NCBI RefSeq assembly: GCF_900638025.1
Contig: NZ_LR134481.1
Coordinates: 620,001 to 684,000 of the forward strand
Source: Haemophilus parainfluenzae
GTDB taxonomy: Bacteria; Pseudomonadota; Gammaproteobacteria; Enterobacterales; Pasteurellaceae
DNA length: 64,000 nt
Direction of reading: 5' to 3'
Numbering within the stretch: the stretch's first letter is position 1; every line of letters starts with the position of its first letter. The position numbers were made by a program, and so were the translations under genes. Shown here piece by piece: positions 1-64,000 of the stretch. The notes under the pieces are model-generated. The model worked only from the letters and a program-made list of their open reading frames with translations, made no database searches and had not been told where the DNA came from.

Positions 1-1
1 A

Positions 2-367
2 TTCCGCGAATTTGCAATGCGTGGTAATGTAGTTGATATGGCAGTCGGTGTTATTATCGGTGGAGCTTTTGGTAAAATTGTTAGTTCACTTGTAGCTGAT
101 ATAGCAATGCCTGTATTAGGTATTTTAACTGGTGGTGTAGATTTCAAAGATTTAAAAATCACGTTAGCAGAAGCGGTAGGTGAAACTCCAGCAGTAACAT
201 TAAACTACGGTGCATTTGTTCAAAACGTCTTTGATTTCATCATCATTGCATTCGTAATCTTCATGATGATCAAAGGTATCAATAAAGTGAAAAAACCAGT
301 AGAAAAAGTGAAAGGACCTTCACAGGAAGAATTACTTACTGAAATTCGCGATTTATTAAAAAAATAA
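2..367 (+). CDS. mscL: Large-conductance mechanosensitive channel MscL (5' partial)
   Basis: MscL is an inner-membrane pentameric channel that opens under membrane tension to release solutes during osmotic downshock. The reading frame is open from base 2 (FREFAM...), so about six N-terminal residues are missing at the window edge; the internal ATG at 17 is not the true start. TM1 carries the family signature [20 protein letters not shown] with its gating glycines. TM2 follows the periplasmic loop ([18 protein letters not shown]), and the C-terminus is a charged helical bundle ending EIRDLLKK. It converges on ispF across a shared hairpin. Confidence 0.96.
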
Positions 368-385
368 TAAGAATTTAATGTGAAT

Positions 386-416
386 AAAAAAGGTTGGTAT
401 TTTACCAACCTTTTCT
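386..416. terminator. Bidirectional terminator between mscL and ispF
   Basis: GGTTGGTA (392-399) pairs with TACCAACC (403-410) across a 3-base loop. A-tracts lie on the left and T-tracts on the right, so it can serve both converging genes. Confidence 0.8.
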
Positions 417-428
417 TTTACTTCAAAT

Positions 429-905
429 TTAAGCTTTGAGTAACAATGCAACAGCTTCACAAGCAATCCCCTCACTTCTACCCGTAAAGCCAAGTTTTTC
501 TGTTGTGGTTGCTTTAACATTGACTTGCTCAATATCACAATGTAAATCTTCCGCAATCTTCCCTCGCATTGCATCGATATGAGGACGCATTTTAGGGGCT
601 TGTGCAATAATGGTCACATCCACATTACTTACTTTATAGCCTTTTTCTTGTACTTGGCGGAATGCTTCTCGTAATAAAACACGGCTATCTGCATTTTTAT
701 ATTGCATATCGGTATCAGGGAAGAGTTTACCTATATCTCCTAATGCTGCCGCACCTAATAAAGCATCTGTTAAGGCATGTAAGGCGACATCACCATCAGA
801 ATGGGCAATAAACCCAGTATGGTAAGGCACTTCAACGCCACCAATAATTAAAGGGCGATCTTCACCAAAGGCATGAACATCAAACCCATGTCCAATTCGT
901 ATCAT
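429..905 (-). CDS. ispF: 2-C-methyl-D-erythritol 2,4-cyclodiphosphate synthase
   Basis: IspF catalyses the fifth step of the MEP isoprenoid pathway, closing CDP-methylerythritol 2-phosphate to the cyclodiphosphate with release of CMP. The 158-residue length is normal for the family. The N-terminus carries the zinc-binding motif GHGFDVHAF, followed by [18 protein letters not shown] and the [10 protein letters not shown] loop; [16 protein letters not shown] lies near the C-terminus. The start ATG overlaps the end of ispD by 4 bases, showing translational coupling in an ftsB-ispD-ispF operon. Confidence 0.97.
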
Positions 906-1585
906 AGAGTTTTCCTTGTTAAATAAAATTCGGCTAAAGCTAAATCTTCTGGACGTGTCACTTTAATATTATCACTCCTTCCCGCGACTAAGTGCGGTTT
1001 AAATCCAGCCAGTTCCATCGCAGAGGCTTCATCTGTAATATTGGCATCTTGAGAGAGCCCCTGTTCAAGTGCATTTCTTAATAGATCGCAACGGAAAAAT
1101 TGAGGGGTTTGTGCAAGCCAAAGTTCAGTGCGATCTTCTGTTTTAATAATATCTTGTTGTTTATTCGCACGTTTAATCGTATCTACTGCTGGAATGGCCA
1201 AAATAGCGCCTTGTTCATCATCGATTTGGAGCAATTTATCTAAATCTTGGTTTGTTAAACAAGGTCTAGCCGCATCATGCACTAACACCCATGCTTGGTT
1301 ATTTTTAATTGCTTTTAGCCCATTTAGAACTGACTTAGCTCGTGTTTTACCACCTTCAACGAGGGTGATGTTTTGATGAGGAAATAAAGCTATTTCTGAA
1401 AGATAGGGATCATTTTTTCCTACCGCAAGAATAACGTGATTGATTGCAGGGTGGGATAGAATGACAGAGAGTGTATGTTCCAGAATCGTCTTGTCTAAAA
1501 TTTTCAGATATTGCTTAGGTTTATTTGCCTGCATACGGCTTCCAACACCCGCAGCAGGTATGACGGCAATAATTTCACGCTTCAT
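902..1585 (-). CDS. ispD: 2-C-methyl-D-erythritol 4-phosphate cytidylyltransferase
   Basis: IspD transfers CMP from CTP to methylerythritol 4-phosphate, the third step of the MEP pathway. The glycine-rich nucleotide-binding signature [17 protein letters not shown] is at residues 11-27, and [11 protein letters not shown] (about residue 100) and [11 protein letters not shown] are conserved. It overlaps ispF by 4 bases and its start codon touches the ftsB stop codon, so the three genes are probably co-transcribed. An uptake signal core lies inside the gene at 990-998. Confidence 0.97.
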
Positions 1586-1863
1586 TATTTATGCTCTTTG
1601 ACGATGTGATAGAACACTTCATTTGGTTTGACCATATCATGATTCATGCGAGCACGTTCTTCAATAGATTCAAATCCCTTTGTGAGTCCTTGAATTTCAG
1701 CAGAAACCATTTGATTTCTTTGTGAGAGCTTTTCATTTTCAGCTTTATTCTCTTTGATTTGGGCGGCGACATCTTTGTAATCAAAATAGCCGTTTTTACC
1801 AAACCAAAGATCGTACTGAAAGAGCACGAGAATACCCACTAAAATTCCAATGAAAAGACGCAT
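1585..1863 (-). CDS. ftsB: Cell division protein FtsB
   Basis: FtsB is a small bitopic membrane protein that joins FtsQ and FtsL in the divisome and helps activate septal peptidoglycan synthesis. At 92 residues it has one N-terminal membrane span ([19 protein letters not shown]), a coiled coil rich in heptad E/K/N residues (about 30-65) and the [20 protein letters not shown] tail typical of the family. It heads the operon with ispD and ispF, the same arrangement as in E. coli. Confidence 0.95.
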
Positions 1864-2000
1864 AAATTACCTATTATTTCTGAAAACCTAGGATAGTTTA
1901 TCGTGAAATGCCGTGAAATGCGATGAAAAAGTGCGGTTAAAAATAAGATGATTTTCGAAATGAGGTCATTGTGCTTATGGGGTAATTTTAAAATAAAAAA

Positions 2001-2016
2001 TGTGATCTATCTCACA
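2001..2016 (+). promoter_or_regulatory. Predicted CRP site upstream of the e(P4) gene
   Basis: TGTGATCTATCTCACA is a full TGTGA-N6-TCACA palindrome. A likely -10 box TATACT lies at 2068-2073, putting the CRP centre near -71.5, a classic class I activation position. The site sequence is direct; regulation is inferred. Confidence 0.75.
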
Positions 2017-2098
2017 AATTAGTTATAAAGTTTGATAAACCCATAGCCACTGCCTGAATAGGCTTGTTATACTTTTGCCTGCCATTATAACGTTTTAA

Positions 2099-2932
<834 letters not shown>

Positions 2933-2950
2933 TTCCTATCTTATCATCAA

Positions 2951-2981
2951 TAAACACCCACATGATTGTGGGTGTTTTTAT
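2951..2981 (+). terminator. Rho-independent terminator of hel
   Basis: AACACCCACA (2953-2962) pairs with TGTGGGTGTT (2967-2976) around a TGAT loop and is followed by a T-run. Confidence 0.85.
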
Positions 2982-3000
2982 TTCTGTAGAAAAGTGCGGT

Positions 3001-3624
3001 CTATTTTTGTGTCATTTTTTCTTTATGGGCAGTGAAGTCACCACCTTTGGCAAGCATACGAAGTTGTAAGATAACACGCTCTTTTAACAAATCTTGTTCA
3101 GCTTTGGTCATATCTAAGGCATTAGAACCTGCTGTGAATACAATGGTTACCATACCTTCAGCCTGAACATAAGATACATATTGCGAGTAGTGGTTTTTCT
3201 TCGCAATGTATTCAGCCAATTCATCAACAAAGTGCTTGATTTCACGAGCAGCTGCGGTACGGAAAGCTTGAGAAGTGCCCGAACTTTCACGTAAGAGCAA
3301 ACGGAATACGTTGGTACTGTGGGTAATAAACTCAAAAAAAGTTTCCACGGAGACACGGATCACACTACCACCAGCATCAATACGTTTGCGAGCTTGACGC
3401 ATTAATTGACGGAGGGTTAAACCGGCTTCATCAACCATTTCTAAGCCGAGCTCATCCATATCGCTAAAGTGGCGATAGAAAGAAGTCGGTGCAATACCTG
3501 CTTCACGTGCCACTTCACGTAAACTCAGATTAGAAAAACTTTTTTCTGCACTTAATTGATTGAACGCTGCACCAATTAAGGCTCGACGGGTTTTTTCTTT
3601 TTGAATAGCTCGAACACCAGCCAT
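3001..3624 (-). CDS. fabR: TetR-family fatty acid biosynthesis repressor FabR
   Basis: FabR represses unsaturated fatty acid synthesis genes (fabA/fabB in E. coli) and sets membrane lipid saturation. The 207-residue protein has an N-terminal TetR-type helix-turn-helix ([20 protein letters not shown], about residues 34-53). An all-helical ligand domain follows, with [19 protein letters not shown] matching FabR orthologues. It lies 15 bases downstream of oxyR on the same strand, so the two may be co-transcribed; in E. coli fabR is also near oxyR. An uptake signal abuts the stop codon. Confidence 0.93.
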
Positions 3625-3639
3625 TTGGTTTTCCTCAAT

Positions 3640-4554
3640 CTATAATAAATTATTTTTATTCGCTAAAATAGATTTGACTTGTTTACTGACTGCTCGAGCA
3701 ACACGTTCATAACGATTACGCAATGGCGAACCTGGGCGGTAAACTAAGGCAATGGTACGGGTTGGTTCTGGAGAATGGCAAGGGATATATTTGACGCCTT
3801 CGCGTGTTCCCTCATTTAATACCGCAAGTTCAGGCATAAAGGTGATGCCTGCATTGGCTGCCACCATGTTACGCAAAGTTTCAAGGCTAGTTGCCTGGAA
3901 GTGAGAATCTTCTTTGGCGCCTGCTGTAAAACAATAATCGAGTGCTTGATTACGTAAACAATGCCCGTCATCTAGCATGAGCATTTCTTGCCCTTTTAAG
4001 GTATTCATGGCAATTTTGCTTTCTGATGCCCATGGATGCTGTTCTGAAACTGCTAGTAACATTTTTTCATCAAAAATAGGCACTTCGATAAAGGCTTCAG
4101 TTTCGGCTACACGAGCGACAATCGCACAATCTAAGCGCCCAGTCTCCAATTGTTCTAATAATTGGTGAGTTTGGGCTTCGTAAAGAAATACTTCTAAATC
4201 TGGGAAAGTTTCTTTCAATGTTGGTACAATATAAGGAAGTAGGTAAGGACCAACAGTTGGGATGAGTCCGATGTGTAATGGTCCTGTCATTTCTTTACCT
4301 TGATTACTAGCCATTTCTTTGAGTAATTTTACTTCGCGTAATACAGTGCGAGCTTGATCGACAAGTAACATACCTGATTGCGTGAAGAGTACTTTACGGC
4401 TAGTACGTTCAAGTAAAACAATGCCTAATTCATCTTCTAGTTTGCGAATTTGGCCACTTAAAGTGGGTTGGCTAACATTGCAAGAATCCGCCGCTCGGCG
4501 GAAATGTTTAAACTCGGAAAGGGCTACTAAGTATTCTAAATCACGGATATTCAT
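3640..4554 (-). CDS. oxyR: Hydrogen peroxide-sensing regulator OxyR
   Basis: OxyR is a LysR-type transcription factor that senses peroxide through a disulfide and activates antioxidant genes. It has an N-terminal winged helix-turn-helix (LEYLVALSEFKHFRRAADSC..., residues 6-65) and a LysR effector domain. The redox pair is visible in DDGHCLRNQALDYC, corresponding to Cys199 and Cys208 of E. coli OxyR. The 304-residue length is standard. It is transcribed divergently from the hybrid peroxiredoxin gene, a probable direct target. Confidence 0.97.
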   Translation of the reverse strand: MNIRDLEYLVALSEFKHFRRAADSCNVSQPTLSGQIRKLEDELGIVLLERTSRKVLFTQSGMLLVDQARTVLREVKLLKEMASNQGKEMTGPLHIGLIPTVGPYLLPYIVPTLKETFPDLEVFLYEAQTHQLLEQLETGRLDCAIVARVAETEAFIEVPIFDEKMLLAVSEQHPWASESKIAMNTLKGQEMLMLDDGHCLRNQALDYCFTAGAKEDSHFQATSLETLRNMVAANAGITFMPELAVLNEGTREGVKYIPCHSPEPTRTIALVYRPGSPLRNRYERVARAVSKQVKSILANKNNLL

Positions 4555-4568
4555 AGGGTTCTCACTTT

Positions 4569-4605
4569 ATAGAATATGTCAATTAAAAGGATAGAATTAA
4601 TTGAT
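4569..4605 (+). promoter_or_regulatory. Possible OxyR binding site in the oxyR/peroxiredoxin intergenic region
   Basis: The E. coli OxyR footprint has four ATAG/CTAT-like elements at fixed offsets. Here ATAG at 4569 and ATAG at 4591 have the expected 22-base phase, and CAAT and TGAT sit at the intervening positions with partial matches. A TATAAT box at 4629-4634 lacks a good -35, which suits an activator-dependent promoter. This is inference from pattern spacing only. Confidence 0.45.
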
Positions 4606-4628
4606 TATGACTATATCATAAAACTTGC

Positions 4629-4634
4629 TATAAT
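4629..4634 (+). promoter_or_regulatory. -10 box of the hybrid peroxiredoxin promoter
   Basis: A perfect TATAAT lies 52 bases before the start codon. The nearest TTGATT (4601-4606) is too far for a normal -35. Confidence 0.6.
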
Positions 4635-4685
4635 GCCTATAAAGTTTTTAGGACAACTTAATTTAACTAACAGAGGAGACACATT

Positions 4686-5411
4686 ATGTCTAATATGGAA
4701 GGAAAAAAAGTTCCACAAGTTACATTCCGCACTCGTCAAGGCGATCAATGGGTTGATGTAACCACATCCGAGTTATTTGATAACAAAACAGTTGTCGTTT
4801 TTTCATTACCTGGTGCTTTTACGCCAACTTGTTCATCATCTCATTTACCACGTTATAACGAACTTGTGCCTGTTTTCAAACAATATGGTATTGATGATAT
4901 TTTAGTCGTGTCAGTAAATGATACGTTCGTTATGAATGCTTGGAAAGAAGCAGAAGATGCAAACAATGTAAAATTCATTCCTGACGGTAATGGCACCTTC
5001 ACTGAAGGTATGGGGATGTTAGTCGGAAAAGATGATTTAGGTTTTGGTAAACGTTCTTGGCGTTATTCTATGCTTGTAAAAAATGGCGTTGTAGAAAAAA
5101 TGTTTATTGAACCAAATGAACCTGGCGATCCATTTAAAGTATCTGATGCTGATACCATGTTGAAATATATTGCACCCGATTTCCGAGTACAAGAATCAAT
5201 CGCAATCTTCACTAAACCTGGTTGCCCATATTGCGCGAAAGCAAAACAACTTTTACATGATAAAGGCTTAAGCTTTGAAGAAATCGTATTAGGGCATGAT
5301 GCCACAATCGTGAGTGTGCGTGCAGTTTCTGGCCGATCCACTGTACCACAAATCTTTATTGGGGGTAAACACATCGGTGGTAGTGACGATTTAGAAAAAT
5401 ACTTTGCTTAA
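4686..5411 (+). CDS. Hybrid peroxiredoxin-glutaredoxin (Prx5-Grx)
   Basis: This glutathione-dependent peroxidase reduces H2O2 and organic hydroperoxides; the fused glutaredoxin recycles the peroxiredoxin with glutathione. Residues 1-165 are a Prx5-type domain with the peroxidatic cysteine in [14 protein letters not shown] (about residue 50). Residues 170-241 are a glutaredoxin with the CPYC active site ([15 protein letters not shown]). The 241-residue length and domain order match the H. influenzae hybrid Prx5 (PGdx). ATG 4686 follows an AGAGGAG ribosome site. It is divergent from oxyR and likely OxyR-activated. Confidence 0.96.
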
Positions 5412-5463
5412 TTGATTGTTAGGTAGGAAATTTTTTATATTTTTGATTGTTAGGAACATAATT

Positions 5464-5490
5464 TGAAGGGAGCACAAGCTCCCTTTTTGT
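5464..5490 (+). terminator. Terminator of the hybrid peroxiredoxin gene
   Basis: AAGGGAGC (5466-5473) pairs with GCTCCCTT (5478-5485) around ACAA and is followed by TTTGTTGTTT. Confidence 0.85.
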
Positions 5491-5515
5491 TGTTTGTGAT
5501 TTTGTTTTTATATTC

Positions 5516-5833
5516 TTAAGCATTAAAGCCAATGCAGCAAACCGAAACTAAAACAATGTAAAAAATGACCGCACTTAGTAGCAATAATTTTACGGCAAGT
5601 TTAGGTTTATGCTGATGTAATTTATAAAGTAAACGCGCAACCAAAACCAAAACAAAGGGATACACCCAAAAGATAATCGAGAAAAGATCGATCTGAAAGT
5701 CGCTTAATGTTGGGTTTTTCGCAAAAGCAGTGGAAAGCAGAGAGGCCATAGGCCAGAGTAAAATGGGTAAACAAAATGCCGCGATTCCCCAAGCGAAGCC
5801 ACTAAATCCTGTCGGCATAGTTTGTTTTTTCAT
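5516..5833 (-). CDS. Small predicted inner-membrane protein
   Basis: The protein has 105 residues and no function I can assign. Three hydrophobic segments are visible: GFAWGIAAFCLPILLWPMASLL, LFSIIFWVYPFVLVLVARLLY and LAVKLLLLSAVIFYIVLVSVCCIGF. I chose ATG 5833 because an AAGG ribosome site precedes it; the upstream in-frame ATG at 5878 would add an unlikely tail. It is divergent from glpG with about 45 bases between starts. It resembles small Haemophilus-restricted membrane proteins (possibly the DUF5389 type, from memory). An uptake signal is embedded at 5568-5576. Confidence 0.7.
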   Translation of the reverse strand: MKKQTMPTGFSGFAWGIAAFCLPILLWPMASLLSTAFAKNPTLSDFQIDLFSIIFWVYPFVLVLVARLLYKLHQHKPKLAVKLLLLSAVIFYIVLVSVCCIGFNA

Positions 5834-5878
5834 AATGAACCTTATATGATTGACGAAAAATAAAAAGGAATATAACAA

Positions 5879-6505
5879 ATGCCGTCTTTATTTGATAGTG
5901 AAACCGATGCGTCAGAAGAGAGAAAAGTATTGAAACGCACATTGAGCGCACAAAAAATCACGTTTATTTTGACCGCACTTTGCGCAGTGATTTATCTCTT
6001 GCAGAATGTAGGGTTTGAAGAGCCAATGATGGATTTATTCCATTATCCTGCTTATTCTTGGGAAGATCAGGAAATATGGCGTTATTTCACACATACTATT
6101 GTGCATTTGTCGGTACCTCATATTTTATTTAATCTTTCGTGGTTCTGGTTATTTGGTGGTGCGATTGAACGCCGATTTGGTTCTTTCCATTTTTTATTAT
6201 TGGTCTTAGTGTCTGCTGCAGTGAGTGGCGCTGCACAGAATTACTTTACCGGTCCTGTCTTTTTCGGATTATCTGGTGTCGTGTATGCGGTGTTAGGTTA
6301 TGTGTTGGTGGTGGACAAATTGCACCCGCATAGCTTTGACTTACCGGAAGGTTTTTTTACAATGTTACTGGTAGGTCTTCTCTTTGGCTTTATTAGTCCG
6401 TTGTTTGGTATTAATATAGGCAACGCAGCTCATGTTTCAGGCTTTATCTTAGGATTGGTTTGGGGATTTCTGCAGAGTAAAATTAATAGTAGAGCGTTTA
6501 GCTAA
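5879..6505 (+). CDS. glpG: Rhomboid-family intramembrane serine protease GlpG
   Basis: GlpG cleaves substrate transmembrane helices inside the inner membrane. The 208-residue protein is all membrane spans and lacks the cytoplasmic domain of E. coli GlpG, as in H. influenzae. The catalytic serine lies in FFGLSGVVYAVLGY (about residue 135) and the histidine in GNAAHVSGFILG (about residue 188); HILFNLSWFWLFGG supplies the conserved oxyanion-side His and Asn. Its N-terminus is about 15 residues longer than the remembered H. influenzae protein. glpR follows after 21 bases, so they probably form an operon. Confidence 0.93.
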   Translation: MPSLFDSETDASEERKVLKRTLSAQKITFILTALCAVIYLLQNVGFEEPMMDLFHYPAYSWEDQEIWRYFTHTIVHLSVPHILFNLSWFWLFGGAIERRFGSFHFLLLVLVSAAVSGAAQNYFTGPVFFGLSGVVYAVLGYVLVVDKLHPHSFDLPEGFFTMLLVGLLFGFISPLFGINIGNAAHVSGFILGLVWGFLQSKINSRAFS

Positions 6506-6526
6506 TTCAACTGTATAGACATTTAT

Positions 6527-7282
6527 ATGAAACAATCATTACGCCATCAGAAAATTGTTGAGCTTGTGACGCAAAAAGGCTATGCCAGCACAGAAGAGCT
6601 GGTTATCGAATTAGAAGTTAGTCCTCAGACAATTCGACGCGATCTGAATATTCTTGCAGAGCAAGATTTAATTCGTCGTCATCATGGTGGTGCGGCACCT
6701 TCTTCTACCGCAGAAAATTCAGATTATATTGAGCGTAAACAATTTTTCCCTTCCCAAAAAAGTGCGATTGCCCGCAAAGTGGCGGAATGTATTCCAAATG
6801 GCGCCTCCTTATTTATTGATATTGGTACAACACCTGAAGCCGTGGCAAATGCCTTGTTAAATCATGAGCGTTTACGCATTGTGACAAATAATCTCAATGC
6901 TGCTCATTTATTACGTCAAAATGAAACCTTTGATATTACGATGGCGGGAGGTTCTTTGCGTAAGGATGGGGGAATTATTGGTGAGGCAACGGTTAATTTT
7001 ATTTCGCAATTCCGTTTAGATTTCGGGATTCTGGGTATTAGTGCAATCGACCTTGATGGTTCATTATTGGACTATGATTATCATGAAGTCCAAGTGAAAC
7101 GTGCCATTATAGAAAGTTCTCGTCAAACGTTATTAGCGACCGATCATTCAAAATTTTCTCGACAAGCCATTGTGCGATTAGGGGAGCTCAAAGACGTGGA
7201 TTATCTTTTTACTGATGATGTGCCAAAACAAATTGAGGATTATTTAGAAAATAGCAATACAAAGTTAGTGATTTGTAAATAG
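6527..7282 (+). CDS. glpR: DeoR-family glycerol-3-phosphate regulon repressor GlpR
   Basis: GlpR represses glycerol and glycerol-3-phosphate utilisation genes until glycerol-3-phosphate binds. The protein (251 residues) has a DeoR-type helix-turn-helix (residues 6-57, with VSPQTIRRDLNIL as recognition helix). A sugar-phosphate isomerase-like effector domain follows, with FIDIGTTPEAVANALL, VTNNLNAAHLL and MAGGSLRKDGGIIGEAT. The glpG-glpR order is the same as in E. coli, which supports the name over other DeoR members. An uptake-signal hairpin terminates the unit. Confidence 0.9.
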   Translation: MKQSLRHQKIVELVTQKGYASTEELVIELEVSPQTIRRDLNILAEQDLIRRHHGGAAPSSTAENSDYIERKQFFPSQKSAIARKVAECIPNGASLFIDIGTTPEAVANALLNHERLRIVTNNLNAAHLLRQNETFDITMAGGSLRKDGGIIGEATVNFISQFRLDFGILGISAIDLDGSLLDYDYHEVQVKRAIIESSRQTLLATDHSKFSRQAIVRLGELKDVDYLFTDDVPKQIEDYLENSNTKLVICK

Positions 7283-7290
7283 TCTAAATA

Positions 7291-7325
7291 GGAAGTGCGG
7301 TCAAAAAAATAACCGCACTTTTTTG
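7291..7325 (+). terminator. Terminator of glpR built from an inverted pair of uptake signals
   Basis: AAGTGCGGT (7294-7302) pairs with ACCGCACTT (7313-7321) and is followed by a T-run. Head-to-head uptake signals acting as terminators are well known in Haemophilus. Confidence 0.85.
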
Positions 7326-7631
7326 TAAGCATCCCTGCTTAGCCACTGCTGTTTCGACCAATTCAAAATTAACTCTATTCATGTCAACATCCTTATTGAT
7401 ATAAGATAAAGCTAATTTTGCTGCATATTAAATTGTTAAATTTTAGAGATAAAAACGGACGGCAAATCATTTGACTGCCAATTTTTATTTAGGACTACGG
7501 GGAAGGTTTGCTTGAAGCGTCAAGAAAGACAAGAGCTTGATAGATCAAGTAGAGCACATCGAGATCCCTCTCTAAATGTAATTTATTTATACTGCTATTT
7601 TTAAAAAAAGGGAATATTAAAATTACAAATA
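7326..7631. other. Gene-poor stretch between glpR and trmL
   Basis: The whole 7283-7715 interval has no convincing gene. On the minus strand a 41-codon open frame (7302-7427) reads through an ATG at 7382 preceded by GGATG; its residues (KLALSYINKDVDMNRVNFELVETAVAKQG split across the ATG) look protein-like and may be the tail of a lost gene. The rest (7430-7630) is AT-rich with no recognisable element apart from the features listed separately. Confidence 0.4.
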
Positions 7632-7647
7632 TGTGATCGAGATCACA
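7632..7647. promoter_or_regulatory. Orphan CRP palindrome in a convergent intergenic region
   Basis: TGTGATCGAGATCACA is an almost ideal CRP site. It lies downstream of both flanking genes (glpR ends at 7282 on plus, trmL ends at 7716 on minus), so it has no obvious target gene. Confidence 0.7.
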
Positions 7648-7663
7648 ATTTAAATGCAAAAAG

Positions 7664-7698
7664 AAAGCCACTTATTTTGGTTTAGAAAATAAGCGACT
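7664..7698 (-). terminator. Terminator of the rsmD-trmL unit
   Basis: Read on the minus strand, CTTATTTT (7697-side) pairs with AAAATAAG with flanking AG.C/G.CT pairs, and TTTCTTTTTG follows. Confidence 0.7.
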
Positions 7699-7715
7699 AT
7701 TTTACTGATTTTTTA

Positions 7716-8198
<483 letters not shown>

Positions 8199-8783
8199 CT
8201 AATCTTTTTGATACAGGCGATAACTCACCATGCCTGCAGTTTTCTCTTTCAGTAGTTGCCAATTGTCAGGCATGCTAAGCGGTTTGTCTTTTTCTGTTTC
8301 CACATAAATCAATGCATGGGGTAACAGCCAATTCTTTTCCTCCAAGAGAGTAATTGCTTGTTCTGCTAAGCCAAAATGAAAAGGTGGATCTAAAAATACC
8401 ACATCAAAGTGCGGTTGATTTTGCACTTGTTTTAAAAATTCTAAACTATTTTGATTGATTACCTGAGCTTGTTCACTCGTTGTTTTTAGCGTTTGCAAAT
8501 TTTTCTTTAATTGGTTTGCCACATTTTTATCTAACTCTAAAAACGTCACCTGTTTCGCTTGGCGAGAAAGGGCTTCAAAACCAAGTGAGCCACTGCCTGC
8601 AAAGCAATCAAGACAATGGCTATCCACAATGTAAGGCATCAACCAGTTGAATAAGGTTTCTTTTACGCGATCGCCTGTTGGACGCAAACCTTCTGCATTT
8701 AAAACCGGTAATTTTCGCCCTCGCCAAAGACCTGCGATGATTCGAACTTCGCCTTTGGCGTTTTGAACTTGCATTTTTTTCAT
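8199..8783 (-). CDS. rsmD: 16S rRNA (guanine(966)-N2)-methyltransferase RsmD
   Basis: RsmD methylates G966 of 16S rRNA during 30S assembly. The 194-residue class I methyltransferase shows GLRPTGDRVKETLFNWL near the N-terminus, the SAM loop LDCFAGSGSLGFEALSR (about residues 57-73) and the catalytic VVFLDPPF motif (about residues 127-134). Two in-frame ATG codons (8783 and 8774) could serve as start. It is divergent from ftsY, the same neighbour pair as in E. coli. Confidence 0.94.
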   Translation of the reverse strand: MKKMQVQNAKGEVRIIAGLWRGRKLPVLNAEGLRPTGDRVKETLFNWLMPYIVDSHCLDCFAGSGSLGFEALSRQAKQVTFLELDKNVANQLKKNLQTLKTTSEQAQVINQNSLEFLKQVQNQPHFDVVFLDPPFHFGLAEQAITLLEEKNWLLPHALIYVETEKDKPLSMPDNWQLLKEKTAGMVSYRLYQKD

Positions 8784-8881
8784 AAAGAAACAGATTTGTA
8801 GTGAAAATTGTGCTTAGTTTAGACGATTTTTTGTTAGAATAGTCAATATTTTTTACAGATTTGTGTTTAAGAGAAGAATTT

Positions 8882-10339
8882 ATGTCAGAAGAAAAGAAAA
8901 AAGGTGGATTTTGGGCCTCTCTTTTTGGTCGCAATAAAAAGCAAGAAGAACAAAAAATTGAGCCAATTATTGAAGAGCCATCTGTCGAACCTGCCGATGT
9001 TTCACCTGAGGAAGAAATTGTTCACGCTGGAGAGAACATTCAATTAGAGCAAGTTGAACAGGAAGAATTACAGGAATTAGCTGAACAACTGCAACAAGAT
9101 AAAGCAGAAGGGGGCGTTGTTGAGCATCTTGAACCTATCGTAGAACAAGTGATTTCACCTGAAAGTGCGGTCAATATTGAACCTGTTTTAGATACACCAG
9201 TGATTGAAACAATTGATGAAGAAACAGTAAAAACAGAAGAAATTGCTACCGTACTTCCTACGGAAGAGCCAACAGAAAGCATTATTGAACAAGATAATGT
9301 CATTGAAGATCTTCCTGTGGTTGAAGCCGAGATTGAATCTGAAATTGTTGACGATGTTAAAGACGAATTACGTTCAGATATCAATACCGAAACGCAAGAA
9401 AAACCAAGTGAAGGCGGCTTTTTCAGCCGTTTAGTTAAAGGCTTACTCAAAACCAAACAAAATATTGGTGCGGGTTTCCGATCTTTCTTTTTAGGCAAGA
9501 AAATTGATGATGATTTGTTTGATGAGTTGGAAGAGCAACTTTTAATTTCCGATATTGGCGTGCCAACAACTAATAAAATCATTAAGAATTTAACGGAGCA
9601 TGCAAGTCGTAAACAATTACAAGATGCGGAATTACTTTACCAACAACTTAAAGTTGAAATGGCGGAGATCTTAAAACCTGTTGCGCAGCCGCTAGTTATT
9701 GATACGACTAAAAAACCGTATGTTATTTTGATGGTTGGCGTGAATGGTGTAGGTAAAACAACCACAATTGGTAAGTTAGCTCGTAAATTCCAAAATGAAG
9801 GTAAATCAGTCATGTTAGCAGCAGGGGATACTTTCCGTGCCGCAGCAGTCGAACAACTTCAAGTATGGGGTGTGCGTAACAATATTCCGGTAGTGGCACA
9901 AAGTACGGGTTCAGATTCAGCGTCAGTCATTTTTGATGCGATGCAATCTGCCGCAGCACGTAACATTGATGTTTTAATTGCGGATACGGCAGGACGTTTA
10001 CAAAATAAAAATAATCTCATGGATGAATTGAAGAAAATTGTTCGTGTCATGAGAAAATATGATGAAACCGCACCGCATGAGATTATGCTTACGCTTGACG
10101 CAGGTACAGGACAAAATGCGATTAGCCAAGCAAAACTCTTTGATGAAGCGGTTGGGTTAACCGGTATTTCATTAACTAAGTTAGACGGCACAGCAAAAGG
10201 TGGCGTGATTTTCGCTATTGCGGATCAGTTTAATTTACCAATTCGCTATATTGGTGTAGGCGAAAAGATTGAGGATTTACGCAAATTTAATGCAGAAGAA
10301 TTTATTGAAGCATTGTTTGTTCACGAAAATGAAGAATAA
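8882..10339 (+). CDS. ftsY: Signal recognition particle receptor FtsY
   Basis: FtsY is the membrane-associated GTPase that receives SRP-ribosome complexes for co-translational insertion. I chose ATG 8882 (MSEEKKKGGFW) because AAGAGAAG precedes it; the ATG at 8861 lies before this ribosome site. Residues 1-185 form a long acidic A domain rich in Glu and Val. The NG domain follows, with GVNGVGKTTTIGKL (G1), DTFRAAAVEQL, DTAGRLQNKNNLM and LTKLDGTAKGG. ftsE starts 14 bases downstream, giving the conserved ftsYEX operon. Confidence 0.97.
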   Translation: MSEEKKKGGFWASLFGRNKKQEEQKIEPIIEEPSVEPADVSPEEEIVHAGENIQLEQVEQEELQELAEQLQQDKAEGGVVEHLEPIVEQVISPESAVNIEPVLDTPVIETIDEETVKTEEIATVLPTEEPTESIIEQDNVIEDLPVVEAEIESEIVDDVKDELRSDINTETQEKPSEGGFFSRLVKGLLKTKQNIGAGFRSFFLGKKIDDDLFDELEEQLLISDIGVPTTNKIIKNLTEHASRKQLQDAELLYQQLKVEMAEILKPVAQPLVIDTTKKPYVILMVGVNGVGKTTTIGKLARKFQNEGKSVMLAAGDTFRAAAVEQLQVWGVRNNIPVVAQSTGSDSASVIFDAMQSAAARNIDVLIADTAGRLQNKNNLMDELKKIVRVMRKYDETAPHEIMLTLDAGTGQNAISQAKLFDEAVGLTGISLTKLDGTAKGGVIFAIADQFNLPIRYIGVGEKIEDLRKFNAEEFIEALFVHENEE

Positions 10340-10353
10340 AAAGGAATAATAAA

Positions 10354-11010
10354 GTGATTCGATTTTCAAATGTCTCTAAAGCTTATCACGGTGCGACTCA
10401 GCCGGCCTTGCAGGGTTTGAATTTTCATCTTCCTGTTGGAAGTATGACTTATCTTGTTGGGCATTCAGGCGCGGGTAAAAGTACCTTGCTTAAATTAATC
10501 ATGGGAATGGAAAAGGCGAATGCTGGTAATATTTGGTTTAATGGCCATGATATTACGCGTTTGTCTAAGTATGAAATCCCATTTTTACGCCGCCAAATCG
10601 GTATGGTTCACCAAGATTACCGTCTATTAACGGATCGTAGCGTGGTAGAAAATGTGGCGCTGCCATTGATTATTGCTGGCATGAACCCGAAAGAAGCGCA
10701 TACACGTGCATTGGTTGCGTTAGATCGCGTGGGTTTACGCAGTAAAGCGAATTATATGCCGCCACAAATCTCAGGTGGGGAACAACAACGCGTAGATATC
10801 GCACGTGCAATCGTGCATAAACCGCAACTTTTATTAGCGGATGAGCCGACAGGCAACTTAGATGGAGAACTTTCTTTAGGGATTTTCAATCTTTTTGAAG
10901 AATTTAATCGTTTAGGCATGACAGTATTAATTGCAACACACGATATCAATTTAATTCAACAAAAACCAAAACCATGTCTTGTACTTGAACAAGGCTATTT
11001 ACGCTATTAA
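10354..11010 (+). CDS. ftsE: Cell division ATP-binding protein FtsE
   Basis: FtsE is the ATPase of the FtsEX complex, which activates periplasmic amidases (through EnvC) during septation. It is a 218-residue ABC ATPase with Walker A GHSGAGKST (residues about 36-44), Q-loop VHQDYRLL, signature ISGGEQQRVDIARA, Walker B LLLADEPTGNLD and the switch histidine in LIATHD. It begins with GTG at 10354, preceded by AAGGA. It is followed 9 bases later by ftsX. Confidence 0.96.
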   Translation: MIRFSNVSKAYHGATQPALQGLNFHLPVGSMTYLVGHSGAGKSTLLKLIMGMEKANAGNIWFNGHDITRLSKYEIPFLRRQIGMVHQDYRLLTDRSVVENVALPLIIAGMNPKEAHTRALVALDRVGLRSKANYMPPQISGGEQQRVDIARAIVHKPQLLLADEPTGNLDGELSLGIFNLFEEFNRLGMTVLIATHDINLIQQKPKPCLVLEQGYLRY

Positions 11011-11019
11011 GGATAAAAA

Positions 11020-11952
11020 ATGACAAGACGTATTGATGCTTCTTTTGGCGTGCAAACTGCCTATACATTGCGTTCGGTTTGTAGCGATTTGTTAAAGTGT
11101 AAATTTGGTACATTGCTCACAATTCTTGTTATTGCCGTGTCTTTAACAATTCCAACGGTGAGTTATTTGTTATGGAAAAATTTACATTTAGCGACGACTC
11201 AATTTTATCCGGAAAGCGAACTCACAATCTACTTACACAAAAATTTAAGTGAAGAAGATGCTAACTTAGTGGTGGAAAAAATCCGTCAACAGGAAGGCGT
11301 GGAATCTTTAAATTATGTTTCTCGCCAAGAAAGCTTAAAAGAATTCAAAAGTTGGTCTGGTTTTGGTGAAGAATTAGAGATTTTAGATGATAATCCATTA
11401 CCGGCAGTCGTGATGGTGAAGCCGTCTAAAGACTTTAATGCATCTGAAAAACGAGCAGAATTACGTACCAACTTAAATAAAATTAAAGGGGTGCAAGAAG
11501 TTCGTTTAGATAACGATTGGATGGAAAAATTGACCGCACTTTCGTGGTTATTTGCGCATGTGGCAATTTTCTGCACGGTTTTGATGACCATTGCGGTATT
11601 CCTTGTTATCGGAAATAGTATTCGCTCGGATGTCTATAGTAGCCTAGCAAGCATTGATGTGATGAAACTATTAGGTGCTACAGATCAATTCATTCTTCGT
11701 CCTTATCTTTATACAGGCATGATTTATGCGGTGTTGGGCGGATTGGTTGCAGCACTCTTTAGCAGTCTTATTGTAGGATACTTTACATCAGCGGTGAAAT
11801 ATGTAACGGATATCTTTGCGGTGACATTTGAGCTCAATGGATTAGGCATTGGTGAGCTAATCTTCTTATTAGTCAGCTGCTTGATTATGGGTTATGTTGG
11901 TGCTTGGATTGCTGCAACAAGACATATTGCAATGTTAGATAACAAACTATAG
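11020..11952 (+). CDS. ftsX: Cell division protein FtsX
   Basis: FtsX is the membrane subunit of FtsEX, transmitting ATP hydrolysis to periplasmic peptidoglycan amidases at the septum. The 310-residue protein has the expected four membrane spans: FGTLLTILVIAVSLTIPTVS near the N-terminus, then three in the C-terminal half (HVAIFCTVLMTIAVFLVIG, YTGMIYAVLGGLVAALFSSL, LIFLLVSCLIMGYVGAWIA). A periplasmic domain (about 70-180) lies between them. Unlike E. coli, rpoH does not follow; the S10 operon does. Confidence 0.95.
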   Translation: MTRRIDASFGVQTAYTLRSVCSDLLKCKFGTLLTILVIAVSLTIPTVSYLLWKNLHLATTQFYPESELTIYLHKNLSEEDANLVVEKIRQQEGVESLNYVSRQESLKEFKSWSGFGEELEILDDNPLPAVVMVKPSKDFNASEKRAELRTNLNKIKGVQEVRLDNDWMEKLTALSWLFAHVAIFCTVLMTIAVFLVIGNSIRSDVYSSLASIDVMKLLGATDQFILRPYLYTGMIYAVLGGLVAALFSSLIVGYFTSAVKYVTDIFAVTFELNGLGIGELIFLLVSCLIMGYVGAWIAATRHIAMLDNKL

Positions 11953-11964
11953 ATTTCATTTATA

Positions 11965-12033
11965 TTAAAGTGCGGTCATTTTTTATCTTGTTTTCATCTG
12001 AAAAACATTCGGGAAAATGACCGCACTTTTTTG
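11965..12033 (+). terminator. Terminator of ftsYEX from a long inverted uptake-signal pair
   Basis: AAAGTGCGGTCATTTT (11967-11982) pairs perfectly with AAAATGACCGCACTTT (12014-12029) around a 31-base loop, followed by TTTTG. Confidence 0.8.
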
Positions 12034-12060
12034 TATGTGGAAATTAATTGAACAAAAAGC

Positions 12061-12089
12061 TTGCATAATTAGGTGTTTTTGTGTAATAT
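12061..12089 (+). promoter_or_regulatory. Promoter of the S10 ribosomal protein operon
   Basis: TTGCAT (12061-12066), a 17-base spacer and TAATAT (12084-12089) form a near-consensus sigma-70 promoter. Transcription would start near 12096, at the first leader hairpin. Confidence 0.75.
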
Positions 12090-12094
12090 CCACG

Positions 12095-12595
<501 letters not shown>

Positions 12596-12611
12596 TTAAG
12601 AGGTTATTACA

Positions 12612-13238
12612 ATGATTGGTTTAGTCGGTCGTAAAGTTGGTATGACCCGTATCTTCAATGAAGACGGTGTTTCAGTACCAGTTACCGTTATCGAAATCGA
12701 AGCCAACCGCGTAACTCAAGTTAAAACTCTTGAAAACGATGGCTATACTGCAGTTCAAGTTACTACTGGTTCTAAAAAAGCGAATCGTGTAACTAAACCT
12801 GAAGCAGGTCATTTCGTGAAAGCAGGTGTTGAAGCTGGTCGCGGTTTATGGGAATTTCGTACTGAAGGTGATGAATTCACTTTAGGTCAAGAAATCAATG
12901 TTGACATCTTTGCAGATGTTAAAAAAGTAGATGTTACTGGTACTTCTAAAGGTAAAGGTTTTCAAGGTGGTGTTAAACGTTGGAACTTCCGTACTCAAGA
13001 TGCTACACACGGTAACTCTTTATCACATCGTGTACTTGGTTCTATTGGTCAAAACCAAACTCCAGGTCGTGTGTTTAAAGGTAAAAAAATGGCAGGACAT
13101 TTAGGTGCTGAGCGAGTAACCGTTCAATCACTTGAAGTTGTTCGTGTAGATGCTGAGCGTAAATTGCTATTAGTAAAAGGTTCTGTACCTGGTGCTATCA
13201 ATGGCGATGTTATCGTTAAGCCAGCAGTTAAAGCATAA
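12612..13238 (+). CDS. rplC: 50S ribosomal protein L3
   Basis: L3 is an early-binding 50S protein whose long loop reaches toward the peptidyl transferase centre. It has 208 residues, with the start [15 protein letters not shown]. The central signature [20 protein letters not shown] and the extended-loop segment [20 protein letters not shown] carry the glutamine that PrmB methylates in E. coli. The second gene of the S10 operon, it precedes rplD by 15 bases. Confidence 0.98.
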
Positions 13239-13253
13239 GTCTAGGAGATAGAG

Positions 13254-13856
13254 ATGGAATTACAAGTTGTAGGTGCAAATGCACTAACTGTTTCTGAAAC
13301 TACCTTCGGACGTGAGTTTAACGAAGCTTTGATTCACCAAGTTGTTGTTGCTTATGCAGCAGGTGCTCGTCAAGGTACTCGTGCGCAAAAAACTCGTGCT
13401 GAAGTGTCTGGTTCAGGTAAAAAACCTTGGCGTCAAAAAGGTACAGGTCGTGCTCGTTCTGGTGATATCAAATCACCAATCTGGCGTTCTGGTGGTACAA
13501 CCTTCGCGGCTAAACCACAAGATCACAGCCAAAAAGTGAACAAGAAAATGTACCGTGGTGCTATCAAAAGCATTCTTTCTGAATTAGTTCGTCAAGACCG
13601 TTTAGTTGTTGTTGAGAAATTCGAATTAGATGCACCAAAAACTAAAGTTTTAGTACAAAAATTAAAAGATTTAGCAGTTGAAGATGCGTTAATTATCACA
13701 GCAAGTTTAGATGAAAATCTATTCTTAGCGGCACGTAACTTATATAAAGTTGATGTACGTGATGTTCAAGGTATCGATCCAGTTAGCTTAATCGCTTTCG
13801 ATAAAGTGATTGTTACTGTTGACGCTGTGAAACAAATTGAGGAGATCCTAGCATGA
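13254..13856 (+). CDS. rplD: 50S ribosomal protein L4
   Basis: L4 lines the exit tunnel of the 50S subunit and in E. coli is the autogenous repressor of this operon through the leader RNA. The protein is 200 residues. The extended loop [20 protein letters not shown] (about residues 62-81) is the tunnel-wall segment where macrolide-resistance changes arise in other bacteria; it looks wild-type. Its stop overlaps the rplW start by 4 bases (ATGAG), indicating translational coupling. Confidence 0.98.
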
Positions 13857-14152
13857 GTCAAGAACGTTTGCTAAGCGTGCTACGTGCACCGCATATCTCT
13901 GAAAAAGCAACTAACAATGCTGAAAAATCTAATACTGTTGTACTTAAAGTTGCTTTAGATGCGAACAAAGCTGAAATTGCTGCTGCTGTTGCTCAATTAT
14001 TTGAAGTAAAAGTTGACTCAGTTCGTACTGTGGTTGTTAAAGGTAAAACTAAACGCCGTGGTAACAAAATGGGTCGTCGCAGCGACTGGAAAAAAGCTTA
14101 TGTAACTTTAGCCGAAGGCCAAAACTTGGACTTCGTGGACAGTGCAGAGTAA
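13853..14152 (+). CDS. rplW: 50S ribosomal protein L23
   Basis: L23 sits at the tunnel exit and is the docking point for trigger factor and SRP. It has 99 residues: start [20 protein letters not shown], the [17 protein letters not shown] loop that extends into the tunnel, and [16 protein letters not shown] toward the end. The start overlaps the end of rplD, and rplB follows after 17 bases. Confidence 0.98.
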
Positions 14153-14169
14153 TCGGAGGAAATTAGAGA

Positions 14170-14991
14170 ATGGCTATCGTTAAATGTAAGCCGACCTCCG
14201 CTGGTCGTCGTCACGTTGTTAAAATCGTGAACCCTGAATTACACAAGGGTAAACCTTACGCGCCTCTTCTAGATACTAAATCTAAAACTGGTGGTCGTAA
14301 CAATTATGGTCGTATTACCACTCGCCACATCGGTGGTGGTCATAAACAACATTACCGTTTAATCGATTTCAAACGTAACAAGTTAGATATCCCAGCGGTT
14401 GTTGAACGTTTAGAATATGATCCAAACCGTTCAGCTAACATTGCTTTAGTGCTTTATAAAGATGGTGAACGCCGTTATATCTTAGCACCTAAAGGTTTGT
14501 CAGTTGGCGATCAAATCCAATCTGGCGTTAACTCACCAATTAAGGTGGGTAACTCATTACCAATGCGTAATATCCCAGTTGGTTCAACAGTACATAACGT
14601 CGAATTAAAACCAGGTAAAGGCGGTCAAATCGCTCGTTCTGCTGGTGCTTATGTACAAATCATCGCTCGTGAAGGCAACTATGTAACTTTACGTTTACGT
14701 TCAGGCGAAATGCGTAAAGTATTAGCTGAATGTGTTGCTACAATCGGTGAAGTTGGTAACTCAGAACATATGCTTCGCGTATTGGGTAAAGCTGGTGCTA
14801 ACCGTTGGAGAGGCATTCGCCCTACAGTTCGTGGTACTGCAATGAACCCAGTAGATCACCCACATGGTGGTGGTGAAGGTCGTAACTTTGGTAAACACCC
14901 AGTAACTCCTTGGGGCGTTCAAACTAAAGGTAAGAAAACTCGTCACAATAAACGTACTGATAAATTCATCGTACGTCGTCGTGGCAAATAA
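14170..14991 (+). CDS. rplB: 50S ribosomal protein L2
   Basis: L2 is needed for subunit association and for peptidyl transferase activity. It has 273 residues, full length, with the N-terminal [19 protein letters not shown], the central OB-like and SH3-like folds, and the C-terminal signature [17 protein letters not shown] with the conserved histidine close to the catalytic centre (His229 in E. coli). The gene is preceded by a strong GGAGGAAATTAGAGA ribosome site and followed by rpsS. Confidence 0.98.
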
Positions 14992-15012
14992 TTTAAATTA
15001 ATAAGAGGATAA

Positions 15013-15291
<279 letters not shown>

Positions 15292-15302
15292 GAGGTAAAT
15301 AG

Positions 15303-15635
<333 letters not shown>

Positions 15636-15652
15636 TAAGTAGAGGAATAGCA

Positions 15653-16360
15653 ATGGGTCAAAAAGTAAATCCAAATGGTATTCGCCTAGGTATTGTAAAA
15701 CCTTGGAACTCTACTTGGTTCGCGAATACACAAGATTTCGCCGACAATCTTGACGGTGACTTCAAAGTACGCAAATTCTTAAATAAAGAATTAGCAAACG
15801 CTTCGGTTTCACGTATTACTATTGAGCGTCCAGCTAAAAGTATTCGTGTAACAATTCACACAGCTCGTCCTGGTATCGTTATTGGTAAAAAAGGTGAAGA
15901 TGTTGAAAAATTACGTAACGCAGTGTCTAAAATTGCTGGCGTTCCGGCTCAAATTAACATTGCTGAAGTGAAAAAACCGGAATTAGATGCAAAATTAGTT
16001 GCAGACAGCATCGCTTCTCAATTAGAACGTCGTGTAATGTTCCGTCGTGCTATGAAACGTGCGGTACAAAGCGCAATGCGTTTAGGTGCTAAAGGTATCA
16101 AAGTTGAAGTTAGCGGTCGTTTAGGTGGTGCAGAAATCGCACGTTCTGAATGGTATCGTGAAGGTCGTGTACCTCTACATACTCTTCGTGCGGACATCGA
16201 TTATAACACTGCAGAAGCTCATACTACATACGGTGTAATTGGCGTTAAAGTATGGATCTTCAAAGGTGAAATTTTGGGTGGAATGGCTGCAGTTGCGCAA
16301 TCAGAACAACAACCTGCCGACAAGCCTAAAAAGGCTCCGCGTGGCAAAGGTCGTAAGTAA
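15653..16360 (+). CDS. rpsC: 30S ribosomal protein S3
   Basis: S3 lies at the mRNA entry channel of the 30S subunit and contributes to helicase activity there. The protein is 235 residues, with N-terminal [14 protein letters not shown], a KH domain containing [13 protein letters not shown] (about residues 78-90), and the C-terminal [19 protein letters not shown]. It ends in a basic tail [11 protein letters not shown]. It is followed by rplP after 13 bases. Confidence 0.98.
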
Positions 16361-16373
16361 GGAGAAACGCTAA

Positions 16374-16783
<410 letters not shown>

Positions 16784-16784
<1 letters not shown>

Positions 16785-16975
16785 TGAAAGCTCAAGATTT
16801 ACGTACAAAAAGTGTTGAAGAGCTGAATGATGAATTAGTGAACCTTTTAGGTGAACAATTCAAATTGCGCATGCAAACAGCCACCGGTCAGCTTCAACAA
16901 ACCCATCAGGCTAAACAAGTGCGTCGTGATATCGCACGCATTAAAACCATTTTAACTGAGAAGGCGGGTGAGTAA
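16784..16975 (+). CDS. rpmC: 50S ribosomal protein L29
   Basis: L29 is a small two-helix protein beside L23 at the tunnel exit. Its 63 residues match the family length, with [19 protein letters not shown] and the conserved second helix around [16 protein letters not shown]. It is translationally coupled on both sides: its start overlaps the rplP stop and its stop overlaps the rpsQ start (TAATG). Confidence 0.98.
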
Positions 16976-17232
16976 TGACTGATAAAATTCGTAGCGTACA
17001 AGGTAAAGTTGTTAGCGACAAAATGGAAAAATCTTTCGTTGTTGCTATTGAACGTAAGGTAAAACACCCGTTATACGGTAAATTTATCCGTCGTACAACT
17101 AAATTACACGTACACGATGAGAACAACGAAGCCAAATTAGGTGATGTAGTAGAGATTCGCGAATGTCGTCCTCTCTCTAAAACCAAATCTTGGACTTTAG
17201 TTCGTGTTGTTGAGAAAGCAGTTATTGCTTAA
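16975..17232 (+). CDS. rpsQ: 30S ribosomal protein S17
   Basis: S17 is a primary 16S-binding protein with an OB fold in the 30S body. It has 85 residues, with [20 protein letters not shown] at the N-terminus and the signature [18 protein letters not shown] near the C-terminus. It is the last gene of the S10 operon; a strong terminator follows directly and a separate spc promoter lies beyond it. Confidence 0.98.
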
Positions 17233-17246
17233 TTAACAAGTTAAAA

Positions 17247-17280
17247 TAAAAGCCAATGGTTTATACCGTTGGCTTTTTTC
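17247..17280 (+). terminator. Terminator of the S10 operon
   Basis: AAAGCCAATGGT (17249-17260) pairs with ACCGTTGGCTTT (17265-17276) with one T:G wobble around a TTAT loop, followed by a T-run. Confidence 0.9.
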
Positions 17281-17354
17281 TTTCCAAAGTTTGCTAAAAA
17301 GTCATAAAAATTTGACCGCACTTTAAGCACTCTGATTTAAGCATAAAATTTTAA

Positions 17355-17383
17355 TTGCGTTTCTTGCTTGATTTTGGTAAACT
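17355..17383 (+). promoter_or_regulatory. Probable spc operon promoter
   Basis: TTGCGT (17355-17360), a 17-base spacer and TAAACT (17378-17383) match sigma-70 hexamers at optimal spacing. The start point would be near 17390, at the base of the leader hairpin. Confidence 0.65.
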
Positions 17384-17387
17384 CCGC

Positions 17388-17445
17388 CACCTATCCGCCA
17401 TATACCTTTCTAAGGTATGGATAGGTTCGTCCCGAAAGGGTGTAT
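17388..17445 (+). promoter_or_regulatory. Structured leader RNA before rplN
   Basis: CCTATCC and GGATAGG enclose a second helix ATACCTT/AAGGTAT with a three-base loop and an asymmetric internal bulge GCCAT. A short CCC-GAAA-GGG hairpin follows immediately. The composite structure lies between the spc promoter and the rplN ribosome site. I do not match it to a named leader; the known S8 site of the spc operon is internal, near rplE. Confidence 0.5.
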
Positions 17446-17466
17446 TATTAACTTAACGGAGCATAA

Positions 17467-17841
<375 letters not shown>

Positions 17842-17854
17842 GGAGAAGTGAGAA

Positions 17855-19040
<1,186 letters not shown>

Positions 19041-19076
19041 TATACCACTTTATTTTGGAATCGGAGAAAAAGTACA

Positions 19077-19469
19077 ATGAGTATGCAAGATCCAATCGCA
19101 GATATGTTGACCCGTATTCGTAACGGTCAAGCTGCGAACAAAGTTGCAATCAATATGCCTTCTTCCAAGCTAAAAGTGGCAATTGCCAACGTATTAGCTG
19201 CTGAAGGTTATATCGAAAGCGTTAAAGTTTTAGAAGGTGCAAAACCTGAGTTGGAAATTACTTTAAAATATTTCCAAGGAAAGCCGGTTGTAGAAAGCAT
19301 CCAACGTGTAAGCCGTCCTGGTCTTCGTATTTACAAACGTAAAGACGAATTACCAAAAGTTATGGGTGGTTTAGGTGTTGCTGTAATTTCTACATCTAAA
19401 GGTGTTATGACTGACCGTGCAGCTCGTCAAGCGGGCTTAGGCGGTGAGATCATCTGTTACGTAGCTTAA
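19077..19469 (+). CDS. rpsH: 30S ribosomal protein S8
   Basis: S8 is a primary 16S-binding protein organising the central domain and is the translational repressor of the spc operon in E. coli. It has 130 residues, with [20 protein letters not shown] at the start and the RNA-binding C-terminal signature [37 protein letters not shown] ribosome site precedes the start. Confidence 0.98.
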
Positions 19470-19484
19470 TAGAGGGGTAGGAAA

Positions 19485-20018
19485 ATGTCTCGTGTTGCAA
19501 AGGCACCTGTTAATATTCCTGCCGGCGTTGAAGTTAAACTCGACGGTCAGCTATTAACAGTAAAAGGTAAAAATGGCGAGTTATCTCGCGCAATTCATAA
19601 ATCAGTTGAAGTTAAACAAGATAATGGTCAATTTACTTTCACTCCACGTGAAGGTTTTGTTGAAGCGAATGCTCAATCGGGTACAGCTCGTGCATTAGTT
19701 AATGCAATGGTTATCGGTGTTACTGAAGGCTTCACTAAGAAATTACAACTAGTGGGTGTTGGTTACAGAGCTCAAATTAAAGGCAACGCAGTTGCATTAA
19801 GTTTAGGTTTTTCTCACCCTGTGGAGCACACTTTACCAGCAGGTATTACTGCAGAATGCCCTTCACAAACGGAAATCGTTTTAAAAGGTGCTGATAAGCA
19901 GTTAATTGGTCAAGTTGCAGCAGATATTCGCGCTTATCGCCGTCCTGAGCCTTATAAAGGTAAAGGTGTACGTTACTCTGATGAAGTAGTACGTATGAAA
20001 GAGGCTAAGAAGAAATAA
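19485..20018 (+). CDS. rplF: 50S ribosomal protein L6
   Basis: L6 lies near the factor-binding site of the 50S subunit beside the sarcin-ricin loop. The protein has 177 residues with the usual two duplicated L6 folds: N-terminal [19 protein letters not shown], and the C-terminal half carrying [20 protein letters not shown]. It is followed by rplR after 13 bases. Confidence 0.98.
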
Positions 20019-20031
20019 TTAAGGTAACACT

Positions 20032-20385
20032 ATGGATAAGAAATCAGCTCGTATCCGTCGTGCAGCTCGTGCACGTCATATGATGAGAGAGCAAGGTGTA
20101 ACTCGTTTAGTTATTCACCGTACTCCGCGTCATATCTACGCACAAGTTATTGCACCAAACGGTTCAGAAGTGCTTGCCGCTGCTTCAACTGTTGAAAAAG
20201 CAATTCGTGAGCAAGTTAAATATACCGGTAATAAAGATGCCGCAGCAGTAGTAGGTAAACTTGTTGCTGAGCGCGCATTAGCAAAAGGCGTTAAAGACGT
20301 TGCTTTTGACCGTTCCGGTTTTAAATATCATGGTCGTGTCCAAACTTTAGCGGACGCTGCACGTGAAGCTGGTCTACAGTTCTAA
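20032..20385 (+). CDS. rplR: 50S ribosomal protein L18
   Basis: L18 delivers 5S rRNA to the large subunit together with L5. It has 117 residues: a basic N-terminal tail [20 protein letters not shown], the central [20 protein letters not shown], and the C-terminal [20 protein letters not shown]. All match the bacterial family. It is followed by rpsE after 14 bases. Confidence 0.98.
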
Positions 20386-20393
20386 TGAGGTAA

Positions 20394-20900
<507 letters not shown>

Positions 20901-20906
20901 TTGATA

Positions 20907-21086
20907 ATGGCTAAAACTATTAAAGTAACTCAAGTTCGTAGCGCAATTGCTCGTTTACCGAAGCACAAAGCTACCTTGCGTGGTCTTGGTCTTCGCCATA
21001 TGCACCATACTGTTGAGTTAATCGATACTCCGGCAGTACGTGGTATGATTAACCAAGTTTCATACATGGTTAAAGTAGAGGAGTAA
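20907..21086 (+). CDS. rpmD: 50S ribosomal protein L30
   Basis: L30 is a small 50S protein of 59 residues. I chose ATG 20907 ([20 protein letters not shown]), matching family length; the earlier ATG at 20901 would add two residues. The signature [20 protein letters not shown] is present. Its start lies 6 bases after the rpsE stop, and rplO follows after 4 bases with GAGGAG in the overlap zone. Confidence 0.97.
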
Positions 21087-21090
21087 GAGA

Positions 21091-21525
21091 ATGCGTTTAA
21101 ATACTCTATCTCCGGCTGAAGGTGCTAAGCACAGTGCAAAACGCCTTGGTCGTGGTATTGGTTCAGGTTTAGGAAAAACTGGTGGTCGTGGTCATAAAGG
21201 TCAAAAATCTCGTACTGGCGGCGGTGTTCGTCGTGGTTTCGAGGGTGGTCAAATGCCATTATACCGTCGTTTACCAAAATTTGGTTTCACTTCAATGAAA
21301 TCAGCTGTAACTGCTGAAGTTCGTTTAAACGAATTAACAAAAGTTGAGGGAAATGTTGTCACTTTAGAAACATTAAAAGCTGCGAACATTTTAACTAAAG
21401 ATATTCAATTCGCTAAAGTTATCTTAGCTGGTGAAGTGAAATCTGCAGTTACTGTACGTGGTTTACGTGTGACTAAAGGTGCAAAAGCAGCTATCGAAGC
21501 TGCTGGCGGTTCAGTTGAGGAATAA
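21091..21525 (+). CDS. rplO: 50S ribosomal protein L15
   Basis: L15 is a late-assembling 50S protein with a long basic extension into the rRNA core. It has 144 residues, and the glycine- and arginine-rich extension [20 protein letters not shown] (about residues 21-40) precedes the globular part with [18 protein letters not shown] at the end. It is immediately followed by secY after 7 bases. Confidence 0.98.
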
Positions 21526-21532
21526 TTAGCAA

Positions 21533-22858
21533 ATGGCTAAACAACCAGGTTATCAAAGCAGAAGTACTAATAGTGGTACTGGTGAACTAAAAAGCAGATT
21601 GCTTTTTGTATTAGGTGCACTTATCGTTTATCGTATTGGTTCTTTTATTCCGCTTCCTGGTATTGATGCCGCCGTGCTAGCTCAATTAGTTGAACAACAA
21701 AAAGGCACCATCATTGATATGTTAAACATGTTCTCTGGTGGTGCATTGAGCCGAGCATCAATTTTAGCATTAGGTATTATGCCGTATATCTCGGCATCTA
21801 TCGTGATGCAATTGCTTGCTACGGTTTCACCTGCTTTAGCAGAATTGAAGAAGGAAGGCGCAGCAGGACAAAGAAAAATCACCAAGTATACTCGTTATGC
21901 AACGGTGGTTTTTGCTACTATCCAAGCTATCGCCATTTCTACCGGTTTACCGAATATGTTGCCACAGTTAGTGCCAAATATCGGTTTTACTTTTTACTTC
22001 ACTGCAGTAGTGAGTCTTGTGACCGGAACCATGTTCTTAATGTGGTTAGGTGAGCAAATTACTGAAAGAGGTATTGGTAACGGTATCTCAATTCTTGTTT
22101 TTGGTGGTATTGTTGCAGGGTTGCCACATGCAATTATCGAAACAGTTGAGCAAGCTCGTCAAGGACAAATGCATCCTTTAGTTCTTCTACTAATCGCTGC
22201 TATTGTTTTTGCAGTAACTTATTTTGTTGTCTTCGTAGAACGTGGACAACGTAGAATTCGTGTTGAATATGCTAAGCGTCAACAAGGACGCCAAATTTTA
22301 GGTGGTCATTCAACGCACTTACCATTAAAAGTTAATATGGCAAACGTAATGCCCGCAATTTTTGCTTCAAGCATTATTTTATTTCCTGCTACATTGACAC
22401 AATGGTTTGGTCAGAATGATAAGTTTGAGTGGTTAAATGACTTATCCATGTTGTTGAATCCTGGACAACCTTTATATCTTCTTGTTTATGCGGTAGCGAT
22501 TATTTTCTTCAGTTTCTTCTACACTGCAATGCAATATAATCCGCGTGATACAGCAGATAATCTAAAAAAATCTGGTGCATTTATCCCAGGAATTAGACCA
22601 GGTGAACAAACATCACGTTACATTGATAAAGTAATGACTCGATTAACATTAATTGGCGGTCTTTATGTAACGTTCGTATGTTTAGTCCCTTATATTATGA
22701 CATCAGCATGGGATGTTAAATTCTACTTCGGTGGTACTTCCTTATTAATCGTTGTTGTTGTAATTATGGATTTTATCGTGCAAGTTCAGAGTCACTTAAT
22801 GTCGTCTCAATATGAATCTGCGTTAAAAAAAGCAAACCTTAAAGGTTTTGGACAGTAA
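21533..22858 (+). CDS. secY: Protein translocase subunit SecY
   Basis: SecY is the channel subunit of the SecYEG translocon in the inner membrane. The 441-residue protein has ten membrane spans. The plug region and signature segments [20 protein letters not shown] and [18 protein letters not shown] are visible, as is the C5 cytoplasmic loop ([20 protein letters not shown]) that contacts SecA and the ribosome. It lies in the spc operon between rplO and rpmJ, as in E. coli. Confidence 0.98.
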
Positions 22859-22886
22859 TTGTTCATTTAAGTAAAAAGGATAAGCA

Positions 22887-23000
22887 ATGAAAGTTCGTGC
22901 TTCCGTTAAGAAGATGTGTCGTAACTGTAAAATTGTTAAACGTGAAGGTGTTGTTCGTGTATTATGCAGCGACCCTAAACATAAACAACGTCAAGGTTAA
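22887..23000 (+). CDS. rpmJ: 50S ribosomal protein L36
   Basis: L36 is the smallest 50S protein (37 residues) and binds one zinc ion. It starts [20 protein letters not shown], and the zinc ligands are Cys11, Cys14, Cys27 and His32 (CxxC, then C..P.H). This is the zinc-binding C-plus type. A ribosome site AAAAGGATAAGCA precedes the start. It is the last spc gene, 28 bases after secY and upstream of the alpha leader. Confidence 0.97.
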
Positions 23001-23024
23001 TTAACATTTCTTCTTGCAAAGAAC

Positions 23025-23051
23025 CGGTTGAGTAGTTATACTACTCAACTC
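23025..23051 (+). terminator. Hairpin at the spc-alpha junction (weak terminator or processing site)
   Basis: GTTGAGTAG (23027-23035) pairs perfectly with CTACTCAAC (23041-23049). The following sequence is only modestly T-rich, so partial read-through into the alpha operon is likely. Confidence 0.55.
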
Positions 23052-23055
23052 ATTT

Positions 23056-23150
23056 ATGTCCTTGGTATTCTGTTTGAGTATCCTGAAAACGGGCTTTTCA
23101 AGATCAGAATACCAAATTAGTTAAAATAATAGGAGTGCATAGTGGCCCGT
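23056..23150 (+). promoter_or_regulatory. Alpha operon leader: S4-binding pseudoknot region
   Basis: The segment reads TTTGAGTATCCTGAAAACGG then GCTTTTCA, closely matching the E. coli alpha leader in which S4 binds a pseudoknot and traps the ribosome at the rpsM start. GGTATTCTG (23064-23072) pairs with CAGAATACC (23106-23114), giving the outer helix. The fold extends to the AGGAGTGCATAGTGG initiation region of rpsM. Recognition is from the remembered E. coli sequence and family Alpha_RBS. Confidence 0.85.
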
Positions 23151-23498
23151 ATTGCAGGCATTAACATTCCTGATCACAAACACGCTGTAATCGCTTTAAC
23201 TGCAATTTACGGTATCGGTAAAACTCGTTCTAAAAGCATTTGTGCTGCAGCGGGTATTGCTGAAGATGTTAAGATCAGCGAATTGTCTGAAGAGCAGATT
23301 GACAAACTGCGTGACGAAGTTGGTAAATTTACCGTTGAAGGTGACTTACGTCGTGAAGTAACACTAAACATCAAACGTCTTTTAGACTTAGGTTGTTACC
23401 GTGGTTTACGTCATCGTCGTAGTTTACCGGTACGTGGTCAACGTACTAAAACTAATGCGCGTACCCGTAAGGGTCCACGTAAGCCGATCAAAAAATAG
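23142..23498 (+). CDS. rpsM: 30S ribosomal protein S13
   Basis: S13 lies in the 30S head and contacts both P-site tRNA and the 50S subunit. The protein is 118 residues, beginning at GTG (GTGGCCCGTATTGCAGGC), the same unusual start as in E. coli, inside the S4-binding leader. The helix-two-turn-helix signature and C-terminal [20 protein letters not shown] are intact. It is the first gene of the alpha operon; rpsK follows after 16 bases. Confidence 0.98.
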
Positions 23499-23511
23499 TC
23501 GGGGTAAATAA

Positions 23512-23904
<393 letters not shown>

Positions 23905-23933
23905 TGGCGTAATAGGATAGTTGGAGAAAGAAA

Positions 23934-24554
23934 ATGGCAAGATATTTGGGCCCTAAACTCAAGCTCAGCCGTCGTGAAGGCACTGATTTATTCCTTAAAT
24001 CAGGTGTGCGTGCGATTGATTCAAAATGTAAAATTGATACAGCACCAGGTCAACACGGTGCTCGTAAACCGCGTTTGTCTGACTATGGTAGTCAATTACG
24101 TGAAAAACAAAAAGTTCGTCGTATCTATGGTATTTTAGAACGTCAATTCCGTAACTACTATAAAGAAGCAAACCGTTTAAAAGGTAATACTGGTGAAAAC
24201 TTACTAGTATTATTAGAAGGTAGATTGGATAACGTTGTTTATCGCATGGGATTTGCTGCAACTCGCGCAGAAGCTCGTCAATTAGTGAGCCACAAAGCGA
24301 TTGTCGTAAATGGTCGTGTTGTAAATATCCCATCTTTCCAAGTTTCTGTAAATGATGTCGTTGCTGTTCGTGAGAAATCTAAAAAACAAGCACGTATTAA
24401 AGCATCATTAGAATTAGCAGAACAAAGAGAAAAACCAACTTGGTTAGAAGTTGATTCTGCGAAAATGGAAGGTGTGTTCAAACGTGTTCCTGAACGTTCT
24501 GATTTATCAGCAGACATTAACGAACATCTGATCGTTGAGCTTTACTCTAAATAA
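23934..24554 (+). CDS. rpsD: 30S ribosomal protein S4
   Basis: S4 is a primary 16S-binding protein that nucleates the 30S body and, in E. coli, is the repressor of the alpha operon through the leader before rpsM. The 206-residue protein has [20 protein letters not shown] at the N-terminus. The S4 RNA-binding domain (about 96-160) contains [20 protein letters not shown]. It ends [10 protein letters not shown]. The zinc-binding cysteines of the C-plus form are absent. Confidence 0.98.
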
Positions 24555-24585
24555 TAGTTAAGCTTAAAAGCAAAGAGAGGATAAA

Positions 24586-25575
24586 ATGCAGGGTTCTGTT
24601 ACAGAATTTTTAAAACCACGCTTAGTAGATATCGAGCAAATTAGCTCTACTCATGCTAAGGTGATCTTAGAACCGTTAGAGCGTGGCTTTGGTCATACTC
24701 TAGGGAATGCATTACGTCGTATCCTTCTGTCTTCAATGCCAGGTTGTGCTGTAACTGAAGTAGAAATTGATGGCGTACTGCACGAATATAGTAGTAAAGA
24801 AGGTGTTCAGGAAGATATTCTTGAAGTTCTTTTAAACCTTAAAGGTCTAGCGGTTAAAGTACAGAATAAAGATGATGTTATTCTGACATTAAATAAATCT
24901 GGAATTGGCCCTGTTGTTGCAGCTGATATCACCCATGATGGTGATGTTGAGATTGTTAATCCATCACATGTAATCTGTCACTTAACAGACGAAAATGCGT
25001 CTATTAATATGCGTATTCGTGTTCAACGTGGTAGAGGTTATGTACCTGCATCTGCTCGTACTCATTCACAAAATGAAGATCGTCCAATTGGTCGTTTATT
25101 AGTGGATGCTTGTTATAGTCCGGTTGACCGTATTGCTTACAATGTTGAAGCAGCACGTGTTGAACAACGTACTGACTTAGATAAACTAGTTATCGAGTTA
25201 GAAACTAACGGGACTATTGATCCGGAAGAAGCAATTCGTCGTGCAGCAACAATTTTAGCAGAGCAACTCGATGCATTCGTTGATTTGCGTGATGTTCGTC
25301 AACCTGAAGTCAAGGAAGAAAAACCGGAATTCGATCCGATTTTATTACGTCCTGTTGATGACTTAGAGTTGACAGTTCGTTCTGCTAACTGTTTGAAAGC
25401 AGAAACAATTCACTATATCGGTGACTTAGTACAACGTACAGAAGTTGAGTTATTAAAAACGCCTAATCTTGGTAAGAAATCTCTTACTGAAATTAAAGAC
25501 GTTCTCGCTTCACGTGGCTTGTCACTTGGTATGCGCCTTGAGAATTGGCCACCAGCAAGTATTGCTGAAGACTAG
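24586..25575 (+). CDS. rpoA: RNA polymerase alpha subunit
   Basis: The alpha subunit dimer is the assembly platform for RNA polymerase, and its C-terminal domain contacts UP elements and activators such as CRP and OxyR. It has 329 residues. The N-terminal domain (1-235) includes [20 protein letters not shown], and the C-terminal domain (about 250-329) includes [20 protein letters not shown] and [14 protein letters not shown]. An AGAGAGGATAAA ribosome site precedes the start. Confidence 0.98.
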
Positions 25576-25591
25576 TTTGGTCATAGGTTAA

Positions 25592-25999
<408 letters not shown>

Positions 26000-26013
26000 T
26001 AATTTGTTATAAA

Positions 26014-26045
26014 ATAAAAAGGCTCACTTATGTGAGCCTTTTTTA
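26014..26045. terminator. Bidirectional terminator between rplQ and rluA
   Basis: AAAAGGCTCAC (26017-26027) pairs with GTGAGCCTTTT (26032-26042) around a TTAT loop, with A- and T-tracts on either side. Confidence 0.9.
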
Positions 26046-26056
26046 TATTTCTTTTT

Positions 26057-26716
26057 CTAAAATTCAGCTTTAGCTTTGAATGTCATTTTTTCACCTGTGA
26101 TAGGGTGCGTAATCGTAAGTTCTTCTGCATGTAAGCATAAGCGAGGTGATATCGATTTAGCTTGTGGGTGAGAATAAAACTTGTCCCCTAAAATGGGATG
26201 TCCAAGTGCGAGCGTATGTAAACGAAGTTGATGCGAACGTCCTGTGATTGGGGTCAGTTTAACTCGAGTACAGTTAGTTGGTAACCGTTCTAAAACTTCA
26301 TAAAAAGTGACCGCTCTTTTGCCAAATACAAAATCAATGCGTTGGCGCGGGCGATTTTCCCAATCACAAATCATAGGAAGATTAATTTCCCCATTATCTC
26401 GTTCTAAGTGTCCCCATACTAAAGCTTGATAATATTTCTTTGGCTCACGTTCACGGAATTGACGTTTTAACTCTTTATCTGCCGCTTTACTTAATGCAAA
26501 TAGAATAATCCCACTTGTGGCCATATCTAAACGGTGTGCGGGTTCACAAAATCCAAATTTCTCTTTCACTCGGCTCATTGCACTGTCATAGTATTCGGGT
26601 TGATTGCCAGGGACTGAAAGTAAACCGCTCGGTTTGTTTACTACGCAGATATGATTATCTTGATAGATAATATCTAAATAAGGTTCTAAAGGGGGATGGT
26701 ATTCAATAAGTGCCAT
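26057..26716 (-). CDS. rluA: Dual-specificity pseudouridine synthase RluA
   Basis: RluA makes pseudouridine at 23S rRNA position 746 and at tRNA position 32. It is a 219-residue RluA-family enzyme without an S4 domain. The catalytic aspartate lies in AHRLDMATSGIILFAL (about residue 62); most relatives read HRLDMDTSG, so the D-to-A change two residues after the catalytic Asp is noted but does not touch it. PITGRSHQLRLH completes the active site. It lies 1 base after rapA, the same pair as in E. coli. Confidence 0.94.
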   Translation of the reverse strand: MALIEYHPPLEPYLDIIYQDNHICVVNKPSGLLSVPGNQPEYYDSAMSRVKEKFGFCEPAHRLDMATSGIILFALSKAADKELKRQFREREPKKYYQALVWGHLERDNGEINLPMICDWENRPRQRIDFVFGKRAVTFYEVLERLPTNCTRVKLTPITGRSHQLRLHTLALGHPILGDKFYSHPQAKSISPRLCLHAEELTITHPITGEKMTFKAKAEF

Positions 26717-26717
26717 A

Positions 26718-29480
26718 TTATTCCTTGTTTGTCACTATTACCCGAAGGCTATCTAATCGCCAGCTTGCTTTACTTAACTCTTCCAGAGAAAGCACGCGTT
26801 GTTTTTCTAATACATCAATTTCTGCCTGGCGAATATTTTTATTTACAGCTTTTAAGGCGATAAGTCGATTGAGCTCAGAGGTCAATGTTTGATCTGCTAA
26901 TTTACCGGCTTCTCGAATTTGAGCTTGTGCAATTTCAGTTATTTTGTGATCGCCTAGTTTAATTAATTGCTCAATATTTGGACGAGCCATTTTGACCATT
27001 TTATTCGTAATGTTTTTACCTAGCGGCTTAAGTTTATTTTGCAATGTATCAAAATTAACTTGTCCGGCGAGATCGTTTCCTTTGCTATCCAGCAATAAGC
27101 GAACAGGTGTAGGCGAAAGAAAACGATTCAGTTGCAAACCTTTTGGTGATTGGCTTTCAATCATATAAATCAATTCAACCAACAGAGTGCCAGCAGGCAG
27201 CTGTTTATTGACTAATAATGCCATTGATGCCTTGCCAATGTCACCAGAAGCGATTAAATCAATGCCTTGGCGTATCATTGGATGATCCCAGGTAAGAAAT
27301 TCTAATTCTTCACGCGCAAGGGCAAGTTGTCGGTCAAAAGTTACTGTAACACCTTCTTCTTTTAATCCAGGAAAATCAGGAACAAGCATGGTGCCCGTTG
27401 GTGTGATAACAATGCTGTTTTCACCTAAATCATCTTGTTCTACACCAATAATATCAAATAAATTCAGTGCAAAATCGACTAATTGTGGTGAATTATCTGT
27501 TTGAGCGATTTCTGCTGCAAGTCGTTGTGCCTTTTCTCCACCATTAGAATTTAATTCTAACAAACGATCGCGTCCTTTCTCTAAGGCTAAGCGCAATGCT
27601 TTTGCTTGTTTTTGCGTTTGGAGAATAAGTTGCTCAAAATCCGCTTTATTTTCTGACCGCACTTTTAGTAACGATTCATATTGTTCAAACAATGTCATGC
27701 CAATAGGGCAAGTTTGTTCAAAAGCATTTAAACCTTCATGATACCAACGTGCTAAATCTTGCTGCTCAGAGTTTGCGAGGCAAGGTACGTAAATTTGTAC
27801 GTCTTGCGTTTGTCCAATACGATCTAAACGGCCAATACATTGCTCAAGTAAGTCAGGATTCTCTGGTAAATCGAAGAGTACGAGATGACAAGCAAATTGG
27901 AAGTTTCGCCCTTCAGAACCAATGCTAGAACTCAGTAAAACTTGAGCACCATTATCGGTATCGGCAAAATAAGCCGCCGCGCGATCTCGTTCAATGATTG
28001 ACATTCTTTCATGGAAAACAGCACTGCGAATGGCTTCTTTTTCTCGTAAAATTTGCTCAAGTTGAATTGCTGTTTGTGCAGTTTTACAAATGACTAAGAT
28101 TTTTTCATTTCGGTGTGATTTTAGGAAATCAATTAACCAATGAATTTTTTCATCTACTTCAGCCGCATCAATTGTGACTTGGTGATAAACCCTGTGCGGG
28201 AAACCTTTTACACCTTGGCGTGTATTGCGAAATAAAATACGGCTTGTACCGTGTCGATCGATGAGATTTTGAATGAGTTCTTGTCGTGCCGCTTGCTTTT
28301 CGTCGTCATTATGACAGGCTAAGGCTTTAAATAATGGTTCGACATCCTGCTCATGAAGTAAATTAGAAATATGATTTTTTTCGTCCGCACTTAGCGGCTT
28401 CTCTGAGAGTAAAGATTGCACGGCATCCGCAACAGGTTGATAATTTTCCTGTTCTTTTAAGAAGGCTTGGTAATCATAAAAACGCTCAGGATCAAGCAAG
28501 CGCAAGCGTGCAAAATGGCTTTCCAAACCTAGTTGTTCAGGCGTTGCAGTGAGTAATAAAACAGACGGAATAGCGTTCGCTAATTGTTCCATCAATAAAT
28601 AAGCGGTGCTTGGTGCATTTTCAGACCAAGCCAAATGATGCGCTTCATCGACAATTAAACAGTCAAATTCAGCTTCAATGGCTTGTTGTACGCGATGAGG
28701 ATGTGCTTTTAGCCAATCTAATGCGCAGATAATTAAGCTTTCCGTGCTAAATGGATTGATGGCTTGCTCAGCAAAATCCTCACAACGTTCTTCATCAAAT
28801 AATGAAAAATGTAGATTAAAACGACGAAGCATTTCGACAAGCCATTGATGCTGCAAGGTTTCCGGTACAATAATTAATACACGTTGTACTTTTTCAGCAA
28901 AAAGTTGATTTTGCAAAATCATTCCCGCTTCAATAGTTTTACCTAACCCCACTTCGTCCGCTAAGAGCACGCGAGGATTGATACGATTTCCTACCTCTTG
29001 TGCAATATGAAGTTGATGAGGAATTAAACCCGCACGATTGCCTCGTAAGCCTCGCAAAGGCGATTGAAATTGAGCTTGTTGATGCAGAAGGGTTTGATAA
29101 CGCAACGCAAAATGTTCACTGCGGTCAATTTGTGCTGAAAAGAGGCGATCTTTTGCCTGGCTAAAAGAAATTATCGGGGAAAGTTCTTTTTCATTGACGA
29201 TAATCTCTTCGCCTTGCGCATTTTTGACTAAATAAAATAAGAGACCATTCATTTCCTGAACATCAAGGACTTCACCTTGCCAACCCGCTTGGTGATGAAG
29301 TTGTTCTCCTTTATTTAATGCAATTCGGGTTAATGGCGCTTGTGTCACCGCATAAATTCGGGTTTCATCTGTGGCAGGAAAGTGAAGGGTTACAGAACGG
29401 AAATCTAAGGCTGTAATCATCCCTAATCCGAGGCTATTTTCTGTTTCGCTAATCCAACGTTGACCGATTGCAAATGACAT
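26718..29480 (-). CDS. rapA: RNA polymerase-associated ATPase RapA
   Basis: RapA is a Swi2/Snf2-type ATPase that binds RNA polymerase and promotes its recycling. At about 920 residues it has two N-terminal Tudor-like domains, then the Snf2 motor: motif [17 protein letters not shown], motif II DEAHHL, motif [14 protein letters not shown] and motif [17 protein letters not shown]-terminal RNA polymerase-binding half follows. Two adjacent ATG codons exist (29483 and 29480); the second has better spacing from AGAGGA and matches the E. coli start. A USS core lies at 27656-27664. Confidence 0.95.
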
Positions 29481-29577
29481 CATCTTCCTCTTAATGAATC
29501 TCTTAAAATGGGGCGATATTGTAGTCTGATTATAAGGGAAAGCAAGGCATGGACATCTAAAAGCATGAAAAATAAAG

Positions 29578-29593
29578 TGTGATTTTTCTCACA
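29578..29593 (+). promoter_or_regulatory. Predicted CRP site upstream of pnuC
   Basis: TGTGATTTTTCTCACA is a full TGTGA-N6-TCACA palindrome, centred about 94 bases before the pnuC start codon. It lies in the divergent rapA/pnuC interval. Confidence 0.7.
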
Positions 29594-29679
29594 ATAATTA
29601 AATTAAATGTCACCTAGGCTTTACTTTAAAAAAGTGCGGTGTAAAAATGACGTACTTTCTCATAAAATAGGAGTGTTCC

Positions 29680-30363
29680 ATGAATTGGACAGAACGACTT
29701 AAAGAAGAATTTTTATCCGGTTGGAAGCCTTTTGAAGTGGCATGGGTAGTTATTTTCCTTGCCGCGCAAATTATTGCTTATGTTCTTGCGCCAGATAGCC
29801 CATTAGGCATGATTTCGGGTATTGCAGGTATTCTCTGTGTGGTATTGGTGAGTAAAGGAAAAATTAGCAACTATTTCTTTGGGCTTATTTTTGCTTACAC
29901 CTATTTTTATGTCGCATGGGGAAACAATTTTCTTGGCGAAATGAATACGGTGCTCTATGTGTATATCCCATCACAATTTATCGGTTATTTTATGTGGAAA
30001 CAACACATGCAAAACGATAATGGTGGTGAAAGTGTAATTGCCAAAGCTTTGACGCCAAAAGGTTGGGCAATTTTACTCGTGAGTGTTGGGATCGGTACAT
30101 TTTGCTTTGTACAGGCGTTAAAAGCAGCAGGCGGGAGTTCTACGGGATTAGATGGTTTAACCACGATTATCACCGTAGCAGCGCAATTATTGATGATTTT
30201 GCGTTATCGTGAGCAATGGTTATTATGGATTGTCTTAAATGTGCTTTCCATTTTACTTTGGGCAGAGCAGCCAGCGATGTACTTAATGTATAGTGCTTAC
30301 TTACTTAACTCATTATATGGTTATTATAACTGGACAAAGCTCGTCAAAGCGGAAAGCCACTAA
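29680..30363 (+). CDS. pnuC: Nicotinamide riboside transporter PnuC
   Basis: PnuC imports nicotinamide riboside by facilitated diffusion, completing V-factor salvage after surface enzymes such as e(P4) have made the nucleoside. The 227-residue protein is almost entirely membrane spans (about seven). The C-terminal YLLNSLYGYYNWTKL carries the conserved Trp/Asn-containing motif of the family. ATG 29680 follows AGGAG with 7 bases spacing. Uptake signal and CRP sites lie upstream. It is transcribed alone. Confidence 0.94.
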   Translation: MNWTERLKEEFLSGWKPFEVAWVVIFLAAQIIAYVLAPDSPLGMISGIAGILCVVLVSKGKISNYFFGLIFAYTYFYVAWGNNFLGEMNTVLYVYIPSQFIGYFMWKQHMQNDNGGESVIAKALTPKGWAILLVSVGIGTFCFVQALKAAGGSSTGLDGLTTIITVAAQLLMILRYREQWLLWIVLNVLSILLWAEQPAMYLMYSAYLLNSLYGYYNWTKLVKAESH

Positions 30364-30375
30364 TCACATCAATTA

Positions 30376-30402
30376 AAAAGGGCATAGTAATATGCCCTTA
30401 CA
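30376..30402. terminator. Terminator shared by pnuC and trmN6
   Basis: AAGGGCATA (30378-30386) pairs with TATGCCCTT (30391-30399) around GTAA. The better T-run is on the minus strand (for trmN6), and the stem overlaps the trmN6 stop codon. Confidence 0.75.
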
Positions 30403-31096
30403 TTTTCAAATAGAATGCCTTCGTTAACGCAATAAATGCTTCGGTGTACTGATTGTTTTCGTCATAAATCACCAAGCTATCTTTTACCTGTGGTAAATGC
30501 TCTCGGCTAAACGTGAGTAACATTCGTTGTGGATCTTTCCCTATTTTTGTCATGACATCTGTCTGCTTAATACAATAAAGTGCGGTTGAATTTATCAACG
30601 TTTTCCCCGCCTCATAAGGCAAGACAAAACTGATTTTTCCTTTTTCGGATAAATAACTTGCCGCCCAATTTAGCCAATCTAAATGACTTTGTTGAACATA
30701 ACGGGCAAGGGCTCGTTCGTCATTTTTACATTCCACACCTTGCGCAAAATAAGGCGGGTTAGCCACAATTAAATCAAATTGATGTGCTGTTTGTTGGCAA
30801 TAAGTTTGCACATCTTGGTGTGTTAAATGAAGACGATTGTGCCATGGCGAGGCCTGGAAGTTTTCTTGTGCTTGTTGTGCTGCAAGGAGATCAAGTTCAA
30901 CGGCTTCAATTTGGCAATGCTCATGACTTTGTTGGGCGAGCATTAATGCAACCAAGCCTGTGCCAGTTCCCATATCAAGAATACGATGACAATCAGACAC
31001 ATCCGCCCAAGCCCCCAGTAAAATGCCGTCAGTGCCGACTTTCATTGCACAATGTTGTTGATTAATATGGAATTGTTTGAAGGTAAAGCTGCTCAT
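30398..31096 (-). CDS. trmN6: tRNA1(Val) (adenine(37)-N6)-methyltransferase TrmN6
   Basis: TrmN6 (YfiC) methylates A37 of valine tRNA1 at N6 using S-adenosylmethionine. It has 232 residues with MKVGTDGILLGAWADV near the start, the SAM loop ILDMGTGTGLVALMLAQ (about residues 39-55) and the catalytic LIVANPPYFAQG (about residues 108-119), the N-P-P-Y signature of N6-adenine methyltransferases. It is divergent from srmB as in E. coli. Confidence 0.93.
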   Translation of the reverse strand: MSSFTFKQFHINQQHCAMKVGTDGILLGAWADVSDCHRILDMGTGTGLVALMLAQQSHEHCQIEAVELDLLAAQQAQENFQASPWHNRLHLTHQDVQTYCQQTAHQFDLIVANPPYFAQGVECKNDERALARYVQQSHLDWLNWAASYLSEKGKISFVLPYEAGKTLINSTALYCIKQTDVMTKIGKDPQRMLLTFSREHLPQVKDSLVIYDENNQYTEAFIALTKAFYLKM

Positions 31097-31166
31097 AAAA
31101 TCTTGCGGAAAATGACCGCTCTTTCAGGTATAATCAGCCCCAATTTTAACAAATTAACGCAAAATA

Positions 31167-32495
31167 ATGAATTTATCTCCATTTGAAGAATTCGATCTTT
31201 CCGCCGAATTATTAAAAGCCTTAGAAAAGAAAGGCTACACTCGCCCAACTGCCATTCAATTAGAAGCAATTCCTGCTGCCATGGAAGAGCGTGATGTGCT
31301 CGGTTCTGCACCAACAGGCACAGGCAAAACTGCTGCATTCTTATTGCCAGCGATTCAGCATTTATTAGATTATCCGCGTCGTAAGCCAGGCGCGCCTCGC
31401 ATTTTAATTTTAACACCAACCCGTGAGTTAGCGATGCAGGTTGCAGAGCAAGCGGAAGAGTTAGCGCAGTTCACGCATTTGAAGATTACAACCATTACTG
31501 GCGGTGTAGCGTATCAAAATCATGGAGAAGTATTTAATTCAAATCAGGATATCGTGGTGGCAACACCGGGTCGTTTATTGCAATACATCAAAGAAGAAAA
31601 CTTTGATTGTCGTGCGGTAGAAATGCTGATTTTTGATGAGGCGGATCGCATGTTGCAAATGGGCTTTGGCCAAGATGCGGAGAAAATTGCCGCTGAAACG
31701 CGTTGGCGCAAGCAAACTCTTCTTTTCTCAGCCACCTTAGAAGGGGAGCTATTAGTTGATTTCGCAGAACGTTTATTGAATGATCCGGTAAAAATCGATG
31801 CTGAGCCAAGTCGTCGTGAGCGCAAGAAAATCAACCAGTGGTATTATCACGCCGATAGCAATGAACATAAAATTAAGTTGCTTGCACGTTTTATCGAAAC
31901 CGAGAAAGTGAGTCGTGGTATTGTATTTGTCCGTCGTCGCGAAGATGTGCGTGAGCTGTCTGAAACCTTGCGTAAACGAGGCATTCGTTCCACTTATTTA
32001 GAAGGCGATATGGCGCAAACACAACGTAATAATGCCATTGATAAATTGAAATTGGGAGTTGTTACTGTGTTAGTAGCCACTGATGTGGCTGCTCGTGGGA
32101 TTGATATTGATGATGTGACGCATGTCATGAACTTCGATTTACCTTATAGTGCAGATACCTATTTACATCGTATTGGTCGTACGGCTCGTGCAGGGAAAAA
32201 AGGCACCGCCGTTTCTTTTGTCGAAGCACATGATTACAAATTACTCGGTAAAATTAAACGCTATACGGAAGATCTTTTGAAAGCACGTATTTTAGAAGGA
32301 TTAGAGCCTCGCACTAAACCACCGAAAGATGGAGAAGTAAAATCCATGTCTAAAAAGCAAAAGGCGCGTATTAAAGAAAAGCGTGAAGAAAAGAAAAAAT
32401 CAGAGGTGAAGAAGAAAGCTAAACTGCGTCATAAAGATACGAAAAATATAGGTAAACGCCGTAAACCAAGCGCAGAAAAAACAGATGATAAATAA
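31167..32495 (+). CDS. srmB: ATP-dependent RNA helicase SrmB
   Basis: SrmB is a DEAD-box helicase acting in early 50S assembly. It has 442 residues. Q motif around GYTRPTAIQLEAIP, motif I APTGTGKTAAFL, Ia PTRELAMQ, Ib TPGR, II FDEADRML, III SAT, IV-V ATDVAARGIDIDD and VI HRIGRTARAG are all intact. The C-terminal tail (about 380-442) is highly basic (KKQKARIKEKREEKKKSEVK), as expected for RNA binding. It faces trmN6 divergently. Confidence 0.96.
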   Translation: MNLSPFEEFDLSAELLKALEKKGYTRPTAIQLEAIPAAMEERDVLGSAPTGTGKTAAFLLPAIQHLLDYPRRKPGAPRILILTPTRELAMQVAEQAEELAQFTHLKITTITGGVAYQNHGEVFNSNQDIVVATPGRLLQYIKEENFDCRAVEMLIFDEADRMLQMGFGQDAEKIAAETRWRKQTLLFSATLEGELLVDFAERLLNDPVKIDAEPSRRERKKINQWYYHADSNEHKIKLLARFIETEKVSRGIVFVRRREDVRELSETLRKRGIRSTYLEGDMAQTQRNNAIDKLKLGVVTVLVATDVAARGIDIDDVTHVMNFDLPYSADTYLHRIGRTARAGKKGTAVSFVEAHDYKLLGKIKRYTEDLLKARILEGLEPRTKPPKDGEVKSMSKKQKARIKEKREEKKKSEVKKKAKLRHKDTKNIGKRRKPSAEKTDDK

Positions 32496-32535
32496 TAAAA
32501 AAATAACCGCACTTATTAAGTGCGGTTATTTTTTT
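32496..32535. terminator. Bidirectional terminator from an inverted uptake-signal pair (srmB side)
   Basis: AAAATAACCGCACTT (32500-32514) pairs with AAGTGCGGTTATTTT (32518-32532) around a 3-base loop, with A/T-tracts on both sides. Confidence 0.88.
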
Positions 32536-32537
32536 GA

Positions 32538-32741
32538 CTATTTATTGACTTGGCTACCGATTACGCCACCTAATGCGGCACCACCTAATGTGGTTGCGGT
32601 ATTACCACCAAGCATATAGCCTGCTGCACCACCGATAGCGGCGCCAGCTGTTGTATTTTTCTGAGTGCGGTTCATATTTCCACATGCTGCAAGAGAAATA
32701 ACAGTCATCGCGATAACAAGTGATTTTCCAATTAATTTCAT
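32538..32741 (-). CDS. Small glycine-zipper lipoprotein
   Basis: This is a 67-residue predicted lipoprotein. The signal peptide ends in the lipobox LAAC (Cys20). The mature part is a glycine zipper (AGAAIGGAAGYMLGGN..., then LGGAALGGVIGSQVNK) of the type found in OsmB and Slp-like outer-membrane or envelope proteins. It probably makes a short paired membrane helix in the envelope. No precise function can be assigned. It converges on srmB across a shared terminator. Confidence 0.8.
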   Translation of the reverse strand: MKLIGKSLVIAMTVISLAACGNMNRTQKNTTAGAAIGGAAGYMLGGNTATTLGGAALGGVIGSQVNK

Positions 32742-32870
32742 AGGATCTCTCCGTGTTTAACATATAAAACTATCTATATTGATAGTAATCCGTAAGACAA
32801 ACAGAGATGAATGAAAGTTCAAAAATATGCGTTTTTCGATGTTTTTCTGAACAATTAAATATATTGAATG

Positions 32871-33191
32871 TTAATCTTTAGCTTGATCTAATACTTTCGC
32901 TACCACTTTCAAATATTCAATTGCCAATCCATAGTGTCCTGTACTGGCATTAAACACTAAATCTTCACTTAATACACCACAAGGCATATCCTCGGGGATC
33001 TTACCGTCCTCATAAGCTTGATAATCTTCTCGCCAATCACCATCAAAATAATAGTGTTCTAAGGTTTTCATTTTTGGTAAGAAGGCTTGCCATTTTTCAA
33101 GAAATTGTTCTGTTTCGACTAAGAAACTCTCTGCTTCATTAAGAAGGTTTTCCATTTCTGAAATTTTATCTAAGCGTGATTGAGGTAACAT
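32871..33191 (-). CDS. DUF4298 family protein
   Basis: This 106-residue protein is probably cytoplasmic, with no signal peptide. I chose ATG 33191 (MLPQSRLDKISEMENLLNEA) because GGAG precedes it by 5 bases; a further ATG 12 bases upstream lies before that site. The N-terminal half is a predicted coiled coil (about 5-45), and the C-terminal half has EHYYFDGDWREDYQAYEDG and LSEDLVFN, which match DUF4298 as I remember it. Function is unknown. The C-terminus is followed by an AT-rich stretch. Confidence 0.75.
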   Translation of the reverse strand: MLPQSRLDKISEMENLLNEAESFLVETEQFLEKWQAFLPKMKTLEHYYFDGDWREDYQAYEDGKIPEDMPCGVLSEDLVFNASTGHYGLAIEYLKVVAKVLDQAKD

Positions 33192-33215
33192 AGGTTTCTC
33201 CAAACTAAGGTAAAA

Positions 33216-33250
33216 ATAAACCGCACTTTATGCGAACAAAGTGCGGTGAG
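33216..33250 (-). terminator. Terminator of gnd from an inverted uptake-signal pair
   Basis: ACCGCACTTT (33220-33229) pairs with AAAGTGCGGT (33238-33247). On the minus strand TTTATTTTTA follows. Confidence 0.85.
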
Positions 33251-33270
33251 TTTATCATGCGTTTTTAGAT

Positions 33271-34725
33271 TTACACATCATAAGTGGTAGATGCTGTGTT
33301 ACCACCGCGGCCTGTCCAGTTGGTGTGGAAGAATTCACCACGAGGTTTATCAGTACGTTCATAAGTGTGAGCACCGAAGTAGTCACGTTGTGCTTGCAAC
33401 AAGTTTGCCGGTAAACGTGCTGAAGTATAGCCATCTAAGAAAGTGATTGCAGAGGCCATACAAGGCATTGGGATACCCACTTCGATCGATTTTGCCACCA
33501 CTTTACGCCAGTCGCTTAATGCGTTTTCTAAAATGCCTTTGAAGTAGCTATCTGAACCTAAGAAGATTAAATCTTGGTTCGCTTCGTATGCATCACGGAT
33601 GTTACCTAAGAAACGGCTACGGATAATACAACCTTCACGCCATAATAATGCCGTTGCGCCGTAGTTGATGTTCCAGCCAAATTGTTCAGAGGCTTCACGA
33701 ATCAGCATAAAGCCTTGTGCGTAAGAAATAATTTTAGACGCCAATAAGGCTTTACGCACCGCTTCAATCCACACTTTTTTGTCGCCTTCAACTGGTTGAA
33801 TTGTTTTGCCGAATAATTGATTAGCGGCAACACGTTGATCTTTAAATGAAGAGACGCAACGAGCAAAGACAGATTCAGTGATTAAGGTTAATGGAATACC
33901 GAAATCTAATGCATTGATACCCGTCCATTTACCTGTCCCTTTTTGACCTGCGGTATCTAAGATTTTTTCAACTAATGGTTCACCATCAGTATCTTTATAA
34001 CCAAGAATATCGGTGGTGATATCAATTAAATAGCTATCAAGTTCAGTTTTTTTCCATTCTGCGAAGATAGCTTGCATTTCTTCATAGCTTAAGCCTAAAC
34101 CTTCTTTTAAGAATTGGTAAGCTTCACAGATTAATTGCATATCGCCATATTCAATACCATTATGAACCATTTTCACAAAGTGGCCAGCACCTTCACCGCC
34201 AACCCAGTCACAGCAAGGCTCACCTTGTTCGGTTTTAGCAGAGATTGCTTGGAAGATAGGTTTAACATATTGCCATGCTTCTTGATTACCGCCTGGCATA
34301 ATAGATGGTCCATGACGCGCACCTTCTTCACCGCCCGAAACACCCGAACCGATAAAGCGAATGCCTTTTTCGGCCAATGCTTTTACACGACGATTTGTAT
34401 CTGGGTAGTTAGAGTTACCGCCATCAATAATGATGTCGCCTTCTTCTAAGTGCGGTAATAATGCCTCAATGAATTGATCCACTACATCACCCGCGCGCAC
34501 CATTAACATCACTTTACGTGGTTTTTCTAATTTAGAAGCTAAATCTTCTAAAGAGTATGCGCCGATAATATTGGTACCTTTTGCCGCACCTTGCAAAAAT
34601 TCATCCACTTTTGACGTGGTACGGTTATATGCCACAACTTTAAAGCCATGATCGTTCATATTTAAAATGAGGTTTTGCCCCATTACGGCTAAGCCGATAA
34701 CACCGATGTCGCCTTTTACTGACAT
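33271..34725 (-). CDS. gnd: 6-phosphogluconate dehydrogenase, decarboxylating
   Basis: Gnd oxidises 6-phosphogluconate to ribulose 5-phosphate and CO2 with NADP, the third step of the oxidative pentose phosphate branch. I chose ATG 34725 (MSVKGDIGVIGLAVMGQN) because AGGAGAAAAC precedes it; 484 residues results. Rossmann motif GLAVMGQN, substrate-loop IIDGGNSNYPDTNRR and IMPGGNQEAW are visible, as is the C-terminal tail with YERTDKPRGEFFHTNWTGRG. It closes the zwf-pgl cluster on the same strand. Confidence 0.97.
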   Translation of the reverse strand: MSVKGDIGVIGLAVMGQNLILNMNDHGFKVVAYNRTTSKVDEFLQGAAKGTNIIGAYSLEDLASKLEKPRKVMLMVRAGDVVDQFIEALLPHLEEGDIIIDGGNSNYPDTNRRVKALAEKGIRFIGSGVSGGEEGARHGPSIMPGGNQEAWQYVKPIFQAISAKTEQGEPCCDWVGGEGAGHFVKMVHNGIEYGDMQLICEAYQFLKEGLGLSYEEMQAIFAEWKKTELDSYLIDITTDILGYKDTDGEPLVEKILDTAGQKGTGKWTGINALDFGIPLTLITESVFARCVSSFKDQRVAANQLFGKTIQPVEGDKKVWIEAVRKALLASKIISYAQGFMLIREASEQFGWNINYGATALLWREGCIIRSRFLGNIRDAYEANQDLIFLGSDSYFKGILENALSDWRKVVAKSIEVGIPMPCMASAITFLDGYTSARLPANLLQAQRDYFGAHTYERTDKPRGEFFHTNWTGRGGNTASTTYDV

Positions 34726-34812
34726 TGTTTTCTCCTGTTGATAAGAGGAATCGCCCACTGTAATTTGTTATGATGTTACTGGTAGGCTAATCCTACATTG
34801 TGTTTAATTTGA

Positions 34813-35229
34813 TTATTTTTGCATAATGTAATGCATTTCTACATTTTTCGCTTTTGCTGCTTTTTCTAGATCTGCTTTATCGCTTTCACTATCTCCAACA
34901 AGGTATAAAGATACATCTTTGCCGACCTTTTCTGCATTATTTAGTCCATACATAGCAACTGCTTTATTCACAGATTGACTGTTCCCTGCAATTCCGATAT
35001 GTAAATTATCTGTAGCTAAAAGAGATACGAGTCGTTTTCCTGAAGTACCACCTGCGGTTCTAATCGTTGCTACAAGCATTCCATTTGAAACTGGGTTTCC
35101 TGCTTCTGGAACTTGAAGCATTACTGAGCGATTATCTTTTGGCATTTGTGCCGCTAACTGATCTAAAGATGGCCCAGATGAACAAGCAAATAACAAAGTT
35201 GAAGTAAGTAGTACAAACAATTTTTTCAT
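34813..35229 (-). CDS. Uncharacterised lipoprotein of the zwf-gnd cluster
   Basis: This is a 138-residue predicted lipoprotein. The start is ATG 35229 (MKKLFVLLTSTLLFACSSG), with GGAGAC 4 bases upstream; the earlier ATG at 35241 overlaps that site. The lipobox is LFAC (Cys16). The mature part has a repeating alpha/beta-like pattern (GMLVATIRTAGGTSGKRLVS, LHIGIAGNSQSVNKAVAMYG) without motifs I can name. Its position between a GNAT gene and gnd on one strand may be incidental. Confidence 0.75.
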   Translation of the reverse strand: MKKLFVLLTSTLLFACSSGPSLDQLAAQMPKDNRSVMLQVPEAGNPVSNGMLVATIRTAGGTSGKRLVSLLATDNLHIGIAGNSQSVNKAVAMYGLNNAEKVGKDVSLYLVGDSESDKADLEKAAKAKNVEMHYIMQK

Positions 35230-35255
35230 TTTTGTCTCCATATCATTCTAATAAA

Positions 35256-35648
35256 TTAACTCTTCATCCACGCACTCATGTGTTGCGTAAACCCAATATG
35301 CGGATAGTAATCCACCGCTTGCGGAGCAGATAAAAGCACAATTTTGGCTTGTGGGTGCAAGGCTTGTTTAGTGTGTTCAATTAACTGCAAACCGATACCT
35401 TGTTTTTGATATTGTTCATCAACCGCTAAATCAGATAAATAACAGCAGTAGGCAAAATCCGTCACCGAACGCGCCACACCCACTAATCGTTCACCATCCC
35501 AAGCGGTGACTAATAAATCCGCATGATGCAACATCGCTGCGATGCGTTTTTCATCCTCTAACGGACGGCGTGCCCCTAGCGTTGTTTTATTTAGCAGTGC
35601 AATAAATTGTTTAACTGAAATCGGTTCATTCACTTTGTAGTCTATCAT
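35256..35648 (-). CDS. GNAT-family N-acetyltransferase
   Basis: This is a 130-residue GNAT-fold acetyltransferase. The acetyl-CoA pyrophosphate loop is visible in AVDEQYQKQGIGLQLIEHTK (about residues 75-94), preceded by the beta strand VTDFAYCCYLSDL. The substrate is not evident. It lies in the zwf-pgl-gnd run, on the same strand and 33 bases downstream of pgl. Confidence 0.85.
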   Translation of the reverse strand: MIDYKVNEPISVKQFIALLNKTTLGARRPLEDEKRIAAMLHHADLLVTAWDGERLVGVARSVTDFAYCCYLSDLAVDEQYQKQGIGLQLIEHTKQALHPQAKIVLLSAPQAVDYYPHIGFTQHMSAWMKS

Positions 35649-35681
35649 TTTGCAAGCCTGTAATATTTGATACTCAACTTG

Positions 35682-36380
35682 TTATAGCAATTTAGCTGCT
35701 GCTTTATCCAAATACCATTCCGTCACCCCATTTTTTGATTTAATTTTGGCAGCAGGGTAAGGCAGATTTTCTGCAGGCGTCGTTTGGATCTCTTTTAAAA
35801 TGTCCGCTTTGCTTTCGCCAGTGACCAAATAGGTAATGCGTTTGGCTTGTTCAATCAGTTTGGTTGTTTTAGAAATGCGGATTTGACCGCTTTCAGGGTG
35901 TTTTGCAATGACAGCAAGGTTTTCATCATCAAAATTGGTTTGATGTGGGAAGAGAGACGCGGTATGACCGTCTGTTCCCATACCTAAAATAATCCAATCA
36001 AAAACACCGTTTGGAATGACCGCACTTAATTCTTCTTCGAAACGTTTTAGCTCAAAGTGTGGTTCATTTTCACCACGAATTCGATGAATATTTTCTGCCG
36101 GAATTTGAATGTGATCAAATAAAAGTTTTTGCACTTCACCATAGTTGCTTTCAGGATTAGATGGTGGAACCATGCGATCATCACCCCACCAAAAATGCAG
36201 ATTTTTCCAGTTAATTTGTTCCGAATAAGGCGTTTTGGCTAAGGTTTTGAATAACAACTTAGGTGTTGATCCGCCAGAAAGAGAAATATGCACAGGATGA
36301 TTTAATTGACTGTAAATCACAAATTCTTGAGCAATTTTATCGACTGCGTGTTGAGCCGTTGGGAAGCTGATAGAGTTCAT
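35682..36380 (-). CDS. pgl: 6-phosphogluconolactonase
   Basis: Pgl hydrolyses 6-phosphogluconolactone, the second step of the oxidative pentose phosphate branch. It is the 232-residue NagB/RpiA-fold (DevB) type, with HISLSGGSTPKLLFKTLA at the N-terminus, WWGDDRMVPPSNPESNYG in the middle and ILGMGTDGHTASLFPH holding the catalytic histidine. It lies between zwf (upstream, same strand) and the GNAT gene, with a repeat-rich 84-base gap to zwf. Confidence 0.95.
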   Translation of the reverse strand: MNSISFPTAQHAVDKIAQEFVIYSQLNHPVHISLSGGSTPKLLFKTLAKTPYSEQINWKNLHFWWGDDRMVPPSNPESNYGEVQKLLFDHIQIPAENIHRIRGENEPHFELKRFEEELSAVIPNGVFDWIILGMGTDGHTASLFPHQTNFDDENLAVIAKHPESGQIRISKTTKLIEQAKRITYLVTGESKADILKEIQTTPAENLPYPAAKIKSKNGVTEWYLDKAAAKLL

Positions 36381-36387
36381 TGATTTT

Positions 36388-36452
36388 CCGTTGGGCTTTA
36401 GCCCACAATTTATTATATTCGATATTAAGAGAGGTGGGCTTTAACCCACCCT
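36388..36452. repeat. Two tandem hairpins of a TGGGCT-AGCCCA repeat type between zwf and pgl
   Basis: TGGGCT-TT-AGCCCA (36392-36405) and GGTGGGCTTTAACCCACC (36433-36450) are two near-identical palindromes 27 bases apart, the second followed by CTACATT. Similar short palindromes occur between genes in several bacterial groups, as I remember. They may act as an intra-operon transcript-stabilising element. Confidence 0.65.
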
Positions 36453-36464
36453 ACATTAGATTAA

Positions 36465-37946
36465 TTAAACTTTTTTCTTCATTAAACCTGTCGGTTTACG
36501 CCACACTTTACCTTGTTTTGCAATTAATTTATCGGCTGCTACAGGGCCCCAAGTACCCGCTTCATATTCGTGAATACGCCCACCATTCGCTTTGTAATCT
36601 AAAATCGGTTGCACAAATTTCCATGCAGCATGCACAGCATCAGTACGAGCAAACAAGGTTGCATCGCCTTTCATCGCATCTAATAATAAGCGTTCATAAG
36701 CGGTTAATACTTGTGCACCTGCTAAATCCGCATAACGGAAATCCATTGACACTTCTTTTGCTTCAAAGCCTGCGCCTGGTTTTTTCAAGCCGAAACGCAT
36801 TGAAATGGCTTCATCGGGTTGAATGCGAATGATCAATTTATTTTCTGGTGCATTTTGGCTGAATACAGGATGTGGCGTAGTTTTAAAATGAATCACAATC
36901 TCTGTCACACGTGCCGGCAAGCGCTTACCTGTACGTACATAGAAAGGTACACCTGCCCAACGCCAGTTTTCGATTTCACAACGTAAGGCCATAAAGGTTT
37001 CAGTGCGAGAGTTAGCTGGTACGCCTTTTTCTTGTAAATAGCCTTTGACTTCTTTGCCATCAATTTCGGCTGCGGTGTATTGACCAAGCACTAAGTTGTG
37101 TTCAACATCATCTTGCGTTAATGGGCGTAAAGAATGCATGACTTTGGCTACTTCATCACGCATTGAGTTCGCATTGATGATTGCAGGAGGTTCCATGGCA
37201 ACCATGGCTAAAACTTGTAATAAGTGGTTTTGGAACATATCACGCATTGCACCGGATCCATCATAATAACCACCACGCTCTTCTACACCCATTGATTCAG
37301 CACCGGTAATTTCCACATAATCAATGAAATTACGGTTCCAAAGAGGCTCAAACCACCCATTTGAGAAACGTAAAACAAGTAAGTTTTGTACAGTTTCTTT
37401 ACCAAGATAATGATCAATACGATAGATTTGATGCTCTTCAAAGAAACGATGAATTTGAACGTCGAGTTCTTGCGCTGTTTTTTCATCGTAACCAAAAGGT
37501 TTTTCGACAATAATGCGCTTCCAACCCTCTTTTTCTGTATTTAAACCGTGAGCTGCAAGGCATTCTGGAATCACACCATATAAGCTTGGTGGCGTTGACA
37601 TATAGTAAAGGGTATTGCCATTCGTTTGATATTTAGTATGTAATTCTTCTAAACGAGGTACTAATTTACCGTAATCAGCCGCATCAGATGTATTTATGGC
37701 TTGATAATAGAGATGGCTACAAAAAGCGTCTAGCGTTTCTGGCGTAGTTTCTTCTGTTTTAAGTAGCGCTTCACGCATTTTTTCACGGAAAGTGTCATTG
37801 TTTAATTCTGAGCGCGCGACACCCAATACAGAAAATTGGTTCAGGCGACCAAATTTGAAAAGATTGTAAAGTGCTGGAATGAGTTTACGGTGGGTTAAAT
37901 CACCAGAAGCACCAAAAATCACGATACAGTTATTATTCGTTTGCAT
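36465..37946 (-). CDS. zwf: Glucose-6-phosphate 1-dehydrogenase
   Basis: Zwf oxidises glucose 6-phosphate to 6-phosphogluconolactone with NADP, the entry step of the oxidative pentose phosphate branch. It has 493 residues, with nucleotide-binding [20 protein letters not shown] at the N-terminus and the active-site motif [19 protein letters not shown] (about residues 175-193). [20 protein letters not shown] lies in the C-terminal domain. It is the first gene of the zwf-pgl-GNAT-lipoprotein-gnd run. Confidence 0.97.
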
Positions 37947-38019
37947 ATTATTCCTTATTGTTCCGAGTCGGTTATTTTAAATAATGTAATATATTACTGC
38001 ACTTTACCAATCGAGCCAA

Positions 38020-38826
38020 TCAATTAAATTGAAAGACAGATGCCCAATTTTGTGTATTATCTGACACCATCACAAAGTTTGGATTAATTAAACTTTCACG
38101 CTGGTTATAGGTAAGTGGCTGAAATTGTGGATCGAAAATTCTACCATTGATTTCAGCTAATAAAATTTCAGCGCCTGCAGTGTCCCATTCGCCGGTTTTG
38201 CCGAGGCGAATATAGCAATCAACCGCTCCTTCTGCGACTAAGCCACTTTTTAAACTACTTGAACCGACCACCGTAAATTCGCATGCTAAATTCTTCGCTA
38301 AAATTGATCGCACTTTTTCTTGTGAGGTGGTGGCACCTACGGCGATTTTTAAAGGTTTTGTGAGATCAATTTTTCGTGGTTGTAAGGCTTTTATCTCTTT
38401 GTCGGTTTGTTTGAAAGCCCCGAAACTTTTCATGGCGTAATAAGTGATATTTAGAATAGGAAAGTGAATGACGCCAAGTATAGGTTGGTGGTTTTGCACG
38501 AGTGTAATTAAGACCGAAAATTGATCCGTGCGATTAATAAATTGCTGAGTGCCATCAAGGGGATCGATCAACCAATAGGTTTGCCAAGTTTGACGTTGTT
38601 CAAACGGAATATTGCAATTTTCTTCTGAGAGAACAGGAATATCAGGGAAAAGAGCGGTTAGTTTTTCGATTAAAAACTGGCTGACAAATAAATCTGCTTC
38701 TGTCACAGGTGTGTTATCCGATTTAGTTTGTATTGCCACATTCTGTTGATAAAAACGAGCCAAATGTTTTCCCGCTTCATTGGCGAGCGAGCGGACTTGA
38801 TCGAGAAGAGATTGAGATAATTGCAT
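38020..38826 (-). CDS. cysQ: 3'(2'),5'-bisphosphate nucleotidase CysQ
   Basis: CysQ hydrolyses 3'-phosphoadenosine 5'-phosphate to AMP, clearing a by-product of sulfate assimilation. The 268-residue protein belongs to the inositol monophosphatase family: metal-binding WLIDPLDGTQQFINRTDQFS (about residues 87-106), the upstream acidic E in VLSEEN, and the C-terminal EWDTAGAEILL are intact. It is preceded by the terminator of the OPT gene and lies upstream of zwf on the same strand. Confidence 0.94.
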   Translation of the reverse strand: MQLSQSLLDQVRSLANEAGKHLARFYQQNVAIQTKSDNTPVTEADLFVSQFLIEKLTALFPDIPVLSEENCNIPFEQRQTWQTYWLIDPLDGTQQFINRTDQFSVLITLVQNHQPILGVIHFPILNITYYAMKSFGAFKQTDKEIKALQPRKIDLTKPLKIAVGATTSQEKVRSILAKNLACEFTVVGSSSLKSGLVAEGAVDCYIRLGKTGEWDTAGAEILLAEINGRIFDPQFQPLTYNQRESLINPNFVMVSDNTQNWASVFQFN

Positions 38827-38839
38827 AATTTTCTCTTAT

Positions 38840-38868
38840 AAAAATAGGCTATCGGAAGATAGCCTATG
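38840..38868 (-). terminator. Terminator of the OPT transporter gene
   Basis: ATAGGCTATC (38844-38853) pairs with GATAGCCTAT (38858-38867) around GGAA. On the minus strand TTTTTAT follows, between the OPT gene and cysQ. Confidence 0.82.
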
Positions 38869-38876
38869 GTGATTGA

Positions 38877-40877
38877 TTATTGGGCTTTTTTCGCTCGTAG
38901 CACACGAGAAGCGAAAATGACGATACCAAAGATAAATACGGCAAGACCGAGTAATTCACCCATATTATCCCAGTTTTCTAACGCTAAGGCTAATGGCGCT
39001 TCAGAACCGCCAGATGTCACAGAAGCCGCGATAATGAAGGCTAAGATAACACCCATTAAGCTTTCGCCCACGATTAAACCGGCAGCGAAAAGTGTACCAA
39101 AACGTTCAGCTTTTTTCTCCACTTCAGTATTGTGAGTTCGTTTTGCATAGTTCTTAATATGACGAGAAATAAGCCATGCCATCACGGCACCAACTACAAC
39201 TGGCATATTAATTGATGGTGGAAGATAAATACCAATACCTACTGCTAAAACAGGTAAGGCAAAGCGACCGTTGCTGGTTTTACGCATAAATGCATCAACA
39301 ATGATTAACACCACACCCAAACCTACACCACTTAAAATGTAAGTCCACTCTAATTGGTTGGTGAAAATACCTTTTGAAATAGTGGTCATAATGGTTGCTT
39401 GTGGTGCAGAAAGTGCTTGTGTTGGATCCATATCTGGACGAGGTAATGCACCCGTGAAACCATAAGCGTGGTATAAAATCTCTAATACCGGTGCAATCAC
39501 TAATGCACCAACAAAACAACCAATAATCAATGCAACCTGTTGTCTCCAAGGGGTGGCTTCAACTAAAAGACCGGTTTTTAAGTCTTGTAAGTTATCGTTT
39601 GAAATGGTTGCTGTGGTTAATACGATAGATGCGGTGAATAAGGTCAATGCGGTTAAGAATTTTTGACCGTCTGCCGTTTCAAATAAACCACTGCTTTTAC
39701 CAATTGTCACTAAAACAAGTGAAATCACGATAACGGAAATAATTCCGATACCTGAAATTGGGCTAGAAGATGAACCAACTAATCCCGCCATATAACCCGA
39801 TGCCGCTGCGACGAAGAAGCCAATTAGCACCGCAAGTACAGTACAAACTACCACTAATAACACGGCAAGTTCAGCAGAGATTGGTGCGGCTGCAACGAAG
39901 TGATATAAGGAAATCACGATTAATACGACAGTCGCCAACAAAATATAAATAATGGTTTTTGGTGATAAGTCGATATCAATACGATGTTCGGATTGTGCTT
40001 GTGAGCCTTTTAACATACGGAAAGAATGAATCATTCCCTCAATCATTGGTTTGAGAAGGATTAATAATGTCCAGATTGCAGCAATACCGATAGTGCCTAC
40101 ACCAATAAAGCGAACTTTGGTTTTCCATTCCGTCATCGCATAACTTACAATAGAAGCATCGGTTGGCATATCACCTGTCGCCGTGAAATAAGGTACAGCT
40201 ACACCCCAAGCGAGAAATGTTCCAAATAACATTGCAAGACCGCCTACAATACCAATTAAATAGCCGGCACCAACTAATGCGAGAGAGAAGCCCATCGGTA
40301 GTTGAAAAACCGCCTTACCATTGGAAAACCAGGCACTTGCACTATCAGACATGACACGTAATGCGTTTGTTAAGAATGCAACAACACTTGCAAAAATACC
40401 GCCGTAAGCGATATCTTTTACACCGCTATCGTTTTCATTATTGTTACCTGCTTTTAAAATTTCAGCTGCTGCCACACCTTCAGGATAAGGCAGGTCACTG
40501 TTCACCACCATTGCACGACGTAATGGAATGGTAAATAGTACGCCTAAGGTGCCCCCAGAGGCGCAGATAAGTACAGTTTGCCAGAATGGGAATTCCTGCC
40601 AGTAACCCATCATTAATAGGCCTGGAAGAACGAAAATAACAGAAGATAAGGTCCCCGCTGATGAAGCTTGGGTTTGCACCATGTTATTTTCTAAGATACT
40701 GGAGTCCTTGAAGAATTTTAAAATTGCCATAGAGATTACGGCAGCTGGGATGGAGGAGGCAAATGTCATCCCTACTTTAAGACCTAAATAAACGTTAGAG
40801 GCAGTGAAAATCACTGTGATTAACGCACCGAGGAATATTCCTCGAAAGGTCAATTCTTTTAAATTATCATGCAACAT
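38877..40877 (-). CDS. OPT-family oligopeptide transporter
   Basis: This is a 666-residue inner-membrane protein with about 15 hydrophobic spans. It matches the OPT family: FRGIFLGALITVIFTASNVY at the N-terminus, the alternating TM pairs, and DLKTGLLVEATPWRQQVALI in the centre. Bacterial OPT members are proton-coupled carriers of small peptides or metal chelates; the substrate here is not known. It has its own terminator and stands alone between nudE and cysQ. Confidence 0.85.
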   Translation of the reverse strand: MLHDNLKELTFRGIFLGALITVIFTASNVYLGLKVGMTFASSIPAAVISMAILKFFKDSSILENNMVQTQASSAGTLSSVIFVLPGLLMMGYWQEFPFWQTVLICASGGTLGVLFTIPLRRAMVVNSDLPYPEGVAAAEILKAGNNNENDSGVKDIAYGGIFASVVAFLTNALRVMSDSASAWFSNGKAVFQLPMGFSLALVGAGYLIGIVGGLAMLFGTFLAWGVAVPYFTATGDMPTDASIVSYAMTEWKTKVRFIGVGTIGIAAIWTLLILLKPMIEGMIHSFRMLKGSQAQSEHRIDIDLSPKTIIYILLATVVLIVISLYHFVAAAPISAELAVLLVVVCTVLAVLIGFFVAAASGYMAGLVGSSSSPISGIGIISVIVISLVLVTIGKSSGLFETADGQKFLTALTLFTASIVLTTATISNDNLQDLKTGLLVEATPWRQQVALIIGCFVGALVIAPVLEILYHAYGFTGALPRPDMDPTQALSAPQATIMTTISKGIFTNQLEWTYILSGVGLGVVLIIVDAFMRKTSNGRFALPVLAVGIGIYLPPSINMPVVVGAVMAWLISRHIKNYAKRTHNTEVEKKAERFGTLFAAGLIVGESLMGVILAFIIAASVTSGGSEAPLALALENWDNMGELLGLAVFIFGIVIFASRVLRAKKAQ

Positions 40878-40991
40878 AGATTGTCCTATTTATTTTGAAA
40901 AATGACTATACATTCTCAAAAAAAGAATATTTATTCAAGTTTTATTTAAAGTTAATCGCTTATGATTAGAATTTATCTAAATTTCTTCGAG

Positions 40992-41540
40992 TTATTTACG
41001 TTTTTTTAAATAATCTCGTAAGGTATAAAGTGCGGTTAAGTTTCTCGCCTCATTAAATTCGTCACTCACCAACAATGTGTCAAGTTGAGATAAAGGGTAA
41101 CGCACGATTTCTAATGGCTCTGGTTCATCTCCTTCCAGTTGATTTGGATATAAATCTTCACCTAATAAAACGTGCATTTTATGCCCCATGATTTGTGGAT
41201 TGATCTTCATCGTGCGTAAAAATGTCCATATTTTTGCCCCAAAGCCAATTTCTTCCTGCAATTCGCGATTCGCACTTTGTTCGGGTGTTTCCCCTGTATC
41301 CATTCCACCTTTTACAAAACCTAATTCATATTGTTCCGTTCCAACAGCATATTCGCGAACCAGGAGCAGATCCTCTCCATCAATTGCAATCACCATGACT
41401 GAATCTCGATTGAAAGGGCGAAAACGTTCGTAAGTACGGTCAATTCCATTGGAGAATTTGAGATCAACAGCTTGAATTTCAAACAGGCGAGATTTTGCCA
41501 CGGTGGAAATGGAAAGAATATATGGAAGTTGTTTTTTCAT
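40992..41540 (-). CDS. nudE: ADP compounds hydrolase NudE
   Basis: NudE is a Nudix hydrolase active on ADP-ribose, NADH and diadenosine phosphates. It has 182 residues; the Nudix box GX5EX7REXXEEXG is seen in GGMDTGETPEQSANRELQEE plus IG (about residues 77-98). The N-terminal part has VMVIAIDGEDLLLVREYAVG. It is divergent from hslR, the same pairing as in E. coli. An uptake signal overlaps the C-terminal codons. Confidence 0.92.
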   Translation of the reverse strand: MKKQLPYILSISTVAKSRLFEIQAVDLKFSNGIDRTYERFRPFNRDSVMVIAIDGEDLLLVREYAVGTEQYELGFVKGGMDTGETPEQSANRELQEEIGFGAKIWTFLRTMKINPQIMGHKMHVLLGEDLYPNQLEGDEPEPLEIVRYPLSQLDTLLVSDEFNEARNLTALYTLRDYLKKRK

Positions 41541-41604
41541 GATATTAGCCCTATTATCTTGTCATTGACTCATCATACGCAAAGTGAGAGAAATAGGAAG
41601 AGTT

Positions 41605-42000
41605 ATGGTAGAAAATAACGAAGTACGATTAGATAAATGGCTTTGGGCGGCACGTTTTTACAAAACTCGTAGCATCGCGAAAGCGATGATTGAGGGGGGA
41701 AAAGTCCATTACAACGGTCAACGAGCCAAAGTAAGTAAAAATGTAGAAATCGGTGCCATGATTAAGTTACGTCAAGGCAGTGATGAAAAAGAAATTGAAG
41801 TGATTGCGTTGAATGACCAACGCCGTGGTGCTCCCGAGGCACAACTACTTTACCAAGAAACGGCTCAGAGTGTGAAAAAACGCGAAGAAATGGCATGGGC
41901 AAGAAAAAATAATGCACTTTCAATGCCACATCCTGATCGTCGTCCAAACAAAAAAGAACGTCGAGATTTATTGAAATTTAAACACCAAGATGAATACTAG
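41605..42000 (+). CDS. hslR: Heat shock protein 15 (ribosome-associated HslR)
   Basis: Hsp15 binds stalled 50S subunits carrying nascent chains. I chose ATG 41605 (MVENNEVRLDKWLWAARFYK) because TAGGAAGAGT precedes it; 131 residues. Residues 9-70 form an S4 RNA-binding domain, containing RSIAKAMIEGGKVHYNGQRA. The C-terminal tail is strongly basic (RRPNKKERRDLLKFKHQ). It is divergent from nudE and followed by a clear terminator. Confidence 0.92.
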   Translation: MVENNEVRLDKWLWAARFYKTRSIAKAMIEGGKVHYNGQRAKVSKNVEIGAMIKLRQGSDEKEIEVIALNDQRRGAPEAQLLYQETAQSVKKREEMAWARKNNALSMPHPDRRPNKKERRDLLKFKHQDEY

Positions 42001-42007
42001 AAAATAA

Positions 42008-42040
42008 AAATGCAGATCAAGGTGATTTGCACTTTTTTTA
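42008..42040 (+). terminator. Terminator of hslR
   Basis: TGCAGATCA (42012-42020) pairs with TGATTTGCA (42024-42032) with one G:T pair around AGG, followed by TTTTTTT. Confidence 0.82.
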
Positions 42041-42116
42041 TCTGTCTGAAACCATTTTAATTTTTAAAAAGCTCCTGGGAATATGCTAAAATTTTTCTGT
42101 TTCCAGGAGCTTATTT

Positions 42117-43727
42117 ATGTCAGAACTCACGTCTAATCAATATTTAATCATCATTGCCGTGCTGGTTTTTATCAGCATTGTGATACTTTTTCTATTAAGC
42201 CGCAGCAAACGAGATACGCAAGAATTACAACAAGACCTCAATAAAACCATCGGCGATTACAATCAATTAGCTGGGCGTTTTGACTCCTTAAGTGCGGTTA
42301 AAAATCAACTAGAACAACAAGCCGTTAAATCCCAAACGCATGCGGAAGGCTTGCAAACTCGCCTTAATGAACGTGATGAAAAAATCCAATATTTAGAAAA
42401 AGAATTGGATGAAGAACAGCGCCGACACGATCAAATTGGTGGACAAATCACCGCATTAAAAGAACGCTTTGGGATCGCATCCGCACAAGCCGAAAGCTTG
42501 CAAGGTCAATTACAACAAGCGCAAGAAAATGTACTACGAAAAGAACAAGAGCAGCAAAAAACACAGGAAAAATTGACCGCACTTTCACAAGAATTAACGG
42601 AGCTCAAAACCACCCTTTCCGAAAAAGAAAAGCATTTTGCCGAACAGCAACAGCATATTGAGCAATCCAAACAACAGCTAGGCGTGGAATTCCAAAATCT
42701 GGCTAACCGCATTTTGGAAGAAAAAAGCCAATCCTTTAATCAAACCAATCAAACCGCATTGGAAACCTTGTTGAAGCCTTTCCGAGAACAAATCGAAGGC
42801 TTCCAAAAACGAGTCAATGAAATCCATTCAGAATCTGTAAAAGGCAATGCGGGCTTAGAAGCGGAAATCAAAAAGGTATTGGAAATTGGCTTAAATATGT
42901 CGCAAGAAGCCAATAATTTAACTTCGGCATTAAAAGGTGAAAAGAAAACCTTAGGCAACTGGGGAGAAGTACAACTAGAACGCGCACTTCAGTTGGCAGG
43001 CTTGATTGAAAACGTGCATTACAGTGCACAAGCCTATTTTAAAGATGAACAAGGCGGACGAAACTATCCTGATTTTGTGCTCAATTTACCTGATGAGAAA
43101 AATATTATTATTGATAGCAAAATGTCATTGAATGCTTACGAAAGTGCGGTTAATTCTGAGGATGAATTTGAACGTGAGCGTTTACTAAGGGAGCATATTA
43201 AAGCCCTGAAAAATCACATTGATGACTTGCATCGCAAGGATTATAGCAATTTAATTGGCATGCGCAGTCCTAATTTTGTCTTGATGTTCATCGCTGTGGA
43301 ACCTGCTTATATTGAAGCCTTAAAATTAGACCCAAGTCTGTTTAATTATGGCTACGAGAAAAATGTGATTATGGTTTCGCACACGACCCTCATGCCAATT
43401 TTACGTACTGTGGCGAATTTGTGGCGTATTGAGCGCGGTAATGCGGAGGCTAGAGAAATCGCAGAAAAAGCAGGCGAAATTTACAACCAGATTTGCCTGG
43501 TGGCAGAACGTTTAAACAAACTGGGGAATACCCTTTCTACCGTGAGCAATCAATACAACAGCACTGTCACTGCTCTTGTAGGACAGCAAGGTTTAGTGGG
43601 GAAAGTGGAACGGTTTAAAGACTTATCAGCGAAAGCTAACAAGAGCATGCCAAACGTTGAATTGCTCAATAATGACGTGGATTTCACGCGCCTATCCCTT
43701 ATTACTATGGATAATGAAGAAAAATAA
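42117..43727 (+). CDS. rmuC: DNA recombination protein RmuC
   Basis: RmuC limits recombination at inverted repeats in E. coli and has a nuclease-like fold. It has 536 residues with an N-terminal membrane anchor (YLIIIAVLVFISIVILFLLS), a long coiled coil (about 35-200) and a C-terminal catalytic-like domain with LGNWGEVQLERALQLAGLIE and YPDFVLNLPDEKNIIIDSKM (the PD-(D/E)xK-type K). Three uptake signals fall in frame as SAV, TAL and SAV codons. Confidence 0.92.
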   Translation: MSELTSNQYLIIIAVLVFISIVILFLLSRSKRDTQELQQDLNKTIGDYNQLAGRFDSLSAVKNQLEQQAVKSQTHAEGLQTRLNERDEKIQYLEKELDEEQRRHDQIGGQITALKERFGIASAQAESLQGQLQQAQENVLRKEQEQQKTQEKLTALSQELTELKTTLSEKEKHFAEQQQHIEQSKQQLGVEFQNLANRILEEKSQSFNQTNQTALETLLKPFREQIEGFQKRVNEIHSESVKGNAGLEAEIKKVLEIGLNMSQEANNLTSALKGEKKTLGNWGEVQLERALQLAGLIENVHYSAQAYFKDEQGGRNYPDFVLNLPDEKNIIIDSKMSLNAYESAVNSEDEFERERLLREHIKALKNHIDDLHRKDYSNLIGMRSPNFVLMFIAVEPAYIEALKLDPSLFNYGYEKNVIMVSHTTLMPILRTVANLWRIERGNAEAREIAEKAGEIYNQICLVAERLNKLGNTLSTVSNQYNSTVTALVGQQGLVGKVERFKDLSAKANKSMPNVELLNNDVDFTRLSLITMDNEEK

Positions 43728-43807
43728 AATATATCTGTTGAATTTTTCTTTAAAAGTGGCTATTTTCTTGCCGCTTTTTTATTTTAATTTTATTTGTGAG
43801 GAATTTT

Positions 43808-44365
43808 ATGGCTACGGAACAAAAAGACATCACGGATCCATGTGCAAAATATAACGAACAGACTAGTTTTCTAAGCAAAACAATTTTTGCAAGTCGTTGG
43901 TTACAAGTGCCTATTTATTTAGGTTTAATTGTTGTTCAAGGTATCTATGCCTACAAGTTTATGAAAAACTTGTGGTATCTTATCACCAATGTCAATGAAA
44001 TGGATGCAGACACCATTATGCTTGCCGTACTCAATCTCATTGATGTGGTAATGATTGCTAACTTATTAGTCATGGTAACATTAGGTGGTTATGAGATTTT
44101 CGTTTCAAAACTGCGCACGAAAAACCATCCAGACCAACCTGAATGGATGAGCCATGTGAATGCGACCGTGCTGAAAGTCAAACTTTCTATGTCAATTATC
44201 AGCATTTCGTCTATCCACTTATTGCAAACCTTTGTGAATGCCTCAAAAATTTCTGAAAAAACGATTATGTGGGAAGTGATTATTCATTTAGCTTTCTTGC
44301 TCTCTGCGATTGCGATGGCTTATACCGACAAAATTCTCTACAGTACAAGCCATAAAAATCATTAA
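43808..44365 (+). CDS. UPF0114 family membrane protein (YqhA type)
   Basis: This 185-residue inner-membrane protein is of unknown function. I chose ATG 43808 ([20 protein letters not shown]) after GTGAGG; the ATG at 43796 is before this site. Four membrane segments are visible ([70 protein letters not shown]). [14 protein letters not shown] and the [10 protein letters not shown] segment match the family. It converges on slyD. Confidence 0.88.
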
Positions 44366-44404
44366 TAAAAAAATGCGATCAAACTTGACCGCACTTTTTT
44401 TGTC
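44366..44404. terminator. Terminator shared by the UPF0114 gene and slyD
   Basis: An imperfect hairpin: AAAAATGCG..TCAA (44369-44383) with TTGACCGCACTTTTTTT (44385-44401); the right arm contains an uptake signal. Confidence 0.7.
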
Positions 44405-44416
44405 TCTAGATTAAGA

Positions 44417-45055
44417 TTAGTGACCGCCACAACCACAGCCACCATGACCGTGTCCGTGATCATGATCGTGTTTATGACCACCGCCACAGCAACCGCCGTG
44501 TCCATGATCGTGATCATGGTGATGATGACCGTGACTACCACAACCGCAGCCGTGACCATCTTCGTCATCATGATGGTGGTGGTGATCATGTGCGCCATGT
44601 ACATGACCGTGAGCAATTTCTTCTAATGTTGCTTCACGAGTACCAACAACTTCAACAGTGAAGTGTAATTCTTGGCCCGCTAACATGTGGTTACCATCAA
44701 CCACCACTTCATCGCCATCGACTTCCGTGATCACAACAGGAACAGGGCCGATATCTGTGTCAGCTAAGAAACGCATACCAACCACCACTTCATCTACACC
44801 TTGGAATACCTCTTTTGGTACACGTTGAACCATGTTTTCATTGTATTCGCCGTAGCCTTCTTCTGGTTGAACACGCACTTCAAATTTGTCGCCAACGTCT
44901 TTACCTTCTAAGGCATTTTCAAGACCAATGATTAAGTTATTGTGGCCTTGTAAATATTCTAATGGTTGATTTGCTGGTGCTTCATCAACTAATACACCGT
45001 CTTGAGTACGTACTTGGTAAGCGATACTCACAACCGTATTTTTTGCTACTTTCAT
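44417..45055 (-). CDS. slyD: FKBP-type peptidyl-prolyl isomerase SlyD
   Basis: SlyD is a prolyl isomerase and metallochaperone that supplies nickel for hydrogenase maturation. I chose ATG 45055 (MKVAKNTVVSIAYQVRTQDG) after AATAAGGAAAACA; 212 residues. Residues 1-70 and 130-150 make the FKBP domain, and residues 71-125 the inserted flap. From about 155 onward is a 55-residue His/Cys/Gly tail (HVHGAHDHHHHHDDEDGHG, then repeats of HDHGHG and GCGCGG). The tail is unusually rich even for SlyD. Confidence 0.94.
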   Translation of the reverse strand: MKVAKNTVVSIAYQVRTQDGVLVDEAPANQPLEYLQGHNNLIIGLENALEGKDVGDKFEVRVQPEEGYGEYNENMVQRVPKEVFQGVDEVVVGMRFLADTDIGPVPVVITEVDGDEVVVDGNHMLAGQELHFTVEVVGTREATLEEIAHGHVHGAHDHHHHHDDEDGHGCGCGSHGHHHHDHDHGHGGCCGGGHKHDHDHGHGHGGCGCGGH

Positions 45056-45099
45056 CTTGTTTTCCTTATTAAAAAAATCGTCATTCATTGTATAGAAAA

Positions 45100-45813
45100 T
45101 TATTCTTTAAGCAATGCAATTCGTGCATTCACACTGACTTTAATTTTCTCTTTGCCACTTTGAGTGTAAGTTTCATCTTTTTGATCTGAGTAAGAGAAAC
45201 TTTTTGCCATCATTGCCTCTGCAGCATAAGGGCGAAAATCATTTGCGGAATCATTGGCAGAAGACACCTCAAGGCTTTGTGTGTGATAACCTTTCATTTG
45301 CAAAGATTCTTGAATTAAGAGTGCTTTATCTTTAACTTTCGCTAAAGCTTCTTTGGTTAATTCATTTTCTAAGCTATTTAATTTCTCACGTGAAATAGAC
45401 GCGTTTACGCGATCAATGGCTAATACGCCATCTAATTCATGCACTAAGGTTGATAACACTTGAGAATCTTTACTTTCTAAGGTTAATTCTGCACGCGTAA
45501 TCCAGCCTTGTTGTTTGCCTTTATTATCATAGCGAATCCAAGTATTACGAGAATTGTCCTTAATTTCAACCGCGCTTTGTGCTTTTGCGAGATCAATGGC
45601 TTTATTCATTTTTTCCGCCATGCTTTTATTGAGCGCGGATAAATCATTGCCTTCCGCTTGGTAAAAAAGGGACACTTGCAATAAATCACGTTCTACTTCT
45701 TTTTCTACTTCAACACTAAAGCTAACATCCGTTGGTTGATGAGATACGGCTTCTGAAGCAAAAGAAGTGATAGGTAAGGCAAGCAATGCCAAAAAAAGTG
45801 CTTTGAGTTTCAT
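45100..45813 (-). CDS. SIMPL-domain (DUF541) periplasmic protein
   Basis: The 237-residue protein has a signal peptide MKLKALFLALLALPITSFAS ending in an AxA-type site. The mature part is a SIMPL domain: VSFSVEVEKEVERDLLQVSL, an ITRAELTLESKDSQVLSTLV segment and KEALAKVKDKALLIQESLQM. Members bind large periplasmic protein complexes (for example BP26 channel-like rings), but the role in Haemophilus is unknown. It sits between slyD and rraB. Confidence 0.82.
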   Translation of the reverse strand: MKLKALFLALLALPITSFASEAVSHQPTDVSFSVEVEKEVERDLLQVSLFYQAEGNDLSALNKSMAEKMNKAIDLAKAQSAVEIKDNSRNTWIRYDNKGKQQGWITRAELTLESKDSQVLSTLVHELDGVLAIDRVNASISREKLNSLENELTKEALAKVKDKALLIQESLQMKGYHTQSLEVSSANDSANDFRPYAAEAMMAKSFSYSDQKDETYTQSGKEKIKVSVNARIALLKE

Positions 45814-45840
45814 TTTTTATTTAACCTAGGTTGGAATAAA

Positions 45841-45866
45841 AATTAAGGGCGTTTGATACGCCCTTG
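45841..45866 (-). terminator. Terminator of rraB
   Basis: AAGGGCGT (45845-45852) pairs with ACGCCCTT (45858-45865) around TTGAT. On the minus strand it is followed by AATTTTTATT. Confidence 0.82.
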
Positions 45867-45872
45867 TGATTA

Positions 45873-46301
45873 TTAATGTAAACGTTCATCACTATCTTCG
45901 ACATCTTCATCGTCAAAAAATTCACCATCGTTACCGTATTCATCATCCTTGGCATTCGGATCTTCGAAATACGTGCCCCAGCCATCATAAATGCCTTTGT
46001 ATTTTTCTACTAATGGTAAAATTTCTTTTTGTTGTGCATCAATAATTTCAGGTTTTAATTCTACTTCACTGATAATGTCAAAACAGAAAATGACCTTGCC
46101 ATTTTCATCTTCAAATTCTTCTGCTTCTGACACTTCATAGCCCGCTTTGAAAGCATCCACGGCAATTTTTTCTAAGATATCAAAATCATAATGGGCGATG
46201 TGATGTTCGATAATATAAAGGGCATCCGGATCGCTACCGTCATTTAATAAATCCGTAATGATTTCACGGGTTTCTTCTTGGAGTTCGTTAAAGTTCGTCA
46301 T
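45873..46301 (-). CDS. rraB: Regulator of RNase E activity B (RraB)
   Basis: RraB binds RNase E and inhibits degradosome activity. The 142-residue protein has the family core ELQEETREIITDLLNDGSDP, then YDFDILEKIAVDAFKAGYEV, VIFCFDIISEVELKPEII, and a long acidic tail with GIYDGWGTYFED and DEDVEDSDE near the end. It is transcribed towards the SIMPL-domain gene and ends in a hairpin. Confidence 0.9.
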   Translation of the reverse strand: MTNFNELQEETREIITDLLNDGSDPDALYIIEHHIAHYDFDILEKIAVDAFKAGYEVSEAEEFEDENGKVIFCFDIISEVELKPEIIDAQQKEILPLVEKYKGIYDGWGTYFEDPNAKDDEYGNDGEFFDDEDVEDSDERLH

Positions 46302-46408
46302 AAGGCATTCCTTTTGTCAGAAAAAGTACGGTCATTGTAGGGGATAAAGATGAAAATGTCGCTAAAAATTTATGCTCATTTCAGTTTGCCTTGAGGGGGC
46401 GGAAAGGT

Positions 46409-46490
46409 TAAAATTCTAGGCAAATAAATTGTGCTTAACATGCCCAGCTGATCACGCTATTTATTGCAGCGAAAAAAGTTGGGCTTTCTT
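46409..46490 (+). ncRNA. Candidate small RNA or attenuator leader before truD
   Basis: A sigma-70 promoter TTGCCT (46386-46391), 17 bases, TAAAAT (46409-46414) predicts a start near 46421. The transcript would contain GCCCAGCT (46442-46449) pairing with AGTTGGGC (46477-46484), an inner CGCT/AGCG helix, and then TTTCTTATTTT. This reads as a terminator just before the truD start, which lacks a good ribosome site. Inference only. Confidence 0.4.
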
Positions 46491-46507
46491 ATTTTAGAAC
46501 GAAAAAA

Positions 46508-47530
46508 ATGGTCAAACATCTCCCTTACTTCACCTTAAAAACACCACCAAAAACAACCGCACTTTTAAAGCAAGAATTTGCTGATTTTATTGTTAAAGAA
46601 GATCTGGGCTATGAAATGTCAGGTGAAGGCGAATTTGTGGCGGTAAAAATTCGTAAAACGGATTGTAATACGTTGTTTGTGGGCGAAAAACTTGCCAAGT
46701 TTGCGGGTATTTCTGATCGAAATATGGGGTATGCAGGTTTAAAAGATCGTCATGGCATTACAGAACAATGGTTTTGTTTGCAAATGCCGGGGAAAGAAAC
46801 GCCTGATTTTAGCCAATTTCAATTAGAAGGCGTCGAGATTTTAGATGTCACTCGCCACAATCGTAAAATTCGCACGGGTAGTCTTCAAGGAAATGCCTTT
46901 GAGATTTTATTGCGCGGTGGAAAAGAAAGTGATGAGTTAAACGAACGCTTAAATTTTGTGGCGAAATATGGTTTCCCTAACTACTTCACCGAACAACGTT
47001 TTGGGCGTGATGGTCATAATCTGACTCAAGCGATTCATTGGGCGAAAGGAGAGATTAAGGTCAAAGATCGTAAAAAACGCAGTTTTTACCTTTCAGCGGC
47101 TCGTAGCGAAATTTTTAATTTAGTTGTGGCAGAACGAATTAAACAAAATGTGGCAGATCAGGTTCTAAGAGACGATATTGTGCAATTAAACGGATCGCAC
47201 AGTTGGTTTAAGGCCGATGAAAATGAAGATTTAGCGGTTTTACAGCAACGTTTAAACGAGCAAGATATTTTATTGACTGCGCCTTTAATTGGCGAAGAAA
47301 ATTTATCTGCAAGTGCGGTCGAAAATCAAGTGGTTTTAGAACACCAGGTTTTCCAAGAATTAATGAAACAAGAACGAATGAAAGCCGCTCGCCGCCCTTT
47401 ATTGATGCAGACAAAGGATTTCCATTGGTCGTTTGTTGAAGAAGGATTGAAGCTCTCATTTTATTTGCCGGCAGGAAGTTATGCCACTGCATTGGTGCGA
47501 GAGTTAGTGAATATTAAGGAAGAAGAATAA
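46508..47530 (+). CDS. truD: tRNA pseudouridine(13) synthase TruD
   Basis: TruD makes pseudouridine at position 13 of glutamate tRNA. The 340-residue enzyme carries the TruD catalytic-Asp motif [15 protein letters not shown] (about residues 76-90) and [20 protein letters not shown] (about 157-176), with the inserted TRUD domain after it. The annotated start ATG 46508 follows GAACGAAAAAA, without a strong SD. The last base of its stop codon (TAATG) is the first base of the surE ATG, so the genes are translationally coupled. Confidence 0.94.
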
Positions 47531-48270
47531 TGCGAATTTTAGTCAGTAATGATGACGGTTTTCACGCCGAAGGGATTCAAGTTTTAGCAAAAGAATTACG
47601 AAAAATTGCCGATGTGGTGATCGTCGCGCCGGATCGGAATCGCAGCGCAGCATCAAGCTCATTAACACTTGTTGAGCCGCTTCGCCCTCGTCATTTAGAT
47701 TGCGGTGATTACTGCGTGAATGGCACTCCTGCAGATTGTGTGCATTTGGCCTTAAATGGTTTTTTATCTGGTCAAGTGGATCTTGTGGTATCAGGTATTA
47801 ATGCGGGTTGTAATATGGGGGATGATACGATTTATTCCGGTACTTTGGCCGCAGCATTGGAAGGGCGTCATTTAGGATTGCCAGCCATTGCCGTCTCTTT
47901 AGATGGTCGTCAGCATTATGAAACAGCCGCTCGCGTAGTGTGTAATTTAATTCTGAAATTACATCCTCAATTATTGAATAAACGCGAAGTGATCAATATT
48001 AATGTGCCAGATTTGCCCTACGAAGAACTTAAAGGCATCAAAGTCTGTCATTTAGGCTATCGCACATCTGCAGCTGAAGTGATTAAACAAGAAGATCCTC
48101 GAGGCGAAAATATCTATTGGATTGGTCCGTCAGGTTTGCCGGAATATGATGGTGAAGGAACAGATTTCCATGCGGTAAAAAATGGTTATGTTTCCATTAC
48201 GCCAATTCAAGCCGATCTTACGGCTCATCAGTCAATTGCTGCTTTACAAGATTGGCTGGAAAGTGAATAA
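47530..48270 (+). CDS. surE: 5'/3'-nucleotidase SurE
   Basis: SurE removes phosphate from nucleoside monophosphates and short polyphosphates and is a stationary-phase survival factor in E. coli. It has 246 residues with the metal-binding N-terminus [34 protein letters not shown] (about residues 36-49), and [19 protein letters not shown]. Its ATG overlaps the truD stop by one base. The truD-surE order matches E. coli, where pcm and nlpD follow; pcm is absent here. Confidence 0.96.
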
Positions 48271-48322
48271 TGTGCCATTTTGAAACGAATTTTTCCCCAT
48301 TGAACCCATGAAGGATAAGTGA

Positions 48323-48898
48323 ATGAATATTTTTGGTGCGATGTACGATAAAACGATGCAATGGTCAAAACATCGCTTTGCCGTGTTTTGGTTATCCTTT
48401 GTGAGTTTTATTGAAGCTATTTTCTTTCCAATTCCACCCGATGTGATGTTGATTCCAATGTCAATGTCAAAACCGAAAAGTGCGTTTCGTTTTGCGCTTT
48501 ATACAGCGGTCGCTTCTGTAGTGGGGGGAATGATTGGTTATGCTATCGGCTATTATGCCTTTGATTGGGTTCAAGGTTATATTCAACAATGGGGCTACCA
48601 GGCTGCTTGGGAACAAGCTATGGAATGGTTTAAAGAATGGGGCGTGTTAGTGGTCTTTGTGGCCGGTTTTAGCCCGATTCCTTATAAAGTTTTCACCATT
48701 TGCGCCGGTGTAATGCAAATGGCGTTTATCCCCTTTGTGATTACCGCATTTGTGTCGCGTTTTGCTCGTTTTATTTTAGTGGCAAAACTCGCCGCATGGG
48801 GCGGAGAAAAATTCGCCGCGAAATTACGTAAATCCATTGAAGTCATTGGTTGGAGTGTCGTTGCTTTAGCTGTGATCATTTATATTATTTTAAAATAA
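48323..48898 (+). CDS. yqaA: DedA/YqaA-family membrane protein
   Basis: This 191-residue inner-membrane protein belongs to the DedA (VTT-domain) superfamily, of the YqaA subgroup. The core signature is the loop F-P-I-P-x(n)-G, seen here as FFPIPPDVMLIPMSM, and FVAGFSPIPYKVFTICAGVM in the second half. It has five or so spans. Related proteins support lipid scrambling and envelope homeostasis. It lies between surE and the small lipoprotein gene. Confidence 0.85.
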   Translation: MNIFGAMYDKTMQWSKHRFAVFWLSFVSFIEAIFFPIPPDVMLIPMSMSKPKSAFRFALYTAVASVVGGMIGYAIGYYAFDWVQGYIQQWGYQAAWEQAMEWFKEWGVLVVFVAGFSPIPYKVFTICAGVMQMAFIPFVITAFVSRFARFILVAKLAAWGGEKFAAKLRKSIEVIGWSVVALAVIIYIILK

Positions 48899-48914
48899 CA
48901 GGATGACCTTTTTT

Positions 48915-49103
48915 ATGAATAAATTATGCTTTATTATCTCGAGTGCATTGCTGATTTCAGCTTGTACGGGAGAGCCGAAAAAACAAGATCCCGATGCATT
49001 ACCCGATGGTATTATGCAACCAGTAGAAGGAACGGGAGCCGTTGCCGGTGGTAGCTTCATGCCGGAAATTGAAAAGAATTCGATGCCAAATCAAATGAAA
49101 TAA
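48915..49103 (+). CDS. Small lipoprotein resembling the N-terminus of LppB/NlpD
   Basis: This is a 62-residue lipoprotein. I chose ATG 48915 (MNKLCFIISSALLISACTGE), with AGGATG about 11 bases before it; an earlier ATG (48903) lies directly against that site. The lipobox is ISAC. The mature part PDGIMQPVEGTG, MPEIEKNSMPNQM is matched by [25 protein letters not shown] in the N-terminus of the adjacent LppB/NlpD, so the gene looks like a duplicate of that segment without the LysM and M23 domains. Confidence 0.8.
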   Translation: MNKLCFIISSALLISACTGEPKKQDPDALPDGIMQPVEGTGAVAGGSFMPEIEKNSMPNQMK

Positions 49104-49134
49104 AGAAATAAATTTAATATCAAAGGAAGAATAA

Positions 49135-50349
49135 ATGAAAAAATCGTTTTTATTGCTCCCTGTGAGTATCGCTATTTTAACAGCTTGTAGTTCCAATAGT
49201 CCTGCACCAATCGAAAATGTGGATGGCACCCTTTCTCCTGGTGTAATGCAACCTGTCGATAATAATTCTAGCGGTACATGGCAGCCAGAAATTCAACGAA
49301 ATACCATGCCAAGCACAATGGGCAGCAGTGTACCAACGGGAACTCAAGCACCACAACCACGTTTCCAACCGACTTATCAGCCGGTACAACAGTCTACAGC
49401 AACTCAACCACAGCCTGCTCCAGCTCCGGTTCAACCGCAAACAAAAACAGTAACCAAAACGGTTTCTGATTGCACCAGCTCTGGCGCAATTAACGTGCCG
49501 CGTAATCCAAATACCAACGCACCAGATTACAGCCAAATTCAAAAAGGTTCATACAAAGGAAATACCTATAAAGTAAATAAAGGCGATACCATGTTCTTAA
49601 TCGCTTACTTAACGGGTATGGACGTAAAAGATTTGGCGAGCATGAACAATATGAAAGAACCTTATAGCTTAAGTGTGGGCCAAACGTTAAAAATTTCAAA
49701 TTGTTCAACTAAAACAATCACCACAACGGTTCCAGTGAAAACCACCGCACCAGCGGCACCTGCTGAGCCAGAAGTAACTTATACACCAGGTGCTAATGGC
49801 ACACAAATTGGTTCTGATGGTACGGTGATTGGTCCGATTAAATCCGGCGTAGGTGGTGCAGTTTCAGCACCCGTTTATACCAATACACCGAGCATGCCAG
49901 CAACGACGACTACCACACAAGTGGCGACCACAAATAATATGCCTGTTAATGCGAATGTTGTCGCGCCTATTGCGTCCAATATTGCGTGGCAATGGCCAAC
50001 CCAAGGTAACGTGATTCAAGGTTTCTCTAATACCGATGGTGGCAATAAAGGGGTTGATATCAGCGGTTCTCGCGGCCAAGCGGTTAAAGCTGCGGCGAGT
50101 GGTCGAGTTGTTTATGCGGGTAACGCATTACGTGGCTATGGTAACTTAATCATCATCAAACATAACGATGATTTCTTAAGTGCTTATGCGCACAACGACA
50201 AGATCCTTGTGAGCGATCAACAAGAAGTGAAAGCGGGTCAAGAGATTGCGAAAATGGGTAGCACAGGAACCAATGCTGTGAAACTTCACTTCGAGATCCG
50301 TTATAAAGGTAAATCTGTGGATCCAGTTAGATACTTACCGAGAAGATAA
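49135..50349 (+). CDS. nlpD: LppB/NlpD lipoprotein with LysM and LytM-type M23 domain
   Basis: NlpD is an outer-membrane lipoprotein that activates the amidase AmiC during cell separation. The 404-residue protein has lipobox LTAC (Cys18), a Pro/Gln-rich linker (about 60-105), a LysM domain ([20 protein letters not shown], about residues 141-185), a Thr/Ala-rich linker and a C-terminal LytM fold (about 285-404). In the last, the metal-site histidine expected before LHFEIRY is Lys ([12 protein letters not shown]), so it is likely a non-catalytic activator. In Haemophilus it is known as LppB. No rpoS follows. Confidence 0.93.
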
Positions 50350-50360
50350 TCTTTTCTCAG

Positions 50361-50395
50361 AAAAAAGTGCGGTTAAAAATGACCGCACTTTTTGT
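50361..50395 (+). terminator. Terminator of lppB/nlpD from an inverted uptake-signal pair
   Basis: AAAAAGTGCGGT (50362-50373) pairs with ACCGCACTTTTT (50382-50393) around an 8-base loop, followed by GTTAT. Confidence 0.85.
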
Positions 50396-50444
50396 TATAC
50401 TCTTACCAATTTTTTCTCAATGCTTAGAATCTAAGGTTAATTCA

Positions 50445-52160
50445 ATGCGTACAAGTCAATATTTATTCTCAACATTAAAAGAAACCCCAGCTGAAGCGGC
50501 TATTGTGAGCCATCAATTAATGCTTCGTGCGGGGATGATTCGTCCTCTTGCTTCTGGTCTCTATAACTGGATGCCAACCGGCTGGCGTGTGCTTCGTAAA
50601 GTAGAAAAAATCATTCGTGAAGAAATGGATAAAAGTGGCGCACTGGAAATCCAAATGCCAGTAGTGCAACCAGCAGAATTATGGGAGGAATCAGGCCGTT
50701 GGGAACAATATGGCCCAGAATTACTACGTTTTGTGGATCGCGGAAACCGTAACTTTGTATTGGGTCCAACACATGAAGAAGTGATTACGGATTTAGTTCG
50801 TCGCGAAGTGTCATCATACAAACAACTTCCGATCAATTTATACCAAATTCAAACCAAATTCCGTGATGAAGTGCGTCCTCGTTTTGGTGTAATGCGTTCG
50901 CGTGAATTTATCATGAAAGATGCGTATTCTTTCCATGCGGATCATGCTAGCTTGCAACAAACTTATGATGTGATGTACCAAACTTATAGCAATATTTTCA
51001 ATCGCTTAGGTTTAGATTTCCGTGCAGTACAAGCGGATACCGGTTCTATCGGTGGTAGTGCATCACATGAATTCCAAGTGCTAGCAAACAGCGGTGAGGA
51101 TGATGTGATTTTCTCTACAGAATCGGATTACGCTGCAAACATCGAACTAGCGGAAGCGGTGGCAATTGGTGAGCGCGCCGCGCCAACGAAAGCGATGGAA
51201 TTAGTTGATACGCCAAATGCCAAAACAATTGCTGAGTTGGTGGAACAATTCAATTTGCCAATTGAGAAAACGGTCAAAACCTTAATTGTAAAAGGGGCAA
51301 ACGAAGAGCAACCGTTGGTGGCATTAGTCATTCGTGGTGACCATGAATTAAATGAAATTAAAGCAGAAAAATTACCTGAAGTGGCTTCACCATTTGAGTT
51401 TGCAGACGAAGCGGTTATCAAAGCCAAAATCGGTGCAGGTGTGGGTTCATTAGGCCCTGTTAATCTCAATATTCCTGTGATTATTGACCGTTCAGTGGCA
51501 TTAGTGTCTGATTTCAGTGCAGGTGCAAACATTGATGGTAAACATTACTTCAATATCAATTGGGAACGTGATGTAGCTTTACCAAAAGTGGCGGATATTC
51601 GTAACGTAGTTGAAGGTGATCCAAGCCCAGATGGTAAAGGTACCTTATTGATTAAACGTGGTATCGAAGTCGGCCACATTTTCCAATTAGGTAAAAAATA
51701 CTCCGAAGCGATGAATGCAACTGTTCAAGGTGAAGATGGTCGTCCAATGGTCGTCACCATGGGATGTTACGGTATTGGTGTAACGCGTGTGGTGGCTGCG
51801 GCGATTGAACAACATTTTGATGATCGCGGTATTGTGTGGCCAACAGATGAAATTGCACCATTCACTGTAGCCGTTGTGCCAATGAATATGCACAAATCTG
51901 AAAGCGTTCAAGAATATGCCGAAGAATTGTACCGCACTTTACAAGCACAAGGTGTAGAAGTGATCTTTGATGATCGTAAAGAACGCCCTGGTGTGATGTT
52001 TGCTGATATGGAACTTATCGGTGTGCCACACATGGTGGTGATTGGTGAGAAAAATCTTGTAAACGGTGAAATCGAATACAAAAATCGTCGCACCGGTGAA
52101 AAACAAATGATTGCAAAAGAGCAGTTGTTAGATTTTTTGAAAGGACAAATTAAAGCTTAA
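50445..52160 (+). CDS. proS: Prolyl-tRNA synthetase (class II)
   Basis: ProRS charges proline onto its tRNA. I chose ATG 50445 ([20 protein letters not shown]) after TAAGGTTAATTCA, giving 571 residues as in E. coli; the longer frame from 50367 runs through the preceding terminator. Class II motifs are visible: motif 1 [20 protein letters not shown], motif 2 [19 protein letters not shown], motif 3 [17 protein letters not shown]. The editing INS domain (about 225-410) includes the [20 protein letters not shown] segment, so it is the E. coli-like long form. Confidence 0.97.
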
Positions 52161-52177
52161 TTAAGTCTTTGATGATG

Positions 52178-52220
52178 AAAAAAAGGAGATTGAGACATCC
52201 ACTTCAATCTCCTTTTTTAT
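52178..52220. terminator. Bidirectional terminator between proS and deoC
   Basis: AAAAGGAGATTGA (52181-52193) pairs with TCAATCTCCTTTT (52204-52216), with T-tracts on both sides. Confidence 0.88.
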
Positions 52221-52226
52221 TATCGA

Positions 52227-52901
52227 TTAGTAATTGTTTGAGGTATTACCAGAAACACCCGTTACAATCGCAATGCCTGCGCTTGCGCCAATTCGAGTAG
52301 CGCCTGCTTCAATCATCGCTAGGGCGGTTTGAGTATTACGAATACCGCCAGAGGCTTTCACGCCAATGTTGCCTACCGTTTTCTTCATTAATGCCACATC
52401 TTCTACGGTTGCCCCGCCTTTATTGAAACCCGTTGAAGTTTTAACGAATGCCACACTCAATGCTTTACAGATTTCACAAGCTTTTACGATTTCTTCTTTG
52501 GTGAGTAAGCACGTTTCTAAAATCACTTTAAGTGGCACGCCATGACAAGCGGTTAATACAGCTTGAATATCGTCTTTTACAGCATCCCATTTATTTGATT
52601 TAATCAAACCGATATTAATTACCATATCGATTTCACCCGCACCCGCTTTGATGGCTTCTTGGGTTTCAAACGCTTTGACAGAGGATAAGTTGGCACCAAG
52701 TGGAAAACCGACTACCGTACAAATTTTAACGTTTGAGCCAGCAAGTTTTTCTTTGGCTAAAGGAATATAACCTGAATTAATGCAGACGGAATAAAAGCCG
52801 TATTGAATGGCTTCATCACAGAGTTTAAGAATATCCTGTTCTGTTTTTTCTGCAGTAAGGGCAGTGTGATCAATATATTGTGCTAATTGTTTACTATTCA
52901 T
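52227..52901 (-). CDS. deoC: Deoxyribose-phosphate aldolase
   Basis: DeoC cleaves 2-deoxyribose 5-phosphate to glyceraldehyde 3-phosphate and acetaldehyde in nucleoside catabolism. It is the 224-residue short (B. subtilis-like) form: [20 protein letters not shown] in the N-terminal half, the Schiff-base lysine in [16 protein letters not shown] (about residue 154) and [20 protein letters not shown] with the second active-site lysine. It is followed on the same strand by deoR upstream. Confidence 0.95.
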
Positions 52902-52940
52902 CTTTTTTCTCCTGATTTAATTATGTCTCATTAAGGACAA

Positions 52941-53681
52941 TTATTTTTTCGCATAAAAATTTTTAGGTAATTCTTTATCACATATCAGTAAATCGAATTG
53001 GTTTAAATCACCAATATATGCTTTTTTTACTTGATTTATTTTTGTATGGTCAAAAACTAATATATTTTTTCTACTTTTTTTCATTGCTATTTTTTTTACT
53101 TTTGCTTCATCATAATTAAAACAACTGACACCAAATTCGTTGCTGACGCCAGCGGCCGAAATAAAAGCTTTTGTCGTGAGTATTGATTCGACTTCTGAAT
53201 TATTGACGGGTGTAAAAAATGAATTATGGTTAGAGTAAATTCCCCCCGCTAATATTACCTCACAATGGCTTTTCTCTTTTAATATAGTAAAGGTATTGAG
53301 CGAGCAACAAAGTGCGGTGAATTTTATCTCTGAACTAATTTGTGATGCAATAAATGGAATAGAGGAACCGCAATCAAAGAAAATAATATCACCGTTTTCA
53401 ACAAGATCCGCAGCCAGTTTACCAGCCACCATTTTTTCTTTCAGGTTTTTCGTTTCTTGTTCAAAAATTAAGTAATTCGTTTCATGATAATTTTTAGGAT
53501 CTCTCACGATGTGGCCGCCCAGTAAAACTAAAGGACATCCTTCTGTATTTAAGTCTCTTCTTAAGGTCATTTCGGATACATTTAATATATTTGCCGCATC
53601 TTTTAATTTTATCGAACTCATTGTCGTTAATATGAATTCGAGGCTTTTTAGTCGAGTATTGCTTTTTCTATCCATCATCAT
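52941..53681 (-). CDS. deoR: DeoR-family transcriptional regulator
   Basis: This is a 246-residue DeoR-type repressor. The helix-turn-helix is at about residues 24-45 (LKDAANILNVSEMTLRRDLN). The effector domain has NGDIIFFDCGSSIPFIASQI and LAGGIYSNHNSFF. It stands directly upstream of deoC (39 bases, same strand), so its natural ligand is likely deoxyribose 5-phosphate. Three start Met codons are in tandem (MMMD); 53681 is the first. A USS core lies at 53310-53318. The name deoR rests on this context and is not certain. Confidence 0.8.
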   Translation of the reverse strand: MMMDRKSNTRLKSLEFILTTMSSIKLKDAANILNVSEMTLRRDLNTEGCPLVLLGGHIVRDPKNYHETNYLIFEQETKNLKEKMVAGKLAADLVENGDIIFFDCGSSIPFIASQISSEIKFTALCCSLNTFTILKEKSHCEVILAGGIYSNHNSFFTPVNNSEVESILTTKAFISAAGVSNEFGVSCFNYDEAKVKKIAMKKSRKNILVFDHTKINQVKKAYIGDLNQFDLLICDKELPKNFYAKK

Positions 53682-53736
53682 GTAGAACTTCTTATTTTCT
53701 TCCTGGTTATCATATCACAAAAATTTTTTCTAGAAC

Positions 53737-53752
53737 TGTGATCTTTGTCACT
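53737..53752. promoter_or_regulatory. Probable CRP site in the deoR/ribokinase divergent region
   Basis: TGTGATCTTTGTCACT matches TGTGA-N6-TCACA except for the last base. It could serve deoR-deoC or the divergent, now truncated, ribokinase gene. Confidence 0.6.
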
Positions 53753-53827
53753 TTTTTAACATTTTTTGAGTATTATACTATTGTTTAAATAAAATGTTAC
53801 TTTATTAACAGCTAGAATGGAGGTCGT

Positions 53828-54085
53828 ATGGATATTGCAGTTATTGGTTCAAATATGGTTGATCTGATTACATATATAGATCGGATGCCTAAGTTGGGTG
53901 AGACACTTGAAGCTCCTAGCTTCAAGATAGGATGTGGAGGTAAGGGTGCTAATCAAGCAGTAGCTGCTGCTAAGTTAGGATCGAATGTGATGATGTTAAC
54001 AAAAGTTGGAGATGATTTGTTCGCTGATAACACATTAAAAAACTTTCAACGATATTCCAACATTCGAGCACAGAATTTGCAGTAA
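53828..54085 (+). pseudogene. Truncated ribokinase-type (PfkB family) gene
   Basis: The first about 78 codons are a convincing PfkB-family N-terminus: MDIAVIGSNMVDLITYIDRM, the sugar-binding GCGGKGANQAVAAAKLGSNV and KVGDDLFADNTLKNFQRY. Ribokinases have about 305 residues, so about three quarters are missing; there is no ATP-site GDTF motif. The frame then continues for a few unrelated codons (SNIRAQNLQ) and stops. The gene has a strong GGAGG ribosome site. The break lies near 54065, just upstream of the two-partner secretion locus. Confidence 0.82.
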
Positions 54086-54278
54086 TCACGGCATCCCGAT
54101 TTCTTCATGTTACTTTCATACATAAGTAACTCAGCAATGGGTTGCTTTATTTTTTAATTTAATGTTTAAAATAAATAAGATTATTTAATTGAAGCATTTT
54201 AAATTCAGCGAGTATTTGATAATAAATTATAAATAGCATAAAATTAATCATATAAATTTTGTCATCTTAAGTACAAAT
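54086..54278. other. AT-rich junction between the ribokinase remnant and the two-partner locus
   Basis: It holds a GTTACTT/AAGTAAC hairpin (54109-54130) and a terminator-like AGCAA/TTGCT stem (54133-54146). On the minus strand a 25-codon ORF (54046-54123; MYESNMKKSGCRDYCKFCAR) with a Cys-rich tail may be a fragment of a lost gene. No insertion sequence ends were seen. The last 130 bases before the tpsB start are very AT-rich with no clear promoter. Confidence 0.4.
54131..54155 (+). terminator. Terminator-like hairpin after the ribokinase remnant
   Basis: AGCAA (54133-54137) pairs with TTGCT (54142-54146) around TGGG and is followed by TTATTTTTTAATTT. Confidence 0.6.
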
Positions 54279-56033
54279 ATGAAAGTAGTTCATCAGTATA
54301 TTTATTCGGTAATGATATTTGCCTGCCTTCCTAATTCTCTTTTTGCTAATCAAACTGCAAACTTCTCTCGCTTAAATCAAATCGATGCAACGCAACAACA
54401 ACGACAGCAACACATTCAACAAGCACAAGATAAAATATTGCAATCTCAATCTGATGTACGTTTAGATACCACCAATAATGAAAGATTGACATTATCAAAC
54501 CACGAAATCCCCTGTTACTCGGTCCATCGTATTAGTCTCGTCGATTACTCCACAACGCCTACTTCCTCTGAAAGCCAATTCCAATGGGCGTTTGATAAAG
54601 CAGCTCATGATTTAAACTTAATCTTACCACACTGTTTTGGCGGTGAAGGTTTAGGTATTTTAATGAAGCAAATTCAAAATCGTATCATTGAAAAAGGTTA
54701 TGTTACGACAAGAGTGGTGACCCAAGAGCAAGATTTGCGTTCAGGGACGTTAACACTCACGGTGATTCCAGGTAAGGTGGGGAATACATTAGTTTCCGAC
54801 AGTGGCAATGTCCCCCGCTTCACACGTTTGCATGCGTTAACAGGACTTACCTTTTCGAAAGGCGATGTTTTAAATGTGAGGGAGATTGAACAATCCCTTG
54901 AAAATCTCAAGCGTGTTCCGACCGCCGAAGCCAATATTGAGATATTACCAAGTGAAACGGATGTCGGTGTCAGCGATATTAAAATCAGCTACCAACAAGC
55001 ATTCCCTTTCCGTATTAATCTTGGTTTAGATGATTCAGGCTCTACTTCAACAGGTAAATACCAAGCTTCAGGTACACTCTCTTTAGATAATCTGTTTTCA
55101 GCCAATGACCTGTTTTATACCAGCTTCACCCACAGTTTAAAAAGTAGCGATGACGAAGCCGGAAAGCGTGCGACAAAAAATCTCACATTTTACTATTCTA
55201 TCCCGTTTGGTTATTGGACACTTTCTGCTTTACAAACCTATAACCGTTACTATCAAGAAGTCTTCGGTGCTTTTAATAATAACTACCTGTATGCTGGTAA
55301 AAGTAATACCACTAAGGCAACACTTTCTTATTTACTTTACCGTGACAGCAAACGTAAAACTTCGATTTCAGGCTCGTTTTGGTCTCGCCAATCGCAAAAT
55401 TATATTGACGGTGCAGAAATTGAGGTACAAAAACGTCGTATGGCAGGATGGGAAGCAGGCATTTCTCATAAAGAATATATCGGTGATGCAACCCTTGAGC
55501 TATCGGCAAATTATAAGCGAGGCACTGGTGCAAGAGGCTCGATTGAAGCACCTGAAGAGCTTTGGGGGGAAGGTACATCTCGCCCTAAAATAATGACTGC
55601 CTCCATTGAGCTAACCAAGCCATTTATGTTAGGTGAACAACCGTGGCAATATCAAAGTAGTTGGAATGCTCAATGGAATAAAACCCCTCTGATTGCCCAA
55701 GACCGTTTTAGTATTGGTGGGCGTTATACGGTGCGTGGTTTTGATGGCGAGTTAACTTTGTCCGGTGAGCGAGGTTGGTTATGGCGTAACGAGTTAGCTT
55801 GGAATGTGAATCAGAAAGGGCATCAGCTTTATCTTGCCCTAGATGGTGGACGGGTGATGGGTTGGTCAACCGAATCACAGCTTGGACATCATTTAATGGG
55901 TGCTGCGCTAGGCTTAAAAGGTGGCTTCGGTGGATTTTATTATGATGTTTTTGTTGGCAGACCTATCCGTAAGCCTGAGGGCTTTAGAACCTCTGATGCG
56001 GTAGCAGGTTTTAATATTGGATACAGTTTTTAA
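54279..56033 (+). CDS. Two-partner secretion outer-membrane transporter (TpsB/CdiB/ShlB type)
   Basis: This Omp85-superfamily transporter exports the downstream exoprotein. It has 584 residues with signal peptide MKVVHQYIYSVMIFACLPNS, then a Gln-rich alpha segment (QATAQQQRQQHIQQ-type, about residues 30-60) equivalent to the plug helix. Two POTRA domains follow (about 75-235; GEGLGILMKQIQNRIIEKGY, DVLNVREIEQSLENLKRVPT). A 16-strand barrel completes it, with the conserved DRFSIGGRYTVRGFDGELTL and the VRG motif. TpsA begins 45 bases downstream. Confidence 0.92.
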   Translation: MKVVHQYIYSVMIFACLPNSLFANQTANFSRLNQIDATQQQRQQHIQQAQDKILQSQSDVRLDTTNNERLTLSNHEIPCYSVHRISLVDYSTTPTSSESQFQWAFDKAAHDLNLILPHCFGGEGLGILMKQIQNRIIEKGYVTTRVVTQEQDLRSGTLTLTVIPGKVGNTLVSDSGNVPRFTRLHALTGLTFSKGDVLNVREIEQSLENLKRVPTAEANIEILPSETDVGVSDIKISYQQAFPFRINLGLDDSGSTSTGKYQASGTLSLDNLFSANDLFYTSFTHSLKSSDDEAGKRATKNLTFYYSIPFGYWTLSALQTYNRYYQEVFGAFNNNYLYAGKSNTTKATLSYLLYRDSKRKTSISGSFWSRQSQNYIDGAEIEVQKRRMAGWEAGISHKEYIGDATLELSANYKRGTGARGSIEAPEELWGEGTSRPKIMTASIELTKPFMLGEQPWQYQSSWNAQWNKTPLIAQDRFSIGGRYTVRGFDGELTLSGERGWLWRNELAWNVNQKGHQLYLALDGGRVMGWSTESQLGHHLMGAALGLKGGFGGFYYDVFVGRPIRKPEGFRTSDAVAGFNIGYSF

Positions 56034-56077
56034 TGGCTGATTGTCTTTCATTGGTTATTGATGTTTCGGAGTGAAAA

Positions 56078-59000
56078 ATGAATAAAAAATGTTTCTGTGT
56101 AATTTTTAGTAAAACCCTTCAACGCCTTGTGGTGACGTCTGAATTAGCAAAATCAGAAGGTAAATCTACGGAGTCGTCCGCTTTTGGCTTATCGCACATT
56201 TTTGCCCAAATCCGACCGCTTACCTTTAGCCTTTATTGTGCATTAGGCTTTGTAGCATTCTCTAATTCGGCATTAGCCAATCTGATTATTCAAGCCGATA
56301 AATCCGCCCCAAAAAATCAACAACCGATAGTACTACAAACAGCGAACGGTTTACCGCAAGTCAATATTCAAACCCCGAACGACAAAGGGCTTTCACATAA
56401 TAAATATGCCAAATTTGATGTTGATACCAAGGGGGCGATTTTGAACAACAGCCGCACCAATGTGCAAACACAGCAAGGCGGTTTGATTACGGGCAATCCT
56501 TATTTGGCGAGAGGGGAAGCTAAGGTCATTTTAAATGAAGTCAATTCCTCCGACCCCTCAGTGTTAAAAGGCTATGTGGAAGTAGCAGGCAAAAAGGCGG
56601 ATGTGATTATTGCCAATCCGTCTGGTATTCATTGCGAAGGGTGTGGGATTATCAACTCTAACCGTGCAACGCTCACAACCGGTAAACCACAGATTAAAAA
56701 CGGCAACTTAGAAAGCTTTGTGGTGGAAAAGGGTAAGGTCAAAGTATCGGGCAAGGGGTTGGATAACAGCCGAGTAGATTACACCGAGATTATTGCTCGA
56801 GAAACGCAAGTCAATGCCGGTCTTTGGTCTAAAAAAGAAGCTAAAGTGATTACCGGTAAGAATACGGTCAAGCAGTTGGAAACTTCGGCAGATTTACAAA
56901 TTATTCACAACAATCAACCGCTTGCGGATGAACCACGCCCACAGGTGGCGGTGGATGTTGGCGAGTTGGGCGGCATGTACTCGGGCAAAATTCATCTTAT
57001 CGGCACGGAAACAGGCGTGGGCGTGCACAATGCCGGACATATTGGGGCGAGTGCGGAAACCCTCAAAATTGACAGCGAAGGTCGCATTGTCAATACCGGA
57101 ACTTTAAACGCCAACCACGCCGTTCAACTAGCAGGCACAAAAGGCATTGAAAACCGAGGTAAAATCGAAAACCGCCAAGGCGACATGACCTTTAACACGG
57201 CAGCCGATATTCAACAAGATGGTTCTGTAGTCGCACGTGGCGGTCATATTCATCAAACGGCAAACCAAGCCATTCACCAGCAAGGTGAAACAGTGGCGAA
57301 AGGTCATATCACCTATAAGGCACCAAGTGTTACCGCTTCAACGTCATCACTGATTGCCTCAGGTGTTGAAGTCAAAGATAGCGAACAAGGTGAAGTTCGC
57401 ACACTTGGAAATCAATCGGCTCAAGGTAAGTCGATTACTGTTATCACCACAGGGAAAACCTCATTACAAGGTAAAAATGTGGCTTCGGGCAATATCAATG
57501 TCAGCAGTTCGGAAGCCGATTTAGACAACAGCCACACTTCTGCGCATGCAGTCAATATCAATGCATCTCAAGGTAAAATTCAAGCTAACAATGCAATCTT
57601 GATTGCCAATGCCGAGTTAGCCTTAATCGCGCCAACCTCGCTTGAAACTCAACATAGTGATGTAAAAGCAGAAAAAATCACGACGAAACAACGTTCATTG
57701 AATACAAAAGGAGCTACTTGGGAACAAACGGGCACAGGCGAATTAAAACTGGATGTTGCAGATACATTACACAATAGCGGCGGTACCTTTAAAACTCAAG
57801 GGGATTTAACCGTTAATGCCCAAGGCGTGAATAACCAACAAGGGCGTTTGATTGCGAAAGACAAACTGACGATCAATACCGAGCGTGGTAAATTAGATTC
57901 GACACAAGGCTTATTGGTGGCAGAGCAAGATATTGCTATCAATTCGGGTGAATTGATTAATGATGGCGGCTTAATTCAATCTAATCAAAATGTTGCTATT
58001 AATACCCAAGGACAATCTCTATCTAATAAACAGACCTTAACGGATGCCCAAGATAAGGGTATTGTTGCACTTGGAGAAGTGAATATTCAGGCAGGAAATG
58101 TAGTCAACCGACAAGGGCGGATCGTCAGTGTAGGCAAACAGATTATTAATGTTGCCAATGTCGATAATCAGCAAGGTTTGGTTTACACGCAGGACAATTC
58201 AACTTTAAATGCGAAAAATCTTTCTAATGATGAAGGTAGTATTCGTGCTGTTAAACAGGCTGATATCACATTATCTGATAATTTAAATCAGCAAAATGGT
58301 GCCATTAAAGCTCAGACATTAAATTTGACTGCAAATACACTGAATTCACTCACAAAAAGTGTCATTTCGGCGGATGATCTTAATATCATCACGTCAAATG
58401 AATTAAGCAATAAAGATAGCCATATTATTGCGAAGTTAAATGGTGATATTCAAACCGGCAGTACATTAAACAATAAGAATGGAACGATTGGCAGTCAGGA
58501 GCGTTCTTTCATTATCAATACGCATCAGCATCGTTTAGAAAACGAACAGGGAAATATTATTGCTGCTCAAAATATTGATATTAACAGCGGGGAAATCAAC
58601 AACAATCAAGGATTAATCTCAGCAAATGAGATTGCTATTAATAGCAATAATCAGTCAATTAATAATCAAAAAACCGTATTGAAAAAGCAAGGTAGTAAAG
58701 GGATTATTGCACAACATTCATTAACTCTGCATTCAAATTCTTTGAATAACAATAATGGGAATATTCTTTCACGCAATAATGTCACCGTAAATACGGCATC
58801 TCTCATTAATCATCAAGGTGAAATACGTACACAATCACAGCTTGATTTGCATACTAATACTCTCGAACAGAACAACGGTTTAATCACTGCAAATACTGTT
58901 AATTTGGTTGCTGATGCTATTAAATCAAATAAACAAAGCGAAATAAGCGGCAATCAAGTCAATGTGACTGCACAAACGCTGGATAATCAAGAGAGCAAAC

Positions 59001-62000
59001 TGATTGCACGCCAACTAGCACATGTTGATGTAAAACAAGGTATTCAAAATCAAAATGGCATCCTTGCCAGCCTTGGTGAAAAGCTCACGATTAATAGCAA
59101 TCAATCCGATATAAATAATACGGGCGGCATGGTTTTAGCGCAAAACGGCACACTGAAATTAAATACGAATATGCTTAATAATAAACAGGGGAGTATTCGT
59201 GCCAAAATAGCAGAAATTTTTGCGCAAAAAACCTTAGATAATCGCAATACTCTTGCAGATAGCCAGCAAGGTATCATTGCCACTGATTTGAGTTTAAAAG
59301 CGAAGCAACTTGATAATCAAGTCGGACGTATTACAGCGTTAAACAGCACCGCACTTCAAGCTTCTGATATTCAAAATCAGTCAGGTGAAATTTTAATGGT
59401 AAATGATGGTTCGCTGAATGCAGATAAAATCAATAATCAAGCCGGCCAAATTGCCTCTCTGTCTGCCAATTTAAATATTACGACACAAACAGCATTAAAT
59501 AATCAACAAGGTACGATCAAGGCAGAAAATATGCTTACCTTGATGACCAAAGGATTAGAAAATCAACAAGGCAAGGTGGTTTCATCCAATCAATTACTGC
59601 TCAAAACAGATCAACAACAGATTGATAACCAACAAGGCACCTTATTCGCCAAGAATAAGGCCGATATTCACTCGGGGAATATTAATAACCTAAACGGTCT
59701 CATTCGAGCAGACGATTCACTCTTAATTGAGGCTTACCAAAATGTCATTGATAACCGATATACCCAAGATGCTTTAAAGGGAATTGTTGGATTGCGTAGC
59801 ATGGTTTTACAAGGTGTCACTACGCTATTTAATCAGCAAGGTAAACTCTATGGTGGAAATACGCTTAATATCACGACAGCAGAAGACATACAAAACCAGC
59901 AAGGAATTTTTCAAAGTCAGGGAGATTTAACACTCTCTACACAGTCAGTAAATAATCAAGAGGGTAAGATTTCTTCTCATGTAGCCAATATTACAGCGAA
60001 AACAATCAATAACCGCGCAAAATCTGAGCAAGGTTCGTTAATTTATGCAGATAAATTAACCCTCAATACCGAGCAGCTTGATAACCAAGGCACAAAAGCA
60101 AAAGATAAATCACCGGCACAAGGTATTCAAGGTCAAGATATTGTCATCCAAACGTCAACATTAAATAACCAACAAGGTGGCATTTATAGTGCGAATAATG
60201 TCTCTATTACCTCAAATAATCATTTGAATAATAGCGAAGGAGAATTGTTGGCGGTGAACACCGTGGATGTCTTAAACGGTAACAATTTAATGGTAAATAA
60301 TGAGAAAGGGCTTATTCAAGGTAATAAAACCGTTAATTTAAATGCAACAGGTTTGGCATCTGAAGGCAATATTAAAACAAAGGGCGATCTGAATATCGCA
60401 TTAAAAGAGAGTTTTATCTTAAATAATGCTTTTGAAGCAAATAATCTAACGTTTAAAACGGAAGGTAACTTCACGAATAATACTGAGCAGAGAGTTGCCA
60501 ATAAAATGACGATTTCGGCAAATCATATTGAGAATCGTGCCAATGCAGAGCTTTCATCAAATGAGACAACGCTGAATTCAACGAACTTAATAAACCGAGG
60601 GTTGATTGATGGCGTTAACACCGTTATCAAGAGCTCAGCCGTAACAAATATCGGCACAGGACGAATTTACGGTGATCATTTAGCAATTAATGCTGCAACA
60701 GTCGAAAACTTGGCCGAAACCGTCAATGGAGAGACGAAAGCGGCTACGATTGCGGCAAGAGAGCGCCTAGATTTTGGGGTAAATACGTTAATTAATCAAG
60801 ATGGTGCTTTAATTCTCTCCTTAGGTAATACCGTGATAGGTAATACATTAGATAAAAATAATCATGCTGTTGGAAAGGCGAATTTAATTCAAAATGATAG
60901 TGCAACAATTGAATTGTTAGGCAATGCAGTGGTTAATGCCCAAAATGTGATTAACCGAGATACTAAAATCAAAACTCGAATCAGAGAAGAAAAAGAAACG
61001 TTTGATTTATATGGTAAAGAAAATGCTACTACTGAGAAAGTTTCTGAATGGTATCGAGTTGGTGTAGATGGAGAAATGGATCATGCAAACGGGAAACGTA
61101 AAAAAAGTGCAACCTTTACGTTTTATGATAGAGACAAAGGGAGCATTTCTTCGCATAAAGGGGATTATTGGCAACGTCGAGAGTTTACCCAAACACGCTA
61201 TATCCCGGAAATTTATGATGAATCTCCTGCTAAATTCCTTGTGGGCGGAAACTTACACCTTAATAGCGAAAATACACTCAATCAATATAGCCAACTTTTA
61301 ATTGGAGAAAGATTATATTTTAATGAACAAAATATTTCACAATCAGATGAAAACATTGATTCAAACAATGGAAAACTCGTGAATGAGGATTTCACCGCAA
61401 TACAGAGTGTAGATGAGCAAGGTTATTTTTATCGTTATAAGCAGGATAGACGGAGATCAGGAAAAGGAAGAAGACATAAAAATTTCTTAGATAGAAAGAT
61501 ACTAAATGTGATTAATGAACAATCTTCAAAAGAGCTGCATTTTAATCTTGTACTCAACACGATCGGCACCCCAATCACATCCAGTACCACTGTGGATGAG
61601 AAAACCAAAGTAAAAGATATTCAGTTAGATACAGTCTCTGTTATGTCAAATAGTGCGGAGAGTCCAAATGGGATTTCTATTGAACGATCACCATTAAATC
61701 CGTCTATCGGCAAGCATACCGAAATGACACTGACACCGACCATAAATAACCATAATGTGATTAGTTCTGGGCAGGTCATCGCTAAATTACAGACCGCCGT
61801 TGAAAAAGTTGATCCTCAAGACTTATCTAGCATGACCATGCCAATGGTAAAAACCCATTTGACAGAAGTGCGTTTACCACAGTCCAGCCTGTATAAAATC
61901 AATCCGGATGCTCCGAACGGCTATCTGGTGGAAACTGATCCAAAATTTACTGATCGTAAACGCTGGCTCAGTTCCGACTACATGTTTGAACAGCTTCGTT

Positions 62001-64000
62001 ACAATCACGATAACGTACATAAACGTTTAGGCGACGGTTTCTATGAACAGCGTTTAATCAATGAACAAATTAACCAGCTCACCGGTCGCCGTTATATTGA
62101 GGGTTACAATAACGATTTCGCACAATATCAAGCGTTAATGAAGAGTGGTGTGGAATACGCTAAACAATTTAACCTTGCCTTGGGTGTGGGCTTAACGGCG
62201 AAACAGATGTCGGAGCTGACGACCGATATGGTGTGGTTAGTTAATAAAGAAGTCACGCTTGCAGACGGACGTAAAATCACCGCCCTTGTACCACAAGTGT
62301 ATTTAGTTGCACGAGATAGCGATATTAGTTCCCGAGGTGCAGTGATTTCAGCCAATCAAATAGAGGGCAATGTGGGCGAACTAAACAATAGCGGTGTAAT
62401 AGCCGGACGAGATTTAATCCAGATTCATTCGAGTCAACTGCAAAACGAAGGCTCGATACTGGGGGATACGGTTGATTTATCCGCTCAACAAAACCTGATT
62501 AACCTCGGTGGACGCATTGAGGCGGTAAAATCCCTCTCGCTGTCGGCGGGGAAAAATTTAGACATTAGCAGTACGCTTTCCTCTTCAGAAAGTGCTGACG
62601 GCAATGTTGCCCGCACGGTGTTAGACCGTCTTGCCAGCGTGAAAGTCACCGGCGCAGGCGGCCATTTGGCATTACACAGCAATGAGAACCTGACGATAAA
62701 AGCGGCCGATATTGAAAGCCAAGGCAGCTTAAGCGCAACGGCAGGGAATATGTTAAACGTGACGACATTAGCGGTGCGCAATAAAGAATATTACAACGGC
62801 GATGCGGATAACTACTATCGTTTAGCGCAACATTCGGAAGTCGGCAGTAGCCTTAAAGGCAAGGATGATGTAACGCTTGTGGCGAAAAAGGATGTCCGGC
62901 TACGCCAATCGAATATCGGTAGTGAAAAGGGCAACGTACTTATTAGCTCACAACAAGGGAATATACAGGTTGAAGCCGGGCGCGAAGAGGAACAACTGGC
63001 AAGCGCTTCAAAATCCGTGAGCAGAGGTCGCTTCGGGTTGAGTAAAACGACGGAGATACGTCGTCATGAACACCATATTGAACAATCGGTGAGCAGTAAC
63101 ATTGACGGAAAAACAGTAAATCTTATTGCCTATCAAGGGAATGTGACGGTGCAAGGCTCAAATGTGGTGGGAGAAAACGGCTTAACGGTGCGGGCGAAAA
63201 ACATCGACATCAAAGAAGCGGAAAACAAATTTTATTCCGATGATTTTCACAGCAAGAAAAAATCAGGCATGTTGGGCAGAGGCCTAGGGGTTACGTTTGG
63301 TGCCCAAAAGCAAACGCTAGAAAGCGATAAAACGAAGTTTTATGCCCAGGGCAGCCAAGTGGGGAGCTTAAACGGCAACGTCACCCTCATCGCAGAGAAT
63401 CATTACACTCAAACGGCAAGTCAGGTGAGTGCAATCAAAGGCGGCGATGTAAATATTCTGGCTAAAAAAGTTGATATTAAAGCGGCTGATGACAAATATG
63501 AAACCAATACCAAACAAACCTTTGAACAAAAAGGTGTAACTCTTGCGATTACCTCCCCTGTTATTTCTGCTATTCAAGCAGTACAAGGCGCAGTGCAATC
63601 AACTAGACAAGTAGGTGAGAGTAAGCATGGTCGTGTGAATGCGATGGCAGCAGCTAATGCTGGTTTTGATGCTTATCGTGCAGCTGATAGCGTAATGAAA
63701 GCTGGCGACTCTATTCAAAAAGCAATGAGTAATAGCGATGTGGATTCCGTAGTAGGGGCACAAATCACTTACGGCCAACAAAAGAGTGAATCACGCACGC
63801 ATACTGAAGGCAAAACCGCGGCCAAATCTCAAGTGAATGCAGACGGCAAAGTAAATATAGTGGCAACGGGTGCAGGAAAGGATTCCAACATTAATATTGA
63901 AGGTTCAGATATCTCAGGCAAACAAGGCACGACTTTGATGGCAGACAATCAAGTAAACATCAAAGCAGCAGAACAAAACCACCAAGAACGTAGCACTAAT
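56078..64000 (+). CDS. Large TpsA/CdiA-type filamentous hemagglutinin exoprotein (3' partial)
   Basis: The frame from ATG 56078 (RBS CGGAGTGAAAA) has no stop in all 2641 codons to the window end. Residues 1-67 are an extended signal (MNKKCFCVIFSKTLQRLVVT, SELAKSEGKS, then a hydrophobic core ending SNSALA). Residues about 68-320 are the TPS secretion domain, with IIANPSGIHCEGCGIINSNR (about 178). Residues about 540-1640 are repeats of the NxQGxI/L type. Residues 1640-1840 are non-repetitive; residues about 1925-2075 hold a conserved core (YLVETDP, RWLSSDYMFEQL, LGDGFYEQRLINEQI, DMVWLVNKEV). A second repeat region follows (about 2080-2641). The layout is CdiA-like; the C-terminus is outside the window. 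Confidence 0.9.
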   Translation, partial: MNKKCFCVIFSKTLQRLVVTSELAKSEGKSTESSAFGLSHIFAQIRPLTFSLYCALGFVAFSNSALANLIIQADKSAPKNQQPIVLQTANGLPQVNIQTPNDKGLSHNKYAKFDVDTKGAILNNSRTNVQTQQGGLITGNPYLARGEAKVILNEVNSSDPSVLKGYVEVAGKKADVIIANPSGIHCEGCGIINSNRATLTTGKPQIKNGNLESFVVEKGKVKVSGKGLDNSRVDYTEIIARETQVNAGLWSKKEAKVITGKNTVKQLETSADLQIIHNNQPLADEPRPQVAVDVGELGGMYSGKIHLIGTETGVGVHNAGHIGASAETLKIDSEGRIVNTGTLNANHAVQLAGTKGIENRGKIENRQGDMTFNTAADIQQDGSVVARGGHIHQTANQAIHQQGETVAKGHITYKAPSVTASTSSLIASGVEVKDSEQGEVRTLGNQSAQGKSITVITTGKTSLQGKNVASGNINVSSSEADLDNSHTSAHAVNINASQGKIQANNAILIANAELALIAPTSLETQHSDVKAEKITTKQRSLNTKGATWEQTGTGELKLDVADTLHNSGGTFKTQGDLTVNAQGVNNQQGRLIAKDKLTINTERGKLDSTQGLLVAEQDIAINSGELINDGGLIQSNQNVAINTQGQSLSNKQTLTDAQDKGIVALGEVNIQAGNVVNRQGRIVSVGKQIINVANVDNQQGLVYTQDNSTLNAKNLSNDEGSIRAVKQADITLSDNLNQQNGAIKAQTLNLTANTLNSLTKSVISADDLNIITSNELSNKDSHIIAKLNGDIQTGSTLNNKNGTIGSQERSFIINTHQHRLENEQGNIIAAQNIDINSGEINNNQGLISANEIAINSNNQSINNQKTVLKKQGSKGIIAQHSLTLHSNSLNNNNGNILSRNNVTVNTASLINHQGEIRTQSQLDLHTNTLEQNNGLITANTVNLVADAIKSNKQSEISGNQVNVTAQTLDNQESKLIARQLAHVDVKQGIQNQNGILASLGEKLTINSNQSDINNTGGMVLAQNGTLKLNTNMLNNKQGSIRAKIAEIFAQKTLDNRNTLADSQQGIIATDLSLKAKQLDNQVGRITALNSTALQASDIQNQSGEILMVNDGSLNADKINNQAGQIASLSANLNITTQTALNNQQGTIKAENMLTLMTKGLENQQGKVVSSNQLLLKTDQQQIDNQQGTLFAKNKADIHSGNINNLNGLIRADDSLLIEAYQNVIDNRYTQDALKGIVGLRSMVLQGVTTLFNQQGKLYGGNTLNITTAEDIQNQQGIFQSQGDLTLSTQSVNNQEGKISSHVANITAKTINNRAKSEQGSLIYADKLTLNTEQLDNQGTKAKDKSPAQGIQGQDIVIQTSTLNNQQGGIYSANNVSITSNNHLNNSEGELLAVNTVDVLNGNNLMVNNEKGLIQGNKTVNLNATGLASEGNIKTKGDLNIALKESFILNNAFEANNLTFKTEGNFTNNTEQRVANKMTISANHIENRANAELSSNETTLNSTNLINRGLIDGVNTVIKSSAVTNIGTGRIYGDHLAINAATVENLAETVNGETKAATIAARERLDFGVNTLINQDGALILSLGNTVIGNTLDKNNHAVGKANLIQNDSATIELLGNAVVNAQNVINRDTKIKTRIREEKETFDLYGKENATTEKVSEWYRVGVDGEMDHANGKRKKSATFTFYDRDKGSISSHKGDYWQRREFTQTRYIPEIYDESPAKFLVGGNLHLNSENTLNQYSQLLIGERLYFNEQNISQSDENIDSNNGKLVNEDFTAIQSVDEQGYFYRYKQDRRRSGKGRRHKNFLDRKILNVINEQSSKELHFNLVLNTIGTPITSSTTVDEKTKVKDIQLDTVSVMSNSAESPNGISIERSPLNPSIGKHTEMTLTPTINNHNVISSGQVIAKLQTAVEKVDPQDLSSMTMPMVKTHLTEVRLPQSSLYKINPDAPNGYLVETDPKFTDRKRWLSSDYMFEQLRYNHDNVHKRLGDGFYEQRLINEQINQLTGRRYIEGYNNDFAQYQALMKSGVEYAKQFNLALGVGLTAKQMSELTTDMVWLVNKEVTLADGRKITALVPQVYLVARDSDISSRGAVISANQIEGNVGELNNSGVIAGRDLIQIHSSQLQNEGSILGDTVDLSAQQNLINLGGRIEAVKSLSLSAGKNLDISSTLSSSESADGNVARTVLDRLASVKVTGAGGHLALHSNENLTIKAADIESQGSLSATAGNMLNVTTLAVRNKEYYNGDADNYYRLAQHSEVGSSLKGKDDVTLVAKKDVRLRQSNIGSEKGNVLISSQQGNIQVEAGREEEQLASASKSVSRGRFGLSKTTEIRRHEHHIEQSVSSNIDGKTVNLIAYQGNVTVQGSNVVGENGLTVRAKNIDIKEAENKFYSDDFHSKKKSGMLGRGLGVTFGAQKQTLESDKTKFYAQGSQVGSLNGNVTLIAENHYTQTASQVSAIKGGDVNILAKKVDIKAADDKYETNTKQTFEQKGVTLAITSPVISAIQAVQGAVQSTRQVGESKHGRVNAMAAANAGFDAYRAADSVMKAGDSIQKAMSNSDVDSVVGAQITYGQQKSESRTHTEGKTAAKSQVNADGKVNIVATGAGKDSNINIEGSDISGKQGTTLMADNQVNIKAAEQNHQERSTN

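Follow-up and report, generated by a model that had tools for sequence, protein, structure and literature searches.

The DNA analysed here, which we call the window, is a 64,000-base stretch (bases 620001-684000) of the single 2,062,405-base contig of Haemophilus parainfluenzae. Its right end carried a transporter gene followed by the start of a large exoprotein gene, with these features:

54279-56033, + strand: cdiB, outer-membrane TpsB transporter of 584 aa (ORF; POTRA_2, POTRA_3 and ShlB matches)
56078-64000, + strand: cdiA, the part inside the window (ORF; 2641 residues before the window edge)
56078-56182, + strand: ESPR, CdiA residues 1-35 (Pfam PF13018, 2.7e-9)
56288-57091, + strand: TPS secretion domain, CdiA residues 71-338 (Pfam PF05860, 8.1e-53)
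61922-62242, + strand: conserved mid-protein core with YLVETDP, WLSSDYM, LGDGFYEQ and VWLV (from motif positions and identity to Glaesserella australis)
63773-64000, + strand: start of the best-scoring Fil_haemagg_2 stretch (Pfam PF13332; residues 2566-2736, extending beyond the window)

CdiB matched ShlB (1.8e-104), POTRA_2 (6e-15) and POTRA_3 in Pfam, and was 97% identical to its counterpart in the genus-mate G010 and 96% identical to that of Glaesserella australis. A preliminary description of this DNA had rightly placed the partner transporter directly upstream of the exoprotein gene, but had given the spacing as 45 bases, whereas cdiA starts 44 bases past the cdiB stop. A TpsB protein (POTRA, ShlB barrel) immediately 5' of a large TPS exoprotein is the arrangement expected of cdiBAI loci. 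The exoprotein frame had been said to stay open from 56078 to base 64000 over at least 2641 residues; the ORF listing bore this out, and the frame was the longest in the window (2642 codons from stop to stop, the next being 956). In a profile search of the whole genome the TPS domain of CdiA was the single match to PF05860, and neither PF05860 nor PF04829 matched in 14 control genomes. The four core motifs, also reported earlier, were all located, each occurring once in CdiA (YLVETDP 61922-61942, WLSSDYM 61964-61984, LGDGFYEQ 62027-62050, VWLV 62231-62242), and we take this core to border the receptor-binding region. A promoter scan found 59 promoter-like sites against 59.9 in shuffles, which is no excess.

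We read the same chromosome on past base 64000, and positions there are given in extended window coordinates. The stop of cdiA lay at 66754 (gene at chromosome 676078-686754), giving a protein of 3558 aa whose Pfam domains followed the order ESPR, TPS, Fil_haemagg, Fil_haemagg_2 and PT-VENN. Both profiles put forward in the preliminary description matched CdiA, PF05860 as listed above and PF13332 at 6.9e-50 over three stretches, and PT-VENN matched at residues 3152-3202 (family E-value 7.6e-16). The VENN motif itself stood at residue 3196 (65663-65674) with 359 residues beyond it, a length within the 200-400 residues expected of a C-terminal module. On the assumption of CDI, a toxin C-terminus after a VENN-like motif, and a small immunity-type gene behind it, had been predicted to lie just past the window, and that is where both a tail and a small gene were found.

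Comparison with relatives placed a sharp boundary at the same motif. A stretch of 19.7 kb in G010 matched at 94.9% identity; it ended at 65679, five bases beyond VENN, and the DNA was different from there on. In Glaesserella australis the CdiA sequence after VENN also differed, to the extent that the fetched locus covers it, so that the variable tail characteristic of CDI was seen in both comparisons. Ahead of the boundary, G. australis CdiA was 94% identical over residues 1951-2100 and 32% over residues 1651-1800; its low identities over the last part of the protein include missing sequence, since the locus ends there. The tail of G010 ran for ~27 residues after VENN before a stop. Its cdiA was split near the start into frames of 121 aa and 3106 aa, and an inverted orphan PT-VENN module lay behind it (G010:C1:748073-757755). 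Given the short tail and the split cdiA this locus looks damaged, and judged from its sequence G010 appears to show the boundary at VENN and not a working second tip.

The gene behind cdiA was the following:

66744-66935 (extended): immunity candidate of 63 aa (ORF), sharing 11 bases with the 3' end of cdiA

A GGAGG-type site stood just upstream of this ORF, whose product contained two hydrophobic segments (three runs above KD 1.6, the last two overlapping) and had no match in Pfam or NCBIfam. We found 24 relatives, of which 23 were aligned (P0180 was omitted). An AlphaFold2 model, made from 23 sequences for P0169, a relative with 98% identity to the candidate, had helices at residues 2-26 and 31-61 (mean pLDDT 80, pTM 0.42), and by this model the candidate would share the small two-helix hairpin that is a feature of CDI ionophore immunity proteins. 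The small gene was linked to the toxin: a match to it lay directly 3' of the toxin at five of seven loci and in five of six genomes (G000, G007, G082, G125 and G131), the loci being counted from eight toxin matches without treating a short second match in G131 as separate. The ORF was intact in G000, G007, G082 and G131; the G125 match was a 40% tblastn match absent from the ORF listing, and G136 had no small-gene match at its two loci, both of which had partial toxin matches. In G007 the toxin was 99% and the small gene 100% identical, with CdiA 35-55% identical in its first half and 81% in its second. A second match to the immunity candidate, 46% identical, was observed in G007 5' of cdiB (L064 reverse complement, ~982-1149), and the cdiB preceding this same toxin occupied two frames (L064 reverse complement, 1306-3116).

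The tail of CdiA after VENN had no match in Pfam, NCBIfam or the PDB. In the PDB sequence search, run with VENN and everything after it (363 residues), no match up to E 1 came back, and none up to E 1 came from tblastn of the toxin domain, the last 169 residues (3390-3558), against 72,556 PLSDB plasmid records. Homologues of this domain were found in 6 of 140 Pasteurellaceae genomes and sat both on VENN-type proteins (e.g. P0002, P0003 and P0122) and on VENN-less exoproteins (e.g. P0128). Exoprotein relatives were taken as the best 120 of 239 proteins, with 7997 candidates scored; from the fifteenth on, most spanned 12-23% of the query, seemingly its PT-VENN part, as checked in P0015 alone. 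The toxin alignment used 13 of the best 14, omitting P0014, which stops inside the domain. VENN-type and VENN-less proteins were compared through 27 selected proteins and pieces of more than 60 residues. In that comparison the toxin of P0128 was 91.7% identical to the resident one, the backbone pieces were 30-43% identical, and Pfam found no PT-VENN in it. In those VENN-less relatives for which it was measured, identity was just 45% over the first 20 of the 169 toxin-domain residues, and the shared toxin part therefore seems to begin near residue 3410. Residues 3510-3558 at the other end were poorly conserved in five of six relatives compared, P0004 being the exception, as would be expected where an immunity protein binds. 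When the toxin domain was modelled from an alignment of 13 sequences led by the relative P0005, mean pLDDT came to 36 and the model was unusable, so that a helical nature of the toxin is just hinted at. No segment of the domain rose above KD 1.6 (maximum 1.33), which is weak for a membrane-spanning domain. A colicin pore-forming domain match in the relative P0002 (E 0.00094) scored 19.5 bits against a cut-off of 23.4; we discounted it, as it overlies PT-VENN (residues 216-289) and not the toxin domain, and do not count it as support.

Downstream of the immunity candidate lay two orphan modules, in extended coordinates:

67313-69112: orphan 1, PT-VENN with CDI_toxin_EC869_like (Pfam, 5.2e-46)
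69114-69617: CdiI of orphan 1 (3e-36)
69816-70760: Imm49, after the CdiI of orphan 1 (3.3e-12)
71012-72313: orphan 2, PT-VENN with EndoU (Pfam, 1.6e-22)

Orphan 1 matched the PDB chains 4g6u_A (over its residues 437-598, 4.5e-19) and 4zqu_A, and its partner matched three solved CdiI chains; for the EndoU orphan the PDB sequence search gave none up to E 1. Orphan 2 was followed by a 130-aa ORF without a family (candidate immunity gene), then by a partial EndoU and a DUF5376 gene. These last two (L002 18730-19457), the partial EndoU standing immediately behind the 130-aa ORF, form a third, incomplete module in which the DUF5376 gene may be the EndoU immunity gene. Self-comparison showed that pre-VENN sequence of cdiA is repeated before the orphans, over 896 bases at 95.2% and 464 bases at 94.8% identity, with both repeats ending at VENN or a few bases past it, as expected of an orphan array. 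Repeats of this length and of ~95% identity, ending around VENN, could allow recombination to load the orphan tips. Orphan cdiA-CT arrays in the same arrangement are described for E. coli EC93 and EC869 and for Yersinia in the available part of PMC3150448, which for EC93 reports that orphan CdiI was shown to be made and proposes recombination at VENN.

All of these genes lie in what appears to be an island of ~25.2 kb, as homology to the corresponding site of the relative G003 breaks off at 54048 and picks up again at 79268 (extended). Its left edge was marked by one feature:

53828-54085, + strand: truncated ribokinase-like gene of 85 aa (name read from the translation)

Residues 1-74 of the ribokinase-like product matched an intact 305-aa gene in G003, and the gene was cut short both in this genome and in G010, with the cdi island next to it. 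The empty site was compared in 4 of the 10 other genus members (G001-G004), and G010 was compared separately; deoC, deoR, resA and ribokinase are names read from translations alone. In three of the four (G001, G002 and G004) deoC adjoined the resA-like gene of the right flank, and in G003 a block of ~4.3 kb with deoR, the intact ribokinase-like gene and two further ORFs stood between them. The right part of the island held a PemK/MazE toxin-antitoxin pair, a T4SS coupling-protein fragment and a resolvase (extended 74167-76798), as well as a cdiA fragment. Uptake sequences in window positions 1-54000 numbered 33 of the AAGTGCGGT type vs 2 of the ACAAGCGGT type, a predominance that presumably places the genome in the H. 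influenzae-type clade.

Of 140 Pasteurellaceae genomes, 76 carried PT-VENN; within this genus the figure was 6 of 11. CDI had been called little described in human Haemophilus, and this stood in so far as we found no literature on H. parainfluenzae with CdiA, or on Haemophilus haemolyticus with cdiA, among open-licence papers, although that collection does contain papers in which H. parainfluenzae occurs together with contact-dependent growth inhibition or with two-partner secretion. Kin and database entries lower the novelty: public databases already contain PT-VENN proteins under the names H. haemolyticus and H. parainfluenzae, and published accounts of CDI with orphan modules exist for H. 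parasuis D74 (PMC6211672, in the part available) and for NI1060, a relative of Pasteurella pneumotropica (PMC4943601, likewise in part). The CDI system itself is thus ordinary for Pasteurellaceae. The resident toxin is the new part of the locus, a toxin/immunity pair for which no family name was found.

We are highly confident that this is a CDI locus with orphan modules, whose toxic tip probably poisons neighbouring bacteria while the small membrane protein probably protects its owner. CdiB would export CdiA to the cell surface, where CdiA would bind a neighbour on contact and release everything that follows VENN. Of this tail, some 190 residues at the front are probably used for inner-membrane entry, and the last 169 would be the toxin: an ionophore-like domain, helical in build, that would insert into the membrane and collapse its potential. 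The immunity protein would then be the membrane protein of 63 residues and two helices whose gene spans the stop codon of cdiA, and the orphan modules would be spare tips with their immunity genes, loadable by recombination. According to the available part of PMC11630599, in CDI ionophores the C-terminal domain is built of five helices; these toxins dissipate the membrane potential, and their immunity proteins are very hydrophobic two-helix hairpins of 72-100 residues. Granted a CDI locus, we lean towards such a membrane-depolarising ionophore as the resident toxin.

Alternatively, the CDI locus might carry as its resident toxin a soluble enzyme of a new family, with the small gene protecting in another way or not being an immunity gene at all. 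Characterised CDI toxins are mostly nucleases (PMC11630599, in the part available), and a soluble enzyme would fit both a tail without family or solved-sequence match and a toxin domain in which no segment reaches KD 1.6. It sits less well with the small protein, which resembles the published ionophore immunity proteins (same source and extent) and a match to which follows the toxin at five of seven loci; an enzyme acting in the cytoplasm is not what one would normally expect a hydrophobic two-helix protein to block. We regard the soluble enzyme as unlikely, though by no means negligible; being a sub-alternative inside the CDI reading, its probability overlaps with that of our preferred explanation.

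Plain adhesins of the HMW/LspA type have no PT-VENN, toxin tail or immunity gene. Such an adhesin, and a missing C-terminal module, had been named beforehand as what would speak against CDI, and neither was found: once the end of cdiA was read, its PT-VENN, its tail and the small gene set it outside that definition. A plain two-partner adhesin or haemolysin that lacks an antibacterial tip (HMW, LspA or FHA type) is therefore hardly credible, even though the bulk of CdiA is an FHA-type haemagglutinin-repeat protein and CdiA proteins can double as adhesins (PMC11630599, in the part available). The sharp change of sequence at VENN between relatives, the overlapping small gene and the two orphan PT-VENN modules, in which toxin and immunity families already known are represented, all argue against it. 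A decaying CDI island, once active and now silent, is improbable too. Signs of decay are seen in G010, with its cdiA in two frames, its short tail and its inverted orphan, and in the two-frame cdiB of G007, and the right end of the island considered here holds a cdiA fragment, a T4SS coupling-protein fragment and a resolvase. Here, however, cdiB and cdiA are both intact at 584 and 3558 codons, which speaks against decay because frames of this length would hardly be expected to persist for long if selection did not maintain them.

For the CDI locus with an ionophore-like toxin, we tentatively suggest a further step: the last ~169 residues and the 63-residue hairpin may form an undescribed Pasteurellaceae family of membrane-active toxin and immunity protein, with the toxin having crossed between VENN-type CdiA and VENN-less exoproteins. 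A toxin 91.7% identical on backbone pieces 30-43% identical would point to one toxin used with two scaffolds and entry modules. Near-identical toxin and small gene on differing CdiA fronts in two related genomes would make exchange of the toxin between scaffolds directly testable, as would the same toxin on VENN-less proteins. H. parainfluenzae is common in the human mouth and throat. The locus would bring contact-dependent competition into this bacterium, and offers a toxin that has no family name as yet.

The closest likenesses to known systems differ from one part of the locus to another. H. (Glaesserella) parasuis D74, as described in the available part of PMC6211672, shares the cdiBAI order, the downstream orphans and the domains ESPR, PF05860, PF05594, PF13332, PT-VENN and EndoU, but belongs to another genus, and the likeness is one of gene order and domains, not of toxin residues. 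With E. coli EC93 and the CDI ionophore family our locus shares the B-A-I order, VENN and a small hydrophobic two-helix immunity protein, the last of 63 aa here vs 72-100 there and likened by description only (PMC11630599, in part). Orphan 1 and the gene next to it match the toxin and CdiI of E. coli EC869 CdiA-CT/CdiI (4g6u) with moderate similarity, although here this toxin stands as an orphan 3' of a cdiA whose own tail is different. The cdi genes of Glaesserella australis HS4635 are close in CdiB (96%) and in DNA (89.4% over 4.0 kb), with ProS at 87%, whereas the middle of CdiA and its post-VENN part differ and no left-flank match was found in the 10 kb 5' of cdiB. Set against the single housekeeping gene ProS, the higher identity of CdiB suggests that cdi genes may have been transferred between genera.
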